Shown: positions 1 through 64,000 of the stretch, piece by piece
Layout of the letters: every line of letters starts with the position of its first letter
Numbering within the stretch: position 1 is the stretch's first letter
NCBI GenBank assembly: GCA_021773135.1
Contig: JAJFKP010000030.1
Location: 62,001 to 126,000 of the forward strand
Reading direction: 5' to 3'
Source of the DNA: Woeseiaceae bacterium
GTDB lineage: Bacteria > Pseudomonadota > Gammaproteobacteria > Steroidobacterales > Woeseiaceae
Length of the DNA: 64,000 nt
Position numbers and translations under genes: made by a program
Notes under the pieces: generated by a model
The model's database searches: none
Told to the model about the DNA's origin: nothing
Seen by the model: only the letters and a program-made list of their open reading frames with translations

Positions 1-696
1 TCGCGCCCAGTAAGCAACTTCGTTGTTCCGACGTATGCGCCGTTCGAAATTGAAGCCCCACTCCTGCTCGGCACCACTGCCAAAACGCAGGGACGTAAAC
101 GGTATTTCCATTTCGGCGCTCCAGCCGAATTCACCGACCATGGAACGGACCCTCCACGGCGCGTCCCAGTTCAGATTCAGTCCACCGTCGCCGCCGGAAA
201 AAAAGGTGCCTGTGCCTTCGCGGTTGACCTGGCCATCGTATTCAATGCCGGCAGGGTTGGTGCCGAACACGAAGCCATTCTGCCGGTCCATCAAGCCGTC
301 GATCACGACCCGAAAACTATCAGTGTCATCCAGCGATGAATCCCTGCGACTGTCAGTAGAGACGATCGCCGACGGATTATCGTCATAGGCCACGAACCCG
401 ATCAGCAGCGCGGTATCAGAGGTCGTCACATAGACTGCGGTTTTTTGCGAGACGGCCCTGCCGGCATTCGGCTGCGTCTGCCAGAAATCAGTAATCGGGG
501 TCATGCCCTCCCATGCCGGGTCACCGAGGACGTTGCCATCAATAATTGGCGGTCGCACCATCTGATTCGCCTGCGCCACGGGTGCCACGCGGCCCGCTGC
601 CGACTGCTGACCATATAACGGACCACTCGCAACGAACAGGGTTGCCAAACACATAGAGGTCATTCGTAAATAATTACGAGTCGGTACTGTTTTCAC
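1..696 (-). CDS. CBM9-like / DUF5916-type exported protein, 5' part only
   Basis: Partial gene: the frame is still open at base 1, so only the first 232 residues are in the window. I chose the GTG at 696 because GGGGG lies just upstream (702-706); an in-frame ATG at 663 is the alternative. The N-terminus reads as a signal peptide (hydrophobic run about residues 15-28, then GQQ). Residues about 50-225 look like the carbohydrate-binding family 9-like domain that opens DUF5916 proteins: DGNVLGDPAW at the first strand, then the two-strand core with AVYVTTSDTALLIGFVAYD and the FRVVIDG and AEMEIPFTSLRF strands. Family members usually continue into an outer-membrane beta-barrel and are about 700-800 residues long; that part is outside the window. 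Substrate unknown; outer-membrane location is inferred from the family. Confidence 0.75.
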   Translation of the reverse strand, partial: MKTVPTRNYLRMTSMCLATLFVASGPLYGQQSAAGRVAPVAQANQMVRPPIIDGNVLGDPAWEGMTPITDFWQTQPNAGRAVSQKTAVYVTTSDTALLIGFVAYDDNPSAIVSTDSRRDSSLDDTDSFRVVIDGLMDRQNGFVFGTNPAGIEYDGQVNREGTGTFFSGGDGGLNLNWDAPWRVRSMVGEFGWSAEMEIPFTSLRFGSGAEQEWGFNFERRIRRNNEVAYWAR

Positions 697-823
697 TTGT
701 TCCCCCAACTGGTTGCTTTTGCAACCAAAATTCGCCGATCGGCGCGCTGTCGCGGCAGTTTACCGGCGGTCAGACAGGAATCAATACACGAAGTTCCTAA
801 ATCGGTCGTACGCCGACATTTCT

Positions 824-1828
824 TTACATTTCTGTATCCAGCAAATCGCTGTAGCCGAACAATCCGGCCGATCCGCCGGTATGCACGAAGACTACATTTT
901 TCGCATCTGTGAAATGTCCCTTGTCAATCAGGTCGATCATGCCGGCAAGTCCCTTGCCGCTATAGACCGGATCGAACAACAGGCCTTCGAGCCTGGCCAG
1001 CAGCAAGACCGCTTCATTCATGCCTTCGGTCGGCATGCCATAGCCGGGTCCGACATAGTCACAATTGGCAACAACGTCGCCCCGCTGGATGATGCCGGGT
1101 GCGCCTACAAACTCTGCGGTTTCGACAGCAAGCTTGTAGACTTTTTCTTCCTGGTCTTTCCTGGCCGCGTTAACGCCGATGCCGAGGAGCGGTATGTTTG
1201 CGTGACTTGCCTTGAGGCCAACGAGCAGGCCAGCCTGCGTGCCGGCGCTGCCGGTCGCGTGCACAACGTGGTCAATGGCAATCATCTCGCGGTTCGCCTG
1301 CGACAGGAATTCGAGGGCGCAATCCACGTACCCCAGTGCGCCTATGGTATTCGAACCACCGCCCGGAATGATGTAGGGCGTCTTGCCCTGCGAACGAAGT
1401 TCTTTTGCCAGTGTTTCCATTTCGGCATTCATATCCGAGCCTTTGTCGACATCACGAATGTTTGCGCCGAAAATGCGATCGAGTAAAACATTGCCCGAAT
1501 TCAGGTACGCGTCAGCGGCATCGACCACACGTTTTTCAAAAATGAGTTCGCAGTCCATGCCCAGTTTGCAGGCGGCGGCGGCGGTCTGGCGCGCATGATT
1601 CGACTGTACTGCGCCTTGCGTGATCACTACGTCTGCTTTGTTGCGCAATGCATCCGCCATCAGGAATTCCAGCTTGCGGGTCTTGTTACCTCCGGTACCA
1701 AGTCCGGTGCAGTCGTCGCGTTTGACATAAATTTGCGGCCCGCCGAGATGTTTACTCAGACGCGGCAAGTGTTCCAGCGGAGTAGGCAGGTGTGCAAGGG
1801 ATACTCGGGGAAAGCGGGATAGCAGCAC
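824..1828 (-). CDS. dcyD: D-cysteine desulfhydrase (PLP, ACC-deaminase family)
   Basis: PLP-dependent fold-type II lyase. Members of this family convert D-cysteine to pyruvate, sulfide and ammonia; close relatives act on ACC or cysteate. The sequence tracks E. coli DcyD throughout: LSRFPRV near the start, [14 protein letters not shown] with the PLP-binding lysine at about residue 49, [10 protein letters not shown], the phosphate-cup-like [26 protein letters not shown] and the C-terminal [15 protein letters not shown] chose the GTG at 1828 (AAGGA 10 bases upstream); it gives 334 residues, close to the family's 328. A longer ATG start at 1870 would overlap the racemase gene ahead of it. It lies 13 bases downstream of the amino-acid racemase on the same strand, a likely two-gene unit handling D-amino acids. 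Cysteate or another D-amino acid as substrate cannot be excluded. Confidence 0.88.
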
Positions 1829-1841
1829 GATTCGTCGTTCC

Positions 1842-2573
1842 TTATGCGTTGGTTGAGGTGAATGATGCAAGACCGGTGGCTAATTCCACGGTACGCCTTG
1901 CCAGTATGTTAGTCGACTCGATCACGGGTACCGGGGAATCCGCGGCGCCGAACACCAGCGGGATTTCGGTGCAACCTGCGATCAGCACTGCCGCACCGTC
2001 TTCAACCAGGGCTGCGGCAATAGACCGCATGCCCTGCCGTACCGCGGCGCTCTGATCGCCGGCCTTGACGGCGTTGATGAGTTGCATCAGTTGGCCAGTC
2101 TGTGTTTCGTTTGTAATGACGGATTGCCTGCCGGATTTCCCGATCACACGCTGGTAAATACCGGACTGCAGGCAGGCACCAGTTGCCATTACGCCCACCG
2201 ACCGGGCATCCGGACACAACCGTTCTATCTCGGCGACGGACTCTTCGATAAGGTCGACAAAGGGTATCGACGTCGTTGACCGTACATCATCAAGGAACAC
2301 ATGCGCCGTATTGCACACCAGCACCAGGAAATCTGCGCCCGCGGCCTCCAATCGTCGTGCCATGATGCCCAGACGCGGCGTAACATCATCGTTCCCGGAG
2401 GCTATCGCCCGCTGGCGATTGGGGATAGTTGGATCCTGGTCAACGATCATATGAATGTGATCCTGATCACAGGCCGCATCGGTCAGCGCAACGACCCTTG
2501 CCATGAAATCCACCGTGGCATCCGGTCCCATGCCGCCCATAACGCCGACCGTCTTATGTGCCTTTTTGACCAT
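1842..2573 (-). CDS. aspartate/glutamate racemase family protein
   Basis: Cofactor-independent racemase of the Asp/Glu racemase superfamily, 243 residues. It opens with the typical [12 protein letters not shown] motif (residues 9-20). The two catalytic cysteines are both visible: C87 in VCNTAH and C201 in AGCTEIPL, so it should be able to racemise. Substrate (aspartate, glutamate or a broad range) cannot be told from sequence. The ATG at 2573 is preceded by GGGAATTA; a longer frame to 2642 adds a poorly conserved cysteine-rich leader and I reject it. No signal peptide, so cytoplasmic. Followed closely by the D-cysteine desulfhydrase gene. It is divergent from the exported 166-residue protein at 2699, so the 125 bases between them must hold two promoters. 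Confidence 0.85.
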
Positions 2574-2698
2574 TAATTCCCAGCGCAGGATTGACTGGCG
2601 GCGAGAATAACATTCTTTGCCAAATCTGCAGCAGTACTCCAACCTGCTTCCGCAATCAGTTACCCTATCGCCTGATTTTCTCCAACGAGGTCGTCATC

Positions 2699-3199
2699 AT
2701 GCGTAACCATGCTACTTTTGCGCTCCTCCTGGCATCATTTTGGTGGTCTGTCGCTGCTCCCGCCGCGGAAGACACACCGGGTATCGACCCCAGATCCTAC
2801 AACCTGGGCATTATGGGTGGCTTTGCGGAAGTCGTGCGACTGGGCGTCAAGAAACTCGCGCTTAGTGAAGTCATGTCGCCGGAAGAGATGGATGACGTGA
2901 TGCAGGATGCCCAGACCATAGCCGAGCGCAACGAGGTTATGATCTGGCGTGAAACCGATTTCCTGGTTACCGATCTCTATCCTGCAGATGTTGCAGAAGG
3001 CAAACACGTACTGCTGATTTACACCGGCGACACGCTGGACGAATACCTGGCACTAAAAGCGGACAAGGCGGCGCTGGTCGCGAACAATCGGTACATGGGG
3101 AAGGCCCGCGAAGATATCGCGCGGCGCTTTGGCAGGTTGCTGAGCTATCCGGATTCCGTGATTGACAACTTGCTGGACCAACAATCAAAAAATAATTAA
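2699..3199 (+). CDS. exported hypothetical protein, 166 aa
   Basis: I do not recognise this family. The ATG at 2699 has AACGAGG 8 bases upstream and starts a clear signal peptide (MRNHATFALLLASFWWSVAAPA, cleavage after AAPA or near AAE), so a periplasmic or secreted product is expected. The mature part is about 145 residues, acidic, without cysteines, and probably alpha/beta: it contains a helical EVMSPEEMDDVMQDAQTI segment and a LLIYTGDTLDEYLALK segment. An upstream in-frame start at 2591 would place a long tail ahead of the signal peptide and is unlikely. It sits 11 bases ahead of the TPR lipoprotein gene on the same strand, so the two are probably co-transcribed. Confidence 0.7.
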   Translation: MRNHATFALLLASFWWSVAAPAAEDTPGIDPRSYNLGIMGGFAEVVRLGVKKLALSEVMSPEEMDDVMQDAQTIAERNEVMIWRETDFLVTDLYPADVAEGKHVLLIYTGDTLDEYLALKADKAALVANNRYMGKAREDIARRFGRLLSYPDSVIDNLLDQQSKNN

Positions 3200-3210
3200 G
3201 CAGGGATACG

Positions 3211-4821
3211 ATGATGAAAAAAACTCTGATCAGCGCAGCAGCGTGCTTGAGTTTAGCTGCCTGTGCGACCAACGGAACAAGCGGGGACAGTTCAACCGGC
3301 ATGGCGATGAGCGATGCAGAGCCTGCGTTTCTCGCACCGATCGATTACATTCCGACTGCGCTCGGCGACTATCGCTGGACTATCACAACCAACAGTCCGT
3401 CAGCGCAGGACTATTTTACGCAGGGCATCCAGCTGCGCTGGGCGTACAACGTAAACGAGGCCGCCCGCTCTATGGCCGAGGCACGCCGTATCGATGCCAA
3501 TTGCGCCATGTGCTACTGGGGGGAGGCCTTCGCGCTTGGATCTTTCCTTAATGGCGGCATGAGCACCGAGAAAGCGCCGCACGCACATGCGGCGATAGAA
3601 AAGGCGGTAGCGCTTGCAGGCAATGCCACTGACATCGAACGCGACCTGATCATGGCTGCCCGCGTGCGCTACCCGGCCGAATACGATCCGGCAAAGCGCC
3701 GCCCGGTTGACGAGGCGTTCGCGGCAGAGATGGCAAAAGTCTACGCTAAGTATCCCGACAGTCATGAGGTCGCGGTGGTCTACGCGGTAGCGCTATTCCT
3801 GCTGGAGGAACGCCGCGGTTACCGCGACATTGCCGATCCGGACCTGATACGACTACACGGTGTATTGACCAAGGTGCTTGACGAGGATATTACCCATCCG
3901 GGCGCCTGCCACCTGTATATCCATGCGACCGAATCAAGCCAGGAACCGGGACGAGCGCTTGCCTGTGCCGATTATCTAAGCGACGCAGTGCCGGTTGCCA
4001 GTCACATCCAGCACATGCCTTCGCACACCTGGAACGAAGTTGGTCACTGGGGAGATTCGGTGCGGGCCAACATCAAGGCCTGGCATTCGGATTTGAAAGC
4101 AGCGGAAAACAAAGGCTTCTCTTACGCGCCGAATCATAATCTGCATATGCTGCTGTTCGCGGCATCGATGGATGGCCAGGGCGCCGTCGCCACACAGGCA
4201 GGCAAAGACTACTCAAAGCTCGGCAATAACTCGATGTACGAGGTGCTGACGCTGTTGAGATTCGGCCGATTCGACGAAGTACTCGAGGTGACTTCGCGCC
4301 CGGACGGCGAAGTTGAAGGTGGTTTCTGGGATTTCGCCCAGGGCTATGCGGAATTGCGTGAGGGTAATATGAATGCGGCAAAACGGTATCTCGCCAAGGT
4401 TCAGAATCTCGCTGCAAACTCTGATGGCATATTCCGTTTTCATGCAGCCGAGCAGCTGATGAGCCTGTCCGCCAGTATTTTACAGGGCGAGATCTTAAGG
4501 GCCGAGGGAAATCTGGACGCCGCAATCGTGGCGTTTCAGGACGCTGCGGCCTGGGACGACAAACAGAAATACGACGAACCTGAACCGATACCTTATGCCG
4601 CTCGACACTGGCTGGGTGCCGCGTTGATCGAAGCAGGACGATACGCAGAGGCGGAGCAGGAGTATCGCACTGAGCTCGCAGATCATCCGCACAACGTCTG
4701 GTCACTGCACGGCCTGATGGCCGCGCTCGAGGCACAGGGCAAGACTGACGCCGACGTTGCAGCAGATTATGCCGCCAGCAGCGCACGTATGGACACTTAC
4801 ATCACGTCTTCGCGGTTCTGA
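3211..4821 (+). CDS. TPR-repeat lipoprotein
   Basis: A 536-residue lipoprotein: the signal peptide ends in a lipobox LAAC with C18, followed by a Ser/Thr/Gly-rich linker. The rest is helical and reads as tetratricopeptide-type repeats, for example AYNVNEAARSMAEARRIDA with CAMCYWGEAFALG near residues 80-115 and GRYAEAEQEYRTELADHP near the C-terminus. Two short conserved-looking blocks (LYIHATESS and HIQHMPSHTWNEVGHW, residues about 235-280) are rich in His and aromatic residues and are typical of a family of TPR proteins found in marine Gammaproteobacteria and Bacteroidetes. Function unknown; a scaffold in the outer membrane or periplasm is the usual inference. Probably co-transcribed with the exported protein just upstream. 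Confidence 0.8.
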   Translation: MMKKTLISAAACLSLAACATNGTSGDSSTGMAMSDAEPAFLAPIDYIPTALGDYRWTITTNSPSAQDYFTQGIQLRWAYNVNEAARSMAEARRIDANCAMCYWGEAFALGSFLNGGMSTEKAPHAHAAIEKAVALAGNATDIERDLIMAARVRYPAEYDPAKRRPVDEAFAAEMAKVYAKYPDSHEVAVVYAVALFLLEERRGYRDIADPDLIRLHGVLTKVLDEDITHPGACHLYIHATESSQEPGRALACADYLSDAVPVASHIQHMPSHTWNEVGHWGDSVRANIKAWHSDLKAAENKGFSYAPNHNLHMLLFAASMDGQGAVATQAGKDYSKLGNNSMYEVLTLLRFGRFDEVLEVTSRPDGEVEGGFWDFAQGYAELREGNMNAAKRYLAKVQNLAANSDGIFRFHAAEQLMSLSASILQGEILRAEGNLDAAIVAFQDAAAWDDKQKYDEPEPIPYAARHWLGAALIEAGRYAEAEQEYRTELADHPHNVWSLHGLMAALEAQGKTDADVAADYAASSARMDTYITSSRF

Positions 4822-4870
4822 CTAGCAGCAGGAATTAGGCCGACTCTGTCCCTTGCGATCTTGAGCAATG

Positions 4871-6901
4871 TCAGCGCAATTTTCGAATCACATCGATTGA
4901 CTGAAGCGCCGCGAGATACTCAGCGACATAGTCGAGCGGCACGTCGCCGATCTCGGTGACCAGCCATTCCCTGATGTCGCTGACGGTGCGCGTGCCGTCA
5001 ACGAGATTCAATGCCTCATAAGCGTACTGACCGCCGCCACCGTAGGTACCGGCATAGCGAGGCAGTCGCAGCTCGGCCACCTTGCCGGCACCCAGCTTGT
5101 CGCTCAAATACGAATAACCAAACGCACCCATCGGTCCCTGCACGTCCGGATTTCTCGTGTAGACCGTTGTGTTGCGGGCGCCTTCCGCAGCTGCGGGGAC
5201 GGCTACCAGCGCCTCGAGATCCGCAATAAATGCGACAGCCGCTGCATGATCTTCGTCCGCCAGAATCGCAAATGGCTCGACGCTGTGTACTTTGCGGCGC
5301 TCAACCGTGAAGTGAATTCTGGATACTGCTGCCTGGTCCGCCGCCGTCAAACTGGCTCGACGCTGCAGCAGTTCTGCGCTGCGCGCCAGGGCGTTTCTCT
5401 CAAGCATGGTGAGCACGGCCGGCACGTCCTTGGCCGACATATTTGCAAGGAACCAGGCGCTAACCGCGCCGATGAATGCCGCGCGTTTTAGTTTTGTCGG
5501 GTCAATATTTGCCGCCAGGTCGTAGTTGGTATGGATATAGCGGTCCGGCCAGTCGTGCAGGTAAAGTCCCGGTTTGCCCCAGGTGCCTTCGAAGAAAACG
5601 TCGTGATCGCTGCCCATGTCGAGGCCTTCCATCAACGCTAGCAGAGGTTCCTTGCCACCCTCGGGCGCGTTCAGCGGAAACGCCACGGCAGCACCGCTGG
5701 CGAAGGCTTCGGTTTGCTCGTTAACAAAATGCCCCACCTCGTGACCCAGGTCGCTGACAAACGACGCTACGCTTATCGGGCCGCCGGAAATTCGAAATAC
5801 CGACTTTGTAACCGGACCACCGCCGACCATATCCATGTGAATATTTGCCTTGATGCGATCTACATCATCGTGCCGGGATAAATAGATGATGCTGCCCTCG
5901 ATTTCTGCCGGCCACAGAAACCGGATGGTTCGCGATGGCCGCGGCAAAATGCCGTTCCTGACCAGCGCATTCAGGGTTCGCGCCGTTTCCAGGATGGCGA
6001 CACAGCCGGATGCGTTGTCATTGGCGCCCGGCCGCGGATGATCGAGATGGCAGGTAAAGTGTATGTCTTCATTGACACGGTCAGTGCCGCGTATTGCCGC
6101 AGTCGCGAACCCGTAGGTGCCGTCACGGTGACTGGCATCCACCTGTGCTTCGAGAAGAACGTCCTCTCCGCTGGCAAGGCGTTTCTGAAAGTCCCGCGCC
6201 TGGCCGAGCGATATCATGAAGCCGAAAGATTTCGTCGTCGGGAAACTCGGCAGGTGCCCCCAGCGCACAAGTCGATCGTCCTCCTGCCACCAGGCGGAGC
6301 GCTGATTCGGTGCATACGAGATAATGCCGGCTGCACCCAGCTCACCGACGGCACGCTCAACGACGCTGCCGGGCTGGCTCGACGTGAGTACGAGCTTTCC
6401 GCGTATGTCCTTGCCGGTATAGTCAGCATCAGATGTGCCTGCACCAATGTCGACCAACGTCGCCGTAACGTTGCCGGAGAGACTGTCCTGTGCCAGCGAC
6501 AGGGGCACGGAACTCCAGTCGCCGAGCCGCTGTTTACGGACGGTTTCACCATCGACGCTCGCGAGTTCCCACAATTCTGCCGAGCGCACACTCCAGACCT
6601 TGCGACTTTTCTGAGTGCCAAACATCGTCCTGCCATCCGCCGGATAGGACAGAAGTTCGACGTCATCGAGCTGGTACTCCCGCAGTTTGCGCAGTACATG
6701 TTCTGTCGCTTCGGCAAACTGGTCGCTCGCACGCATACGATGCTGGAGCGTGATCGTATCGAGATTGCGTTTGGCCGCCTCACCGGAAGTCTCCTCGGCA
6801 ATTTGTTTAAGCACATCCTCCGGAATCAGGTCTCGAAGATCAGCATTGGCTGCAGCAGTAACCGTGGTCACAAGCAAAATGGCGAGAAATTTCGTTTTCA
6901 T
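4871..6901 (-). CDS. exported M28-family metallopeptidase
   Basis: Zinc peptidase of family M28 (aminopeptidase/carboxypeptidase type), 676 residues, with a Sec signal peptide at residues 1-20. Residues about 60-240 include a PA-like insert. The peptidase core shows the five zinc ligands of the family: His in CHLDHP (about 285), Asp in ANDNASG (about 296), Glu in WPAEIEG (about 332), Asp in HMDMVGG, and His in HTNYD (about 457). Residues about 500-676 form an extra C-terminal region that I cannot assign. The ATG at 6901 has AGGTG 7 bases upstream; a GTG three codons earlier lies too close to that site. The gene follows the M24 peptidase by 12 bases, so the two make an export-targeted peptide-degradation operon. 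Confidence 0.88.
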   Translation of the reverse strand: MKTKFLAILLVTTVTAAANADLRDLIPEDVLKQIAEETSGEAAKRNLDTITLQHRMRASDQFAEATEHVLRKLREYQLDDVELLSYPADGRTMFGTQKSRKVWSVRSAELWELASVDGETVRKQRLGDWSSVPLSLAQDSLSGNVTATLVDIGAGTSDADYTGKDIRGKLVLTSSQPGSVVERAVGELGAAGIISYAPNQRSAWWQEDDRLVRWGHLPSFPTTKSFGFMISLGQARDFQKRLASGEDVLLEAQVDASHRDGTYGFATAAIRGTDRVNEDIHFTCHLDHPRPGANDNASGCVAILETARTLNALVRNGILPRPSRTIRFLWPAEIEGSIIYLSRHDDVDRIKANIHMDMVGGGPVTKSVFRISGGPISVASFVSDLGHEVGHFVNEQTEAFASGAAVAFPLNAPEGGKEPLLALMEGLDMGSDHDVFFEGTWGKPGLYLHDWPDRYIHTNYDLAANIDPTKLKRAAFIGAVSAWFLANMSAKDVPAVLTMLERNALARSAELLQRRASLTAADQAAVSRIHFTVERRKVHSVEPFAILADEDHAAAVAFIADLEALVAVPAAAEGARNTTVYTRNPDVQGPMGAFGYSYLSDKLGAGKVAELRLPRYAGTYGGGGQYAYEALNLVDGTRTVSDIREWLVTEIGDVPLDYVAEYLAALQSIDVIRKLR

Positions 6902-6913
6902 GGCAGGCACCTG

Positions 6914-8257
6914 TTATTGGACCGGTGCGACGCGCGGAATGAGCAAGAACGCCTTCTGTCGACCGTCGATGTAATGTGTGTCCTGGCCATCAAAAAAAGC
7001 GTCTTCTTCGAGGCGAATGCGCACATTCTTGTTCCAGCTTTCTATTTCGGTCTCAGCGTACAATTCTATTGAATGTGCAGTATTCGGATAGAGCGGGTAG
7101 TCACCTTTACCCGGTACTCCGCCCTGCTGGTCCCACAAACCGATTGTCGGCCCGGCTGCATGACCGTGAAAGCCGATCGGATGAGTGTAAATCGAAGCCG
7201 TGATGCCTTCGTTGTCAGCCTGCTGCAGGGTTCGCGCCAAAATGTCATTTCCGCTTCGACCCGTCTCGAAATGCCCTGTCAGGATATCCTGCAGGCGATT
7301 GCCACGAAGCAACGCATTGCGCAACGCTTCCGGTGCTTCCGTCTCGTTCGGTTTCAGGACGTAGGCATGTTGCTGCGTGTCCGTGTTCAGCCGTAAATAC
7401 GTGATACCGAAATCCACGTGCAGCAGGTCCCCCTGGCGGATCACTTCCGCGTCGTGCCGTGCCGCCAGTGATGTCTTCATGTCGACCGCGGGTACATCAG
7501 GACGGTCGGCGGACACTGAAGGATGGAACCAGGTAGTCAGCTTTAGCTCGCGAATGCGGTCGCGATACCACCACTCGACGTCGCTGGTGGTCGTGATGCC
7601 GGGCTGGATAACAGCATCAGACAGTCCTTCGGCCAGTATTTCATGCGCGATACGTACAATTTGCTGGTAGGTCTCCATCTCGTCAGGTGTGCGGGTTTCC
7701 AGCCAGCCGATGGCCAGGTTTTCCGCCGACACAACCCGCTCATGCAGCCGCTTCGGGAGCGCTTCATGAAACAGTCGGTATTCGGTTTGCGAAATACCAT
7801 CGGCGAGAGGAAAGGTTTCGGAAAAATTAAGTCCGATGCGGCGCGGATTTCTGTCCTCGATCAGGGACGCAAGGTGGGCCCATTGCTCGCCATCGCGTTC
7901 GCGATCCCAGGCCGCCTGAAAGGTTTCTCCAACGCCGTATCTCGCCACCGCCAGCGTTTCCAGCGGCTGTCCGTCGCCCGGATCGAAAATGAGCAGAATG
8001 GTGGTTCGCCTTGCCGACTGCCAGGTTGATGGCAGGAAGGTTCGAATGACCGGGTCTTCGTTGTACTCCCGGGAAACGATGACCCACATATCGATGTCGG
8101 CGCGCCGCATAAGGTCCGGCAAGACGGTTTGAACGCGGGTCGTCAGCCATTGATCAATTACCGCCGCGCGCTCGCGCATGGGCAGGATCTTGGGGCCGGC
8201 AACCAGATCAGAAAAAAAGAAAACTGCGAGCAAAACCAGAAACGGCGTCTTATTCAT
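6914..8257 (-). CDS. exported M24-family metallopeptidase (Xaa-Pro aminopeptidase-like)
   Basis: Pita-bread-fold peptidase of family M24, 447 residues, with a signal peptide (MNKTPFLVLLAVFFFSDLVAG). The N-terminal creatinase-like domain spans about 30-190 and the catalytic domain about 200-430. Metal-ligand motifs are visible: LLHVDFG and LNTDTQQ (two Asp), HPIGFHGHAAGP (His), SIELYAETE (Glu) and RLEEDAFF (Glu). Members cut the N-terminal bond of Xaa-Pro peptides; exact specificity is not readable. Placed 12 bases upstream of the M28 peptidase on the same strand, which suggests joint action on extracellular or periplasmic peptides. Divergent from the alpha/beta hydrolase gene at 8331. Confidence 0.88.
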   Translation of the reverse strand: MNKTPFLVLLAVFFFSDLVAGPKILPMRERAAVIDQWLTTRVQTVLPDLMRRADIDMWVIVSREYNEDPVIRTFLPSTWQSARRTTILLIFDPGDGQPLETLAVARYGVGETFQAAWDRERDGEQWAHLASLIEDRNPRRIGLNFSETFPLADGISQTEYRLFHEALPKRLHERVVSAENLAIGWLETRTPDEMETYQQIVRIAHEILAEGLSDAVIQPGITTTSDVEWWYRDRIRELKLTTWFHPSVSADRPDVPAVDMKTSLAARHDAEVIRQGDLLHVDFGITYLRLNTDTQQHAYVLKPNETEAPEALRNALLRGNRLQDILTGHFETGRSGNDILARTLQQADNEGITASIYTHPIGFHGHAAGPTIGLWDQQGGVPGKGDYPLYPNTAHSIELYAETEIESWNKNVRIRLEEDAFFDGQDTHYIDGRQKAFLLIPRVAPVQ

Positions 8258-8330
8258 TTTTATTCCCCCTCAAGTCTCCCGATTGTGCCGACAACTGACC
8301 CGGGGAGCAAAACAGCGGTAGTATTGGCCA

Positions 8331-9224
8331 ATGCATCGAATCCGCAACAGATTGCTGAGTCGTTACCTCGCATTAATAGTGTGCCTGCTCACGCTGAGTA
8401 CTTCGCTCGCGGCCGAACTTGAACACGGGGATGTGCGTGTACACGGTCAGAACATGCACTATGCCGAGAACGGCAGCGGCCCGCCGCTCATTCTGCTGCA
8501 CGGTCTTTGGGGTGGCCTGAACGAGTGGGAGCCGGTCATCCCCGCCCTCAGCGCATCGCACCGGGTGATCGTGTTGGATTTCATTGGTTTTCACGGCTCT
8601 GACAAGCCGGATACCCACTATCACAACGCGCTGTTGTCACAGTTTCTCGCAGGATTTATTGATGCACTCAAGCTGGAAAACGTGACGCTGATCGGCCATG
8701 CCATGGGTGCTAACTCGGCAACCTACACCGCCGTGCATCATCCCGACAAAGTCGGCGCACTGGTTCTGGTGGACGGTGCCGGCTATCGCAGTCCGGACCG
8801 CGATCCGGCGCAGCCGCTATCGGCAGGTCAGCTTGGCTTCCGAAAAATTGCCACCGGCAGCACACTGGCGTCAACGCGCGGCTTGCTGGAGCGGCGGGTA
8901 GCAGATTCTTCGCTGGTGACGGACGCCTGGGTTGAACAGGCCTACGCACTATGGGTAAGTTCTGCGCGCGCAATCGGCGACATGCTGTTTGAAGGTGGTG
9001 ATTTGTCTGAGGAAGATATGCGCCGGATCAGACTGCCTACCCTGGTGGTCTGGGGTGCCGAAGACCGCGTGTTTCCGGTCGAAAATGCGCGCCGCCTGGC
9101 CGCCGATATTGAGAGCTCTGAGATTCACATCATCCGGAACGCCGGACACCTGCCACAATTGGAACAGACGGCGGCGTTCCTGGACGCCGTATTGCCTTTT
9201 CTCGAAACTTTAAAGAGTCAGTAG
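8331..9224 (+). CDS. exported alpha/beta-hydrolase with Ala at the nucleophile position
   Basis: A 297-residue alpha/beta-hydrolase fold protein with a signal peptide (hydrophobic run about residues 10-25, ending SLAAE). The oxyanion-hole strand LILLHGLWGG, the acid strand LVVWGAEDRVFP and the catalytic histidine segment IRNAGHLPQLEQ all fit the family. The nucleophile elbow, however, reads LIGHAMGAN: codon GCC gives Ala where GxSxG enzymes have Ser. A serine three residues later (GANSA) is not at the elbow. Either the protein lacks classical hydrolase activity, or it uses another chemistry or a binding role. Directly followed by the next gene (TAGATG junction), so translationally linked to the small exported protein at 9225. 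Confidence 0.82.
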   Translation: MHRIRNRLLSRYLALIVCLLTLSTSLAAELEHGDVRVHGQNMHYAENGSGPPLILLHGLWGGLNEWEPVIPALSASHRVIVLDFIGFHGSDKPDTHYHNALLSQFLAGFIDALKLENVTLIGHAMGANSATYTAVHHPDKVGALVLVDGAGYRSPDRDPAQPLSAGQLGFRKIATGSTLASTRGLLERRVADSSLVTDAWVEQAYALWVSSARAIGDMLFEGGDLSEEDMRRIRLPTLVVWGAEDRVFPVENARRLAADIESSEIHIIRNAGHLPQLEQTAAFLDAVLPFLETLKSQ

Positions 9225-9692
9225 ATGAAACAGATGATGCTGGTATTTTTGACCCTGGTCTGTGCCGCCAGCGTCGCTGCGGATGAGCAGCTTGGCGGCG
9301 CCTACGAACGTGTTTCGCTGACCAACACGCGGACCGGCGAATCGCCCGAGGCGGCGGATAGACAGGGTTTGTTACTCATGGCGCATGGTCATTACTCAAT
9401 GATGACGATGAATCCGCAGCGTCACTATGTCGACGCTGAAAAACAGGCGGGCATGGCGGCGGCTGATGAAATTGCATACCTGAAACAATGGCTGGATATA
9501 AATGGCCATACCGGTCGTTACGAAGTCGACGGCGACACGTTAATCTGGCACCGTGATATCTCAGAGAACCCCAGAGAAGTTGGCACAGAATCGAGGCTCA
9601 ATTTTGAGTGGCGGGATCCACTTCTGGTGCTTTACTTCACACTGCCAAACGGCGATCGTTATGATTGGGTCTGGCGACGGCTGGACCGCTAG
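9225..9692 (+). CDS. small exported lipocalin-like protein, 155 aa
   Basis: The ATG follows the hydrolase stop codon with no gap. The product has a Sec signal peptide (MKQMMLVFLTLVCAASVAA) and a mature chain of about 135 residues. Its beta-rich outline (LGGAYERVSLTNTRTGE, GLLLMAHGHYSMM, GRYEVDGDTLIWHRDIS, LLVLYFTLPNGDRYDWVWRRL) resembles lipocalin-like domains that bind small hydrophobic ligands. This assignment rests on pattern only and is tentative. Its tight coupling to the Ser-less alpha/beta-hydrolase suggests the two work together, possibly on a lipid or small ester in the periplasm. Confidence 0.65.
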   Translation: MKQMMLVFLTLVCAASVAADEQLGGAYERVSLTNTRTGESPEAADRQGLLLMAHGHYSMMTMNPQRHYVDAEKQAGMAAADEIAYLKQWLDINGHTGRYEVDGDTLIWHRDISENPREVGTESRLNFEWRDPLLVLYFTLPNGDRYDWVWRRLDR

Positions 9693-9795
9693 CCCTGGCT
9701 GTAGCCCTCGTCAATTATGTAACAACCGCGACGATCAGGTGCGCTGGCCAGCGTATGATAGCCGCAGTCATTACGAGGAAAAGCACGCGAAAATA

Positions 9796-10779
9796 ATGGG
9801 CACTCCACTGAAAAGTACATCAATCCTGCTGTTGTACGCGTTGCTGCTGCTCACGCAACCGGCGCTGTCTGACGATCTTAACTGTCAATCTGTGATTGGC
9901 GCGGTAGAGATAGACGACAATATCGTCATTGCCGCACCCTGCACACTTAACGGCACCACCGTTGACGGGAATATCAAAATATTCAGCGGCGGTTCCCTGA
10001 CCGCGACCGGCGCTGTCATTGACGGCAACATCGAGGCGGATACCGCTGATTTCGTTGCAATCCTGGACTCCGAAGTGGACGGCAAGATAGAGCTTGAGTC
10101 CATGGTCGGCGATCTGAGCTACGTTCGAGACAGCCTGGTCGAGGGAAAACTGAAGTTAAAGGAAAACCGCTCCAGGATCGAAGTGCAGGGCAATTACATT
10201 GGCGATGATTTAGAAGTCGACAAAAACGTTGGCGGAGTATTCATTGGCGATAATATCGTCGAGGGCGACCTTGAATGTAAATCAAACAAGCCCGCTCCTG
10301 TTGGTGACAATAATTTTGTATCCGGCAAAACCAAGAATCAGTGTCGTGACCTGGAGGCGCCGGAAGTTGCGGAAGACCCGGAGCCGGGAAAGGAGCCCGT
10401 CGAACCTCCCGCCGATGCAGATCCTGTTGAGCCGCCTGAAGATCCCGCCGGTGAACCGCCTGCAGACACCGGGGAGCCGCCTGAAGATCCCGCCGGTGAA
10501 CCGCCTGCAGACACCGGAGAGCCAACTCAGGATTCAGGCGACGACGAACCGCCGGCTGAACCAGCGGCGCCGACAGATGATTCGGGCGACAATGGATCCC
10601 CGGTTAACGGTGGCACAGCGGCTGTTCCGCAGCCCACCAACCTGACACCGCCGGGCCAGCTGAATACCGGAACCGGCGGCGGCGGGTCAACGGGGTCGAC
10701 GCTAATTGCGCTGTTACTGGCCGCCTGTCTCATGCGTATGCGACGACGTGCAACGACGCAAACCCAGGTAGCGTTTTAG
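9796..10779 (+). CDS. exported polymer-forming-like protein with Pro/Glu repeats and a C-terminal sorting-type tail
   Basis: A 327-residue protein starting at ATG 9796 (GAGGAAAA about 13 bases upstream). It has four parts. A signal peptide ends near QPALSDD. Residues about 30-180 are a bactofilin-like beta-helical stretch with repeated VDGNIK, IDGNIEAD, VDGKIELES, VEGKLKL and VEGDLEC rungs. Residues about 190-275 are low-complexity Pro/Glu/Asp with a 15-residue repeat (EPPEDPAGEPPADTG) present twice. The C-terminus has a Gly-rich stretch, a hydrophobic helix LIALLLAACLM and a basic end RMRRR. That last part looks like a GlyGly-CTERM signal, processed by rhombosortase and linked to type II secretion in the known systems. 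I infer a surface-attached or secreted filament-like protein. No sortase is in the window. Confidence 0.7.
   Translation: MGTPLKSTSILLLYALLLLTQPALSDDLNCQSVIGAVEIDDNIVIAAPCTLNGTTVDGNIKIFSGGSLTATGAVIDGNIEADTADFVAILDSEVDGKIELESMVGDLSYVRDSLVEGKLKLKENRSRIEVQGNYIGDDLEVDKNVGGVFIGDNIVEGDLECKSNKPAPVGDNNFVSGKTKNQCRDLEAPEVAEDPEPGKEPVEPPADADPVEPPEDPAGEPPADTGEPPEDPAGEPPADTGEPTQDSGDDEPPAEPAAPTDDSGDNGSPVNGGTAAVPQPTNLTPPGQLNTGTGGGGSTGSTLIALLLAACLMRMRRRATTQTQVAF
10429..10518 (+). repeat. 45-bp direct tandem repeat, two copies
   Basis: Two adjacent, nearly identical 45-base units begin at 10429 and 10474. Each encodes the 15 residues EPPEDPAGEPPADTG inside the Pro/Glu-rich linker of the sorting-tail protein. 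The period is a multiple of three, so copy-number change would keep the frame. Diverged partial units flank them on both sides. Confidence 0.85.
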
Positions 10780-10797
10780 AACGCACGAATTCCCCGG

Positions 10798-11760
10798 TCA
10801 ATTTGCCGGCGCGAGGAAAATCATTTCTTCGTCTGCGATACGTAGCAACTCGGCGATGATGTCTTTTCGATCCGGCTCGATGTGCTGACCTTCCGTAATC
10901 CGCATCCGCTTCGGTCCGATCGCCGCTGCGTATAGCAGCTCTGTTTGTCCGGCTGGCGTCCGTTCGTCATCGCGTGCACCCACGATGAGCACGGGACGCG
11001 GTGCGACACCTGCTACATTCTTGCTCGTTTCAAGAACCGGTCCGTATGCAAGCCAGTGCAACACCACTGACACTGGATAATGCAGCGCTTTCGTGTCGAT
11101 CCGTCGTGCGATCTGCGCCTCCAGCCACAGTCGATTATCTGCAGCACCGTGAACCAGCATCATTCCTGCAATGCGCGAGTCACGTGCAGCGGCACTGGCC
11201 GCGAACGGCACGCCAAGACTGGCACCCACAACAATAATTCGCGAAGCGTCGGCCCACGCCTGTTGCACCAGCCAATCGACAATGAGCGACACCGCCGGCG
11301 TGGTGTCCAGAAATGCCCGCCGCGCCAAAGGAATAGTCTTCGCAATATTAAAAACACCGCGCACCTTGTCAGGGCCGTCATACGGATAGTCCACGCCGAT
11401 AACCACGCGCTGCCCGACCTCGCCAAACAGGTCAACGGCATCGCTACCGGTACGGTGTCCACCCAGGACCAGGAGTACTGGCAGCGGGGTACCCGCAGGC
11501 GTGCCACGAACAACACGAAACGACACCTGCAACCCGGACGAGGAAATCAGTTGCACCGATTCAGACCACCGCCCGGGCCCAGTAATCGCGGTCTCTGACA
11601 CTACAGATACGATGCGCCCTTGCCGGGCGTCGAACCATGCGTCGCGTGGCCGGCTGGATTCCCAGCGCAGCCAGCTGAGCGCCGCCGTCACAAGCAGGAC
11701 GACAAACAGCAGACCGTATTTAACGATTGAGCGCACCATCGCGATGCTCTTCATGTGCAT
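10798..11760 (-). CDS. membrane-anchored alpha/beta-hydrolase
   Basis: A 320-residue alpha/beta-hydrolase with an N-terminal hydrophobic anchor (YGLLFVVLLVTAALSWL), so it is probably tethered in the inner membrane and faces the periplasm. The triad is complete: Ser in VVGASLGVP (about residue 175), Asp in GARDDERTP and His in EGQHIEPDR. The order and spacing fit dienelactone-hydrolase or acyl-peptidase-like esterases; the substrate is unknown. Three in-frame ATGs lie close together (11760, 11754, 11736). The third has GAAGAG 7 bases upstream and may be the true start. Convergent with the sorting-tail protein gene. Confidence 0.8.
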   Translation of the reverse strand: MHMKSIAMVRSIVKYGLLFVVLLVTAALSWLRWESSRPRDAWFDARQGRIVSVVSETAITGPGRWSESVQLISSSGLQVSFRVVRGTPAGTPLPVLLVLGGHRTGSDAVDLFGEVGQRVVIGVDYPYDGPDKVRGVFNIAKTIPLARRAFLDTTPAVSLIVDWLVQQAWADASRIIVVGASLGVPFAASAAARDSRIAGMMLVHGAADNRLWLEAQIARRIDTKALHYPVSVVLHWLAYGPVLETSKNVAGVAPRPVLIVGARDDERTPAGQTELLYAAAIGPKRMRITEGQHIEPDRKDIIAELLRIADEEMIFLAPAN

Positions 11761-11830
11761 CTTCTATGCAAGCCGGCCAGAAGGAGGTTCACCGTCTCGT
11801 TAAACTGGCAGCGCTATCTGCGTTACCCGG

Positions 11831-12325
11831 CTACTGAACGGGTTCCACTATCCAGCGGCGGGGATCGTCGTTCCAGGTGAGCAGGCGAATACGCCATGCG
11901 TCGTCCTGGCGCAGCGCGACCATGACATAGTTCCCCTCAGGTATCGTGGTTCTTGTGCCATCATATTCCCACACCAGTCGGGCACGGCCGCGAACGACGC
12001 CCGTATCGCCGCTGACAAATATCTCGACCGCTTCCCTTTGCCATTGCGAAACAATTGTCGGCGCGTAGGCTGGATCGAACCAGAATTTCCTGATGGCTTC
12101 CTGGCCCTTGACGGGGGCGTCACCATGATGTGGTACCAGTGTCGCGTCTTCTGTAAACAGCGCCATCACCCGATCGGCGTCCCCTGCGATCCACTCTGTC
12201 GCATAGGCCCGGTCCAGCGCTTGTAGCTTCGCCACATCAGCTTCTTCGTCCGCCAGTGCCGGGAAACTGACCGCAATTCTGAGCACGATGGCCGCTATGA
12301 TTGCGATTCTCATGCGCTCAGTCAC
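11831..12325 (-). CDS. exported DUF4440 / SnoaL-like (NTF2-fold) protein
   Basis: A 164-residue protein with a signal peptide (IAIIAAIVLRIAVSFPALA) and a single NTF2-like domain of the DUF4440/SnoaL type: the helix LQALDRAYATEWIAGDADRVMALFTEDATLVPHHG, GQEAIRKFWF, and the closing strands GRARLVWEYDG, EGNYVMVALRQDDAWRIRLLTWNDD. Such domains bind small ligands or act as isomerase-like enzymes; here the role is unknown. Its start overlaps the end of the upstream M20 peptidase by 8 bases, a translational-coupling arrangement, so a link to peptide or amide breakdown is likely. Confidence 0.8.
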   Translation of the reverse strand: MTERMRIAIIAAIVLRIAVSFPALADEEADVAKLQALDRAYATEWIAGDADRVMALFTEDATLVPHHGDAPVKGQEAIRKFWFDPAYAPTIVSQWQREAVEIFVSGDTGVVRGRARLVWEYDGTRTTIPEGNYVMVALRQDDAWRIRLLTWNDDPRRWIVEPVQ

Positions 12326-13712
12326 CGGCCAGTTCTTTGATAATAATCGTCCAGTGGTCCAGCGCGTCGTAGAACGCCTTGATCGGCACTCTTTCGTTCA
12401 GGCCGTGCGCAAACATTTCGTCCGGGTTCATGAAAATGCCGCTGACCGCCCAGGTCGGGATGCCGGCTTTGCGAAAATGCATGCCGTCGGTGCCACCCGA
12501 TTCCATGTAGGCGATTAACCTGACGTCCGGATAGCGTTTGTGAACTGCCGCACTGACCGCCGCACGAACGTCTTCGCGTAACTCAGAAATCGGACTCTCG
12601 GTTGGCGCATAAATTTCCTTGAACTCTATTGCCTCGTTGCCGATTGCCTGTTGCAGCGCCTGATGAACTTCCGCTACTGGCACACCCGGAAATACCCTGC
12701 AATTGACCGTTGCGGTGGCAGACTGCGGCAGCGCGTTCTCGGCGTGACCCCCTCGCAGCATGGTGACTACACAGGTCGTGCGCGTGGTGCCGACATATGA
12801 TGACTCTATTGCCAGTCGTTCTGACGCCGCCTTGTCTTCCGGATTTTTAGCAAAGCGCGTCATTGCCGCACCCAGTTCACCGCCCAACTGCGATCCTGTT
12901 TCTTCGAAAAACTCTCGCGTCATGTCACTCCAGCGCACCGGAAACTTGAGTTCCTGGATCCGGGTTATTGCCTGCGCGAGATCATAGATAGCGTTATCCG
13001 GCCGCGGTCGGGAACTGTGTCCACCGGGGTTACGTACCGTCAACTCCCAGGTGACATAGGTTTTTTCGGCGGCTTGCAGCAGATAGACCAGCGGGTCTCC
13101 GGCATCACTCAGGTCGCCGCCGCCGGCATCAGAATTCAGCGCAAATTCTGCTGCGGCGAGATCTTCCCGCTCATAGGCCAGCATGCGTGTGCTGTTCATC
13201 GTGCTCTCTTCGTCGCCGCTAAATACGATAATCAGATCTCGATTGGGAACAAAACCCTCTTTCTGCAGACGAACAAAAGTCGACGTTAAGTGCGCCACCC
13301 CGAACTTGTTGTCGATAGAGCCGCGAGCATAGAAATATTTGTCATCCTGCGTCAGTTCGAACGGGGGTCGTTCCCAGTCCTGTGGCAATGCCTCGACAAC
13401 GTCCATGTGTCCCAGCAACAGTATTGGTGCGTCGCCCGAAGAATTATCACCACGATACCTGGCGACAAGCGCAGCAGTATCACCAACCGGAATAATTTCA
13501 ATATCTTCTGCAGGAAAACCCGCCGCACGCAGTTCACCGGCCAGGTAGTTCGCTATCTCCGGCACGTTGCCAAGATTCTTGGAAGATTCCACGCCGATAA
13601 TTCGGCTGTAGATCTCCAGGGTCTTGCGGGCGTGTTCGGAATTCCTGTCCTGTGCTGATACTGCAGTTGTCAGCGTCAGCAAAATGGCAATCAATACCGT
13701 TGTTCTTTGCAT
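12318..13712 (-). CDS. exported M20-family metallopeptidase
   Basis: Zinc exopeptidase of family M20, 464 residues, with a signal peptide (MQRTTVLIAILLTLTTAVSAQ). The metal-site motifs are intact: LLLGHMDVVE (His and Asp), YARGSIDNKFG (bridging Asp), FSGDEESTM (catalytic Glu plus ligand Glu), NSDAGGG (Asp) and the C-terminal MFAHGLNER (His). The dimerisation domain begins around residue 215 (NPGGHSSRP). Members release amino acids from peptides or acylated amino acids; the substrate is not readable. It is the first gene of a pair with the DUF4440 protein. Confidence 0.88.
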   Translation of the reverse strand: MQRTTVLIAILLTLTTAVSAQDRNSEHARKTLEIYSRIIGVESSKNLGNVPEIANYLAGELRAAGFPAEDIEIIPVGDTAALVARYRGDNSSGDAPILLLGHMDVVEALPQDWERPPFELTQDDKYFYARGSIDNKFGVAHLTSTFVRLQKEGFVPNRDLIIVFSGDEESTMNSTRMLAYEREDLAAAEFALNSDAGGGDLSDAGDPLVYLLQAAEKTYVTWELTVRNPGGHSSRPRPDNAIYDLAQAITRIQELKFPVRWSDMTREFFEETGSQLGGELGAAMTRFAKNPEDKAASERLAIESSYVGTTRTTCVVTMLRGGHAENALPQSATATVNCRVFPGVPVAEVHQALQQAIGNEAIEFKEIYAPTESPISELREDVRAAVSAAVHKRYPDVRLIAYMESGGTDGMHFRKAGIPTWAVSGIFMNPDEMFAHGLNERVPIKAFYDALDHWTIIIKELAGD

Positions 13713-13746
13713 GGCATGCCCTCGGCGGTCGATAGGCCAATATTAT

Positions 13747-13760
13747 GCGGAAAATTCCGC
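13747..13760. promoter_or_regulatory. 14-bp perfect palindrome in the divergent intergenic region
   Basis: GCGGAAAATTCCGC reads identically on both strands and sits 35 bases upstream of the M20 peptidase start. It is in the 235-base gap between that gene and the divergently oriented FG-GAP lipoprotein gene. It could be an operator for a dimeric regulator. No regulator is encoded next to it and no second copy was noticed, so this is tentative. Further right in the gap, TGTAC occurs twice 15 bases apart (around 13899-13914). Confidence 0.3.
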
Positions 13761-13947
13761 TACGTCATGGTGATTGTTCCCGCAACGCAGCGACTCGTGA
13801 CAGAACCGGAGAAAGCGTGATGCCAGTAAGCAAGCGACCTTCAGAACGACTCCAAAGATGAGATCTGCTGCCCTTAACCGGGGACACGTTGTCGCCTGTA
13901 CATAGCGTCTGTACGTGTGCGATCCTGACAGCATAATAAGATCAAAG

Positions 13948-15849
13948 ATGGTGGCGAGAATGACGCGACTGGTGTGCTTGATTGCATTTCTGGTACTTGC
14001 TGCATGCGGCGGCGGATCGGATAGTCAACCTTCCCAGGCGGCAAGCGCGCCTCCTCCGGTTACGCCTCCAGCACCTCCTCCACCTCCTCCGCCTCCTCCA
14101 CCACCACCTCCTCCGCCACCGCCACCGCCACCGCCACCGGCGCCTGTCGTTAATGTCGACGCAAGCGTCAAGACCATTCTGTTCAAATGGCCGGAAGTGG
14201 CTGGCGCCACTCACTACAAACTGCTCGAAAATGTTGACGGGCATTCGGGTTTCTCTCAGGTCGGTGCTGACATACCGGCCGGTATCACATCAACTTCGAT
14301 AGACATTCCGGTTCACAAGCATGATTTCGCGAACGCGCTATATGTCGTTGAGGCCTGTAATGCCACCGGCTGTACAGGTTCGACAGAAGCCAGCACGATG
14401 GCTCGCGACCTGGATGCGATAGGCTATTTCAAGGCGTCCAATCCCGACCCGGAGGATCTTTTCGGATCTGTACTCGCACTTAGCGCCGACGGCAGAACAA
14501 TGGCCGTGGGTTCGGCCAGGGAAGACAGCATCGCAACCGGCCTGAATGGCGACCAGACAGACAATTCTGCAAGCGAGTCGGGCGCAGTGTATGTATTCAG
14601 GCTGGATAGCTCCGGCTGGCAGCAGGAGGCCTATCTAAAAGCCAGCAACGCGCAAGATGGAGATCGGTTCGGTGCAGCACTGGCTCTAAGCGCCGACGGA
14701 AACACGCTGGTAGTCGGCGCTCCCCTGGAGGACAGTAATGCGACCGGGATAGACGGCGATCAGTCCGATAATTCATCAGAGGATACTGGTGCTGCGTATA
14801 TTTTTGAATTCGATGGTTCAACCTGGGTACAGGAATACTATGTGAAGGCAACGCTCCTTCCCGACATGTATGACGACCTGGATGAAAACGAATTCGGTTC
14901 CGCCGTCGCGCTGGATGCATCTGCAAATGTATTGGCAATAGGTGCGCCTTTCGAATCCTCAAACGGATTCGGTGTCGACCCCTGTCCTTGTCTGAGTTGG
15001 GCTGACAATCATGGTGCGATCTATTTGTTTGAGCGAAATGGTACGTCCTGGGAACATCGCGCACTATTGAAAGGCGGGGCCTACGAAGATTCCGAGTTTG
15101 GCTTGTCTATCAAATTTAGCGCCGATGGGACCGCTCTCGCCGCCGGCGCGAAAGGACACCAGCAGGAAGCAGAATTCACTTACGTTTATCGCAACAGCAT
15201 GACCGGTTGGGTAGAGGAAGCTGTGTTGATGGGTTCGGACGTGCGGGTAGCCCGGGATGCACGCAACGATGAGTTCGGCGCATCAATTAGTCTGAACGCG
15301 GACGGCACTACACTGGCCGTCGGTGCGCCTGGCGATATGAGCAGTACAATCGAAATCAACGGAGATCGGAGTGACGACTCGCGTCGGGACGTTGGCGCGG
15401 TCCATCTGTATCAGTTTGATGGCTCAACCTGGACGCAGCGGGCCTACCTGAAGGCATCGACAGTATCCGGCGGCTTGCCATCACAATTTGACGAAGCAAA
15501 TTTCGGCTGGGACGTTGTGCTCGATGCGGACGGAAAATTCCTCGCCGTAGGCGCTCCCGGAGTAAACAGCGGCGATTCAGGCGTCGACGCGGATCAGAAC
15601 GACTACTCCGCGGAGAGCGCGGGGGCCGTATTCCTCTTCAATTTTGACGGCACCGATTGGTCGCGTGGCGCATTTATCAAAGCGTCAAATTCAGACGCAG
15701 GCGACAGATTCGGCACATCCGTGCAGATCAGTGGCGACGGTGCAACGATGGCCGTTGGTGCGCCAGGCGAGGACAGCGCCGATGCCGACATCGGCGGTAA
15801 TCAGAACGATAATTCTGCTACCAATGCCGGCGCCGTCTATATCTATTGA
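13948..15849 (+). CDS. FG-GAP repeat lipoprotein with polyproline linker
   Basis: A lipoprotein (lipobox LAAC, then GGGSDS) of about 633 residues. After a Pro-rich linker that includes 22 consecutive prolines, residues about 75-155 form a fibronectin III-like domain (KTILFKWPEVAGATHYKLLE, ALYVVEACNATGCTG). From about residue 160 to the end I count seven FG-GAP-type repeats, each with a FG...LSADG...VGAP core, a calcium-loop-like D/N-rich segment (for example NGDQTDNSA, DGDQSDNSS) and an AVYVF...W strand. The last repeat stops at AVYIY, so the W strand at the start of the array could close a seven-bladed propeller. Likely outer-membrane or surface adhesion or ligand binding. The start could also be ATG 13960, four codons in. 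The gene stands alone. Confidence 0.82.
   Translation: MVARMTRLVCLIAFLVLAACGGGSDSQPSQAASAPPPVTPPAPPPPPPPPPPPPPPPPPPPPPPAPVVNVDASVKTILFKWPEVAGATHYKLLENVDGHSGFSQVGADIPAGITSTSIDIPVHKHDFANALYVVEACNATGCTGSTEASTMARDLDAIGYFKASNPDPEDLFGSVLALSADGRTMAVGSAREDSIATGLNGDQTDNSASESGAVYVFRLDSSGWQQEAYLKASNAQDGDRFGAALALSADGNTLVVGAPLEDSNATGIDGDQSDNSSEDTGAAYIFEFDGSTWVQEYYVKATLLPDMYDDLDENEFGSAVALDASANVLAIGAPFESSNGFGVDPCPCLSWADNHGAIYLFERNGTSWEHRALLKGGAYEDSEFGLSIKFSADGTALAAGAKGHQQEAEFTYVYRNSMTGWVEEAVLMGSDVRVARDARNDEFGASISLNADGTTLAVGAPGDMSSTIEINGDRSDDSRRDVGAVHLYQFDGSTWTQRAYLKASTVSGGLPSQFDEANFGWDVVLDADGKFLAVGAPGVNSGDSGVDADQNDYSAESAGAVFLFNFDGTDWSRGAFIKASNSDAGDRFGTSVQISGDGATMAVGAPGEDSADADIGGNQNDNSATNAGAVYIY
14074..14139 (+). 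repeat. polyproline-coding low-complexity tract
   Basis: Twenty-two consecutive CCN codons, a run of CCT/CCA/CCG triplets ending in a CCACCG alternation, encode the polyproline part of the FG-GAP lipoprotein linker. Such runs stall ribosomes unless elongation factor P is present, so translation of this lipoprotein should depend on EF-P. The triplet repetition is prone to slippage. Confidence 0.9.
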
Positions 15850-15898
15850 TACACCGAAAACGTTTCCGTCGAAAGATCCGACGTGAATGAAGAATAAT

Positions 15899-16774
15899 CT
15901 AGTTGCCCGCCATGTCTGCATACGCGGCGGACAGCAACGAATCGGCGCTGCCAATGCGGCCTTCACCGTTCCAGCGTTCATCGTATTCGGCGGTCAGTCC
16001 GGCAGCCTGGATTTCCTGCAGTGATTTGCCATCACGGATTGCAGCGGCAACACGATCACGAATAACGACCAGCATATCTCTTACCGCCCTGACGTCGTCA
16101 ACGTCGGAGACTACGCCATGCCCCGGTACGATTTTTGTGTTCTCGTCGGAAACGTCCAACAGCACGTTGTGTGCTTCGATGGTGCCCAGAAAACTGCCGC
16201 CATTACTCGTATCGACGTAGGCGTAGGTTGTCGTTCTGTAGACGTCACCGGTATGCACCACGTTGGATCCCTCGAATTTGACAAAGACGTCGCCGTTCGT
16301 ATGCGCGCTGGGGACTTTGAACACGTGCACCGTTTCGCCATTAATGTGAAACGAAATATTGTCGTTAAACGTGATCAGCGGCGGCATCTCGTCGTAGCCC
16401 GCGGCGGCCATCTGGCTACGCACATTGTCGTGGCCGAATATTGTTGTTCCCAGTTTGCCGAAATTTTCGTTACCGCCGGTGTGATCGGGATGCATATGGG
16501 TATTGACCAGGAAGCGAAGTTCACCGTCTGAGACGGTGCGGATAGCGGCCACGATTTTTTCCGTAAGTGGCGCATACTGATCGTCGATAAGGAAAACACC
16601 GTCTGCGCCCGTAAACAGCCCGATATTGCCGCCCATGCCCTCGATATAGCTGACGTTGCCTGCCACCGGGTGCACCTTCATTTCAACACTGTCAAAATCC
16701 TGTGCCAGCGCACTCCCTGCGAGCAGGGACAGAATCGTTGCCGCTGCAGCGGCTGATTGGCGAACATTGCGCAT
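15899..16774 (-). CDS. exported MBL-fold metallo-hydrolase (B3-like)
   Basis: Metallo-beta-lactamase-fold hydrolase of 291 residues with a signal peptide (AAAAATILSLLAGSALAQ). The zinc motif NTHMHPDHTGGNENF (HxHxDH, about residues 93-98) is intact, as are the later ligand motifs SAHTNGDVFV, VVHTGDVY and VPGHGVV. This is the broad periplasmic MBL group that includes quinoprotein-relay-type and subclass B3-like enzymes. A true beta-lactamase function is possible but not supported by anything specific. It is paralogous in layout to the MBL gene at 32633. Divergent from the M20 amidohydrolase at 16917, with 142 bases between the starts. Confidence 0.85.
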   Translation of the reverse strand: MRNVRQSAAAAATILSLLAGSALAQDFDSVEMKVHPVAGNVSYIEGMGGNIGLFTGADGVFLIDDQYAPLTEKIVAAIRTVSDGELRFLVNTHMHPDHTGGNENFGKLGTTIFGHDNVRSQMAAAGYDEMPPLITFNDNISFHINGETVHVFKVPSAHTNGDVFVKFEGSNVVHTGDVYRTTTYAYVDTSNGGSFLGTIEAHNVLLDVSDENTKIVPGHGVVSDVDDVRAVRDMLVVIRDRVAAAIRDGKSLQEIQAAGLTAEYDERWNGEGRIGSADSLLSAAYADMAGN

Positions 16775-16916
16775 CGTAGTTTCCCTCGTAATTATTGTTC
16801 GGTGGGTCTGTCCGGCTGAGCGTAGCGCAATCGGCGGCAGGGCACCAATCGTCGCTCAGCTGCGTTATTATGAGTCTCGTTCCAGAGAGAACGCAACCTA
16901 TCTTCAGGGGGATACT

Positions 16917-18530
16917 ATGACGCGGATGACCGCCATCGCCGCCATTGCACTGGCGCTTACCAGCACCGCTACGCTTGCCCAGGACGAGCCCATTGACGTT
17001 GACGGTCCGCCACCAAAGCTTAACGGATTGAAAGCCGAGGCAGCCGAGATTGTCACTGACAAACAAAAATTGACCCAGGAAATTGTCGACAGCCTGTTTT
17101 CGTTTTCCGAACTCGGCTTCCAGGAATTCGAAACACAACGCTACCTGACGGAAATTCTCGAGGCGAACGGTTTTACCGTCGAACACGGCGTGTCCGGCAT
17201 ACCCAGTTCGTGGTGGGCTACCTGGGGCAGCGGTAAACCCGTCATTGCCCTGGGCTCGGATGTAGACGGCATTCCCAAAGCATCGCAGACACCCGGTGTC
17301 GCCTATCGCAAACCGCTCGTCGAAGGAGCACCGGGACACGGCGAGGGCCATAATTCCGGTCAGGCCGTCAATATCACGGCAGCGCTGGCAGTCAAAGAGC
17401 TCATGGAACGTGACAACCTGCCGGGTACGATCGTGCTGTGGCCCGGCATTGCCGAGGAACTTGTTGCAACCAAGGCCTGGTTCGCACGCGACGGGCGCTA
17501 TGACGATGTCGATGCGGTCCTGTTCACGCACGTTTCCGACTCGATGGCCGTGAGCTGGGGGCAGGCAACCGGGACCGGCCTGGTATCGGTGGAATATACT
17601 TTTGACGGCGTTGCCGCGCACGGCGCCGGCGATCCCTGGAAAGGTAAAAGTGCGCTGGACGCTGTCGAATTGACCAACATTGCCTGGAATTTCCGCCGCG
17701 AGCATTTGCATCCATTGCAGCGCTCGCACTACGTCATCGTAGACGGCGGTGATCAGCCCAATGTCGTGCCGTCGAAAGCGTCGGTATGGTATTTCGTCAG
17801 AGAAATGACGGCCGAAAAAATACGTGAAAATTTCGGCATTCTGCAAACAATCGCTGAAGGGGCCGCAATGATGACTGACACCACGGTCTCACGAAGAATA
17901 ATTGGGGCCGCTTATCCACGCCACTTTAACAAGCCCATCGCCGAGGCGATGTACGAAAATATTCGGTCTGTTGGCATGCCGGAATGGTCGGAAGATGACC
18001 AAGCGTTTGCCAAAGCGTTTCAGGAATACATGGAGGCCGAAGAAGTTACCGGACTTAAAACTGAAATCGAGGCACTTGGCGCGCCGCTCGAAGAACCGAA
18101 GTCCGGCGGCTCAGACGATATCGGCGACGTCTCATGGAATGTACCGACAGTGACGCTGCGTTTTCCGTCGAACATTGATGGCAGCACCGGCCATCATTGG
18201 TCAAGCGCAAACGCCATGGCAACGCCGATCGCGCACAAAGGTGCAACGGCTGGCGCCAAAGTGGTGGCCGCAACGATGCTTGACCTGATCCAGCAGGAGT
18301 CGCTGGTAGAGGACGCGTGGACCTATTTCCGCGACGAACAAAGCGCCAACGAAACCTATGTACCTTTCATTAGCGATACCGATGAACCGGCAATCGAGAA
18401 AAACGCAGAAATCATGTCACTCTACAAGGATCGCTTGAAAGACTTTTACTATGATCCATCGAAATACGAGACTTACCTGGAACAACTGGGCGTGGACTAC
18501 CCGCAACTAAAAGATCCGGACGCCGAATAA
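16917..18530 (+). CDS. exported M20 amidohydrolase, AbgB-like
   Basis: M20-family amidohydrolase of 537 residues. The ATG at 16917 has AGGGGG 6 bases upstream and starts a signal peptide (MTAIAAIALALTSTATLAQ). The sequence follows the p-aminobenzoyl-glutamate hydrolase subunit B pattern: SFSELGFQEFETQ, ALGSDVDGIP, GEGHNSGQAVN (the His/Asn region of the metal site), WPGIAEEL (Glu pair), THVSDSMAVSW, and the lid domain beginning at VEYTFDGVAAHGAGDPWKGKSALDA. The C-terminal GDVSWNVPTVTLRFP and STGHHWSSANAMATPIAHKG are typical of this subgroup. It probably hydrolyses an N-acyl or N-aroyl amino acid. It is followed 34 bases later by an exported arginase-like protein, so the pair may strip an acyl group and then process the released amine compound. 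Confidence 0.85.
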   Translation: MTRMTAIAAIALALTSTATLAQDEPIDVDGPPPKLNGLKAEAAEIVTDKQKLTQEIVDSLFSFSELGFQEFETQRYLTEILEANGFTVEHGVSGIPSSWWATWGSGKPVIALGSDVDGIPKASQTPGVAYRKPLVEGAPGHGEGHNSGQAVNITAALAVKELMERDNLPGTIVLWPGIAEELVATKAWFARDGRYDDVDAVLFTHVSDSMAVSWGQATGTGLVSVEYTFDGVAAHGAGDPWKGKSALDAVELTNIAWNFRREHLHPLQRSHYVIVDGGDQPNVVPSKASVWYFVREMTAEKIRENFGILQTIAEGAAMMTDTTVSRRIIGAAYPRHFNKPIAEAMYENIRSVGMPEWSEDDQAFAKAFQEYMEAEEVTGLKTEIEALGAPLEEPKSGGSDDIGDVSWNVPTVTLRFPSNIDGSTGHHWSSANAMATPIAHKGATAGAKVVAATMLDLIQQESLVEDAWTYFRDEQSANETYVPFISDTDEPAIEKNAEIMSLYKDRLKDFYYDPSKYETYLEQLGVDYPQLKDPDAE

Positions 18531-18564
18531 CAACGGCGCCAGACTGCAATGAGAGGATTCATCC

Positions 18565-19533
18565 GTGCATAAGAAAGTTTTAGTACTTGCCGCTTTACTG
18601 GCTGTCAGCATCGCGCCGGCCGCCATCGCGGCGGACACGATCAAGGTCGACGTCATCAAGAATCCCTACGGGGGTTCCCGGAATACACCTGAGCTGTCAA
18701 CCAATCCGGACTACATACATGCGGGCGGGCTGGAACGACTTATCGGCGAATGGGGTGGCGAACTGATTCGCCCGGTGCAGGATGTTCGACTCCGACCGGA
18801 TCAGGAAAAAAACTACGGCGAGTGGAATCGCATGGCAATCGCCAACGCGAACTTTGCTGACATTGTCCGGGAAGGACTTCAGGATGACATGATCACCGTC
18901 GGCCTGGAAGCAAATTGCAATGACCTTTTGGGTATGCTGGCAGGTCTCAAATACGATTCGGACGGCAACGCTCGCAAGGTCGGGCTGGTCTTTTACGATT
19001 CACACGGCGACTTCAATGTACCGGAAACGACGCTCTCGGGCATGCTGGGCGGAATGCCTGTGGCGATCGCGGCAGGCCATGCCCTGCACAATATCCGCAA
19101 GACAACCGGTCTGATCGAGCCGCTGCCCATGAGCCACATTATGTGGGGCGGTGTCCGCGATCTCGATCCGCTGGAAGCCGACCGCTTCCGCGAGCACGAG
19201 GTCCGGCAGGTTTCCGTCGAGGATATTCGCCAGATCTCTGCCAACTTTCGCCGCCAGTTCGACGCCATGGCTGCCGACGTTGACGTGGTCTATGTCCATG
19301 TCGACATGGACGTCCTTGAACCGGATGAAGTTCCGGGACATGGCCTCGCCGTCCCGAACGGACCAAGCAGCAAAGCGCTGGCCGCCGCAATAAGTGTAAT
19401 GTTCGAGAACCCGAAAACGGTTGCACTCGGAATCGCATCGACTCCATCGTTCAACGCAGATCCCGATGGTCGCAGCCGCCAGGCCGCGCTGAACCTGATC
19501 GAGGGTGCTATCAAAGGAGCACAGGCGCGATGA
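18565..19533 (+). CDS. exported arginase/ureohydrolase-family protein
   Basis: A 322-residue ureohydrolase-fold protein with a signal peptide (MHKKVLVLAALLAVSIAPAAIAA). Most relatives are cytoplasmic. Two manganese motifs are clear: FYDSHGDFN (D-x-H-x-D, about residue 148) and YVHVDMDVLEPDEVPGHG (D-x-D, about 248). The usual first motif GGDHS is replaced by GLEANCNDLLGML (about 113-125), so the His ligand of the first metal is absent. Related proteins with an NCN-type motif exist in the superfamily, so this may be a natural variant site rather than decay. The substrate is probably a guanidino or amidine compound but cannot be named. Likely co-transcribed with the AbgB-like enzyme and the lipoprotein that follows. 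Confidence 0.8.
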   Translation: MHKKVLVLAALLAVSIAPAAIAADTIKVDVIKNPYGGSRNTPELSTNPDYIHAGGLERLIGEWGGELIRPVQDVRLRPDQEKNYGEWNRMAIANANFADIVREGLQDDMITVGLEANCNDLLGMLAGLKYDSDGNARKVGLVFYDSHGDFNVPETTLSGMLGGMPVAIAAGHALHNIRKTTGLIEPLPMSHIMWGGVRDLDPLEADRFREHEVRQVSVEDIRQISANFRRQFDAMAADVDVVYVHVDMDVLEPDEVPGHGLAVPNGPSSKALAAAISVMFENPKTVALGIASTPSFNADPDGRSRQAALNLIEGAIKGAQAR

Positions 19534-19555
19534 GCGGACCGTGCGGAGAAAGAAA

Positions 19556-20059
19556 ATGAAACTCGCTGTTTGGGTATTGCCACTCCTGGCCGCGTGTGCA
19601 CCGGCACAGACTCAGGACGACAAGTGGCGCTCGGAGATCATTGATGATCCGGCAAACGCTACGAGCGTCGCTGTCTTGCAGCAGGATTCGGCAACAACGA
19701 TTAAGGATGAATCTGCCAGTAACGACGTGACACCGGTGCTCGAGTTCCGTTGTACGCCAGGTGATGCGACGATTACTGCAAGAATTGACTGGCGGCGCTT
19801 CATATCCTCATTCAGTACCGAGGCTGGCTTCAAGGTAGATGGCGGCCGGTTCAGCTGGCTCAAATGGAAAGTCGATTCGTCGGAAAAGGTGACGCTGAGC
19901 CCCTCCGCGGCGGACAGCCAGAAGCTGATCGATATGCTGTTGAATGGCAGCGAGTTGCTGGTCGAGATTTCGCCCTATTCCGAAGGACCGGTTACGGCGC
20001 AGTTCGACCTGGCGGGACTCGCCGCTGCGCTGGATGAACTAGGTAGCCAGTGTCAGTGA
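19556..20059 (+). CDS. hypothetical lipoprotein, 167 aa
   Basis: The ATG at 19556 follows GGAGAAAGAAA and begins a lipoprotein signal peptide with lipobox LAAC (MKLAVWVLPLLAAC, Cys14). The mature chain is about 150 residues. It has two beta-rich segments (TPVLEFRCTPGDATITARIDWRR and GGRFSWLKWKVDSSEKVTLSPS) and a helix LAGLAAALDELGSQC at the C-terminus. Strands of this type occur in type VI secretion-associated VasB-like and other small lipoproteins, but I cannot assign a family with confidence. It sits 22 bases after the arginase-like gene and is probably the third gene of that operon. Confidence 0.68.
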   Translation: MKLAVWVLPLLAACAPAQTQDDKWRSEIIDDPANATSVAVLQQDSATTIKDESASNDVTPVLEFRCTPGDATITARIDWRRFISSFSTEAGFKVDGGRFSWLKWKVDSSEKVTLSPSAADSQKLIDMLLNGSELLVEISPYSEGPVTAQFDLAGLAAALDELGSQCQ

Positions 20060-20066
20060 AGGTAAC

Positions 20067-21011
20067 TCATGGCAAATATTTGAAGAGGCCCGCGTTTTCG
20101 GGCACATCCTCAAAAGTATCCCATTCCAGAAACGTGCCAACCGGATCGTAACCGACGAAAACCCGCACCATGCCGTCTTCGTCCAGAACTTCCGGCGTTC
20201 TGAGCTCGAAGCCGGGCCAGCGCGCCGCCCGCGCGTACCAGGCATCAACGTCACTGGTAAAAAACGAGTACGTGACACCGCTCCTGGCAGTTGCCTGGTG
20301 CAAGCCATCATTGCCTTCTACCAATTGCAGAAAGCCGCTGCCGCTTACTTGGTAGGTATCGACGCCCCCTATTTGTCCGACAGGCGCAATTGCAAATAGC
20401 GCTTCGTAAAAGGGTCGAACTTCTGACAGGCTTGCAACGTAGACCGAAAACGCGGCAGCCCGAATACTCAACGTCCTGGCCGCGTGCTTCACGGCGGACT
20501 TAAGCGGCGTGGCTGCAGCAAACGCCGCCACAAATGATGCATGGTTCGGATGAGGATTGAAGCGCACAAACTTCAGAAAATAGCCCTCTGGATCAACGGC
20601 AACGAAACTATTGCCCGGCGCGTTACCGGCGTTGTCATAGGCAACCCGCATAGGTACAGATTTGCTCGACAGGTGCTCGCTCCAATAACTCAATTCGTCG
20701 GTTACGAGGGTCAGCGTTACTGTCTTGGGTTCATCCGCGGTGTGCATTCCTTCACTGGCCTGTACCAACGTGAGATACGAAGAATCAGCGATGCGCAGTA
20801 TTTTTGCGAAGCCGTAATCAATGACGGTCTCAAGGCCCAGGATATCTCTATAAAACACCCACGCTGCATCGACGTCGGCGTAATAATAGAATGCATTGGT
20901 CGCGGTTATGTCTGGCGGAGCAGTTTCAACTGGGCGAGAGGAAGACGGCAAATCTATTGAGGCGCAACCCGCCAGCAAAACGATAGCAATAACAAGGCGG
21001 CAAACCTGCAA
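20067..21011 (-). CDS. two-domain VOC (glyoxalase/bleomycin-resistance fold) lipoprotein
   Basis: A 314-residue protein whose signal peptide ends in a lipobox LAGC (Cys16), so it is lipid-anchored in the cell envelope. Two vicinal-oxygen-chelate modules follow: residues about 38-155 (NAFYYYADVDAAWVFYRDILGLETVIDYGFAKILR to NSFVAVDPEGYFLKFVRF) and about 180-310 (RAAAFSVYVASLSEVRPFYEALF to RVFVGYDPVGTFLEWDTF). Each shows the expected beta-alpha-beta-beta-beta outline. VOC proteins are normally cytoplasmic enzymes or drug-binding proteins, so an exported lipoprotein form is unusual. Metal ligands are not obvious. It starts 12 bases after the ferredoxin-NADP reductase gene ends and may share its transcript. 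Confidence 0.78.
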   Translation of the reverse strand: MQVCRLVIAIVLLAGCASIDLPSSSRPVETAPPDITATNAFYYYADVDAAWVFYRDILGLETVIDYGFAKILRIADSSYLTLVQASEGMHTADEPKTVTLTLVTDELSYWSEHLSSKSVPMRVAYDNAGNAPGNSFVAVDPEGYFLKFVRFNPHPNHASFVAAFAAATPLKSAVKHAARTLSIRAAAFSVYVASLSEVRPFYEALFAIAPVGQIGGVDTYQVSGSGFLQLVEGNDGLHQATARSGVTYSFFTSDVDAWYARAARWPGFELRTPEVLDEDGMVRVFVGYDPVGTFLEWDTFEDVPENAGLFKYLP

Positions 21012-21022
21012 GGGACGCTCCG

Positions 21023-22048
21023 TTATTCCTCAACGCCTAAGCGTTCGTGCATGATCGGGCTGGTCGTCGTGTATTGCACATGGACCTTCCGCTCCGGTTC
21101 GATTCTTTGCTTGATCGCAAAAGCCGCCAGCGCGGCCTCATGAAAACCGCACAGGATTAGTTTCTTCTTGCCAGGGTAGAAATTGATGTCGCCGACCGCA
21201 TAAATACCGGGCTCGGAGGTTTCGAATTTTTCAGTATCAACGTTGATCGTCTTGCGGTTGATATCGAGGCCCCATTCTGCAACCGGTCCGAGTTTCGGCG
21301 CGAGACCAAAGAATACCAACACGTGATCCGCCTCGATTTCCCGGGCCTCGCCTTCTTTTGGCTGAACAACCACTGCCGAGACCTGTCCATCGGCTCCGAT
21401 GATGGCCTTGGCCTTGGCACTTCTGATTTCATCCATGGCGCCATCCGCCGCCAGTTTCTCCATTTTCGTTACCGAGTCAGGCATCGCACGATATTCGTCC
21501 CGCCGGTGAACCAGCGTGATGCGTTCAGCTTTTCCCGCAAGCTCCAGGACCCAATCGAGTGCCGAATCGCCCCCACCCAGGATGACCAGCTTCTTGCCGG
21601 CGAACTGTTCCGGATTCTTCACCCGATAGTGGAGGGTCTTGCCGGCATAGTCTTCTGCGTTGGGAACGCGAATGGCGCGTGGTTGAAAAGAGCCGACGCC
21701 GGCAGCGATGACAATTGCCTTGCAATTAAATTGTGTGCCGCGACTGGTTTCCACAAAGAACGTATCATCGTCCTCACGCCGCACGACCTGAACTTCTTCC
21801 CCCAGGTGCATGCCGCTGGCAAATGGTTCAATTTGCTTCAGGAGCGCCTGGGTAAGTTCTTCGCCGGTGCAAATGGGGATGGCCGGGATGTCATATATCG
21901 GCTTGTCCGGGTACAGTTCCGTACACTGCCCGCCCGGTTGCGAGATTGAGTCGACCACTTCTGCCTTCAGCCCCAGCAAGCCGAGTTCGAACACCTGGAA
22001 CAGACCGCAAGGACCCGCTCCGACAATGACAACGTCAGTTTCTATCAC
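21023..22048 (-). CDS. ferredoxin-NADP reductase, thioredoxin-reductase-like type
   Basis: FAD/NAD(P)-dependent reductase of the FNR2/YumC group, which lacks the CxxC of true thioredoxin reductases. Visible: the FAD-binding DVVIVGAGPCGLFQVFELGLLGLK at the very N-terminus, SQPGGQCTELYPDKPIYDIP, the NADP-binding VILGGGDSALDWVLEL (about 160) and the second FAD motif GIYAVGDINFYPGKKKLILCGFHEAALAA (about 290). I chose the GTG at 22048 because AGGGAG lies 6 bases upstream and the FAD motif then starts at residue 5, as in the family (341 residues). An upstream ATG at 22078 has poor spacing. It supplies or withdraws electrons between ferredoxin and NADPH, in the cytoplasm. Confidence 0.88.
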   Translation of the reverse strand: MIETDVVIVGAGPCGLFQVFELGLLGLKAEVVDSISQPGGQCTELYPDKPIYDIPAIPICTGEELTQALLKQIEPFASGMHLGEEVQVVRREDDDTFFVETSRGTQFNCKAIVIAAGVGSFQPRAIRVPNAEDYAGKTLHYRVKNPEQFAGKKLVILGGGDSALDWVLELAGKAERITLVHRRDEYRAMPDSVTKMEKLAADGAMDEIRSAKAKAIIGADGQVSAVVVQPKEGEAREIEADHVLVFFGLAPKLGPVAEWGLDINRKTINVDTEKFETSEPGIYAVGDINFYPGKKKLILCGFHEAALAAFAIKQRIEPERKVHVQYTTTSPIMHERLGVEE

Positions 22049-22142
22049 CAAAGACTCCCTAGTGTTTGCGACAGGCATTGTCCTGACAATGTGCAGGTAC
22101 TGCAATAATTTCCTGACCGGCTGATCGCGGCGCAACCAGACG

Positions 22143-23432
22143 TTGAAACTGACTTACCCAATCTACAAGAACGACTGTGGCTGGAATGCGCTCTTGCCTG
22201 AGTCGCCGCCGGGCCAGTCTGTCAGCGACGACATTACCTGTGATGTCGCAATCATCGGCGCTGGTTACACCGGCCTGGCGGCCGCGCGCAGATGGGTCGA
22301 ACATTCACCCGGCGATAGAGTGGCGATTCTGGATTCGAGTGATCCGGGCGAAGGAAGTCCAGGCCGAAATTCCGGCTTCCTACTGGAGATTTCACTCGCA
22401 AATGATGCCGATCCCACGGCGGTGGATCGGATGCGCGCCTGCAACAAGATGATCGCTGCTGCCATGGCAGACATAGTCGAACTTGTGAATAGATTCGACA
22501 TTCAGTGCAACCTGGCAAGAAGCGGAACGTATCGTGCGGCTGCCGGTGAGGAAGGCCTGGCCGCGCTGGAAGCCTATGTCGCGTTTCTCGATGCTGCCGA
22601 GTTGCCGTATGAGAAACTGGCCCGGGCTGAGCTGCAACAGCGAATAGGCACCGATTTCTATCACGCCGGACTGTATTCGCCGCATTGTTACCTCGCACAA
22701 CCCGCCGCGCTGATCCGTGGCATGGCCGCCAACCTGCCGCGGTCCATCGCGCTTTACCAGCGCAGTCCCGCACTCGGCATCAGGCGTGTTGGCGATACAT
22801 GGCAGGTAAAGACACCGCACGGCGATGTCGCCGCGCGAACAGTCATTGTTGCGAACAATGCGTTCGCCAAAAATCTTGGCGTCGGAAGATCGCGGGTGGC
22901 CGCTATCTATACTTACGCCGCACTCACCGCCCCACTGACAGGGAATCACCTGAGAAGGCTCGGCAGCGACCAGGCCTGGGGATTGTTGCCCGCACATCGG
23001 CTGGGCAGCACGCTGCGGCGAACCGCCGACGGACGACTGCTGATTCGATCGTGTTACGACTATGAATCGGAGGCGGACAACGACACGGTTGCGTCAATAT
23101 TAACGGATGCTCTGCGACGGCGTTTCCCGTTCCTCGGCGAGTTCAGTTTTGCGCAAGTCTGGGGAGGCGCGACCGGCCTCACGCTAAATGGCGCGCCATT
23201 ATGGGGAAATATCGATGACAATCTCTATGTCTCCGCCGGATGCAATGGCGGCGGCGTCGTCAAAGGCACGTTGTTCGGCGCCGCACTCAGCGATCTGGCC
23301 CATTCGAAGCCGGTCCCGGACCTGCAGAAGCTGTTTGGCAGGGCGAGCTGGATGCCGCCTGACCCGTTGCGGAGAATAGGATTTGAGTTGATCTCAGGAC
23401 TGGAGCGTCGTCGCGGCAAGGCCGAGATCTAG
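22143..23432 (+). CDS. FAD-dependent DAO-family oxidoreductase (PuuB/glycine-oxidase-like)
   Basis: A 429-residue flavoprotein of the DAO superfamily. FAD-binding motif CDVAIIGAGYTGLAAARRW lies at about residues 33-51, followed by SPGRNSGFL (compare SGRNGG in gamma-glutamylputrescine oxidase). A closing FAD-contact region (VWGGATGLTLNGAPLWGNIDDNLYVSAGCNGGGVVKGTLFG) lies at about 340-385. This layout fits oxidases that deaminate secondary or primary amines such as gamma-glutamylputrescine, sarcosine or D-amino acids; the substrate is unassigned. The start is TTG at 22143 with no strong ribosome site, so it is tentative, but no later in-frame ATG keeps the FAD motif. No signal peptide. Divergent from the ferredoxin-NADP reductase. 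Confidence 0.85.
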   Translation: MKLTYPIYKNDCGWNALLPESPPGQSVSDDITCDVAIIGAGYTGLAAARRWVEHSPGDRVAILDSSDPGEGSPGRNSGFLLEISLANDADPTAVDRMRACNKMIAAAMADIVELVNRFDIQCNLARSGTYRAAAGEEGLAALEAYVAFLDAAELPYEKLARAELQQRIGTDFYHAGLYSPHCYLAQPAALIRGMAANLPRSIALYQRSPALGIRRVGDTWQVKTPHGDVAARTVIVANNAFAKNLGVGRSRVAAIYTYAALTAPLTGNHLRRLGSDQAWGLLPAHRLGSTLRRTADGRLLIRSCYDYESEADNDTVASILTDALRRRFPFLGEFSFAQVWGGATGLTLNGAPLWGNIDDNLYVSAGCNGGGVVKGTLFGAALSDLAHSKPVPDLQKLFGRASWMPPDPLRRIGFELISGLERRRGKAEI

Positions 23433-23457
23433 TTGGCAGTGGGTTGGCATTCCGAAC

Positions 23458-24066
23458 TCAGCTCAATGGGCATGCCCTGAATTCCGGCAGCGCCTCTGCA
23501 CGTGAGGAAAAAACGCTTAGTCCCGGGTAGGTTTCCGCCGACACGCGCTCCGGCAGGACATGCAATACGAATCTCCAGGCAACCGCGACCGAGATATCTG
23601 CCTGGGTGATTTCGTTACCTGCGAGCCATTTGGAGCCGTCACCGACAATGGCTTCCAATAGATCGAGTGCACCCGTCAACTGTTGCAAGACCCGATCGAT
23701 CCAGGGTTGATGTTGCAAGTCAGCGGGCCTCTGCCTGGTCTCATAGATCATCTGCACGACTTTTTCCATGGCGACCAAAGCAATTCCGGCAATGCGGAGC
23801 ACCGTCCGCCTGTCTGCTTTATCGCCCGGCAGCAAAGATCTGCCTGCGACCGACTCCAGATAGTCGATGATCAACGTAGAGTCGACCAGCGATACGCCAT
23901 CGTCACAAATCAGGGTCGGTACCTTGACCAGCGAATTGATGCTGCGAAATTCCTCGAAGTCCCGAAAAATCGACAACTCACGGTGCTCGTAGTCCTGCCC
24001 GAGGAAGCGGGCGCTTATCGCAACACGGCGCACGAACGGTGAATCCATGTAACCGACTAACTGCAT
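23458..24066 (-). CDS. glutathione S-transferase family protein
   Basis: A cytoplasmic GST of 202 residues. The N-terminal thioredoxin-like half (MQLVGYMDSPFVRRVAISARFLG) carries the active-site SPF near residue 9, the cis-Pro segment VKVPTLICDDG at about 49 and the glutathione gamma-Glu contact DSTLIIDYLE at about 63. The all-helical second half ends with LAGNEITQADISVAVAWRF. The ATG overlaps the stop of the M23 peptidase gene (TGATG) and has GGAG 8 bases upstream, so it is translationally coupled. It is the last gene of the S9-peptidase / D-acylase / M23 / GST run. The partner of glutathione is unknown. Confidence 0.85.
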   Translation of the reverse strand: MQLVGYMDSPFVRRVAISARFLGQDYEHRELSIFRDFEEFRSINSLVKVPTLICDDGVSLVDSTLIIDYLESVAGRSLLPGDKADRRTVLRIAGIALVAMEKVVQMIYETRQRPADLQHQPWIDRVLQQLTGALDLLEAIVGDGSKWLAGNEITQADISVAVAWRFVLHVLPERVSAETYPGLSVFSSRAEALPEFRACPLS

Positions 24067-24728
24067 CAGCCATACTCCAGTAATGGCGCATCGATTTCCG
24101 GAAAAAAGGCGGCCGGACTTGGCGACAGAGCCAGCCAATATTCCTGCTGGCTCTTCAGGGCAACACCCGGAAAATCTTTACCCAGATCCAGCAGGTCTTT
24201 AATCAGTTGAAAGTGCAGGTGCGGTGGCCAGTTGCCGTTTGTCGGCGGCGACCCAATGGTTGCGATCTGTTCACCTGCGGCGACAGACTGCCCGGCAGCC
24301 ATTCGATCAAGAACATCGACTCCGAGATGTCCGTACAGGGTGTAATAGTCACCGCCCGCATCTTTGTGGCGCAGAACAATCAATGGACCATAGTCGAGCT
24401 CGCCGTCGTTGTTGGCCACGTGCTCGACCGTCGCGTCAAGCGGCGCATATACCGGCGTCCCCGCGACGCAGAAGACATCGATCCCCATATGTATGGTCCG
24501 GGTCTCCGCGGATTGATCGCTTGAGAAATTGTCACTGCTGTAAAGCTCACGCGGTTCCGCATAGCGCCCGAAAGCGAATTGTGTCCCGGCATTTGACTTG
24601 GTCCCGTCTATCAGCGCGCTCAGGTCAGCAACATCACGACCGGCGATCTCTTCTCCGCACAGCGTTGCCCCGCTACTCAGATCGAGCACGATGGCTCGAC
24701 CATCGGTGTGGATGATCGGTTGCGTCAT
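24066..24728 (-). CDS. M23-family (LytM) metallopeptidase without signal peptide
   Basis: A 220-residue LytM-type zinc endopeptidase domain. The metal and catalytic motifs are complete: HMGIDVF (His and Asp), LYGHLG and PHLHFQL (HxH). A classical family member cuts peptidoglycan cross-links outside the cytoplasm, but this protein starts MTQPIIHTDG with no signal peptide or membrane segment. Similar signal-less M23 domains occur fused to class III aminotransferases and phosphotransferases, which suggests a cytoplasmic role on small molecules. It overlaps the D-acylase stop by 4 bases (ATGA) and the GST start by one base, so three proteins are made from tightly coupled frames. A role in breaking down imported D-amino-acid-containing peptides is a reasonable inference. 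Confidence 0.83.
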   Translation of the reverse strand: MTQPIIHTDGRAIVLDLSSGATLCGEEIAGRDVADLSALIDGTKSNAGTQFAFGRYAEPRELYSSDNFSSDQSAETRTIHMGIDVFCVAGTPVYAPLDATVEHVANNDGELDYGPLIVLRHKDAGGDYYTLYGHLGVDVLDRMAAGQSVAAGEQIATIGSPPTNGNWPPHLHFQLIKDLLDLGKDFPGVALKSQQEYWLALSPSPAAFFPEIDAPLLEYG

Positions 24729-26278
24729 TGCGGCCGGAGCACCGCACCATGCGTCGCGTCATCGAGCCGCCCGTCTTCCCGGGCGATCCTGCCGTTAACA
24801 ATGACCACGTCAAAACCATCGGCAAGCCGCAGTGGATCCGGGTAGGTGGCGTTCTCACGCACGTTGACAGGATCGAAGACAATCAGGTCAGCGAACCTGT
24901 CCGCCTGCAGTACGCCACGGTCGGAGAGGCCTAGCACGCCTGCCGGAAACGAAGTCATCTTCCGAATCGCATCGGGTAGCGTTAGCGACTTGTTCTTCAT
25001 CACGAACGTTTCGATGATTCTTGCGAAAGTTCCGTGCCCGCGCGGATGAAAGCCTGTCGGGCTGCCGTCGGAACATACGCCGACATTAGGATCCTGCAGC
25101 AACCGCGCCTGGAGTTCATCGTTCATGACAAAATAGGCACCGTTACTGCCCTGCGGCCCGATGACATCGATCAGCACGTCCTCAAACGGCAACTCCATCT
25201 CGTGTGCCAGTTCCGCCAGCGTACGTCCGGTCCATGGATCGGTACCCAGTAGCGTAGCCTCGGGCCCATTGCGCTGATTGACCCGATTGCGAAGGTACTC
25301 CGCAAGCTCGTCACGGCGTTCGGCTTTGGCAACCGCGAATTGCTCAGCCGTCTTCGCCCAAACTGGAAACACAATGTCGAGGCCTGTATAGCTGGCGCTG
25401 TAGGGGTACATTTCGGCTGTGATCTCGACCCCTGACCCGCGGGCATCGGCAAGTATGCCGAGAATCTCTTCCGCGCGTTCCACACCTTTGCCGTAGACAG
25501 ACTTCAAGTGCGAGATATGCACACGCGCGTCTTCGCCCTGTTCCAGCAATTCAGCAATTGACGCCTCGAGCTGATCGTCATCTTCGTTGCGCATGTGGCT
25601 CATGATCATGCGGTCGTTCGCGCCGACCACTTTTGCCAACGCACGCAGCTCGGCCGTGCTCGCATTAAGCCCTGGGTTGTATTCAAGCCCGGTACTCATG
25701 CCGAATGTGTACTTTAGTGCGTCATCAAGCATGGTCAACATGCGATCCATGTCCTCAGGCGCCGGCGTTGCCGCCATGCCGATGCCGGATTGCGTCCGGA
25801 GTGTGCCATGTCCGACGAACATCGCGAGGTTAGTGCCGATACCATTTTCTGCGACCTGGTTGAGCCACTCACTCAGTGAGTCGACTTCAGGACTTGACCC
25901 GTCCTGTCCCAAAGTTATAGTCGTTACGCCCATTGCCAGGAAGTTCTCGAGTTCGGGCGTCTCCAGCGGGTCGCCATGGGAATGCAGATCGATAAATCCC
26001 GGAGCCACTATTTTTCCTGAGGCGTCGATGCGACGCGAGACGCGTTCGCTCAGGTCACTAGCGGTAAATGCAGTGTCACCCACATACACGATTCGATCGC
26101 CGACAATTACGACGTTGGCCGCGACGGCATCGTTTCCCAGACCATCAAGTACCTGACCGTTCTCAATGAGTAAATCAATCGCCGGGTATTCAGGAAGAAA
26201 CGGCGACTCTTTCGAACCGCATGCCGACAGTAACGCCAGCGCCAATGCGCTTGCTACGAAAACTCTATTCATCGTCAT
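24725..26278 (-). CDS. N-acyl-D-amino-acid deacylase-like amidohydrolase lipoprotein
   Basis: Amidohydrolase-superfamily enzyme of the D-aminoacylase/dihydroorotase group, 517 residues, anchored as a lipoprotein (lipobox LSAC). Visible: DLLIENGQVLDGLGN, the metal motif FIDLHSHGD (HxH, about residue 107), FVGHGTLR, the ligand-bearing MSHMRNED and VHISHLKS segments, YPYSASYTGL, and the active-site GVCSDGSPTGFHPRGHGTFAR (about 400). These match N-acyl-D-amino-acid deacylases, which free D-amino acids from N-acyl forms. The start lies at 26278 or 26272, both just after GGAGAG; either overlaps the S9 peptidase end by a few bases. Second gene of a four-gene operon. Confidence 0.87.
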   Translation of the reverse strand: MTMNRVFVASALALALLSACGSKESPFLPEYPAIDLLIENGQVLDGLGNDAVAANVVIVGDRIVYVGDTAFTASDLSERVSRRIDASGKIVAPGFIDLHSHGDPLETPELENFLAMGVTTITLGQDGSSPEVDSLSEWLNQVAENGIGTNLAMFVGHGTLRTQSGIGMAATPAPEDMDRMLTMLDDALKYTFGMSTGLEYNPGLNASTAELRALAKVVGANDRMIMSHMRNEDDDQLEASIAELLEQGEDARVHISHLKSVYGKGVERAEEILGILADARGSGVEITAEMYPYSASYTGLDIVFPVWAKTAEQFAVAKAERRDELAEYLRNRVNQRNGPEATLLGTDPWTGRTLAELAHEMELPFEDVLIDVIGPQGSNGAYFVMNDELQARLLQDPNVGVCSDGSPTGFHPRGHGTFARIIETFVMKNKSLTLPDAIRKMTSFPAGVLGLSDRGVLQADRFADLIVFDPVNVRENATYPDPLRLADGFDVVIVNGRIAREDGRLDDATHGAVLRPQ

Positions 26279-28331
26279 TTCTCTCCGCATCGGTTCGATA
26301 GCGCTCGAACCACTCAAGAATATTGTCCACTTTCGACACGAGTCGGGATGGCCGCCCGGCTATACCGTGCGGCGAACCGGGGACCCGTACCATAACCGAA
26401 TCGACGCCTTTCAGTTTCAGCGCCTGGTAAAGCTGCTCAGTCTCTGAAAATGGCGTGCGCTGATCATCCTCACCGCTAATTAGCATCGTCGGCGTCGTCA
26501 TGTTCGCGACCAGCGAAAGCGGCGAACGCTGCCAGTAGTGCTCGAATTCTTCCCAGGGCATCCCGGGAAACTGGTGTGAGATTTGTCCAATGTAGGAATC
26601 TGCTGTCAATGTTTTGCTGATCCAGTTAACCACGGGTTTCGCTACCGCTGCGGCGTTAAATCGATCGGTCAGGCCAATCGCGTAGGCGCTTGCGATGCCG
26701 CCGGCAGACCCGCCGGTAATAAACAGATTCTCCGGGTCGACAATACCGGTTTCAATCACGGCGTCGATGCCAGACATGTGATCCGCAAAATCTTCAGGAC
26801 TGGAATATTTATAGTGCAATAGCATCGCGAAGTCTTTGCCGTAAGAGGTGCTGCCGCGGTGGTTGTCATAGAACACGACGTACCCGGCAGACGCCATCAG
26901 CTGCATTTCTGCCGAGAAATATGCACCGTATGCGAGATGCGGCCCGCCGTGAATCTCCAATATCAACGGATACTGCCGGCCTTCCTGGTAACCGGGTGGC
27001 GTCATGTACCAACCGTGGATTTCGGTACCGTCGAAGGATGACGAGTAAACGATTTCCGTGACCTCACCCAACACGCGATTGCCCAAAAGGTCGTCATTGA
27101 GCGCCGTTAAGCGACTTTCCCCTCGCCGGCCGCCGATGGCGACGTCTGCAGGCCTGAGCGCGTCGCCCTGGGTAAATGCCACCAGGCCGTCTCTCGCCAC
27201 CGTAAAGCTGCCGCTCAGATAAGGACGACCCAAAGATGTGCTGCCCAAACCGGATACGACGTCGGCAGATGCACCAGTCGGCGTCGCCCGCGCGACCTTC
27301 CGCACGGCCCTTGCATCGTACTGATAATAAATATAACGATCGCCCGACCATTGCGGATTGCTGACAGAGCTGTCCAGGTCTGCCGTTAACGGCCGGTCAT
27401 TGCCGCCATCGATATCCATCACATGCAGCACCCGATTTCGATAGGCAATTTTTTCGTTGCTGTCGAAAACATAGGCAATCATTGTTCCGTTCGGTGATAC
27501 CACGGGTGAAGACTCGCCGCCTGCGCGGTCGGTAAGCTGGGCTAGCGTTCCGTCGACGACATCAATGCTGAATATATCGGACTCACCCGACTGCATTTCC
27601 CAGCCGGCGTTACGATTGGCGGCGAACACGATCCGCCTGGAATCTGCGGACCATGACAGCGGCCCGGTGTGATTGAAATCTCCTGCTGTTAATTGTCGCG
27701 GCGTGCCACCTTCTGCCGGCAGCACAAAGATGTGCGTGTAGGCGACTTCGAGAAAGCCCTCGCCATCCCATTTGTATTGCGCTGCATCAATAACCGTTAC
27801 CGGCTCTGACCAGTCCGCCCCTTCGGGTTTGTCGCGCGGCTTGGCAAGCGTTGCCGGCGTTCCGGGGACAGACATCGCCATTGCCAGCCACTGGCCATTG
27901 GGCGACCAGGACAGGTCGGACGGCGCTTCCTGCAGGTTGGCAACGAGCGCCGTTTGCCCATTGTCCATCCAGCGCACGAAGATACCGGTACCGTTGGTGG
28001 TCTCCTGTAAATAGACAAGACGATCGCCGCCCGGTGACCAGCGCGGCGATGACGCGCTTTTTGTCCCCGACACCAGTGGTCGGTGGCGTTCGCCGTCGAC
28101 ATCGATTGTCCACAGATTCGAGCGTGTTCGATCGGTCATGATGTCGTTACTGCGGCGTTCGTAAACGACGGATTCTCCGTTCGGCGATATTCGCGGATCG
28201 TTTGCGTACTCAAGTTCAAAAACGTCCGCTGCCTGGAACGTCTTGATCGCCTCGTCCGCACCGAAGGTAGTGGATGTCGCAGTTACAGCCGTGGCTAAAA
28301 TCAGCGCCAGCGCAATATTAGTTTTTCGCAT
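26265..28331 (-). CDS. exported S9-family (prolyl oligopeptidase/acylaminoacyl-peptidase-like) peptidase
   Basis: A 688-residue serine peptidase with a signal peptide (ALALILATAVTATSTTFGA). Residues about 40-400 form a WD/TolB-like beta-propeller (ISPNGESVVYERRS, SPRWSPGGDRLVYL, LSWSPNGQWLAM). Residues about 430-688 form the alpha/beta-hydrolase catalytic domain with Ser in ITGGSAGGIAS, Asp in GEDDQRTPFSETEQL and His in PGSPHGIAG. It removes N-terminal peptides or acyl-amino acids from short substrates. It is the first gene of the operon that continues with the D-acylase, M23 peptidase and GST, so export, cleavage and deacylation of peptides appear linked. Confidence 0.88.
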   Translation of the reverse strand: MRKTNIALALILATAVTATSTTFGADEAIKTFQAADVFELEYANDPRISPNGESVVYERRSNDIMTDRTRSNLWTIDVDGERHRPLVSGTKSASSPRWSPGGDRLVYLQETTNGTGIFVRWMDNGQTALVANLQEAPSDLSWSPNGQWLAMAMSVPGTPATLAKPRDKPEGADWSEPVTVIDAAQYKWDGEGFLEVAYTHIFVLPAEGGTPRQLTAGDFNHTGPLSWSADSRRIVFAANRNAGWEMQSGESDIFSIDVVDGTLAQLTDRAGGESSPVVSPNGTMIAYVFDSNEKIAYRNRVLHVMDIDGGNDRPLTADLDSSVSNPQWSGDRYIYYQYDARAVRKVARATPTGASADVVSGLGSTSLGRPYLSGSFTVARDGLVAFTQGDALRPADVAIGGRRGESRLTALNDDLLGNRVLGEVTEIVYSSSFDGTEIHGWYMTPPGYQEGRQYPLILEIHGGPHLAYGAYFSAEMQLMASAGYVVFYDNHRGSTSYGKDFAMLLHYKYSSPEDFADHMSGIDAVIETGIVDPENLFITGGSAGGIASAYAIGLTDRFNAAAVAKPVVNWISKTLTADSYIGQISHQFPGMPWEEFEHYWQRSPLSLVANMTTPTMLISGEDDQRTPFSETEQLYQALKLKGVDSVMVRVPGSPHGIAGRPSRLVSKVDNILEWFERYRTDAERNDDE

Positions 28332-28402
28332 TGTTAGATCTCATTTTGACGGCGAGTAGACTGAAAATCGTTGACCCAGCGATTCGCAGGACTTCCATAA
28401 AA

Positions 28403-29428
28403 TCACAGGCGATACTGGGCAATTTGCACTTCTGTACCGTAATCAGCGTAGTCCCCATCCGTCCTTTTAGCACGAAATTCTGACCACTGGATCGGAGCAT
28501 ACCGCGGTGGTCGCTCCGCACTGACCACGCTGGGCAACGGCTTAACGATTGTCGCAGCCGATGGGTTAAAAAAGAATGGAATGCTGTAACGATCCACCTG
28601 GTTCATCGCCAACACGCGATGTACCGCCGCCTGGTAAGTATCGTTCGACCAGACCTGCATCATATCGCCTGTGTTGATAACAAGGGCACCCGCTAATGGC
28701 ACCACGTTGTGCCAGAAACCGTCTTTGAAGACCTGTAGGCCGCCAACGTCGTCCTGCAGCAACACGGTCAAAGCGCCGGCGTCGCTGTGATGGTGCACGC
28801 CCAGACCCGCCGCCGGGAGCTTTTTTACATCCTGCGCGTCAAGCGGGTCGTCGACCGGATAGTGATTAAGTCGGACGAAACCGGTGTGATTCGTCGCGAA
28901 ATCGGCACGCATTGAGTCGGCCGGCAATTCAAGTCCGACGCAGAATGCTTCAAGCAAGGCCAGGCCGAGCTCCGTGCAGGCATCACGATACTCGCGCATG
29001 GTCTGCGAAAAGCCGTTAGCAATTGCCGGCCAGCGATTCTCGGCGTCGTAGATGGGGTCACGCCCGTCGGTCGTGAAATCGAAAACCTCTTTCTTGTCCC
29101 GCTGATTCTTGGTGAGTTCGTTGTTGTAGTAGCCCCACGGGTTCGCGCGCGTCCGGAGCAGTGTTTTCTTGCCAGCAGCGGGCTGGGCGAAAAACCTGCG
29201 CGCCTGGACCCAGGTTCTGTTGAGCAGTTCTTCCTGCACGCCATGGTTGATAACCTGGAAAAAACCCCAGTCTTGACAGGCCGCCGCGATAGCATCAACA
29301 GCGTCTCGTGCATGCTGTGACGCGGCATCTTTAACCACCGCGCTGACATCGATAATCGGGACCTGGTTGGCAATCTCTGCCGAATCAGCGACAGGATATT
29401 TGTCGAGATCGTCGTGCAGGTCTTGCAA
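28403..29428 (-). CDS. isopenicillin-N-synthase-like 2OG-Fe(II) oxygenase
   Basis: A 341-residue non-haem iron dioxygenase of the IPNS/flavonol-synthase group. The N-terminal DIOX_N region contains QVPIIDVSAVV and GFFQVINHGV. The double-stranded beta-helix core has the iron facial triad HSD in GVHHHSDAGALTVLLQDD (about residues 200-202) and His in QAAVHRVLAM, with the 2-oxoglutarate Arg/Ser pair in DRYSIPFFF. Substrate not identifiable; the group covers amino-acid, antibiotic and plant-hormone-like substrates. Start codon TTG at 29428 with a strong GGGAGG site 6 bases upstream and no better alternative. It lies 71 bases upstream of the S9 operon on the same strand. Confidence 0.85.
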   Translation of the reverse strand: MQDLHDDLDKYPVADSAEIANQVPIIDVSAVVKDAASQHARDAVDAIAAACQDWGFFQVINHGVQEELLNRTWVQARRFFAQPAAGKKTLLRTRANPWGYYNNELTKNQRDKKEVFDFTTDGRDPIYDAENRWPAIANGFSQTMREYRDACTELGLALLEAFCVGLELPADSMRADFATNHTGFVRLNHYPVDDPLDAQDVKKLPAAGLGVHHHSDAGALTVLLQDDVGGLQVFKDGFWHNVVPLAGALVINTGDMMQVWSNDTYQAAVHRVLAMNQVDRYSIPFFFNPSAATIVKPLPSVVSAERPPRYAPIQWSEFRAKRTDGDYADYGTEVQIAQYRL

Positions 29429-29452
29429 AGTTCGCCCTCCCGGTTTGTCCTG

Positions 29453-31330
29453 CTATGGATCGATTCCGACGATTAACGGATCGTGGTCAGAAGATCTGCG
29501 CAGGCTCTCCGCATCGAACAGATCGGCGTCACGGCCGAAATCGAGATTGTAGTCAAAGAGCCCAGGTTCGTCCGCGTTGATGTGCCACACCGCGATGGCA
29601 GTGACGCGCTCTGCCAGCGAAGGCGATGCGAGCGCGTGATCCAGGGCACCCGACTGCGAGTCGAAAACGAACGAATAGGCACCGGCATCCCTCTCTGACG
29701 CCAACAGGTTGACGTAGCCTGCCGCCTCGATTGCAACGATGGGATCTTCCCGCAGGTAGGCGTTCAAATCACCCATGATCAGGAAATCAGGGTCACCGCT
29801 GCCGGTTGGGTCAGCATCGAGCCAGTCGACCAGGGCTTCTGCAGCGCGGGTGCGGGTCAGGTTGCAATTACCCTGCCCATCGGCTTGATTGATGTCACCG
29901 CTATCGTCGCAAGGAGAACCTTTGGACTTAAAGTGATTGACAGCGACGGTAAAGCGACCTCCATCCGGAACAGCATCAAAAGTCTGTACCAGTGCCGGCC
30001 TGTTCTTTGCATCGTCAAACCGCTCGTCGATCGCCGCCGTGAGCACGGAGAATTCACCAGCCGGCCGCACCGCACTCGCGCGATAGATGAAGCCAACGGC
30101 AATGACATCTGTGCCTATAACGCCGGTATCAATATACGACCACGTGCCCGCCGCCGTGCGCGCGTTCATGGCGTCAACCATGTTCTGCAGCGCGATACCG
30201 CCGTTATTTTCAAGTTCCATCAATCCCACGACGTCGGCATCAAGGCGCAACAGTGCGTTGACAGACTTGGCCTGCTGCCGCTCGAACTCAGCGGCACTAT
30301 CGGCGCCGCGACAACCGACGTCGGCAGCGGGGCCACAAATATCCTCGCCGTTATCCAGGGTCGTGAAATAATTAAGCACGTTAAAACTCGCAACCCTGAT
30401 ACGGCCACCGGGCGCGGGCGGGCGCGGGTCAGCTGTATTCAGCTGCGTGAACACAGGATCAACGGTCGGCAGAAGGCGGTAAGATTCCTTTCCGGAGCCG
30501 CCGCTGCCGCGGCTGAAGCGAATATTGCCAGTCGCGACGGTAACGGCGTCTCCTACGCGCACGGAATAGTCCGGATCATCTGTCCTGGCCGGCCTCAGGT
30601 AACGCAGGAACGACGGGTTTTGCACCGCTTGACCGTCATCAAGAATAACCTGACGGCCGGCCCGCTGCTGCACATACGCTGCGTAGCCCGCAACGTCAGG
30701 AGTAAAACTGTTGGTGTATTGCATCAGACGGCCACCGATGCTCAAAGAAAGTTCCCCGTATCGTTCGAGGCCAAACACGTCGCTGACAAAGGCGGGCTCA
30801 GTCATGCTGACCAGCATCCCTTCCACCTTTTCAAGATCTGCAATGAAGACTTCATCGCTGTTGCTGATGACGCCAGCGGGTAGCGGAATTGCCACGGGGT
30901 CGACAGAACCTGTTCCAGTAATCATCACGGAATCGGCGACAATCTGCGTTTCGCCGAATCTTTCGGTTACTGTGCCTGACACACGCACCGTCTGGAAAAC
31001 TTCCAAATCCGGTGCGGTCGCATTTCTGTCGAAAACAAAAACGCCGTCGGAGGATTGCGGATCGCCATCCGGTCGCTCCTCCTGCAGAAAGAAGCCGCCC
31101 AGATTTCTCGTCCCGTCTGCGTCACCGTCCTGAAAGTCACCGGTAACCACTCCGACCACCGTGACCTGCTGATCGACAAACGGACTCGACGCACTATTCC
31201 CCTGCACCGCATAAATAGGCGTAATGATCGCAGCTGTGGGATCCGCGGGCGCTGAGCTGCCAGCGCCGTTGCAGGCGGTCAGGCAGATCAGCAGCAGCAT
31301 CTGGCTTGGAAGGTTCTGCGAAAACGGCAT
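29453..31330 (-). CDS. ExeM/NucH-family extracellular endonuclease lipoprotein
   Basis: A 625-residue envelope nuclease. The N-terminus has a lipobox LTAC. Residues about 35-150 are an OB-fold/lamin-tail-type region (GVVTGDFQDGDADGTRNLGGFFLQEE) typical of ExeM. The endonuclease/exonuclease/phosphatase domain starts at about 310: IRVASFNVLNYF, VVGLMELENNGG, VAVNHFKSKG (His), FLIMGDLNAYLREDP (Asp/Asn) and SSDHDPLIVGI (Asp/His). These are the catalytic motifs of the EEP superfamily. Known relatives degrade extracellular DNA for nutrients or biofilm turnover. The start at 31330 leaves a short basic-poor leader, so it is somewhat uncertain. Single gene, in line with the small gene at 31397. Confidence 0.88.
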   Translation of the reverse strand: MPFSQNLPSQMLLLICLTACNGAGSSAPADPTAAIITPIYAVQGNSASSPFVDQQVTVVGVVTGDFQDGDADGTRNLGGFFLQEERPDGDPQSSDGVFVFDRNATAPDLEVFQTVRVSGTVTERFGETQIVADSVMITGTGSVDPVAIPLPAGVISNSDEVFIADLEKVEGMLVSMTEPAFVSDVFGLERYGELSLSIGGRLMQYTNSFTPDVAGYAAYVQQRAGRQVILDDGQAVQNPSFLRYLRPARTDDPDYSVRVGDAVTVATGNIRFSRGSGGSGKESYRLLPTVDPVFTQLNTADPRPPAPGGRIRVASFNVLNYFTTLDNGEDICGPAADVGCRGADSAAEFERQQAKSVNALLRLDADVVGLMELENNGGIALQNMVDAMNARTAAGTWSYIDTGVIGTDVIAVGFIYRASAVRPAGEFSVLTAAIDERFDDAKNRPALVQTFDAVPDGGRFTVAVNHFKSKGSPCDDSGDINQADGQGNCNLTRTRAAEALVDWLDADPTGSGDPDFLIMGDLNAYLREDPIVAIEAAGYVNLLASERDAGAYSFVFDSQSGALDHALASPSLAERVTAIAVWHINADEPGLFDYNLDFGRDADLFDAESLRRSSDHDPLIVGIDP

Positions 31331-31396
31331 CTAAGGTGTCAGGCACTGGAGTCAGTGCGTTTTATAACACAGTGGTTCGATCCTTTCGGAAATCTG

Positions 31397-31600
31397 CTAG
31401 TCGACGAGACTGAGAGAGTCCCTCGCGATTCCGCCGTCCGGAGACATGACGTAGCGATCAAGCTGCCAGCCGATGTAGAAACTGCCTGTTTCGTCGGGGT
31501 TCTCAGTAATGCGGAGTTCCTCCGGCTGCACAAACCGCTGCATGCGCTCACTGAATAGCCTGGCAATGCTGGGTTTCTCTGCGGCGTAAACGATATCCAT
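31397..31600 (-). CDS. small hypothetical protein, 67 aa
   Basis: A short gene missed by many callers but supported by a near-perfect ribosome site AAGGAGAG four bases upstream of the ATG. The protein starts MDIVYAAEKPSIARLFSERM, which resembles the first strand and helix of the Toprim domain in topoisomerase III (AEKPSxAR). No other topoisomerase part is present and the remaining 47 residues (EELRITENPDETGSFYIGWQLD and so on) are not recognisable. It could be a stand-alone small protein or the surviving head of a lost gene. No transmembrane segment. Confidence 0.5.
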   Translation of the reverse strand: MDIVYAAEKPSIARLFSERMQRFVQPEELRITENPDETGSFYIGWQLDRYVMSPDGGIARDSLSLVD

Positions 31601-31731
31601 GACACTCTCCTTGATTTGCTTTCCATAGCACGGATTCGAGCTTCAACTGCAGAATAGACTGCTGCTACTTAATGGCGGCTGAAAAATACATGAATAGGGG
31701 CTGAACCCGCGGCGGGCAGCGCGGCGGACAC

Positions 31732-32103
31732 CTAGGGACGCAGATAGTCGTCGGAGCCGTCCAGCCAGTCATCCCTGCGGGGCGACCACATGTCGATCTC
31801 CTCGACCTCGCCCACGCACAGCGCCTCGTGCGGCAAATGTGCCGGAATTACCACGACATCACCGGGTCCGAATTCCCGCGTTTCCGACCTGTCGGCGCCG
31901 AACACAAAGCGCATGGTTCCTTTCAAGACCTGGGTTATTTGCTCATTGTGGTGGCTGTGCATCGGCACCAGGAAGCCGTCCCTGAAGTAGACCCGCGCAA
32001 CGGTCATCTGTTCGCCGGTGACGATGCGTCGCTGCATGCTCGGATTGACTGTCTCGAGCTCGATGTCATCCCAGTTGATTGACCGCAGATCTGCAATAGA
32101 CAT
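31732..32103 (-). CDS. cupin-domain protein
   Basis: A 123-residue single-domain cupin. Motif 1 (PMHSHHNEQITQVLKGTMRF, about residues 47-66) carries the His/His/Glu metal ligands and motif 2 (GDVVVIPAHLPHEA, about 81-94) the last His. Cytoplasmic. Its ATG is preceded by GGAGAAAAAC. Such small cupins serve as dioxygenases, isomerases or sensors; nothing here decides. The gap of 131 bases to the 67-residue gene downstream holds nothing I recognise. Confidence 0.82.
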   Translation of the reverse strand: MSIADLRSINWDDIELETVNPSMQRRIVTGEQMTVARVYFRDGFLVPMHSHHNEQITQVLKGTMRFVFGADRSETREFGPGDVVVIPAHLPHEALCVGEVEEIDMWSPRRDDWLDGSDDYLRP

Positions 32104-32169
32104 GTTTGTTTTTCTCCGACAATGCGCCGTCGCAGATCATCGCATTCTTTTCGCTACGATCAAACTCCG

Positions 32170-32192
32170 CGCCGCTTAATTCTGTAGCGGCG
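32170..32192. terminator. hairpin, terminator-like but without a U tract
   Basis: A perfect 7-bp stem CGCCGCT/AGCGGCG with a 9-base AT-rich loop lies between the zinc-ribbon gene and the cupin gene, both on the minus strand. No run of T follows on either strand, so a rho-independent terminator is only weakly supported. A second small inverted repeat (ATTCA/TGAAT, about 32193-32206) is adjacent. Confidence 0.3.
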
Positions 32193-32218
32193 AATTCAGG
32201 CTTGAATCTGCGGAGTGG

Positions 32219-32467
32219 CTAACTGGAAATTTCGACGTAGCCAGATAGAAATTCGAGGCCGCGACGCAGTTCATCGCGGTTGATTGTCGCGCGAGTCACG
32301 CCTTCATAGTCTGCAACAACCCAGCGCAGCGCATGCCTGTCGCAATAGGCCCACAAGAGCCTGCCGATTTGCCACACGTCGTTGCGACGCCCACAGTGCG
32401 GACAACCCGGCAGGTCGCGCCGCCGGTGCAGGGGAAACGGAATGATATTGTCTGCATGAGCCGCCAT
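32219..32467 (-). CDS. small zinc-ribbon-like protein, 82 aa
   Basis: An 82-residue protein with a likely structural zinc site: CPHCGRRNDVWQIGR at about residues 22-36 followed by WAYCDRHALRW with Cys and His about 20 residues on (CxxC...CxxH). The N-terminus is MAAHADNIIPFPLHRR and the rest is probably helical (NRDELRRGLEFLSG). Family unknown. AGGG precedes the ATG at short spacing, so the start is moderately supported. Divergent from the MBL gene at 32633. Confidence 0.5.
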   Translation of the reverse strand: MAAHADNIIPFPLHRRRDLPGCPHCGRRNDVWQIGRLLWAYCDRHALRWVVADYEGVTRATINRDELRRGLEFLSGYVEISS

Positions 32468-32632
32468 ACCCTGCTGACGGTAGGCGAAATCAGGAAATGC
32501 AGGCGTGATCTGATTCTCACCAATTCCGCACCTCCGTCCATTTCGTTATCGTTCTGAGACCTAAGTCCGAATTTGCTGACTGGGCAGTTTCGGTGCGGTA
32601 TCGTCAGTGGACAGCGCACTCAGGATAGAAGA

Positions 32633-33502
32633 ATGAAAACAGCATCATTGACAGTGGTATTGACTACAATTATTTGCTCATTCGCATTCGCACAGGACGG
32701 TGGAATTTCCTGGCGATCGACTGAATTGGCGCCAGGCCTGCAAATGCTCGAGGGACAGGGCGGTTTTCCAGGCGGAAATCTTAGCCTGCTTACTGGCGAT
32801 GATGGCATCGTGCTGATTGACGGAGGACTGACGGAGACCTCGGCCATGACGGTTGCGACCATCGAGCGCATGACCGACGGTCCGGTTAATTTCCTGATTA
32901 ACACGCATGCCCATGGCGACCACACGGGTTCGAATTCCCCGATGATGCGCGGCGACACGACGGTCGTGGCCCACGATAACCTGCGGCGCGCGCTTCTCGA
33001 AGACGAGCAGTTCGACAAAAGCGGGCTGCCCGAACTCACGTTCAGTGAGTCCGTGACGTTTCATCTCAACGGCCACAATGCGTTCGTCTTTTTTATTCCC
33101 AGCGCACACACCAGCGGCGACTCGGCGATCCACTTCCCCGAAGTAAACGTCCTGCATGCAGGCGATGTTTTTTTTAACAAGGTTTTCCCTTTCATTGACC
33201 TCGATGGCGGTGGCAGTGTCGACGGATTTATCACGGGCCAGCAAAAATTGCTGGGCATGGCTGATGACGATACGCAGATCATTCCCGGCCACGGCCCGCT
33301 TGCCGACAAGGACGACCTGCAGGCGGCCGTCGATATGCTCATGGACGCAAAATCAAAAGTTAAAGCGCTGGTCGACGCCGGCATGTCGAATGAGCAGGTA
33401 CTCGAAAATAACCCGCTTTCCGTTTATGACAGCTGGAGCTGGGACTTTATTACCACTGAAGCCATGACGAATACGCTATATCGCTCACTAACGAGCAACT
33501 AG
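32633..33502 (+). CDS. exported MBL-fold metallo-hydrolase
   Basis: A 289-residue MBL-fold protein. ATG 32633 follows AGGA at 7 bases and opens a signal peptide (ASLTVVLTTIICSFAFAQ). The zinc motif NTHAHGDHTGSN (about 96-107) is intact, followed by SAHTSGDSAIHF, VLHAGDVFF and IPGHGPL. The domain order, length and exported location match the MBL gene at 15899, so the two are paralogues with different substrates or alternative alleles of one function. Function beyond hydrolysis of an ester or lactam-like bond is not readable. Confidence 0.85.
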   Translation: MKTASLTVVLTTIICSFAFAQDGGISWRSTELAPGLQMLEGQGGFPGGNLSLLTGDDGIVLIDGGLTETSAMTVATIERMTDGPVNFLINTHAHGDHTGSNSPMMRGDTTVVAHDNLRRALLEDEQFDKSGLPELTFSESVTFHLNGHNAFVFFIPSAHTSGDSAIHFPEVNVLHAGDVFFNKVFPFIDLDGGGSVDGFITGQQKLLGMADDDTQIIPGHGPLADKDDLQAAVDMLMDAKSKVKALVDAGMSNEQVLENNPLSVYDSWSWDFITTEAMTNTLYRSLTSN

Positions 33503-33554
33503 ATCCAGGATATAGCGCCCCGGAATCGGCTGTGCCACACCGTTGTCGCAACGG

Positions 33555-35399
33555 TTAGCTGTCGAGTACTTCCATTACAGCCCGGTGACCATGATAGATT
33601 GCTGAGTCGGTATTGGCGGCCGCCCCGGCGTCCGAATTGGCGATTGATATGCGCCCAAACGACTGTCGGCCGCGCACCCAGGGTTTGTCGCTCTCGCTCT
33701 GGTAGTCGGGCTCCCACAAAAGTCCGGGGCTGTACGAATAACCGTGCGCCCAGCGATTGACAGTGATACCCGAGATGTCACGCTCTGCGTCGAAGCCTGC
33801 TCCGGCAAGTGCCTGATCCAGCTGATCGCGCACATGCTGCTCAAATGTAGAGAATGGCGTTTCAAGAAGTTTGCGCCGACCCGCCCGCCACTGTTCCGGC
33901 CCCTGGATATCATTGAAATAGGGCACGTAGCACATGTGTAGCACCATTGGATCGTCAGGCGATTTGCCAAACGCATAGTTGCCCAGTGAGACCGGGTAAT
34001 CCAATTCAACCTGTTTGAAGAAATCGTTGGTGTAGAAAACGAACTTGATGCCAAGATCGGCGAACGAACGCCAGTTCGGAATCATTACCTTGGTGTAGGT
34101 GAGTGGAATTTTGACGTTATACGCAAGGCCCTGTTTCTGGGCTTCCGGTAGTTCGGAGCAGATATACGGAATCGCACTGTTATAACAGGCCATGATGCAA
34201 TTTTTCGCACGCACGGTATGTGGGGTGCCGGAGTGAACGTAGGTCACATCTACTGCCGACTGATTGCTCGTGTGAGTGGCGTTGACGACTGTGCTGTTCA
34301 GGCGTATACGCACGTCGGCATCCGGCAGGTCGAGCTGTGCGTAGTCGACCCGCGCCGTTACAACATCTTCCATCGTCGATCCGGGCACGGCATGCGGAAT
34401 AAGTTTCCTCACCAATAATCGGGCGATCGAGGCGTTGCCATCCGGAAAATGAAAAATATACGGCTCGCTGCCGCGACCACCTTTGCGCGGCACCGTATGT
34501 TCCAGACCGGGCATGCCACCGCCATCCGTGTAGCCGAGAACGTAAATGGCAGGCACCTCGTCCATACCGACGCACCAGTAACTCATGCCCCAGCGCTGAA
34601 ACATTTCCAGCACCTGGTAGTCGACCTTGACGTAGTCACGAAGATACTCGCGATAGCTGATCTTGCTTAACAGGGCAATTTTTTCCTCCCGGGTCTTGCC
34701 GGGCAGATAGTCACGTTCGTCGTTAAAGGCGCGCACCAGGTCTGCTTTCGCGGTGTCACTCAGCGGGGACTGTGCTGCAAACTCCTCCCATGGCCTGGTC
34801 CCGTAACCGGTCACCAGCTTGCGCTGGCCGTAAGTCTCCTGATCGAACGCAATCGCATACGACAGGTCCATCGAGGAATAAAGGTCCTGATCGTAATAAT
34901 CGTAAAACCGCTGCATGTCGATGCCCAGGTCTCGCAATAACTCAAGCGATATGTCCTCGTAGCTCGACGGCGTGTCGATAGACTCAGTGCCGCCATAGCC
35001 TATTCGCGTTTCACCGTTGACTTTGAATTCGTTACGTTTGGCATGGCCGCCAAAATCGTCGTGATTATCGACGACAAGAATGCGTGCAGCCGGATTCTCC
35101 TTTTGATAAAAATGCGCCGCAGACAGACCGCTGATTCCGCCACCAACAATGACGAGATCAACCTCCTCCTGCGGAGATTCGACGGGCCAAGTTGCTCCTG
35201 AGACACGCGCATGCATGGTTTCCCACGAACCTGCATGACTTCCGCGCAGTCCCGTTTTTGCCGGCGGGTAATAGTCTGCCCCGAGCGAAAATTTCGAAGT
35301 ATCGGCACCGAATACCTCGGTCCAGGGGCTTAACAGTGACGCGCCAATGGCGACCTGGGTGCCATTCAGGAAATCACGTCGCGTAACCTTGTCTTTCAT
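33555..35399 (-). CDS. Tat-exported FAD oxidoreductase, spermidine-dehydrogenase-like
   Basis: A 614-residue flavoprotein starting at ATG 35399 (GAAGAA just upstream). A Tat signal with twin arginine (VTRRDFLNG, residues 4-12) marks export of the folded protein. The FAD Rossmann motif DLVIVGGGISGLSAAHFYQKENP lies at about residues 78-100, then DNHDDFGGHAKRNEF. The closing FAD segment is near IYHGHRAVMEV at the C-terminus. The overall pattern resembles Pseudomonas SpdH, which oxidises spermidine in the periplasm. Substrate polyamine is inference. It is divergent from the permuted D-amino-acid oxidase, which also carries an export signal, and lies 2 kb from the amine dehydrogenase operon, so periplasmic amine oxidation is a plausible theme. 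Confidence 0.82.
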   Translation of the reverse strand: MKDKVTRRDFLNGTQVAIGASLLSPWTEVFGADTSKFSLGADYYPPAKTGLRGSHAGSWETMHARVSGATWPVESPQEEVDLVIVGGGISGLSAAHFYQKENPAARILVVDNHDDFGGHAKRNEFKVNGETRIGYGGTESIDTPSSYEDISLELLRDLGIDMQRFYDYYDQDLYSSMDLSYAIAFDQETYGQRKLVTGYGTRPWEEFAAQSPLSDTAKADLVRAFNDERDYLPGKTREEKIALLSKISYREYLRDYVKVDYQVLEMFQRWGMSYWCVGMDEVPAIYVLGYTDGGGMPGLEHTVPRKGGRGSEPYIFHFPDGNASIARLLVRKLIPHAVPGSTMEDVVTARVDYAQLDLPDADVRIRLNSTVVNATHTSNQSAVDVTYVHSGTPHTVRAKNCIMACYNSAIPYICSELPEAQKQGLAYNVKIPLTYTKVMIPNWRSFADLGIKFVFYTNDFFKQVELDYPVSLGNYAFGKSPDDPMVLHMCYVPYFNDIQGPEQWRAGRRKLLETPFSTFEQHVRDQLDQALAGAGFDAERDISGITVNRWAHGYSYSPGLLWEPDYQSESDKPWVRGRQSFGRISIANSDAGAAANTDSAIYHGHRAVMEVLDS

Positions 35400-35591
35400 T
35401 TCTTCATCCCCGTCAGTGTCGTAATATTTTCGCTGTACCAATTACGACCATGCGCTGCTGTATTTTCGCAATCCCTGACTTTACGAGAAGCGCTCTCGCA
35501 AGGAAAGCACACAGCATTCGGCCAGGGCAGAAATTGTGTTTCAGCCCCGGCCACACTACTCTTGGGAATTGCGAATATCACGGGGAAATCG

Positions 35592-36728
35592 ATGCGCACT
35601 CGAAATCAGCGACAACGTCGTAACGTTCTCAAGTCTCTGGGGGCGGGTGCCACGGTCGCAGCAATGAGCGGCTGTACAGCGATGTCATCCAGCAGCGGGC
35701 GCTACTCGCGCCAGTACTCGAGAAACCCCTGGGTCGCACCGCGTATATCGATGGAGAACGTCATCCGCGAGGTGGTTGGACATCGCCCCTATCGCCCGTC
35801 CGGCTTTGTCGTCAGGAGCGAAAAGCTCGACGCTAAGACCATTGTTCACAACTACGGGCACGGTGGCGCCGGCATTACGTTGTCGTGGGGCTCTTCGGCG
35901 CTGGCAGTGCGGGAGACGCTGGGTATGGAGCACCGCGAAGCCGCTGTAATCGGCAGTGGCGTGATGGGCCTGACCACGTCGAGACTGCTGCAGGACGCCG
36001 GGTGGAAAGTTACGATTTATACGCGTGATATGGCGCGTCACACGACTTCCAACGTTGCCGGGGGCGAATGGGGAGTCGCAAGTGCGCATGACCCGGAGGT
36101 ATCGTCGCCCGCATTCAAATCCCAGCTGGCATTTGCTGCCCGCATTGCCCACCATGCTCATACCAACCTTGGCGGCGCAGATTACGGCATCCACTGGACT
36201 GAGTTATACAACCTGAGTGACCGGCCGTTCGATGCTACGCCTGGCAGCTACGATCATCTGTATCCCTACCAGACTGAACTGCAGCCGGACGAACATCCCT
36301 TTGACTCACCCTATGTGCGCGTCTCGCTAACGATGATGGTTGAGCCCGCCACTTTCCTGCGCCGCCTGACCGAGGATTTTCATCAGGCCGGTGGCGCCTA
36401 CGTCGTCAGGGATTTCAAAGACAAATCCGAGTTCGTCGCCATGGATGAGCCAGTGATATTCAACTGCACGGGCCTGGGCGCAGGCAAGCTGTTCGGTGAT
36501 ACCGAAATTACGCCGGCGAAGGGACAGCTTGTTTACATGCCGCCGGATCCGGCGGTCGATTACCTGACAATTGGTGGCGGCTCGGACCTGCTGTACATGT
36601 TTTCAAGATCCGATGTGCTCCTGCTGGGCGGCACATTCAAGGTTGGAGATTACTCAACCCACCCGGAACCCGCGGAAACTGCGCGCATGGTCGCCGGGCA
36701 TCAACGAATTTTCTCGAGCTTTGGCTGA
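35592..36728 (+). CDS. circularly permuted D-amino-acid-oxidase-like flavoprotein, exported
   Basis: A 378-residue DAO-family protein starting at ATG 35592, with GGGG 7 bases upstream. The basic N-terminus and AAMSGC motif suggest a lipoprotein-type or Tat-like export signal. In classical D-amino-acid oxidase the order is Rossmann GxGxxG first and the HNYGHGGxGxTxxWG strand near the end. Here VVGHRPYRPSGFVVRSEKL and IVHNYGHGGAGITLSWGS come first (about residues 57-102), then AVIGSGVMGLTTSRLLQDAG (about 117-136) and TTSNVAGGEWG. The protein ends right after LLLGGTFKVGDYS, where the classical enzyme would continue into the moved segment. It ends five bases from a convergent gene. FAD-binding residues look intact. 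Likely oxidises a D-amino acid or amine in the envelope. Confidence 0.83.
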   Translation: MRTRNQRQRRNVLKSLGAGATVAAMSGCTAMSSSSGRYSRQYSRNPWVAPRISMENVIREVVGHRPYRPSGFVVRSEKLDAKTIVHNYGHGGAGITLSWGSSALAVRETLGMEHREAAVIGSGVMGLTTSRLLQDAGWKVTIYTRDMARHTTSNVAGGEWGVASAHDPEVSSPAFKSQLAFAARIAHHAHTNLGGADYGIHWTELYNLSDRPFDATPGSYDHLYPYQTELQPDEHPFDSPYVRVSLTMMVEPATFLRRLTEDFHQAGGAYVVRDFKDKSEFVAMDEPVIFNCTGLGAGKLFGDTEITPAKGQLVYMPPDPAVDYLTIGGGSDLLYMFSRSDVLLLGGTFKVGDYSTHPEPAETARMVAGHQRIFSSFG

Positions 36729-36733
36729 TGGCG

Positions 36734-37069
36734 TTACCAGAAACGTGCTGCAAGATCGATAAGGTTGCGTTCTGACTGCTGCTCGACTTCGATCAGGCGC
36801 TGTGGAAACAGAGCGCGACACTCGCGCCGAATGCGCTGTCGCCCGGCCGATATAACTTCACGCTGCACGTCGGGGTTGTCAATGGTGCCAAACGCATCGG
36901 CATGCAGCGCCGCGTCGTTTTCGCGGAAACAATTCTCGAACTGGATCTCGACTGCCTGATCAGGTGCTTCGACCGTGCGCACGCCGCCGAAATCAAGCAC
37001 GAAAGTTATGTCGTACAACGCCAGCAGGACAATGGCGGCGAGCACGACAAAAGCGCCAGCGATCTTCAC
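36734..37069 (-). CDS. small membrane-anchored hypothetical protein
   Basis: About 111 residues, starting at a GTG at 37069 so that the single hydrophobic helix VKIAGAFVVLAAIVLLALYDITFVLDF is N-terminal; longer starts at 37156 or 37192 add a 30-40-residue leader and have no clear ribosome site. The rest of the chain (VEAPDQAVEIQFENCF to LIEVEQQSERNLIDLAARFW) is charged, mixed helix, probably periplasmic, with two cysteines. I do not recognise the family. Convergent with the permuted oxidase and divergent from the amine dehydrogenase operon; neither tells its job. Confidence 0.55.
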   Translation of the reverse strand: MKIAGAFVVLAAIVLLALYDITFVLDFGGVRTVEAPDQAVEIQFENCFRENDAALHADAFGTIDNPDVQREVISAGRQRIRRECRALFPQRLIEVEQQSERNLIDLAARFW

Positions 37070-37217
37070 TTTCAAGTTTCTGCATTCATCGTAGTTTCGG
37101 GAGTGGTTATACTGCCACCGCGTCGCCAGGTGCGCACGTGAATCCTGGGCAATCATGCTAGACTTCGGCACGCGTGACCAGAATAAAACCATTCACCGGC
37201 GACCGAGGATGATATAA

Positions 37218-38315
37218 ATGCGCGTCATCACTTTTCTATCCCTGTGCTTAGCCTTTTCAATAGCAGATGCCCAGATTCAGGCGCAGACGATGGGTCCGCC
37301 CGAGACAATGCCGGCGCCCGGACCAAACTGGTTCATGTCTGTGACAGAAGATGCCGGCTATGTATTTGACGCAAGCAGTGGTGAAATGTACGGACTCATT
37401 GCAATCTCCGGTCACACACCGGCCGTGCAACCCAGCATGGCGCGTCGCGAATTTTATGCCGCAGCGTCCTACTATTCGCGGGGTTCCTACGGAGAACGAA
37501 CGGACCTGCTCACGATTCACGATTTTGAAAACCTGTCGCCTGTTGCCGAGGTCGACATTCCTGAAAAGATTCTTGCGCTGCCATTCCGCGGCTACATTGG
37601 CCTGATGAGCAGCGGCAATTTCGTTGGTGTAGCCAACATGAATCCCGCGCAGTCCGTCTCAATCGTTAACGTTGAGAATCGCAGCTTCGTTACCGATATA
37701 TCGACGCCAGGCTGTGGTCTGATCATGCCGGTTGATAATGATGGGTTTATGAGTCTGTGTGGCGACGGCACGCTGCAACTGATTCAACTCGACGATGCCG
37801 GTAATGAATCGAACAGGGTGAGAAGCAGTCCGTTTTTTGAAATCCAGGAGGACCCGGTTTATGACCGACCACGCCCGACCCGTTCGGGCTGGTTGCTGCT
37901 ATCAAATGCGGGCAAGGTCTTCAATGTTACAACCGCCGGCACACGTATCGATATTAGTGAGCCCTGGTCAATCGTTACCGCCGAGGATGCGGCGGAAGGC
38001 TGGTACCCGGGCGGCACCCAGTTTCATACCATTCACAAAGAACTGGAACTCATGTACGTCGCCATGCACCAGGGCGAGCAGTACACACATCACGAACCGG
38101 GGACCGAGATCTGGGTTTTCGACCTGGCTGAGCAACGTCGCGTTGCCAGTATTGAGCTGGAAATTCCGGCAGCGATGCTAATGGTCACGCAGGAGGAAAA
38201 GCCGCTGTTGATCGTTGGTAACACTGACGGTGAAACCCATGTTTATGACGCCCTCACGTTCGTTCACCAGCGGATGATCGAGGGGCCGAAAGCGCGCCTG
38301 TTCGAAGATCTCTAA
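37218..38315 (+). CDS. mauB: amine dehydrogenase heavy (large) subunit, MauB/AauB-like
   Basis: Periplasmic heavy chain of a tryptophan-tryptophylquinone (TTQ) amine dehydrogenase, 365 residues, with a signal peptide (MRVITFLSLCLAFSIADAQ). It is a seven-bladed propeller family that carries the light chain and forms an alpha2beta2 enzyme oxidising primary amines to aldehydes and ammonia. The typical C-terminal motif is present: GTQFHTIHKELELMYVAMHQG, HHEPGTEIWVFDLAEQRRVASI. GAGGA lies 8 bases before the ATG. The gene leads the order heavy chain, MauE, MauD, light chain, cytochrome c. This fits the aromatic amine dehydrogenase (aau) arrangement of Alcaligenes as well as mau clusters, so aralkyl amines are as likely as methylamine. 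Confidence 0.85.
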   Translation: MRVITFLSLCLAFSIADAQIQAQTMGPPETMPAPGPNWFMSVTEDAGYVFDASSGEMYGLIAISGHTPAVQPSMARREFYAAASYYSRGSYGERTDLLTIHDFENLSPVAEVDIPEKILALPFRGYIGLMSSGNFVGVANMNPAQSVSIVNVENRSFVTDISTPGCGLIMPVDNDGFMSLCGDGTLQLIQLDDAGNESNRVRSSPFFEIQEDPVYDRPRPTRSGWLLLSNAGKVFNVTTAGTRIDISEPWSIVTAEDAAEGWYPGGTQFHTIHKELELMYVAMHQGEQYTHHEPGTEIWVFDLAEQRRVASIELEIPAAMLMVTQEEKPLLIVGNTDGETHVYDALTFVHQRMIEGPKARLFEDL

Positions 38316-38329
38316 GGAAAAGTCATACG

Positions 38330-38884
38330 ATGCTGGACCCGCTCATTGTAAAAGCAAGCTCGATCGGTCTCGGGCTGATGTTTCTGGTTGCGGCCTATCA
38401 CAAGTTCGCAGAGGGACCTGAATTTCGTGCGACGCTTTACGATTACCGCGTACTGCCTGCGGCGCTCGTGCCGGTTGCAGCGCGCGTAATCCCTGTGGTG
38501 GAACTTCTCCTTGGCGGCAGCTGGCTGGTTTTTTACTACCAGCCAACCCTAACTGCCGTCGCCAGCGCGGTTCTTCTCGGCATATATGCACTGGCGATCG
38601 GCGTCAACCTGGCCCGGGGCCGTCTGCATATCGACTGCGGCTGTGGCTTTGGCGGCAAAACAGATAGTGAACAGCTCATTACCGGCGGTCTGGTATTTCG
38701 AAATCTCATACTGCTGGGCATTGCGTTACTAACGCTGTTACCGACAACATCGAGAGCGTTCAGTGCCGGCGACTATGTCACTCTGTGTGCAGTATTGCTG
38801 GTCGCCACCCTGCTCTTTGCCGCGGCAAACCAGTTAATCGCGAACCGGGCATCGATCAATACCTGGAGAAAAGAACGTGACTGA
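38330..38884 (+). CDS. mauE: MauE, TTQ amine dehydrogenase maturation membrane protein
   Basis: A 184-residue polytopic membrane protein of the MauE family, with four hydrophobic segments (starting at IGLGLMFLVAAY, LVPVAARVIPVVELLLGG, AVASAVLLGIYALAIG and LILLGIALLTLLP) and the diagnostic HIDCGCGFGG cysteine motif between them. MauE works with MauD in the inner membrane to form the six disulfides of the light chain. AAGGAAAA lies 8 bases before the ATG, 14 bases after the heavy-chain stop. The end overlaps mauD by 8 bases. Confidence 0.92.
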   Translation: MLDPLIVKASSIGLGLMFLVAAYHKFAEGPEFRATLYDYRVLPAALVPVAARVIPVVELLLGGSWLVFYYQPTLTAVASAVLLGIYALAIGVNLARGRLHIDCGCGFGGKTDSEQLITGGLVFRNLILLGIALLTLLPTTSRAFSAGDYVTLCAVLLVATLLFAAANQLIANRASINTWRKERD

Positions 38885-39512
38885 AGCCATGCTCGTTTCA
38901 AACGTCGTTCTGTGGGTATTGGTTATTGTGCTAGCGCTGGTCGTTCTGGCGCTGGCCCGACAGGTCGGCGTATTACATGAACGCGTGGCACCGGCGGGTG
39001 CGCTAATGCCTACGACCGGACCAAAAGTCGGCGAACTCACCGAGCCCCTGCCCTTGACCGACATTAATGGCGCGTCATTAACAGTTGGCGGTCCGGACAA
39101 TGCCGGCATGCATAGCCTGGTGATGTTTATTTCGCCAACCTGCCCGGTGTGCAAGTCACTTGTGCCAACCGCCAAGTCGCTGGCCGGCAGTGAAAGCAAT
39201 CGGCTGCAACTTGTTTTCGCCAGCGATGGCGACAAACTCGAGCAACATCAGGCTTACGCTAGAGACCTGGACCTGGGCAACTACCATTATGTGCTTTCGG
39301 AAAAGCTGGGCATGACCTACGAGGTCAGTAAATTGCCTTTTGCCATTTTGATCGGCGCTGACGGCACGCTGGAGAGCAAGGGCCTGGTTAATACGCGCGA
39401 GCATCTTGAAAGCCTCATTGAGGCCATGGACTCAGGGATAGCGACGCTGCAGGATTATGTCGGCCTCGTCCAGCACGAACATGATAATTCGGTGAAGGAA
39501 AAAGCTTCATGA
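38877..39512 (+). CDS. mauD: MauD, thioredoxin-like light-chain maturation protein
   Basis: A 211-residue membrane-anchored, periplasm-facing thioredoxin-fold protein. The N-terminal helix VVLWVLVIVLALVVLALA anchors it. The active site CPVC appears in ISPTCPVCKSLVP (about residues 85-97), and the cis-Pro in VSKLPFAILIG. It probably isomerises or forms disulfides in the amine dehydrogenase light chain, together with MauE. The start is GTG at 38877 with GGAG upstream, overlapping mauE. It ends overlapping mauA by four bases (ATGA), so all these frames are translationally coupled. Confidence 0.9.
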   Translation: MTEAMLVSNVVLWVLVIVLALVVLALARQVGVLHERVAPAGALMPTTGPKVGELTEPLPLTDINGASLTVGGPDNAGMHSLVMFISPTCPVCKSLVPTAKSLAGSESNRLQLVFASDGDKLEQHQAYARDLDLGNYHYVLSEKLGMTYEVSKLPFAILIGADGTLESKGLVNTREHLESLIEAMDSGIATLQDYVGLVQHEHDNSVKEKAS

Positions 39513-40048
39513 ATAAAAACAGCATTGTTGACAAGACCTACTACTGGATCGACGAGACCGCGCGGAACCAGGCACTCAGGCTTGCACGAACGCTTTCTCG
39601 GCGCAATTTCCTGTCACGCCTGGGCATGTTCCTGGCGGGCGCGGCAACGTTGCCGCTGTTACCTGTATCGCGCGCGCTGTCACAGGAAAAAGTGCAGGAA
39701 ATTGGTGATCCGAAGAGCTGCGATTACTGGCGTTACTGCGCGATGGGCGGGGCACTTTGTACCTGTTGCGGCGGATCGATTACGACCTGCCCGCCTGGCT
39801 CAGAAACGTCACCGATTACCTGGGTCGGCACCTGCCGCAATCCGGTAGACGACCGCAATTACCTGATGTCCTACAACGACTGTTGTGGCAAGCCCGTTTG
39901 TCGTCGCTGCTTTTGCCATAACACCGAACGCGATCGTCCGGTCTACTTCCCGTCGAACGCGGGCAGCATATTGTGGTGTTTTGGCACGGCCGAACGGACC
40001 TATCACTGCACGGTAGCGGTTGTCCTGAGCGAAGCGTCGACGGACTGA
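39509..40048 (+). CDS. mauA: TTQ amine dehydrogenase light (small) subunit, MauA/AauA-like
   Basis: A 179-residue precursor with a long Tat-like leader (SRRNFLSRLGMFLAGAA). The mature part has the dense cysteine pattern that forms six disulfides. Both tryptophans that form TTQ are present: the Trp in SPITWVGTCRN and the Trp in SILWCFGTAE (equivalent to W57 and W108 of the Paracoccus enzyme), plus the catalytic Asp in MSYNDCCGK and Thr in RTYHCT. In the first cysteine motif, CDYWRYCAMGGALCTCC, Gly stands where methylamine and aromatic amine dehydrogenases have Asp (Asp32 in Paracoccus numbering). The CCGG, TCPPG and TSPITW wording is closer to aromatic amine dehydrogenase than to methylamine dehydrogenase. 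It overlaps the cytochrome gene by one base. Confidence 0.88.
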   Translation: MNKNSIVDKTYYWIDETARNQALRLARTLSRRNFLSRLGMFLAGAATLPLLPVSRALSQEKVQEIGDPKSCDYWRYCAMGGALCTCCGGSITTCPPGSETSPITWVGTCRNPVDDRNYLMSYNDCCGKPVCRRCFCHNTERDRPVYFPSNAGSILWCFGTAERTYHCTVAVVLSEASTD

Positions 40049-40443
40049 TGCGCGCGCTGCTGTTCGCGCTGTTGTTGCTCCCTGTCACGAGCATCGTTAG
40101 GGCAGATCCAAAAACCGACTACCTGCTCTATTGTCGCGGCTGCCACCTTGCGAACGGGGCCGGCGTATCACCAGTGGTACCTACCCTTATCGACGAGTTG
40201 GGCAAGCTGCTACAGGTGCAGGGTGGGCGCGAATACATCGTGCGCGTTCCCGGCGTATCGCAATCAGATATGAACGACCGGCGGCTCGCCGCTGTAATGA
40301 ACTGGATTGTGACCGAATTCAACAGCCGCACAGCTCCGCATGATTTTGAGCCTTACACGGCGGAATACATTGCTTCGGTGCGAGACAAAGTGCTCGCGGA
40401 TCCGTTGCGCCATCGTGCCGAGTTGCTGGCGAAGAGCAGATAG
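40048..40443 (+). CDS. small monohaem cytochrome c, likely amine dehydrogenase electron acceptor
   Basis: A 131-residue exported cytochrome: signal peptide MRALLFALLLLPVTSIVRA, then a single haem-binding motif LYCRGCHLANGAG (CxxCH). Axial Met is probably in QSDMNDRRLAAVMNW. Its ATG shares a base with the light-chain stop (TGATG), so expression is coupled. In methylamine systems electrons go to amicyanin and then cytochrome c551i; in the aromatic amine dehydrogenase cluster a small monohaem cytochrome gene follows the light chain. This arrangement suggests a direct acceptor role, in the periplasm. Confidence 0.85.
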   Translation: MRALLFALLLLPVTSIVRADPKTDYLLYCRGCHLANGAGVSPVVPTLIDELGKLLQVQGGREYIVRVPGVSQSDMNDRRLAAVMNWIVTEFNSRTAPHDFEPYTAEYIASVRDKVLADPLRHRAELLAKSR

Positions 40444-40457
40444 TAAAAATTCTTGTC

Positions 40458-40486
40458 GCGACGGACGCCCAGTTCGTCGCAGTTTT
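40458..40486 (+). terminator. putative rho-independent terminator after the amine dehydrogenase operon
   Basis: A stem GCGACGGA/TTCGTCGC (8 pairs including one G-T) with a 7-base loop, followed by AGTTTT, starts 14 bases after the cytochrome stop codon. It would end the heavy-chain to cytochrome transcript. The T run is short, so efficiency is uncertain. Confidence 0.45.
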
Positions 40487-40626
40487 AAAGCATGCGCTAC
40501 TGTCCAACCCGGACTGGCATTTGTTGCAGTAGAGATCAATTTGCATGTGACCGGCGCAGCCGAAATCTGCCAGGGCTGTAACGCAAACTGCTACGACTCC
40601 CTGATTACACAATCGAATTGACACGA

Positions 40627-41853
40627 TTAGCGGGCCGTAAAGATATCCAACGGCAGAATTGCCGTCACGCCAACGTTGGGCACATCCACCAGCTGCGCGA
40701 TTCTCAGGTCAACGGCAACGCTCGCAATTATGTAGGCCTGCGTGCGATCGTATCCGTACCTGGAAACAATGTGATCAATCATCGCGGCCAGTGCATTGGC
40801 GGCGGCCAGGCTAAGATCTTTTGACAGGTTTGGCAGGTCGGCTATCTTCGTTGACGCAAGATAGGCCAGGTCTCGCGGGACTTTGCCGGCTTCTTTCAAC
40901 GGGAATCCTGTTGTTGCATAAAATCGCTGCGATGGAATGGCCAGCATGGCGGCAGAACCCTCGTAATGCGGACCGTGTGCCAGATTCGGCCGCTCGCTAA
41001 CGATCCGCGTGGTGACCGTGATGTCGGCATCCATTTCGATTGCTGTTCCGGATACTTCACCGTCGCCCTGCGCATAGTGAAAATCGCCGATGGCCAGACC
41101 GCAACCGTCAATATTGCAGGGCAGGTAAATAGTGACGCCGGTTTGCAGATAGCGAATATCGAGGTTACCGCCGTGTTCCCGCGGCGGAATCGTTCTGAGG
41201 CACTCTGCCGATTTCGTCCCTTCTTCTCCGCACAGCGACGCAGGCTCCGCCAGGCTCGGGTCAGGGCCGAAGATAGCGCCGCCGGCGTCCGCGAGGCGTT
41301 TCTCCCTGTCCAGAATATCTGCCAGTTGGGTCGCATTCGGCAATGTCATGACGACACCAGGGAAGCTGGCATTCGGGATACGCACGCCAGGTATCGCGTC
41401 GCTCTCAGCGTACTGTTCATTCAGGCGCCATAGAATAAACCTGTCTTCACTGCCTACCCTGTCGCCGGCAAAACCGAACGCGGAGGCACTCGTCCAACCG
41501 ACCGGCCCCGGCTTTATTGCCTCGATCGTAACGGCCAGCACATCCCCGGCCTGTGCACCCTCGATGTGCACCGGCCCGACGAGCGGATGCACGACGCCGA
41601 AACCGTCGCGCGGGCTGCTCTCTGCCTCCGCATACTCATCAGGATCGAGATGCATATCGCCGGCGTCGCGCCCTTGCATCGTAATGCGCTCGCCCGGTTT
41701 TGCGCTCGCCGCCATTGGAATATCGGGATGAATCCGGTTTATGCATGCAGAGTCTTCGCTGCATCGGGAACCGTCTCCGCCAATGACGATATCTGCATTT
41801 GCAGCGATCGGCACCAGCAGCAGAACGGGTATCAGGTTCAGGCAAATTTTCAT
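40627..41853 (-). CDS. exported acetamidase/formamidase-family protein
   Basis: A 408-residue FmdA/AmdA-family protein with a signal peptide (MKICLNLIPVLLLVPIAANA); most relatives are cytoplasmic. Visible family segments: RDAGDMHLDPDEYAE, GVVHPLVGPVHIEGAQAGDVLAVTIEAI, GVVMTLPNA, PREHGGNLDIRYLQTGVTIYLPC, LAIGDFHYAQGDGEVSGTAIEMDADI and the C-terminal AAMIDHIVSRYGYDRTQAYIIASVAVDLRIAQLVDVPNVGV. These enzymes hydrolyse short amides to ammonia and acid. ATG 41853 has AGGAGAC 7 bases upstream. Divergent from the M20 dipeptidase. An exported amidase next to an amine dehydrogenase would fit envelope-level nitrogen scavenging. Confidence 0.82.
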   Translation of the reverse strand: MKICLNLIPVLLLVPIAANADIVIGGDGSRCSEDSACINRIHPDIPMAASAKPGERITMQGRDAGDMHLDPDEYAEAESSPRDGFGVVHPLVGPVHIEGAQAGDVLAVTIEAIKPGPVGWTSASAFGFAGDRVGSEDRFILWRLNEQYAESDAIPGVRIPNASFPGVVMTLPNATQLADILDREKRLADAGGAIFGPDPSLAEPASLCGEEGTKSAECLRTIPPREHGGNLDIRYLQTGVTIYLPCNIDGCGLAIGDFHYAQGDGEVSGTAIEMDADITVTTRIVSERPNLAHGPHYEGSAAMLAIPSQRFYATTGFPLKEAGKVPRDLAYLASTKIADLPNLSKDLSLAAANALAAMIDHIVSRYGYDRTQAYIIASVAVDLRIAQLVDVPNVGVTAILPLDIFTAR

Positions 41854-41964
41854 CAAGCGTCTCCTGGGAGCATGCATTGCGTTTGGCGAAACATATAACG
41901 AGAGAATAATAGTTTAGTATGATTTTTCACATTGCGAACGCGAAACAGGTTGGTAATTGAAATT

Positions 41965-43377
41965 ATGGACAGGAGCCAGGCACAGAACTTCATATTCAGA
42001 AGGTGGGACGAGTCAATTATCCCGGCGCTTTGCGAGTACATCAGGATTCCAAACAAGTCACCGATGTTCGATCCGGACTGGGCCAAACATGGCCACATGG
42101 AGCGCGCTGTCACGCTGTTGGAAACGTGGTGCAAGGATCAACCGATTCGGGGCATGTCTACCGAAATTATCCGACTTGAGGGACGGACACCCGTATTATT
42201 CATGGATATTCCCGGAGATTCGGATGACGTCGTTTTGCTCTATGGCCACTATGACAAGCAGCCTGAATTCAGCGGTTGGGAAGCGGATTTAGACCCGTGG
42301 ACGCCAGTAATCCGGGATGGAAAGCTGTACGGGCGCGGTGGTGCTGACGACGGTTATGCGGTTTTCGGATCATTGACTGCAATTCGTGCCCTGCAGGATC
42401 AGGGCATTCCGCATGCGCGCTGCGTCGTCCTCATCGAGGGGTGCGAAGAGTCGGGTAGCTTCGATCTGCCTTTTTATTTTGAACACCTGGGCGCACGCCT
42501 CGGATCACCCAGCCTAGTGGTATGCCTCGACGCTGAGTGTGGAAATTACGAGCAGCTGTGGTGCACAACGTCGCTGCGCGGCAACCTGACCGGGACCCTG
42601 CACGTAGAAGTGTTAACTGAAGGCGTGCACTCCGGCTCGGCGGGCGGCATCGTGCCATCGTGCTTTCGCATCCTGCGACAGTTATTGGGCAGGGTTGAGG
42701 ACGCAGAAGACGGCAAGATCCTCGTGGATGCGCTGTTTGCAGCAATTCCTGAGCAGCGCAAAACTCAGGCCAAACTCGCAGCCGAGGTCCTCGGCGAGTC
42801 CGTATTCCGGAAGTTCCCGTGGGCAGATGCAGGTACGGCAACTCCCTCTGCATCCAACTACGACCTGCTTCTGAACAACAACTGGCGTCCGTCACTGACC
42901 GTGACCGGAGCAGACGGCATGCCTGCCCTCGTGAATGCGGGCAACACGATGCTGCCAGCAACGACGCTGAAGTTATCGTTCAGACTGCCACCCACCACCG
43001 ATGCCGATGTCGCGGCTAGTGCGGTTAAGCAGATTCTGGAATCCGACCCACCGGCGTTTGCCGGCGTCAAATTTAATGTCGAATCGACGATGGCGGGCTG
43101 GAACGCACCGCCGGTAACGGCATGGCTCGAGGAATCAATGCATACAGCGTCAACAGCGTTTTTCGACAAGCCGTCTGTGTACATGGGAACAGGGGGAACG
43201 ATTCCGTTCATGGGCATGCTGGGTGAGACTTTTCCGGAGGCCCAGTTCCTGGTAACCGGTCTCCTCGGGCCGAACTCTAACGCGCACGGACCCAACGAAT
43301 TCCTGCACATCGAGACAGGCAAGCGATTGACCTGCTGCGTAGCGCAGGTGCTGGAGGATCATTACCGGCATCAATGA
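41965..43377 (+). CDS. M20-family dipeptidase (carnosinase/DUG1-like)
   Basis: A cytoplasmic M20 metallopeptidase of 470 residues. Metal-site motifs: LLYGHYDKQPE (His, Asp), LYGRGGADDGYA (bridging Asp), LIEGCEESGS (catalytic and ligand Glu), CLDAECG (Asp) and LLGPNSNAHGPNEFLH (His). The lid domain lies at about 195-350. This is the pattern of carnosinase-like dipeptidases with GWEADLDPW after the first metal motif. I chose ATG 41965; a TTG at 41932 is an alternative and neither has a strong ribosome site. Confidence 0.88.
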   Translation: MDRSQAQNFIFRRWDESIIPALCEYIRIPNKSPMFDPDWAKHGHMERAVTLLETWCKDQPIRGMSTEIIRLEGRTPVLFMDIPGDSDDVVLLYGHYDKQPEFSGWEADLDPWTPVIRDGKLYGRGGADDGYAVFGSLTAIRALQDQGIPHARCVVLIEGCEESGSFDLPFYFEHLGARLGSPSLVVCLDAECGNYEQLWCTTSLRGNLTGTLHVEVLTEGVHSGSAGGIVPSCFRILRQLLGRVEDAEDGKILVDALFAAIPEQRKTQAKLAAEVLGESVFRKFPWADAGTATPSASNYDLLLNNNWRPSLTVTGADGMPALVNAGNTMLPATTLKLSFRLPPTTDADVAASAVKQILESDPPAFAGVKFNVESTMAGWNAPPVTAWLEESMHTASTAFFDKPSVYMGTGGTIPFMGMLGETFPEAQFLVTGLLGPNSNAHGPNEFLHIETGKRLTCCVAQVLEDHYRHQ

Positions 43378-43429
43378 ATGCCGGCGGGGTCAGGCCACAC
43401 AAGACTAGCAGTCGAGCGCAGTTTTCGTC

Positions 43430-43893
43430 CCGGTTATGACGTTGTTTTTGATGCTTTGTGATCCCTGAAGACAGCGGTCGTCGCCGTCAATTACAACTGG
43501 CGGTCCGCGGCGGTTTTACTCGGACTAATGGGATGGTTCGGTATCCCGCTCAACCTTATGACGATTTCCATCGCAGCAATCACTGCCGGCATTGGCGTCG
43601 ATGAAACGATTCACTACATCCATCGTTCTCGTCATGAATTTCCGCTGGACGGCGACCAATGGTCGTCTGAATCCGGGTGTCACCGCAGCATCGGAAGTGC
43701 CGTCTACTACACGAGCCTTACAATCATGCCCGGCTTTTCGATTCTGGCGCTGTCACGCTTCATTCCGACCGTCGATTACGGCCTGCTGGCCGGAACTGCG
43801 ATGCTTGTTGCACTACCGGCCCACGTGAAATTGCTGCCGTTGCACACTGTAAGATTCAAGGCCGCCGGCGAACCTGCAATTAGCACATCCTGA
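43430..43893 (+). pseudogene. decayed fragment of an RND/MMPL-type transporter
   Basis: From 43465 an open frame of about 142 residues reads as the end of an RND/MMPL exporter: LKTAVVAVNYNWRSAAVLLGLMGWFGIPLNLMTISIAAITAGIGVDETIHYIHRSRHEFP, then SGCHRSIGSAVYYTSLTIMPGFSILALSRF, split here only for description. Full-length members are about 750-900 residues; everything upstream is missing. At about 43430-43464 a different frame reads VPVMTLFLMLCDP, which looks like the preceding transmembrane strand, so a frameshift separates the pieces. Features: start not functional, truncated and shifted, hence a relic. Confidence 0.65.
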
Positions 43894-43973
43894 TACGCGC
43901 ATTTACCTAGCGAATTCCATTTGCATGAATGACATCATTGCAGCTACCGATTTTAGTGGAGCAGTACAAGCAC

Positions 43974-45290
43974 ATGAAACAGAAAACCGTCGCGCACACC
44001 GGACTGGACGCAATCGCGGACGAACAGTTTGCACGCGCTATCACGTGGATCGACGATTTGAAAACGGGAATGATTGACTACCTGAAGTTCCCACGACGGG
44101 TTACCGATGTGCATTTTCCGGTCGTTATGGACGACGATTCGGTTAAAACGTTTCACGGTTACCGTGTTTTGCACAATCGGGCACGAGGTCCCGGCAAAGG
44201 CGGCATGCGCTATCACCCAACCGTCTCGAAAGATGAGGTGGCGGCACTCGCCAAGTTAATGACCTGGAAGACCGCAGTTGCAAACGTCCCGTTCGGTGGT
44301 GCTAAAGGTGGCGTTGTATGTGACACGAAGCAGCTCAGCCAAACGGAATTGCGACGCATTACGCGGGCTTTTGTCATAGAACTGGATGACCTCATTGGTC
44401 CGCATACCGATATTCCTGCGCCGGACATGTATACCAATCAACAGACGATGGCATGGATATACGACACCTTCGACGTCATGCATCGCGGGCAGAACAATCG
44501 CGCCGTAGTGACCGGAAAACCCATAGAACTCGGCGGTTCCGTAGGTCGGGATCAGGCCACGGCGCGCGGCTGTCTTTACGCAACCCGGCAACTGTTAAAA
44601 CATCAGAAAGTGCCGGGGCTTGCGACCATCGACGGTGCGCGGATAGCCATTCAGGGCCTTGGTAATGCCGGTGGCGCGGCATTGCGCCTTTTTCATGAAG
44701 CAGGCGCACGGATAATTGCAGTCAGCGATTCATCGGGCGGTGTTTTCTCCGCGTCGGGCCTCGATCCGGATACCGCGCTCGATTTTAAACGGCAGAACGG
44801 CAGCATCACGGGACTGCCGGGCGCGAAAATAATTACGAACGAAGATTTACTCGGTCTTGAATGCGAAATCCTTATCCCGGCGGCGATGGAATGCCAGCTA
44901 CGTGAGGACAACGCTGCCAGCGTCAACGCGAAGCTTATTGTCGAGGCGGCGAACGGGCCGACCACGCCAGCGGCCGACATTGTTTTGCACGAAAAAAACG
45001 TCATTGTTTTGCCGGACATCGTGGCCAACAGTGGCGGCGTCATCGTAAGTTATTTCGAGTGGGTCCAGAATCTCGAGAACCAGCGTTGGGACCTGGACAA
45101 GGTCAACACACGGCTTGAGAAACGCATGTTGGAAGCCGTGGATGCCATGGTCGAGAGCTGGATCGAACTTGATGCGAAAAGTAACTCCGGCGCCAGGCAG
45201 CGCACATCTCCGACGCTGCGTGACGCAGCGCTGGTCACCGCGATCCGGCGAGTCGCAGAAGTGATCATGCAACGCGATATCTGGGGTTAA
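43974..45290 (+). CDS. gdhA: glutamate dehydrogenase (Glu/Leu/Phe/Val family)
   Basis: NAD(P)-dependent glutamate dehydrogenase of 438 residues that interconverts glutamate with 2-oxoglutarate and ammonium. The substrate domain shows GGMRYHPTVS, the catalytic-lysine motif VPFGGAKGGV and PAPDMYTNQQTM. The nucleotide domain shows IAIQGLGNAGGAAL and IVEAANGPTTPAAD, then VLPDIVANSGGVIVSYFEW. I chose ATG 43974 (GGAG 11 bases upstream); an ATG at 43929 would add 15 unconserved residues. It could in principle be a leucine or phenylalanine dehydrogenase, but the motifs favour GDH. It provides the cytoplasmic outlet for ammonium from the amine, amide and peptide enzymes around it. Confidence 0.9.
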   Translation: MKQKTVAHTGLDAIADEQFARAITWIDDLKTGMIDYLKFPRRVTDVHFPVVMDDDSVKTFHGYRVLHNRARGPGKGGMRYHPTVSKDEVAALAKLMTWKTAVANVPFGGAKGGVVCDTKQLSQTELRRITRAFVIELDDLIGPHTDIPAPDMYTNQQTMAWIYDTFDVMHRGQNNRAVVTGKPIELGGSVGRDQATARGCLYATRQLLKHQKVPGLATIDGARIAIQGLGNAGGAALRLFHEAGARIIAVSDSSGGVFSASGLDPDTALDFKRQNGSITGLPGAKIITNEDLLGLECEILIPAAMECQLREDNAASVNAKLIVEAANGPTTPAADIVLHEKNVIVLPDIVANSGGVIVSYFEWVQNLENQRWDLDKVNTRLEKRMLEAVDAMVESWIELDAKSNSGARQRTSPTLRDAALVTAIRRVAEVIMQRDIWG

Positions 45291-45320
45291 GGCTACAGAT
45301 TGCACCCTATGCAGCGGGGT

Positions 45321-46508
45321 CTAGTCGAGCTGCCTGAGGACGCTCTCTGCCTGTTCCCGCAATTCTTCAGAATCGGATGCGGCCGCTGCACCGAGAGCCT
45401 CTTTGGCGTCCTCATTGTTGCCGCCGTTGAATGCGCTTATGCCGGCAAGCAGTGACACCCGCAGCGGATCTTCGAGACCGCCAGATTCGATTGCTTCCAT
45501 ATAGGCGGCATAGGCCCGGTCCCATTCTTCTTCTTCGAAGAAGACGCCGCCCAGGAGCTCATAGGTTTGGCCGTCGGAAGCAAGCTCTGCAGCCTGGGTC
45601 AAAACCACGATTGCGTTTGCTCGCTCGCGGGACATCAGCCACAGGTTTCCAAGCTGTTTGAGCATATCGGCGTTACTTTCGATCCTCTCGTCCTTGATCC
45701 ACTGATCGAGCAATCGGGCGCCTTTTTCCGGCGCATCGATATAACCCCAGAGTGACGCCAGTTGTTTCAAGTCGGCTTCAGATTCAATCAGCTCGTTGTT
45801 ATACGCAATCATCATTGCCGCCAGGCCGTCTCTGCTTTCTTCCAGTTGCAGATAGTGACTCGCCAGCATGCGCCAGTTATTTTCATCACCGGGCTCGCGG
45901 CCTATCATGCCTTTAAGCACATCTTCGGCGAGCTCGTAGTCCCGCATGTCAAAAAGTACGCGATAGTACAGCTGGTACCAGGACTGCTTTGGAGCCGAAG
46001 AGTCTCCAATTGCTCGCTCCAGCAACGGTCTTGATCCGGGAACGTCACCGGACATGTAGGTGGCGTAGGCAAACGAGAAAATCTGCGTCGGTGTTGGCCC
46101 GGTCTCCAGTGCATACCACTTGGCGAGCACTTCCCGGCCGAGCTCGTATTCTTCGTCTCCCAACAGGATAGTGCCGTAGAAAATATATAGATTGAGCAGC
46201 AGGTCGTCGGGCAGGTTTTCCACCGCCAGCGCGGTCTCGAGCGCGGTGCGGGCTCGCGCCGGATTGTCCAGCTGCACGCTGGTGTGTGCAAGATACTGGT
46301 GAACCAGCGCATTGTCATAGGAGTTTCCAGCGGTTTTGGCGGCAAGCGCTTCGAGCTGTTCGAGTGCCTCGTCAAACTGCTCCTCCTCCACGAGTGCCTC
46401 TATTTTCTGCAGCGCCAGGAACGTCTGTCGCGAAACTGACTCCTGCGCGGGCACAGTTGCCGACCAGAGCAGCAATACGATAAAGAAAAGGTAGCGCACG
46501 CCGCTCAT
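45321..46508 (-). CDS. TPR protein of the TonB2-type system
   Basis: A 395-residue periplasmic TPR protein: signal peptide MSGVRYLFFIVLLLWSATVPAQ, then helical repeats (EEEQFDEALEQLEALAAK, ALVHQYLAHTSVQLDNPARARTALETALA, RDYELAEDVLKGMIGREPGDENNW, and further units to the C-terminus). It is the sixth gene of the DUF3450 / ExbB / ExbB / ExbD / TonB / TPR order and starts sharing base 46508 with the TonB stop. The role is probably assembly or coupling of the TonB complex, known only by association. Confidence 0.83.
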   Translation of the reverse strand: MSGVRYLFFIVLLLWSATVPAQESVSRQTFLALQKIEALVEEEQFDEALEQLEALAAKTAGNSYDNALVHQYLAHTSVQLDNPARARTALETALAVENLPDDLLLNLYIFYGTILLGDEEYELGREVLAKWYALETGPTPTQIFSFAYATYMSGDVPGSRPLLERAIGDSSAPKQSWYQLYYRVLFDMRDYELAEDVLKGMIGREPGDENNWRMLASHYLQLEESRDGLAAMMIAYNNELIESEADLKQLASLWGYIDAPEKGARLLDQWIKDERIESNADMLKQLGNLWLMSRERANAIVVLTQAAELASDGQTYELLGGVFFEEEEWDRAYAAYMEAIESGGLEDPLRVSLLAGISAFNGGNNEDAKEALGAAAASDSEELREQAESVLRQLD

Positions 46509-47119
46509 TATTCCTCCAGCGCAAACGTGATGCGCGTATAGCTAATGACGCTGGTCGGCTTTCCGTCCGCCATCTGCGGCTGGTACTTCCAGCGCAAGAC
46601 CGAGCGCATAGCGGCGCGATCGAAAATGTTCGGGGGATCCGAGCGGAGCACCTCCGGATCGGCAACGGCGCCGGTTTCCGTGACGGTAAATCTCAGCAGT
46701 ACATAGCCTTGTATGCCGTTTGTCGCAGCGTTCACCGGGTATTCGGGCATGAACCGCACCAGTGGCGTGAGCTCTCGCGCAAGTGCAATACTTCCGCCAA
46801 CATCAATATCGATATCGATACTCGGCATGTCAATTGACATACCACCCAGACCGCCGGAGGTGGATGCCTGTGCCAGCCTGCTCAGGTCCCGCTGCTGCTC
46901 AGCTTTGGGTTTCTCTGGCGCTTTGGCATCTCTGCGCGAGCGCACCTCGCGAGATTGCTCCTGCATACGGATAAAGTTCGCAAGATCAAATTGTGACGTT
47001 TCGGCCAGTCGCATCTGCCGATTGACCACCATGTAGCGTATAGCAGTAAATAGCACGGCATTGATTAACAGTGCCGATAGAATGATGCCCGTCATCCTGA
47101 TTGTGTTGGCTTGCGTCAC
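46508..47119 (-). CDS. TonB-family protein (TonB2-type)
   Basis: A 203-residue TonB. The N-terminal anchor (MTGIILSALLINAVLFTAIRYMV) and the C-terminal TonB domain (PLVRFMPEYPVNAATNGIQGYVLLRFTVTETGAVADPEVLRSDPP to MRSVLRWKYQPQMADGKPTSVIS, split here only for description) are clear. The linker between them is short and lacks the long Pro-Glu/Pro-Lys region of E. coli TonB, as in TonB2 systems. It transmits proton-motive force from the ExbB/ExbD complex to outer-membrane receptors. It overlaps ExbD at its start by 4 bases. Confidence 0.9.
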   Translation of the reverse strand: MTQANTIRMTGIILSALLINAVLFTAIRYMVVNRQMRLAETSQFDLANFIRMQEQSREVRSRRDAKAPEKPKAEQQRDLSRLAQASTSGGLGGMSIDMPSIDIDIDVGGSIALARELTPLVRFMPEYPVNAATNGIQGYVLLRFTVTETGAVADPEVLRSDPPNIFDRAAMRSVLRWKYQPQMADGKPTSVISYTRITFALEE

Positions 47120-47529
47120 ATTCCGTCCGGGGTTGCAGCAACGGCGACGTTTTCGACTCCTGCCAAACGTGCCTGGTCCAGAACCTCGATTACCAGCCCG
47201 GTCTCCGACTTGTCGTCAGCGAGAATGACGACGGCACCTTCAGGATTCTCGGCGTGGAGTCGCTCGACATGGCCGCGAACGCTGCGCGGGTCGACGCGAT
47301 TGCGATCCACCCAGACCTCGCCGTTTTCGGTGACGGCAATCATGATATTGGCTTTCTCCTGGGTTACGGCACTGCGCGCACTGGGTCGTTCAATCTCGAC
47401 GCCCGATTCCTTGACGAACGACGCGTTGACCACGAAAAAGATGAGAAGGATGAACACCATGTCGATCAATGGCGTTATGTTCATCGCAGTGGTACCGCTC
47501 TCCGATTTAACGTGATCTTTAGTCGACAT
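47116..47529 (-). CDS. exbD: ExbD-family biopolymer transport protein
   Basis: A 137-residue ExbD/TolR protein: one transmembrane helix (ITPLIDMVFILLIFFVVNASFV) containing the essential Asp, and a periplasmic domain ending RLAGVENVAVAATPDGM. It forms the proton-conducting complex with the two ExbB-type proteins encoded upstream. The stop of ExbB and the start of ExbD are adjacent (47530/47529), so expression is coupled. Confidence 0.92.
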   Translation of the reverse strand: MSTKDHVKSESGTTAMNITPLIDMVFILLIFFVVNASFVKESGVEIERPSARSAVTQEKANIMIAVTENGEVWVDRNRVDPRSVRGHVERLHAENPEGAVVILADDKSETGLVIEVLDQARLAGVENVAVAATPDGM

Positions 47530-48057
47530 TTATTGATCCTCTACGAGTTTCGATTCGAACCTGCGAGTGACATCGTCTGCCCGCCGTTCGAGATCGGATA
47601 CGAAGTACAGCCCCGACAGCGCCGTGAAAAGCCCGGCCATCGTCGTCACCAGCGCCTCCGAGATGCCGGCGGCCATACCGCGAGTATTGCCGGTACCAAA
47701 AACGGTGATCACTTCAAACACCTTGATCATGCCCGATACCGTTCCCAGGAGTCCCAGCAGCGGCAGGATAGCGACGAGCGCCTGCAGTGCCAGCATGTTC
47801 CTGTTGGCCTCGGTGCGAATATCTGTGGCCAGCGTCGCTATGCGCCGATATACCAGGCTCGGTGTGAGTCTGGCCGACCGGGTCTGCCAGTCCTGAAACA
47901 GTCGTTCTTGCAGTTCCGGCATCTGCTGCCAGTGAAACCAGTAGCGCTCGACCAGCAGAATCCACATATAGATGGAGACGAAGAGGATCGCCCACAGCAC
48001 CAGCCCACCCTGTTCGAACAGCGTGGAGAGGCCGTCTGTGTAGCTAGTCCAGTTCAC
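47530..48057 (-). CDS. exbB: ExbB/TolQ-type proton channel protein
   Basis: A 175-residue MotA/TolQ/ExbB family protein with three membrane segments: LFEQGGLVLWAILFVSIYMWILLVE, LQALVAILPLLGLLGTVSGMIKVFEV and ALVTTMAGLFTALSGLYFV. The signature GTVSGMI with ISEALVTTMAGL is that of the ExbB domain. It pairs with ExbD to energise TonB. Its start overlaps the end of the larger ExbB-like gene by 14 bases. Confidence 0.91.
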   Translation of the reverse strand: MNWTSYTDGLSTLFEQGGLVLWAILFVSIYMWILLVERYWFHWQQMPELQERLFQDWQTRSARLTPSLVYRRIATLATDIRTEANRNMLALQALVAILPLLGLLGTVSGMIKVFEVITVFGTGNTRGMAAGISEALVTTMAGLFTALSGLYFVSDLERRADDVTRRFESKLVEDQ

Positions 48058-49378
48058 GGTCCGTTACGATGTCGCTTGAGTACTTGCCGAGTTTCTCAAC
48101 CAGTCGATTAGCCCGACCGGTGAGCAAACTGTGAAACAGCACCAGTGGGATAGCCACCGACAATCCGAGCTGCGTCGTTACCAACGCCTGCGAGATACCA
48201 CCCGACATCATTTTCGGGTCGCCGGTTCCAAACAGCGTGATCTGCTGAAAGGTCTCGATCATGCCGGTCACAGTGCCAAGCAAACCGAGCAATGGGCTGA
48301 CCGCTGCAAGTACCGCTACCGTAGCCAGGCCACGATTGAGACGAGAGCTCTCTTCGCCGAGCTGTTCATCAAGCCGCATGGAAATCGCGTCCACATTCCT
48401 GCTCGTAATCGCGGCGGCAATTTTCTGCATTCGTCCCAGCGGGTTCTTCTCATTGATTTCATCTGACGCAGCCTGCGCTTCGATTCCGCGTCTTGCGAAC
48501 AAAAGCCCAATGGCGCGCTGTATCACCATTAGAACGCCGATCGCACCCAGTATCAGGATCAGGTAACCGATATAGCCACCTTGCTGCAGGCGTTCCTTGA
48601 GATCGGGCGACTGCACCATAAGGCTTAGAATCGCGCCCTTCGACGGATCCAGTGCAAAAGCATGCATGCCGGCATCCGCCTCTTCCAGGTCCGCGGCCAT
48701 GCGCTGAAATCGTGCGGCGGGTTGTCGGCTCAGTTCTACGAGCTTGCCGGATTCCGGCAAATACCTCAGGAAAGCGCCCTCACTGATCGCATTAAAAACA
48801 CCTGCGCGAGTTACCTGTTGCCGCGTCTCGTCGCCCTGCGGTTTGATAACGGTGGCGTCGAAACGAACCACTTTGCCCGATTCTGCAATTTCAGTAAGGA
48901 TCATTGTCCACATCTGGCGAATATCTTCGATCGAGGGTTTGCTTTCGCCTTTGCCGAGATCCAGTAGAAAAGATGATCTGTCTTCGTGTTCCGCCGCCAC
49001 GAGCGAGGTATCCAGAATGCCATTGGCGTTGACCGCGGTCTGACGAACGATAGCGAACAGGTCGTTCAGATCACCTGCCCGCTCTTCGAGATCGGCCGCA
49101 TATTGGGTCAAGGTCTGCTCGTTGGATTCATAGCCGTCACGCAAGCGATCAGCGCGCTCGTTCTCCGCCTGGAGTCTCGCGCGGGCGTCCTGCAACAGCT
49201 GCTGTTGTGCGGCGCGTTCACTTAAGAAACGCTCGATTCTGTCCTGATCGTGACTGGCTTCCTTGAGCGCTTCCTGCCGCACGGACTCAACCAGCGCGTC
49301 GAGGTCCTCGATGGACGCCTGAACGTTGGCCAGCGGAAGAAAGACCGCGCACACTATCATCGTCAGCAACTTGTTCAC
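48044..49378 (-). CDS. TtpC-type large ExbB-family protein
   Basis: A 444-residue protein with an ExbB/TolQ domain at about 260-440 (GGYIGYLILILGAIGVLMVIQ, LATVAVLAAVSPLLGLLGTVTGMIETFQQITLFG, GGISQALVTTQLGLSVAIPLVLFHSLL, split here only for description). The preceding part has a signal peptide (MNKLLTMIVCAVFLPLANVQA) and a long coiled coil (about residues 25-115, EALKEASHDQDRIERFLSER and following). That layout and the neighbour order match Vibrio TtpC, an additional component of the TonB2 system. The first 4 bases overlap the DUF3450 stop. Confidence 0.88.
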   Translation of the reverse strand: MNKLLTMIVCAVFLPLANVQASIEDLDALVESVRQEALKEASHDQDRIERFLSERAAQQQLLQDARARLQAENERADRLRDGYESNEQTLTQYAADLEERAGDLNDLFAIVRQTAVNANGILDTSLVAAEHEDRSSFLLDLGKGESKPSIEDIRQMWTMILTEIAESGKVVRFDATVIKPQGDETRQQVTRAGVFNAISEGAFLRYLPESGKLVELSRQPAARFQRMAADLEEADAGMHAFALDPSKGAILSLMVQSPDLKERLQQGGYIGYLILILGAIGVLMVIQRAIGLLFARRGIEAQAASDEINEKNPLGRMQKIAAAITSRNVDAISMRLDEQLGEESSRLNRGLATVAVLAAVSPLLGLLGTVTGMIETFQQITLFGTGDPKMMSGGISQALVTTQLGLSVAIPLVLFHSLLTGRANRLVEKLGKYSSDIVTDRELD

Positions 49379-50148
49379 GTTCGATTCTCCGGTGCCGGCA
49401 CCGGCAGACGCGTCAGGTCAGGCGGCAACTGTTTCCGCGCAATGCGCATGGCGCGATCGAGCGACTGTCGGTATTCTGCATCGAGCTCAACCCATTGGTC
49501 CTGTGACTGGTCCCAATGGCCGATTGTGAGCCCATCGAGCGACATGTAGTAAAGACCAAGGCGACCATAGCGAAGAAACGCGACCGTACGCGCGTCACCG
49601 TCAACCCGGATCTCGCCTTCATAAGATTCAATGGTGTGCCCGTAATCGAGCTCTATCTGGTATGCCTCGGTCACGCGCCGGTATTTCTCAGACGTCAGGA
49701 TATCGGGTCGCTGCATCAGCTTGCGCAATTCCTGAATGCGCAGGTTTCGCTCCTGCGGCAGGAACGGCATGTCGATCTCGACAAACTCTTCCAGCACATC
49801 CAGCATGCGAATGATCATCGGCAGAATCTGGCGTTTGGTTGTCTCTATTTCCTGGAACTGGCGTTCGTAGTCGGCAAGTTCAACATTCTGCGTTGCGACG
49901 AGGCGTTCGAGTTGCAGGTTGTATGCGTCGAGTTCGCTGACCTGGGACAGAGTCTGCCGATACTCGTTCAGCATTCCACGGGTTTCGTCATCGAGCCTGT
50001 CAATGCGGTCCTGAACTTCGGCGCTCGCCTGCTGGGATGCAGCCTGTGCGCTGATGGCCTCCTCGACCAGTTCCTGGGTATTCGAGGTAGATGCAAGTAA
50101 CAGTGCAGTCACGCAGACGCCGAACAAAAGCGCAGATCGGATATTCAC
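49375..50148 (-). CDS. DUF3450-family periplasmic coiled-coil protein of the TonB2 cluster
   Basis: A 257-residue protein with a signal peptide (MNIRSALLFGVCVTALLLASTSN) and an extended coiled coil (residues about 28-110, AQAASQQASAEVQDRIDRL and RLVATQNVELADYERQFQEIET). The C-terminal domain carries EVEIDMPFLPQERNLRIQEL and the RRVTEAYQIELDYGHTIESYEGEI pattern of DUF3450. This family occurs almost only as the first gene of TonB2-type clusters. Function unknown. It leads a six-gene, minus-strand operon ending at 45321. No Fur-box-like site was seen in the 122 bases upstream. Confidence 0.87.
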   Translation of the reverse strand: MNIRSALLFGVCVTALLLASTSNTQELVEEAISAQAASQQASAEVQDRIDRLDDETRGMLNEYRQTLSQVSELDAYNLQLERLVATQNVELADYERQFQEIETTKRQILPMIIRMLDVLEEFVEIDMPFLPQERNLRIQELRKLMQRPDILTSEKYRRVTEAYQIELDYGHTIESYEGEIRVDGDARTVAFLRYGRLGLYYMSLDGLTIGHWDQSQDQWVELDAEYRQSLDRAMRIARKQLPPDLTRLPVPAPENRT

Positions 50149-50270
50149 GGTATCAGTTCCCCTGTTGCCCGATTGAAAATCGCAACCGGGTGTGCCTTGT
50201 TTTGTTTATTTTAAGCGAGCCGCGCTGTCATATTTGTCGTGGTTTGTACGTAATCGTCTTGACGTTCGCG

Positions 50271-51740
50271 CTACCACTCTGTCACCGGTTTACCTGTAGC
50301 GACACAGGCCATGTACTCCTCGACCAGTCTGCGCAATGCGGCTGGTCGCGGCACGCCACCAAAGCCCGCAAGCGTTCGCCGCTGCCACGCTGCCGGCGTG
50401 GTCCTGGCATCCAGCCGATCGCGAATGACACCCAGCAATTTCGTCCGCTCTCCGGCATCGACACCGATGTTCGCAAGCCCCTCGTCCGCCAAAGGCAGCA
50501 ACTGCCGACACAGGTCGACTGCAGGAACTTCTTTTGGTGACATTGCGTTAAGCGACGGCCACAACAACTGTGCATCCAGGCTGGACTGCGCCGCACGATA
50601 GAAATTGAAATCCGCGTAACGAAACGGGAATGCCGGCAACAGTTCATCGATGATCTTGCTCATGCCGATCACAAGGCCCACGAGAAACGCAGCGTTCGCC
50701 ATCATGTCGATCGGCGCTGGTCCGGACGGCAACGCTCGCAGTTCGATACGCAGGTGGCCGCCGTCAGTGGAATCGTAAACCGGTCTGTTCCAGTTCCAGA
50801 TCGTACCCTGGTGCAGGCGCAGCTCGGCTAACTCAGGAATACCGCCGTCGAGAGCAACCGTCAAATCATCATTATCAGCGAAGATTGGCAGGATAACCGG
50901 GTAGAGGTGACAGGATTCTGCCAGCAGCTCAAACGCACCATGACGTATCCAGCCATGGCCGAAAGGCACGCGTGCCATTCGGCGCCAAGCATGCGTGTGC
51001 CGGCGCGTGTCAGTCGACTGCTTGAACAACGCGATGCGGGTTTCATCCCAGAGGCTGTGCCCCATTAAAAACGGTGAGTTGGCCGCGACGGCGAGTGCCA
51101 GCGGCGTTACGAGCTGGGCCGCGTTGTAACAGCTCGCGAACGCATCCGGATTGACGCGCAGATGAACCTGCAACGAGGTATTGGCGCCTTCAACCGTGAC
51201 GCTATCGAATTCGGCCGCCAGTGGTTCGTCTCCATCTATCCTGATCGCTATCTTCTCGCGACGCAGCCTACCGATGCCTGCTGCAAGCGCGTGATAGCGT
51301 GGCAGGTCAGTCATCCAGGTGGATTGAAGTTGTTCCATTTTCAATGTCGGCAGGATACCGATCGGCACGATCCGCCCGTTGTGTTGTGCGGCAGTATCCG
51401 ATAGCGCTGCCAGCGCCTCGGTCAGTTCTGCCTGCATTCTGGCAAACGGCTTACCGGCCGCAGGCACGGGCGACAGATTGTATTCGAGGTTGAAGCGGTC
51501 GAGTTCCAGCTGCAGATTCGGGTCAAGCGATTCAGCCAGCAACTCCCTGTTCAGAGGCAGTGCCTCCGCATTGGCGTCAACAATCGACATCTCGAGTTCG
51601 GCCCCGAGGCTGGGTTTTCCACGGCCGAAGTCCGGCCGCTGCAGAAGCATTTTCAGAGCCGCGAGATTCTCCCGCAATCGAACGCCGGCTTGCTGGTAGT
51701 CCTCTTCCGAGAATGACGTACGATCGATCGACAGACCCAT
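50271..51740 (-). CDS. glutamate-cysteine ligase family 2-like enzyme
   Basis: A 489-residue ATP-grasp-independent carboxylate-amine ligase of the GCS2 (YbdK-like) type. The ATG at 51740 has AAGAG 9 bases upstream; longer frames to 51839 are rejected. Visible: SLGAELEMSIVD (the G-x-E-x-E Mg/ATP loop, about residue 45), RMQAELTEALA, ASCYNAAQLVTPLALAVAANSPFLMGHSLWDETRIALF, GGHLRIELRALPSGPAPIDMMANAAFLVGLV. It forms gamma-glutamyl-cysteine or a related gamma-glutamyl amide in the cytoplasm. Divergent from the amino-acid/dicarboxylate symporter 109 bases away. Confidence 0.83.
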   Translation of the reverse strand: MGLSIDRTSFSEEDYQQAGVRLRENLAALKMLLQRPDFGRGKPSLGAELEMSIVDANAEALPLNRELLAESLDPNLQLELDRFNLEYNLSPVPAAGKPFARMQAELTEALAALSDTAAQHNGRIVPIGILPTLKMEQLQSTWMTDLPRYHALAAGIGRLRREKIAIRIDGDEPLAAEFDSVTVEGANTSLQVHLRVNPDAFASCYNAAQLVTPLALAVAANSPFLMGHSLWDETRIALFKQSTDTRRHTHAWRRMARVPFGHGWIRHGAFELLAESCHLYPVILPIFADNDDLTVALDGGIPELAELRLHQGTIWNWNRPVYDSTDGGHLRIELRALPSGPAPIDMMANAAFLVGLVIGMSKIIDELLPAFPFRYADFNFYRAAQSSLDAQLLWPSLNAMSPKEVPAVDLCRQLLPLADEGLANIGVDAGERTKLLGVIRDRLDARTTPAAWQRRTLAGFGGVPRPAALRRLVEEYMACVATGKPVTEW

Positions 51741-51848
51741 AGCGGAAACTCTTGCGGTTCTGGCACAGACTGTAAGTCCGTACATGTCACAGCGGAATAC
51801 CGACATATACTGACTGCGCCTGGGCGCTCCCCGGGGCATACATGATCA

Positions 51849-53069
51849 ATGAACAGTCGGCATAGCGTTTCGTTACTGATTTGCATCATTGTCGGCGTAA
51901 TTGCCGGCTTGTTCGTCGGCTGGTACTGGGGTGAAGCCGCCACCAACGTTGCGTGGCTCGGTGCCTTGTTTCTGAACACGCTGTCCATGCTGGTCATTCC
52001 CCTGCTGGTCAGCGCCGTTATCAGCGGCGTTACGTCGATCGGAAATGTACGCCAGCTCGGCAGACTTAGCGGCGTAACCGTCAGCTATTACATGATCACC
52101 GTCGCCATCGCCGTACTTATCGGGTTGGTCATGGTGAACCTGATCCAGCCCGGCGTCGGTGTTTCGACTGAAGGTCTGCAACAACCCGACGAAATAGTCC
52201 GCATGGCGGAAGAAAAAGGGATTGGCGATATATTGCTTTCGCTCGTCGCACCAAATCTGATCGCGGCCGCTGCGGAAACCAACCTGCTGCCGCTCATCCT
52301 CTGGTCGGTCGCGTTCGGCATTGCATTGGCAAGCCTCGGAGCGGCCGGCCGGCCGGCCGCAAAGTTCTTCGAAAGCCTCAACGAAGGCATGATGCTAATG
52401 GTGTCCTGGGTCATGTACTTTGCACCGCTCGGCATCTTCGGCCTGATTGCAGGCATGTTTGGCGCCGCCGGAAGCACCGCGGCCTTCGTGGCCAGAATCA
52501 GCGCCGTCGGACTGCATGTCCTGACCGTGTTGTCGGGCCTGGCGATTCACTTCACCATCCTGACGCTGATCTTGCTGTTTATTGCCCGTCAGCCGATCGC
52601 CTACCTCGTTAACATGCTGCGTGCGATTGTGACCTCGTTTGCCACGGCGAGTTCTACTGCCACCCTGCCGATTACCATTCAGTGCGCGAAAGAATCGGGG
52701 ATCGACGAACGGGCACGACGCTTTGTATTGCCGCTTGGCAGCACGGTCAATATGGATGGCACCGCATTGTATGAAGCAGCAGCCGCAATGTTTATCGCCC
52801 AGGCCTACGGCCTGCACCTCGGGATCGGCCAGCAATCCATTATCTTCGTCACTGCAACACTGGCTGCAATCGGGGCGGCTGGCATTCCGGAAGCCGGATT
52901 GGTCACCATGATCATCGTCTTGCAGGCGGTTGGTTTGCCTATTGAAGGTATCGGGCTGCTGCTGGCGGTGGACTGGTTTCTCGATCGATTTCGAACGGCG
53001 ACCAATGTCTGGGGCGATGCCGTAGGCGCCGCAGTCGTGCATCGCTATATTCAGAACCGCTTCGACTAG
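51849..53069 (+). CDS. dicarboxylate/amino-acid:cation symporter (DAACS)
   Basis: A 406-residue GltP/GltT-type membrane transporter for glutamate, aspartate or dicarboxylates with Na+ or H+. Transmembrane helices are evident throughout (LLICIIVGVIAGLFVGWYWG first). Signature motifs: the serine-rich hairpin ASSTATLPITIQCAKESG (about residue 276), GSTVNMDGTALYEAAAAMFIAQ (about 297-318) and AAIGAAGIPEAGLVTMI. Starts ATGAACAG at 51849. Located between the gamma-glutamyl ligase and the SnoaL-AraC regulator. Confidence 0.92.
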   Translation: MNSRHSVSLLICIIVGVIAGLFVGWYWGEAATNVAWLGALFLNTLSMLVIPLLVSAVISGVTSIGNVRQLGRLSGVTVSYYMITVAIAVLIGLVMVNLIQPGVGVSTEGLQQPDEIVRMAEEKGIGDILLSLVAPNLIAAAAETNLLPLILWSVAFGIALASLGAAGRPAAKFFESLNEGMMLMVSWVMYFAPLGIFGLIAGMFGAAGSTAAFVARISAVGLHVLTVLSGLAIHFTILTLILLFIARQPIAYLVNMLRAIVTSFATASSTATLPITIQCAKESGIDERARRFVLPLGSTVNMDGTALYEAAAAMFIAQAYGLHLGIGQQSIIFVTATLAAIGAAGIPEAGLVTMIIVLQAVGLPIEGIGLLLAVDWFLDRFRTATNVWGDAVGAAVVHRYIQNRFD

Positions 53070-53136
53070 ATGCAGGGAATCATCATTAGTCACATATGAA
53101 ACCGGTTTCCCAGATTGCGGAATCCTGAAAATTAAT

Positions 53137-53164
53137 TTGCCAAACGCAAAATAAAACCTACACT
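53137..53164 (+). promoter_or_regulatory. putative sigma70-type promoter
   Basis: TTGCCA (53137-53142), 16 bases, then TACACT (53159-53164), in a stretch richer in A and T than the surroundings and about 60 bases before the start of the SnoaL-AraC gene. Match to consensus is five of six at -35 and four of six at -10. Not confirmed. Confidence 0.35.
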
Positions 53165-53226
53165 CCCCCGCAAACAGAAAAAAACGTAATGACAACATTA
53201 TGTTATCTCAAGTGGGGATCTTGGAT

Positions 53227-54051
53227 ATGCAGAGTGAGGAGGTGATTACGGCGTTCAATCGCGCCTGGAATGAACGGGATGTCGACGGAATACTGCGACT
53301 GCTGACGCAGGATTGCCTTCGTTATGATGCCTATTTCGGCGACCTCGTGCCTGGCTGGAACCTGGCCGAGTATCTCAAAAACGATATTGATAGCGCCATC
53401 ATGGATTACACCGTGACGGAGATTACTCACTGTACGCCGGAAGTTGCGTGCTACAAATATGCTGCCCGCATTCTCGACAGCAGCGGCGCCGTGATTGGCA
53501 CGTATGATGGTGTCGAAAAGCTATGCCTGCGTGCGAACAAGATCTATCGAATGACGGACTGGTATATCGCTCCTGGCAGACTGCTTGAAATCTATTATGG
53601 TCACGGCATCAGATCGTTTGATCCGGCTGGCACTCGCGAAACCTCAGAATTCGCTATTCGCGAAATTCTTCAATGCCGATCTAAACTGATTCGCGCGTTG
53701 CGACTTGAATGTGGCTACAGCGATCCGGAGGTGTCTTTGTCTGAAATAGCGCGACGGATCGAGCACTCTGAAGAATTGATTCTGCTAGTGCTCGATTTAG
53801 ATTTTCACTGCAACTTCGACGAATTCGTAGAGAAATGCAGGATAGACTGTGCCCGCGAAATGATCAGTCAACAGGTACTCGCGGGGCATATCTCTACAGA
53901 TTTAGACGTAGACAAGCGGATTGCTCTGAGGGTCGGATTCCCGTCACATGGGTCGTTTGTCGAGGCGTTCAATAAGCGCTTTGCCCAGACACCGCGCCAG
54001 TGTCGTCGTGAGATGCGCAGACAGCGAGCCATCAATCCCGAAGCTGCCTGA
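53227..54051 (+). CDS. SnoaL-like domain fused to an AraC-type helix-turn-helix
   Basis: A 274-residue cytoplasmic protein with two parts. Residues about 1-125 form an NTF2/SnoaL-like fold (ITAFNRAWNERDVDGILRLLTQDCLRY, VTEITHCTPEVACYKYAARIL, IYRMTDWYIAPG). Residues about 170-265 form an AraC-family DNA-binding domain: LSEIARRIEHSEELILLVL, the basic/helical FDEFVEKCRIDCAREMI, and RIALRVGFPSHGSFVEAFNKRFAQTPRQCRRE, the second helix-turn-helix consensus. AraC proteins usually have a cupin sensor; a SnoaL domain in that place suggests another small ligand. The ATG at 53227 lies nine bases after GTGGGG. The end overlaps the convergent kinase gene by 20 bases. Possible target: the adjacent symporter. 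Confidence 0.8.
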   Translation: MQSEEVITAFNRAWNERDVDGILRLLTQDCLRYDAYFGDLVPGWNLAEYLKNDIDSAIMDYTVTEITHCTPEVACYKYAARILDSSGAVIGTYDGVEKLCLRANKIYRMTDWYIAPGRLLEIYYGHGIRSFDPAGTRETSEFAIREILQCRSKLIRALRLECGYSDPEVSLSEIARRIEHSEELILLVLDLDFHCNFDEFVEKCRIDCAREMISQQVLAGHISTDLDVDKRIALRVGFPSHGSFVEAFNKRFAQTPRQCRREMRRQRAINPEAA

Positions 54052-55609
54052 CGCGATCCAGAACGGGTTCGATCTCGGCAGCATCTGAATTGACGAAGGA
54101 AACGGTTTTTGCCAGTTCCGCAGCGCAAAGTGGTTCTGCCGTTTCAATCTGAAAATCCAGCACGTCGTGGTCAGCCTCGGACGCATCGACTGCGGACGCA
54201 CTTCGCCGATTCATGCGCTGCCTCATTGTCGCGGGACTCGCCGTTACATCGATAATCAGGCATTGCAATCCACATTTTGCTGCAAGCGCCATTGCCGCCG
54301 CGCGATCAGACTCATGCAAGAACGTTGCATCGAGTATTACGCTGTGACCGGCGTCCAGAACAGGCTGTGCCAGTGCAAGCAGTTTCGCGTAGACATCATG
54401 ATTCAGCGAATTGGAATAAATGCCTTGCCCCAAGTCTGAGTCACTTGAAGCAGATTCGTGCAAACGAACCATGCGCTTGCGCTCGATGTCAGAACGCAGC
54501 CTGATCGCGGGCAACGCCGCCATCAGCTGTTCCGAAACCCACGTCTTTCCTGATCCGGATAAACCGTGCATCAGCAGCAGGACCGGAACACGCCTGTCCG
54601 CCTGGCGCACGGCCATTTCGCAGTAAGCGCTTGCTTCGGCGATATCCTGTTCGCTGGAGTTAGCGTCTTCTCGCTCCTGACTCATGATGACTGCGACTTT
54701 TGCCCGAACCAGGCAGCGATAAACAAAGAACAGACTAAAAACTGCCAATCCGCCGTAGTCACCCGTCACTTCGAGATAGCGGTTCAGAAAGCGAACGGCG
54801 AGGTCACGCCTGCCCTTTTCGAACAGATCCATAACCAGGAACGCGAGGTCACACATCACATCAATGTGGCGAAGATCCGTATTGAATTCGATGCAATCGA
54901 AGGTTGAAATGCCGCCTGGCAGCCTCACAAGATTGCCAAGATGCAGATCGCCGTGGCAGTCGCGGACGAAACCGTTGTCAAACCGTTGCTGAAGGGTGGA
55001 CCCGACGCGACGCAGTTCCTGAGCCGTCCAGCATTTCAGTGTCGCAAACGCAGCAACTTCGATATGGCCGTCCAGCGCGGTGAAATTGTCCCATATGAAT
55101 TCGGTCGTCAGGCGCAGCACACGGCTACCCTGTAAAGGATCGACGCGCGATGCTTCCAGATGTCGTTTCGCAATCAGATGCGCAAGTTCCCGCATATCCT
55201 CGGCGGTCAGCTTGCCCTGTGCAAGCTGCCGGTCGAGTTGCATATCGTCATCAAAACGTCGCATTCGCACAGCGTATTCAATCGGGTCACCGCTGCCGCC
55301 GAACCGGGGCTGATTGCCTTGCAACGTTACCGGTACGACATCGAGATAGATTTGCGGCGCCCACGGCTGGTTGAGGCGAATTTCCTCGTGACAGTAAAAC
55401 CTGCGCCGCTCGAGCTCGCCGAAATCGAGGAAATCCAGAACAATCGGTTTCTTGACCTTGTACACGAAGTCACCGGCGATGATGAGCCAGGAAATATGCG
55501 TTTCCTTAAGCTCTACATGGTCGACCGGATGGTCAAATGCGGACGGGCACATTAAACCTTCGATGAGCTGCGTATCGAGGGTGATATGTGCAGTACCGGA
55601 TCTGTGCAA
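54032..55609 (-). CDS. aminoglycoside-phosphotransferase-like kinase fused to P-loop ATPase
   Basis: A 525-residue fusion. Residues about 30-330 form an APH/choline-kinase-like domain with the catalytic Brenner motif VRDCHGDLHLGNLVRL and the metal-binding ECIEFNTD-type strand (IEFNTDLRHIDVMCDLAF). Residues about 345-525 are a P-loop kinase-like domain: LLLMHGLSGSGKTWVSEQL (Walker A), RSDIERKRM, YAKLLALAQPVLDAGHSVILDATFLHESDRAAA. The pair matches the widespread bifunctional APH/ATP-binding (COG0645/COG2187) protein, substrate unknown. It follows the CPA2 antiporter gene by nine bases at the end of the hyp gene run. Confidence 0.83.
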   Translation of the reverse strand: MHRSGTAHITLDTQLIEGLMCPSAFDHPVDHVELKETHISWLIIAGDFVYKVKKPIVLDFLDFGELERRRFYCHEEIRLNQPWAPQIYLDVVPVTLQGNQPRFGGSGDPIEYAVRMRRFDDDMQLDRQLAQGKLTAEDMRELAHLIAKRHLEASRVDPLQGSRVLRLTTEFIWDNFTALDGHIEVAAFATLKCWTAQELRRVGSTLQQRFDNGFVRDCHGDLHLGNLVRLPGGISTFDCIEFNTDLRHIDVMCDLAFLVMDLFEKGRRDLAVRFLNRYLEVTGDYGGLAVFSLFFVYRCLVRAKVAVIMSQEREDANSSEQDIAEASAYCEMAVRQADRRVPVLLLMHGLSGSGKTWVSEQLMAALPAIRLRSDIERKRMVRLHESASSDSDLGQGIYSNSLNHDVYAKLLALAQPVLDAGHSVILDATFLHESDRAAAMALAAKCGLQCLIIDVTASPATMRQRMNRRSASAVDASEADHDVLDFQIETAEPLCAAELAKTVSFVNSDAAEIEPVLDRVRQLRD

Positions 55610-55618
55610 TACGGGCCC

Positions 55619-57007
55619 TCAGATCTCGACCTGGCGCCTTTGGTCCCGGCCGATCAGGGTCTTCAGAATGGGCGGCGCCGCTAGCGTAGTGAGCATGACC
55701 ATAAGGACAATTGCGGAGAACAGGGCATCGTCTATCACCCCGAGCGTACGACCGATCGCGGCAAAAACCAGGCCGACCTCGCCCCGCGGTAGCATGCCAA
55801 TACCAATGACCAGCCTGTTGGTCGAGGGTCGCGCGCCAAGGCCGCAGACAAGCTTGCCAATGACAGCCGCAACGAGGAGGCCCGCGGCGACCACGATGAC
55901 CGGCCACGACAGGAACGCCTCTATCTTCACCTGTATGCCCATAAGGATGAAGAAAATCGGCCGTAGAATAACCTCCAGCGGCATGATGAGTTCACGTATA
56001 CCGACGAAGCCTCGTTGCGGGGATTCATGCTGGCTGAAGTAGCTGTCGGATAGCACAAGGCCCGCGGCGAATGCGCCGATGATTGTCGCCAGCCCTGCCA
56101 GGTTGGCTACCCAGGCCAGGACCATGACAAAAAGATAGGAAGTAAACATCTTCGCCTCGATGATGTCGAGCCTGCCCATCAGGTTCGCGGCAAAGCGCAC
56201 AATCCACGGGCCAAGTTTGACAACACCGACCAGGAACATTGACGACATCAGGATCACGAAAGCGACTTCGCCCAGGTCAACACTGCCGCTAACGACAATG
56301 CCCGACACAACCGCGAGGATGATCAGACCCAGTATGTCGTCACACACGGCGGCACCAAGAATAATGTGTCCTTCTGTAGAGTTGTTATAGCCGGTCTCGC
56401 GCAACACGTTGGAGGTGATGCCAATACTGGTTGCGCCGAGCGTCGCTGCAATAAACATGACGGAATTGAGCGACATGTCGGGCTGCAGAAAGGCCAGTGC
56501 GGCAAAACCGAGGGCGAACGGCACCAGCACTCCGAGGATTGCGACGCGCACAGAATCTGCGCCGACTGCCCACATTTCCTCGAGGTCTGCCTCCAGGCCG
56601 ACCATGAATAGCAGGAAGATAACGCCATAACGGGAAAACACATCAACCGTTTGCGCCACCTGCATTACCTGGCCGCCCTGTGGCCCCGTGATGATGCGCG
56701 TGATTTCCTGGCCGGTCTGATCGCCGAACAGTGCGATGGCCACCTGGTCGACGGGGGCCCCCGCCAGCGTCTGACTAACGATGTCGAACACGCGAGGTCC
56801 TTCGCGCAGCACAATGATGAGGTCAACCCCCATCATCCACGCGACATTGCCAAGCATGATGCCCATCAAGAGTTCGCCCAGCACCGTTGGCTGACTGAAT
56901 CGCCGCGCTGCGAACCTGCCGAAAATGGCAAATAACAGGATGCTGGTGACGCCGAGGATTACCGGCGCGATGGGATCGCCGTGCATCACGCTCGCGGGAC
57001 TTGTCAT
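55619..57007 (-). CDS. CPA2 cation:proton antiporter (KefB/NapA-like)
   Basis: A 462-residue membrane transporter of the monovalent cation:proton antiporter-2 family, about twelve helices. Visible: FSQPTVLGELLMGIMLGN, YGVIFLLFMVGLEADLEEMW, the ion-site region ATLGATSIGITSNVLRETG, ILGAAVCDDILGLIILAVVS with the conserved Asp pair, and RPIFFILMGIQVKIE. No C-terminal RCK/TrkA-N domain is present. The start is uncertain (ATG 57007, GTG 57019, TTG 57031); the earlier ones overlap the hypE end. Being directly behind hypE, it is probably co-transcribed with the hydrogenase maturation genes. Confidence 0.87.
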   Translation of the reverse strand: MTSPASVMHGDPIAPVILGVTSILLFAIFGRFAARRFSQPTVLGELLMGIMLGNVAWMMGVDLIIVLREGPRVFDIVSQTLAGAPVDQVAIALFGDQTGQEITRIITGPQGGQVMQVAQTVDVFSRYGVIFLLFMVGLEADLEEMWAVGADSVRVAILGVLVPFALGFAALAFLQPDMSLNSVMFIAATLGATSIGITSNVLRETGYNNSTEGHIILGAAVCDDILGLIILAVVSGIVVSGSVDLGEVAFVILMSSMFLVGVVKLGPWIVRFAANLMGRLDIIEAKMFTSYLFVMVLAWVANLAGLATIIGAFAAGLVLSDSYFSQHESPQRGFVGIRELIMPLEVILRPIFFILMGIQVKIEAFLSWPVIVVAAGLLVAAVIGKLVCGLGARPSTNRLVIGIGMLPRGEVGLVFAAIGRTLGVIDDALFSAIVLMVMLTTLAAPPILKTLIGRDQRRQVEI

Positions 57008-57024
57008 CGAATCGTTCACAATGT

Positions 57025-58026
57025 TCAGCAAATCCGTGGCAAAGGATCATCCTCCAGCTCTTCGAGGAATCGTTCGCCGCCCAGTGAGGTCTCGAGAATC
57101 ACGCGCTTCTCAGTGGCAACAATATGGCCGATCCTGGCTGCATTCGCCCCGGCTGTCGTGGAACGCCAGACAGCCAGTGCTTCATCAGCCTGTCCCGGAT
57201 CGACCACTGCGACTACCCTGCCCTCACAGGCCAGGTAATAGGGGTCATAGCCAAGCATGTCGCAGACTGACTGCACGGTCTCCGTGACGGGAATACCGGC
57301 TTCCAGGCGCACTCCGAATCCCGTGGCGCGCACGATTTCGTTCGCAACCGATGCGATACCCCCACGCGTCGGATCGCGCATAAAGCGCAGTCCATCGAAC
57401 TGCATCAGCATTTCTGTCAGAGGAAATACGCAGGCCGAATCCGACCTGGCGTCACCACGCAATCCAAACTCCTCGCGGGCGAGCATGACAGCAGTGCCAT
57501 GGTCACCCACACTGCCACTGACTAACACGACGTCCCCATCTTCTATATTGCTCATTGACAGTTGCGTACCCGGCATGCGGACACCAACTCCGGTGGTCGC
57601 CAGGTAAATACCACCGCCCTCACCGCGTCGCAGCACCTTGGTATCGCCCGCTGCAACCTTGACGTCGGCGGCGCGTGCGGCGCGCCCAAGGCTCGCAACG
57701 ATGCGATCGAGAACGCTGATTTCGAACCCTTCCTCAATGAATGCATTCAGGGTCAGATAAACGGGACGTGCACCAGCGACCGCGAGGTCGTTTGTCGTCC
57801 CGTGAACGGCCAACGAACCGATATCGCCGCCCGGAAACTCCAGCGGCTGCACCGTGAAGCCGTCTGTTGTAATCATGGCTTCGCCACCGTTCAAGTCCAT
57901 GGGCACAGCATCCGCATCTGTATCCAGGTTTGAATGCGCGAGGTGACGGCCAAAGATCTCATCGATCAGCTCCCGCATGAATCGACCGCCGTTGCCGTGC
58001 GCCAGTGAGATGTGGGTGTCTTCCAT
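57025..58026 (-). CDS. hypE: hydrogenase maturation protein HypE
   Basis: A 333-residue HypE (AIR-synthase-related) protein that dehydrates the carbamoyl group on its own C-terminal cysteine to a cyanide ligand for the [NiFe] centre. The C-terminus ends PRIC, the required Cys. Upstream motifs: SLAHGNGGRFMRELI, EAMITTDGFTVQPLEFPGGDIGSLAVHGTTNDLAVAGA and TRGGIASVANEI. Start ATG 58026 shares a base with the hypF stop (TGATG), so the two are translationally coupled. Works with HypF in the cytoplasm. Confidence 0.95.
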   Translation of the reverse strand: MEDTHISLAHGNGGRFMRELIDEIFGRHLAHSNLDTDADAVPMDLNGGEAMITTDGFTVQPLEFPGGDIGSLAVHGTTNDLAVAGARPVYLTLNAFIEEGFEISVLDRIVASLGRAARAADVKVAAGDTKVLRRGEGGGIYLATTGVGVRMPGTQLSMSNIEDGDVVLVSGSVGDHGTAVMLAREEFGLRGDARSDSACVFPLTEMLMQFDGLRFMRDPTRGGIASVANEIVRATGFGVRLEAGIPVTETVQSVCDMLGYDPYYLACEGRVVAVVDPGQADEALAVWRSTTAGANAARIGHIVATEKRVILETSLGGERFLEELEDDPLPRIC

Positions 58027-60326
58027 CAGCTGGTCGCCATCCATTCGCGTGCGGCTATCTCTGCAACCTGGCCAAATGACAAAGCCGCATCGTTGCAAGG
58101 CAGTGCTTGATTGATACGGACCTGGAAGCCGTCCGCTTCCAGCAAACGCACAACCTGATCGGTCAGTACACGATTCTGAAACACACCACCCGCGAGCCCA
58201 ATCTGATCGACGCGAGTCTCGTCGCGTACTTTTACGGCCTGCGCGTGCAGTGCAGCCGCCATGCTCGAATGAAACGTCATGGCGCGTTGCTCGCGGGACT
58301 GATGATTGTCCAGAAGCGTGTTTAGCAATGGTTCCCAGTCAGTCCGCAGGATGCCGTTTGCGTCTCTCTCGAGCGGCAACGGGATGATCTTTCCCGCGGC
58401 ATTGCAGAGCGACTCGAGCACCATCGGACCCTGCGCTTCGAAGCTAACACGGTGCATGCCGCATATCAGCGCGCCAGCGGCATCGAACAGGCGGCCGACG
58501 GCCGTGGTTTCCGGGCAATTGAGTTGCTGGCGCCAGGCTGCGAACGCCAGGCCATCGATATCCGGACTATCGGCCCAGGTTCGCCCGGCGGCCCAGTTCA
58601 GCGCGGCCGCACTTCGCCACGGCTCTCGACCCGCTCGCTCGCCACCTGGCAGGTGAAAACGCCGCATGCTGCAAACACGTTTCCAGTTACCAGGCTCACC
58701 GAGCAGCGCCTCGCCACCCCACAAGCTGTTGTCCTCGCCCAGGCCCACGCCATCCCAGGTGAAGACCAGCCACTGACCGTCGCAATCGAATTCGGCCGCA
58801 ACGGCGCTGGCGTGCGCGCGGTGATGCCAGACCTCACTGACAGGAAGGTCGTTTTGCGATCGTGCCCAGCGACTGGTCGCATAGCCCGAGTGCGCATCGC
58901 AGACAATGCCCTCGGCCTGCACGCCGTACAGCGTCTGCAATTCAGTCAATACTTGCTCAAAAACGGCCAGGCTTCGCGGGCTATCCATCTCGCCGATGTG
59001 CGGCGATACCACCGCACGATTACCCCACGACAGCGTTACTGTTGCCTTCATATGACCGCCAACCCCGAGAATCGGCTGCGGCTGGTGCCAGGGTAACTCG
59101 AGTTCGCGTGGGCCTGCGCCCCTGCCGATACGCAGAGGCCGCATGCTTCCGGCCACGCAGCGAAACACCGGATCGTCGGCGGGACGCACAATCGGCCTGT
59201 TGTGGTGCAGAAACGCATCGGCAATGCCAGACAAACGCGCCTCCGCCTCGGCGTTATCGGTCTGCACCGGCTCTCCGCTTATATTGCCGGAGGTTGCCAC
59301 CAGCGGTGCGCCGAAAGCCGTCAGAAGTAACTGATGCAACGGGCTGTACGGTAGAAACACACCGAGTTCACGAAGTCCGGGCGCCAGGTTGGCCGCCAAC
59401 CCGGTTTTCGGGCGCTTGGCCGCAAGGACGATCGGACGGACCGGTCCAACGAGTAGACTTGCCTCTTTTTCCGTCAGGGAAACAGACGTCCTAACGACCT
59501 CAAGATCGTCGTGACCAGCGGTAGGAAACATGACTGCCAGCGGTTTATGCGGCCTTTGTTTTCGTGTACGCAATTTTGCAACGGCAATCGAACTGCGTGC
59601 ATCGCACAACAGGTGGTAGCCACCGATTCCCTTGACGGCAACAATGTCGCCTGCTCCCAGGCACGCGACTGCGGCATCGAGCGCCGCACTCGCGGTGACT
59701 ACGCTTCCCGACGCGTGGAAACTCAACCACGGCCCGCAGTCGGGACAGGCAACGGGCTCCGCGTGGAAACGCCGGTCCGCCGGATCCTCATACTCGCCCA
59801 GACACGCATTGCACAGTGGGAAACCCTGCATACTAGTGTTGGCACGATCGTAAGGAAGTTTTCGGATCAACGTATAGCGTGGTCCGCATTGCGTACAGTT
59901 TATGAACGGGTATCGGAAGCGTCGGTTCGAGGCATCTTCGAGTTCATCTCGACAGTCGTTGCACATGAAGAAATCGGGCGGCACGAATATCTTTGCGGTC
60001 GCCTGCGGCGAGCTTTCGATAATCGAAAACTCGCTGAACGAAACCGTATCTATCGGGACGACCGCATCAACGACCGGACGCGACAGCGACGGTGCCTTGG
60101 TGACGAGCTCAGATTGAAAGCTCGCAATCGCTTGCTTTCCGCCTGTGGCGATCACCTCAACCTCTCCCATCCGGTTTTGCACCTGTCCTTTCAATTTGTG
60201 CAACGCGGCGATTCGATACACAAACGGACGGAACCCGACTCCCTGAACGTGCCCGGACAGGGTTATGCGGACCGTCTCAACCGGATCGAAGCGTGGCGGA
60301 ATCGCATTGGCACGCGCGCTAGCCAA
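58026..60326 (-). CDS. hypF: carbamoyltransferase HypF
   Basis: A large maturation enzyme of about 766 residues. Domains in order: acylphosphatase-like (ETVRITLSGHVQGVGFRPFVYR, about 17-38), two Cys4 zinc fingers (FMCNDCRDELEDA...FINCTQCGP and LCNACLGEYEDP...ACPDCGPW), YrdC-like (VAVKGIGGYHLLCDA) and Kae1-like/carbamoyltransferase (VWHHRAHASAVAAEF, GLAGGVFQNRVL). It transfers carbamoyl from carbamoyl phosphate to HypE. I placed the start at a TTG (60326) that overlaps the hypD stop and puts the first domain near the N-terminus; ATG 60404 is an alternative, both with weak ribosome sites. Confidence 0.93.
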   Translation of the reverse strand: MASARANAIPPRFDPVETVRITLSGHVQGVGFRPFVYRIAALHKLKGQVQNRMGEVEVIATGGKQAIASFQSELVTKAPSLSRPVVDAVVPIDTVSFSEFSIIESSPQATAKIFVPPDFFMCNDCRDELEDASNRRFRYPFINCTQCGPRYTLIRKLPYDRANTSMQGFPLCNACLGEYEDPADRRFHAEPVACPDCGPWLSFHASGSVVTASAALDAAVACLGAGDIVAVKGIGGYHLLCDARSSIAVAKLRTRKQRPHKPLAVMFPTAGHDDLEVVRTSVSLTEKEASLLVGPVRPIVLAAKRPKTGLAANLAPGLRELGVFLPYSPLHQLLLTAFGAPLVATSGNISGEPVQTDNAEAEARLSGIADAFLHHNRPIVRPADDPVFRCVAGSMRPLRIGRGAGPRELELPWHQPQPILGVGGHMKATVTLSWGNRAVVSPHIGEMDSPRSLAVFEQVLTELQTLYGVQAEGIVCDAHSGYATSRWARSQNDLPVSEVWHHRAHASAVAAEFDCDGQWLVFTWDGVGLGEDNSLWGGEALLGEPGNWKRVCSMRRFHLPGGERAGREPWRSAAALNWAAGRTWADSPDIDGLAFAAWRQQLNCPETTAVGRLFDAAGALICGMHRVSFEAQGPMVLESLCNAAGKIIPLPLERDANGILRTDWEPLLNTLLDNHQSREQRAMTFHSSMAAALHAQAVKVRDETRVDQIGLAGGVFQNRVLTDQVVRLLEADGFQVRINQALPCNDAALSFGQVAEIAAREWMATS

Positions 60327-61446
60327 CAGATTCTCTGTTGGAACGTCCTTCCCAGACGTTGTCGCGACAGCCCGCGGACCACCAGATGCGGCAGGCACCT
60401 TCATCGGAAACCATACAAGGACCGACAGGTTTGCGCGGCGTACAGGCGACACCATACAAGCGGCATTGATTCGGATATATTTTTCCGAGCACGACGCTGG
60501 CACAGTCGCAGCCCGGGGGCATTTCACCAACACGCTTACGCGAATCATCGGCATAGGACTGCAGTTGCTGGCGTGCATCGTGCGCGGCGAATTCCCGGCG
60601 CAGCGAGTAACCGGAATTCGGAATAACGCCGATTCCGCGCCAATTAGCGTCGGTGACGTTGAAAGCCCGCGTCAACTGATCTCGCGCCGCAGGGTTACCG
60701 CCAGGCCGCACGACCTCCGGATAACAATTATCAAGAAAGCATTCATGGTCACGCAGTTGGCACAGGACCGAGTACATTGCCGCGAGCAAGGTGTCCGGTC
60801 GAAACCCGGCAACCGCCGCCGGCATGCCGTGCTGATCGACGACGAACTGCCATTCTTCGGGCCCCATCACCGTGGATACGTGCCCGGGTGCGATCAATGC
60901 ATCGAATCCTGCTTCGCCCGAGTCCAGCAGCATTGCGACTGCGGGCCAGGTCAGTCTGCCGGAGAGCAATACCAGCAGATTATCCGGAACACCTTCTACA
61001 AGCATGGCTGCAACCGGGGCACTGGTGGTCTCGAAACCCGCGGCAAAAAACACGACAGGTCGATCCGGGTTCTCGCTGGCAATCCGTACCGCTTCCATTG
61101 GCGTCGCTATCGGCCTGATATCAGCGCCGGCGGCTCGCGCCTGCTCCAGAGAGCGGGGATCGCGCTTCGGCACATTGACCGGCACGCGCAACATGTCGCC
61201 GAACGCGACCAGGATGACGTCCTCGTGCAACGCCAGCTGGATCGCTTCGAAAACATCTTCCTCGGGACAGATGCAAACTGGACAACCAGGACCCGGAATG
61301 AGTTCGATATTCTCGGGCAGCGCGGTCCGCAACCCCGCCATGGAAATCGAACGTTCGTGACCACCACAAACGTTCATGATCCGCACGGGTTCGTCTAAAT
61401 CCAGTTCGTGAAGTTTCAGCAGCCAGTCTTTTGCGCTCGATTTCAT
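60319..61446 (-). CDS. hypD: hydrogenase maturation protein HypD
   Basis: A 375-residue iron-sulfur protein that, with HypC, assembles the Fe(CN)2CO group. Visible: IMNVCGGHERSI (Cys), PGPGCPVCICPEED (the conserved Cys pair) and GEMPPGCDCASVVLGKIYPNQCRLYGVACTP, which carries the [4Fe-4S] cluster cysteines. The ATG at 61446 has GGAG 6 bases upstream and lies 16 bases after the hypB stop. The last bases overlap the hypF start. Confidence 0.95.
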   Translation of the reverse strand: MKSSAKDWLLKLHELDLDEPVRIMNVCGGHERSISMAGLRTALPENIELIPGPGCPVCICPEEDVFEAIQLALHEDVILVAFGDMLRVPVNVPKRDPRSLEQARAAGADIRPIATPMEAVRIASENPDRPVVFFAAGFETTSAPVAAMLVEGVPDNLLVLLSGRLTWPAVAMLLDSGEAGFDALIAPGHVSTVMGPEEWQFVVDQHGMPAAVAGFRPDTLLAAMYSVLCQLRDHECFLDNCYPEVVRPGGNPAARDQLTRAFNVTDANWRGIGVIPNSGYSLRREFAAHDARQQLQSYADDSRKRVGEMPPGCDCASVVLGKIYPNQCRLYGVACTPRKPVGPCMVSDEGACRIWWSAGCRDNVWEGRSNRESVG

Positions 61447-61462
61447 GGCCAGCTCCGTATTG

Positions 61463-62293
61463 TTACCTGACGGGTGGTGCTGCGGTATGCAATGCCAACC
61501 CTTCCGGCTGAATGGCTGGCCGGATGGTTCCGCCACGCTCGACTCGTTGACGGACGGACCTTAGCTGCTTCCGCAGCCAGTCGATCCAGCAGTCCACTCC
61601 CTCACCCGTGCGGGCCGAGAGCTCGATGACCTCCGCCCGAGTGGCGAGATTCCGCAGATGCGTTTCGGCACACGACGGATCAAAATCACCAAGCACGTCC
61701 AAGAGATCTGACTTAGTGACCAACATCAGATCGGCTGCCCGAAACATCACCGGGTACTTTGCCGGCTTGTCATGCCCCTCGGGCGACGAGAGCAACGTGA
61801 CATTGAGGTGCTGACCCAGATCGAAACTTGCAGGGCACACCAGGTTGCCGACGTTTTCGATAAACACGATATCGAGCCCCTCAAGTTCGAGCTCGTGCAA
61901 TGCGTTATGAATCATGTGTGCATCGAGGTGGCACGCCGTACCTGTGCTGATCTGAATCGCGGGCACACCTTTCTCGCGAATGCGCTGCGCGTCATTTTCG
62001 GTTTCCAGGTCACCCTCGATCACTGCGACTTTCCATTCACCCGCCAGGCGTTCTATCGTCGTCTCCAGGAGCGCAGTCTTGCCAGCGCCCGGCGAAGACA
62101 TGAGGTTGACGGCGAGTACGTTGTGGCGATCAAAATGCTCACGATTGTGTTTCGCGTCGCGGTCATTTTCGCGCAAGAGATTCTGTAGCACTTCGACGGA
62201 CTCGCTGCCACCGGCCGTGAGTTCCAGTTGACCGCCTGGAGAAACGAGATGGCGATTGCCATGCGTCACGTTGCAGCCGCAGGTGTCACACAC
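61463..62293 (-). CDS. hypB: hydrogenase nickel-incorporation GTPase HypB
   Basis: A 276-residue GTPase that inserts nickel. Starting at GTG 62293 (GGAG 9 bases upstream) puts the high-affinity metal motif MCDTCGCNV at the N-terminus, as in other HypB. The P-loop is VNLMSSPGAGKTALLETT (about 75-90), GDLETENDAQRI follows, then the metal site TACHLDAHMIHNAL and NVGNLVCPASFDLG, the base-recognition TKSD and the C-terminal SARTGEGVDCWIDWL. The start lies inside the hypC stop codon region, 8 bases overlap. Confidence 0.95.
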   Translation of the reverse strand: MCDTCGCNVTHGNRHLVSPGGQLELTAGGSESVEVLQNLLRENDRDAKHNREHFDRHNVLAVNLMSSPGAGKTALLETTIERLAGEWKVAVIEGDLETENDAQRIREKGVPAIQISTGTACHLDAHMIHNALHELELEGLDIVFIENVGNLVCPASFDLGQHLNVTLLSSPEGHDKPAKYPVMFRAADLMLVTKSDLLDVLGDFDPSCAETHLRNLATRAEVIELSARTGEGVDCWIDWLRKQLRSVRQRVERGGTIRPAIQPEGLALHTAAPPVR

Positions 62294-62519
62294 TGGCGGT
62301 ATCTCCGAGAACTTCGTCGAACAATTGCCATGACTCGGCGGCATCGGCAGCGGAGATTTTTTGTATCGCGTAGCCGACGTGCACCAGCACGAAGTCGCCG
62401 GGACTAATGTCTTCGCCCTGTACCATAAAAAGGCTCACCTGGCGCTCGATACCACGCGCCTCGCAAAGGCACTGAAATTCCTCTATCGATTTAACCTGCA
62501 TTGGAATGGCGAGACACAT
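62286..62519 (-). CDS. hypC: hydrogenase maturation chaperone HypC
   Basis: A 77-residue HypC/HupF. The start at ATG 62519 gives MCLAIPMQV, with the Cys2 that binds iron and the large subunit; longer starts would hide it. GGGG lies upstream. Continued pattern: GDFVLVHVGYAIQKI near residue 45-60. It is the first gene of the minus-strand hyp run hypC-hypB-hypD-hypF-hypE. hypA is not in this window. Confidence 0.94.
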   Translation of the reverse strand: MCLAIPMQVKSIEEFQCLCEARGIERQVSLFMVQGEDISPGDFVLVHVGYAIQKISAADAAESWQLFDEVLGDTASV

Positions 62520-62787
62520 GATCATTCGTCCCCGCGCGCCTGAAGCGCGTCGCAGCTTCTGAAAAAGCACTGCGCCAATCATAGTGGCCGCCTGCGACCT
62601 TGAACTGTACGTAATAACGCTTATTCAGATGTGTCGTTTACGCGTCTAACTTAGTCGACTGGGGAAGAAGCGATCGAATTTCTTCATGTTATTGACGCGC
62701 GCGAATGACGCTCATCCCTTCTCCTGTACTGGAGCCGGACAAATGGATCTTGACCCTCCTGAACCTTTGTAATGAAGGAGAGTCGAT
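62520..62787. promoter_or_regulatory. divergent intergenic region between hyp and hydrogenase structural genes
   Basis: About 268 bases separate hypC from the small-subunit gene and must hold both promoters. I searched by eye for a sigma54 -24/-12 element and saw none. Near the right end AAGGAGAG (62775-62782) is the ribosome site of the small subunit. Otherwise nothing recognisable. Confidence 0.4.
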
Positions 62788-63879
62788 ATGCCAACGCCGG
62801 AAACCTTCTACGAGGTGATGCGTCAGCATGGCATCACCCGCCGCAGCTTCCTGAAATTCTGTAGTCTCACTGCCGCGGGCCTGGGACTGGGACCTGAATT
62901 CGCGGGCAAGATTGCGCATGCGCTTGAAACCAAGCCGCGCACGCCGGTCATCTGGCTGCACGGACTGGAATGCACCTGCTGTACTGAATCCTTTATTCGC
63001 TCGGGCCACCCGCTTGCGGGCGACGTCATATTGTCGATGATTTCGCTCGACTACGACGACACCCTGATGGCCGCGGCCGGGCACCAGGCAGAGGAGCTCC
63101 TTGAACAGACCATCGAAAAGTACGACGGTCAGTACATCCTCGCTTGTGAAGGCAATCCGCCCCTCAACGAGGACGGCATGTATTGCATACAGGCGGGAAA
63201 ACCCTACGTCGAGAAACTTCGGCACATGGCCGATCACTGCAAAGCCATCATCGCCTGGGGATCCTGTGCGTCGTGGGGTTGCGTCCAGGCCGCGAGACCT
63301 AACCCGACGCGGGCAACGCCGATACATAAAGTCATTCTCGACAAACCCATCGTCAAAGTACCCGGGTGCCCGCCTATTGCGGAAGTCATGACCGGCGTCC
63401 TGACGTACATGATCGCCTTCGATGAGTTGCCGGAACTCGACCGCCAGGGTCGTCCAAAGATGTTCTACAGCCAGCGCCTGCACGACAAATGCTATCGGCG
63501 CCCGCATTTCGATGCCGGACAGTTCGTCGAAAAGTTTGATGATGAAGGCGCACGCAAGGGCTACTGCCTTTATAAAGTCGGCTGCAAAGGACCGACAACG
63601 TATAACGCCTGCTCTACGGTGGAGTGGAATGGCGGTTTATCGTGGCCGGTCAAGTCCGGACACGGTTGCCTGGGCTGCGCCGAAGACAACTTCTGGGACA
63701 AGGGCTCTTTCTACAGTGCCGTTACGGATTTCGGCGTCATGGGCGGTGTGGAATCCACGGCTGACAAGATCGGTGGCGTACTCGCTGGTGCCGCCGCTAT
63801 CGGCGTAGCAGCGCACGCCGCGGCATCGGTCGTGTCACACATGAGACGCGACAAGTCAGAGGAGTCACGCCATGACTGA
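62788..63879 (+). CDS. hyaA: [NiFe]-hydrogenase small subunit, group 1d (oxygen-tolerant type)
   Basis: A 363-residue electron-transfer subunit, strongly similar to E. coli HyaA. The Tat signal RRSFLKF is at 19-25. The proximal cluster site has all six cysteines: C62, C64, C65 (ECTCCTESF), C160 and C165 ([13 protein letters not shown]) and C194 (PGCPP); C64 and C165 are the extra two that make the [4Fe-3S] cluster of oxygen-tolerant enzymes. The medial and distal cluster motifs [27 protein letters not shown] and SGHGCLGC follow. A C-terminal membrane anchor ([18 protein letters not shown]) would link to a cytochrome b not in the window. It overlaps the large subunit by 8 bases. Confidence 0.96.
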
Positions 63880-64000
63880 GGTCGTTACACCAAACGGTTT
63901 TACGTTGGACGATGCAGGCCAGCGCGTGGTCGTCGATCCGATCTGTCGTATCGAGGGTCACCTGCGCATCGAGGTCAATGTCGACGACGACAACATCATT
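63872..64000 (+). CDS. hyaB: [NiFe]-hydrogenase large subunit, 5' end only
   Basis: Only the first 43 residues lie in the window; the frame is open at the right edge. The protein starts [16 protein letters not shown] and shows [19 protein letters not shown], the [10 protein letters not shown] motif at the start of every [NiFe]-hydrogenase large subunit. The start overlaps the small-subunit end by 8 bases. It will carry the NiFe centre; the Cys motifs and protease site are outside the window. Confidence 0.93.

Follow-up and report, generated by a model that had tools for sequence, protein, structure and literature searches.

A circularly permuted D-amino-acid oxidase-type flavoprotein represents a broad bacterial family of single origin

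The locus and its flavoprotein gene

The stretch of DNA analysed here, called the window, comprises 64,000 nucleotides of a Woeseiaceae bacterium (contig JAJFKP010000030.1). On its plus strand, positions 35592..36728 encode a 378-residue protein (ATG start, TGA stop), a circularly permuted flavoprotein of the D-amino-acid oxidase/D-aspartate oxidase (DAAO/DASPO) type. The chain opens with a Tat-type signal (RRNVLK, residues 9-14) and, behind it, a lipobox-like Cys28 (35592..35675, plus strand); R9, R10 and C28 are each at least 90% conserved in an 18-row alignment. About residues 47-112 (35730..35927, plus strand) form a segment that Pfam DAO, phmmer and both family and segment profiles identify as the C-terminal piece of the classical enzyme, running from RPYRP through HNYGHGGxG into a helix. 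Within it, residues 64-72 read HRPYRPSGF, and the HNYGHGG signature occupies residues 86-92 in the ORF translation and the family alignment (35847..35867, plus strand), with HNYGHGGAGITLSWG starting at residue 86. The FAD and substrate domain, which corresponds to the N-terminal and middle part of the classical chain, follows at residues 113-378 (35928..36725, plus strand), and translation, hmmscan and alignment all place the GxGxxG FAD-binding motif, here GSGVMG, at residues 121-126 (35952..35969, plus strand). The first-pass annotation had put the signature near residue 90, ahead of a GxGxxG motif at about residue 120, in good agreement with these positions. It had also let the chain end just after GDYS, which proved incorrect: GDYS lies at residue 355 and 23 more residues follow, containing one further helix (360-373) in the AlphaFold2 model. 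Over the 378 codons, a comparison with an 82%-identical relative gave 62, 40 and 229 differences at codon positions 1, 2 and 3, respectively, and the window gene is therefore under protein-level constraint. All four family records with visible annotation call the product merely an 'FAD-dependent oxidoreductase'.

Amine dehydrogenase genes flank the flavoprotein gene on both sides. A divergent homologue of the spermidine dehydrogenase SpdH lies at 33555..35441 on the minus strand (phmmer E 4.2e-152 to 7d9i, query 33558-35399; also supported by synteny). Downstream, 37218..40443 on the plus strand encodes an aromatic-amine-dehydrogenase-type heavy chain, MauE, MauD, a TTQ-type light chain and a small CxxCH protein. 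Near these genes, 32633-33499 of the window (plus strand) encodes a metallo-beta-lactamase-fold protein that is nearest to 'quinoprotein relay system zinc metallohydrolase 2', below the cut-off. A second TTQ light-chain gene is present elsewhere in the same genome (G000 contig C44, 77686-78015).

Swapped order of the chain and its structural model

In an hmmscan, the window protein scored 88.1 bits with PF01266 (DAO; cut-off 27.9), split over two stretches, which places it in the DAO family. When the same profile was run on the whole genome of the window, the 5' end of the gene matched profile positions 298-350 (E 2.5e-5, by itself under the cut-off) and the downstream piece matched positions 2-304 (E 9.5e-18). 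A phmmer search of the PDB gave the same picture, with residues 112-366 aligned to 10-262 of the D-aspartate oxidase chain 6rkf (E 3.9e-24) and residues 57-107 aligned to 279-332 of that chain. A family profile produced the swapped two-piece match in all five DAAO/DASPO sequences with printed alignments. When only the moved piece was used as a profile (43 rows), 17 matches below 1e-5 were obtained among 177,635 PDB sequences, the best at 6.5e-14 and the next one beyond them at 0.5, and all 17 were C-terminal parts of DAAO or DASPO; a chance motif was ruled out on this ground. The window protein thus has both hallmarks of DAAO/DASPO, the HNYGHGGxG signature and the GxGxxG FAD motif, and departs from the classical order, in which the FAD strand comes first and HNYGHGG last. 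Two other flavoenzyme assignments were tried and rejected, namely the glycine oxidase ThiO (TIGR02352, 45.2 bits against a curated cut-off of 250.8) and the DadA-type D-amino acid dehydrogenase (NF001933, 23.1 bits against 383). We regard it as virtually certain that the order of the window protein is permuted relative to DAAO/DASPO. A circular permutation of a D-amino-acid oxidase had been proposed for this gene in the first-pass annotation, and sequence, profiles, phylogeny and a confident model now support it.

AlphaFold2, run with the 18-row alignment, modelled the window protein with a pLDDT of 84 and a pTM of 0.81; residues 1-36 fell below pLDDT 50, and blocks of residues 41-110 reached 90-95. 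In both Foldseek and VIA-align, the top-ranking matches were DAAO and DASPO, with alignments confined to model residues 112-377, a limit expected because these aligners are sequential. VIA-align superposed 243-253 residues on human DASPO and mammalian DAAO with Z 18.7-19.6 at 2.5-2.8 Å, followed by Z 17.3-17.7 for the fungal enzymes and 13.6-14.8 for glycine oxidases, so that the unmoved part of the modelled protein has the DAAO fold. On strong but indirect grounds, the whole permuted chain is expected to keep the ordinary DAAO fold, in which the moved piece would sit at the FAD/substrate site. Modelled alone, the moved piece reached a pLDDT of only 67 and a pTM of 0.43, a poor prediction that would fit a segment depending on the remaining chain.

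We also examined the active-site positions in 137 distinct permuted sequences and 15 classical rows, with pig DAAO as the reference for residue numbers and roles. Arg65 (35784..35786, plus strand) is the equivalent of pig DAAO Arg283, which binds the substrate carboxylate, and this arginine is invariant (137/137 permuted, 15/15 classical). Tyr335 (36594..36596, plus strand) is the equivalent of Tyr228, a position occupied by Tyr in 95 of the 137 permuted sequences and by His in 28. At the Leu51 position, Gln or Glu predominates in the permuted proteins and Leu or Val in the classical rows; together with the histidine found in those 28 sequences, this suggests that substrates may differ within the permuted family. 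At the position of pig Tyr224, which belongs to the active-site lid of mammalian DAAO, the window protein has Ser or a gap. Tyr is found there in 3 of the 137 permuted sequences, and in that loop in two of the 15 classical rows, one of them pig DAAO itself. Since Tyr224 is scarce in bacterial classical rows too, it does not mark the DAAO/DASPO group, and its loss was ruled out as a trait special to permuted proteins because nearly all bacterial classical ones do without it as well.

Spread, single origin and join of the permuted family

Relatives of the window gene are widespread. Within its taxonomic order, 35 of 296 genomes have a match (E ≤ 1e-8), as do 20 of 398 genomes in a phylum-wide sample (E ≤ 1e-10, at most four candidates scored per genome), with the window's own genome counted in both. 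A scan with one genome per species returned at least 582 relatives, counted irrespective of chain order, and the cultured species Sphingopyxis panaciterrae, Luteolibacter pohnpeiensis and Ekhidna lutea are among the sources. The best 80 of these at least 582, taken for a motif check, carry record titles from Gamma- and Alphaproteobacteria, Acidobacteriota, Gemmatimonadota, Verrucomicrobiota, Bacteroidota and others, and include chromosome-level records such as OY282382, OX638356 and NZ_CP115960. All 80 have one HNYGHGG-type motif, and in 76 the FAD motif lies behind it; the simple pattern used missed the FAD motif in L098, L099, L114 and L115. Profile classification of 139 matching frames assigned 132 to the permuted order, 5 to the classical order and 2 to truncated or frameshifted genes, the 132 representing 125 distinct sequences because some genes were sampled twice. 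All five classical frames come from Actinomycetota plasmid records, and one actinobacterial member, from Nonomuraea (L138), is permuted. Among 26 loci from Acidobacteriota genomes, 16 are permuted and eight classical (L181-L188), one (L193) has a split match in permuted order and one (L202) lacks a matching frame; ten Bacteroidota loci divide into two permuted and eight classical. The permuted order therefore spans at least six phyla, with some members on finished chromosomes. The first-pass annotation had suspected that permuted relatives exist unremarked, and at least 137 distinct ones were classified. Our family counts use 137 distinct permuted sequences drawn from the larger pool of matches; outside them stand the truncated L071, the broken L145, the split-match L193 (permuted), L202, exact duplicates, L207, L208, and L204 and L206, both permuted and without the strict motif.

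Several single records are worth noting. The Mesorhizobium locus L145 has its oxidase gene split by a frameshift. In L188, from an Acidobacteriota genome, positions 1486-3684 encode a DAAO-like protein that is divergent, has the classical order and extends for about 350 additional residues at its C-terminus. Of 28 matching Bacteroidota genomes, eight encode a pair of matches, the frames being about 320-330 and 375-397 residues long. The Acidobacteriota genomes G744, G956 and G980 contain three or four moved-segment matches each, and all four in G744 were classed as permuted; the permuted family is expanded in some Acidobacteriota.

For phylogenetic analysis, the permuted proteins were rotated into classical order beforehand. 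On a 59-row tree, the permuted set (42 representatives of the 137) formed one side of a branch with support 96/89, and 98% of 200 bootstrap trees were explained by one change of order. We then considered a 69-row tree (68 different rows, 44 of them permuted, Bacteroidota included), rooted with three DAO-superfamily proteins whose matching parts follow the classical order. Its 44 permuted rows formed a clade (99/97), and a single change of order was enough for every one of 200 bootstrap trees (100%). The clade is nested among classical-order DAAOs, with a Bacteroidota subfamily of about 380 residues as its sister (98/95), and we therefore trace the permutation to one old event. Removal of the moved piece from the 69 rows left the support at 97/98, with one change in 96% of 200 bootstrap trees, in a bootstrap not fully settled; a quick 59-row tree without that segment also gave one change, with weak support (SH-aLRT 16).

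The spacing at the join is nearly constant. From the motif His to the first Gly of GxGxxG, 122 of the 137 permuted proteins have 35 residues, and the five proteins of the L136-L139/L146 group have 39; the three of this group included in the 69-row tree are the first branches among the permuted rows. In ten of 12 bacterial classical proteins (two of them near-identical), the two chain ends sum to 32-47 residues, and the remaining two, with N-terminal extensions, reach 61 and 79; these sums are rough because the start codons of nine of the 12 were taken as the nearest Met. The join thus looks like a classical C-terminus fused directly, head to tail, to a classical N-terminus. Circular permutations usually arise by tandem duplication and subsequent trimming. 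A duplicated-end intermediate was not found: each of the best 80 of the at least 582 loci has one motif copy, no frame among the 139 or at the 26 Acidobacteriota loci has the moved piece at both ends, and the closest two segment matches on one contig in 297 Acidobacteriota genomes (at most 20 candidates scored per genome) lie about 14 kb apart.

Could the swapped order be only apparent? A misassembly joining two halves of a classical gene in the wrong order, which had been named from the outset as an outcome that would overturn the permutation, was ruled out by the permuted order of 132 of the 139 matching frames. The same order and near-constant spacing recur in independent assemblies of many phyla, chromosome-level records included, and we consider such an error practically negligible. 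A segment of other ancestry, that is, an unrelated N-terminal domain with a look-alike motif, would account for the lack of a confident fold when the segment is modelled alone. Yet its profile leads to DAAO/DASPO C-terminal parts and nothing else below 1e-5, permuted frames have a single motif copy in front position, and the segment length fits the classical ends, which makes this explanation very improbable as well. We conclude that the permutation is real, old and of single origin, and that it defines a broad bacterial family.

Export, gene neighbourhood and proposed function

Export of the protein had been claimed in the first-pass annotation, and the prediction extends to most relatives. 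The Pfam TAT_signal model scored 15.4 bits on the window protein, below its cut-off of 22.7; by a simple rule, a twin-arginine-type signal is found in 127 of the 137 permuted proteins, and 95 of the 137, all among these 127, also have a lipobox-like Cys. Of the ten that the rule missed, L038, L080, L131 and L199 do have a Tat-type signal by eye, and in two others too little upstream frame is left for a call, because of a contig edge in L114 and an in-frame stop in L135. The remaining four, L136, L138, L139 and L146, show no Tat-type signal by rule or by eye among the 137 sequences. All four have the 39-residue join of the first-branching group, whose other member, L137, has a signal. Export is therefore typical of the family, yet need not date from the permutation.

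In the genus of the window, the permuted gene sits between the SpdH gene and the aromatic-amine-dehydrogenase-type TTQ gene group. The SpdH and heavy-chain neighbours are kept in six same-genus loci (L010-L013, L015 and L016) and in the Woeseia locus L039. The L039 gene, 82% identical to the window gene, looks like the same gene as that of L010, and this identity makes Woeseia or a close relative the probable source of the window. Across the 109 loci searched, 29 of them with flanks of only about 1.5 kb, the complete amine dehydrogenase neighbourhood is limited to the window's genus, and in one further locus (L107, Gemmatimonadota) an SpdH-like gene lies immediately upstream. No neighbour is conserved generally across the family, as judged from frames clustered around 85 loci, frames beside 77 loci and Pfam searches of 112 neighbours (picked from 142 listed, plus one or two added by hand), where the largest count was five, for a protease subunit family seemingly found mainly beside sphingomonad genes. 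A CxxCH frame directly adjoins the permuted gene in one of the 77 loci, that of Kozakia, where a cytochrome c gene directly follows it, and occurs anywhere in the flanks in nine of 77. In Rhizobium and Bradyrhizobium, a plasmid-borne member that lacks a signal is flanked by an FAD enzyme on one side and a thiamine-diphosphate enzyme on the other; for the Rhizobium copy, the former is of berberine-bridge type and the latter is nearest to indolepyruvate/phenylpyruvate decarboxylase, below the model cut-off. Within the rhizobial plasmid set, the thiamine-diphosphate enzyme gene adjoins the permuted DAAO-like gene in all of L139, L146 and L145, and an annotated FAD-binding oxidoreductase stands on its other side in L139 and L146. 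Because neighbours are not conserved across the family, the functional reading draws on few loci; these fit 2-oxo acid production from amino acids and, perhaps, an exported branch passing electrons to cytochromes.

A single rearrangement turned an ancestral classical gene into the permuted form, and the simplest route that we can propose is tandem duplication with in-frame fusion and later trimming. The rearrangement left the C-terminal piece, with the substrate-binding Arg strand, the HNYGHGG turn and the last helix, ahead of the FAD-binding strand. The spacing and the confident model suggest that the old termini, now fused, make a short link from helix to strand, and that the new ones lie after classical residue ~269. 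The signal suggests folding and FAD loading in the cytoplasm, followed by Tat export and anchoring as a lipoprotein. The anchored protein may then convert a D-amino acid or a similar substrate to the imino or 2-oxo acid by oxidation at the alpha-amino group, with the substrate carboxylate probably held by Arg65 and Tyr335 and with either O2 or a periplasmic c-type cytochrome as the candidate electron acceptor. The conserved residues and the few informative neighbourhoods make it somewhat probable that the window protein acts, once exported, as a D-amino-acid oxidase or dehydrogenase. As a whole explanation, DAAO/DASPO-type permuted origin combined with Tat export, lipoprotein anchoring and D-amino-acid oxidation is likewise the account that we moderately favour.

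The same permuted fold might instead serve another substrate, an N-substituted or polyamine-derived amino acid or some other carboxylate amine rather than free D-amino acids, made in the periplasm, for example, by the neighbouring amine dehydrogenases. The polar Leu51 position of most permuted sequences, against Leu or Val in most classical ones, and the spermidine and aromatic-amine-type dehydrogenases beside the gene in the window's genus speak for such a role. We nevertheless find it rather unlikely: the Arg283 equivalent is invariant and that of Tyr228 mostly kept, the amine dehydrogenase neighbourhood in full does not extend beyond one genus, and the decarboxylase-like enzyme beside the signal-less Rhizobium member fits the 2-oxo acid products of amino acid oxidation. 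Returning to D-amino-acid oxidation, a bolder version is possible, albeit doubtful: the permuted clade may form its own class of D-amino-acid dehydrogenases, exported by Tat and anchored in the membrane, that originated when a bacterial DAAO was circularly permuted once, deliver electrons to periplasmic c-type cytochromes and not to O2, and now count among the common DAAO-type enzymes of Pseudomonadota, Acidobacteriota and Gemmatimonadota. The permutation concerns a textbook flavoenzyme and extends over several phyla; its permuted and unpermuted forms offer a ready comparison for folding, FAD loading and export, and the family points to a little-explored periplasmic oxidation route for D-amino acids or related amines in environmental bacteria.

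Compared with known systems, the permuted proteins share both chain parts, GxGxxG, HNYGHGG and the substrate Arg with DAAO (EC 1.4.3.3; pig 1an9, Rasamsonia 7ct4) and DASPO (human 6rkf), which are also the best fold matches of the window model, and they usually share the Tyr228 equivalent too. They differ in the swapped order of the two parts and in their Tat-type export signal. An equivalent of pig DAAO Tyr224 is absent from all permuted proteins except those three, and likewise from nearly all bacterial classical sequences. The Asp-specific Arg216 of DASPO is not kept in the window protein (alignment, by eye). The sister subfamily of divergent Bacteroidota DAAO-like proteins (L209, L211-L213, L215 and L216; frames of 379-390 residues) has the same motifs as the permuted clade, in classical order. 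Murzin reportedly described, in 1998, a natural circular permutation in a flavin-binding domain whose fold differs from that of DAAO. To our knowledge, natural circular permutations of a whole enzyme that stem from one event, with living classical relatives on the tree, are uncommon. Searches of an open-access library turned up no report of a permuted DAAO and no case in the DAO superfamily. The cpRAS GTPases (PMC2430557) are another natural circular permutation, in which a rearranged order of fold parts has been kept in a natural family, as it has here, in a fold unrelated to that of DAAO.
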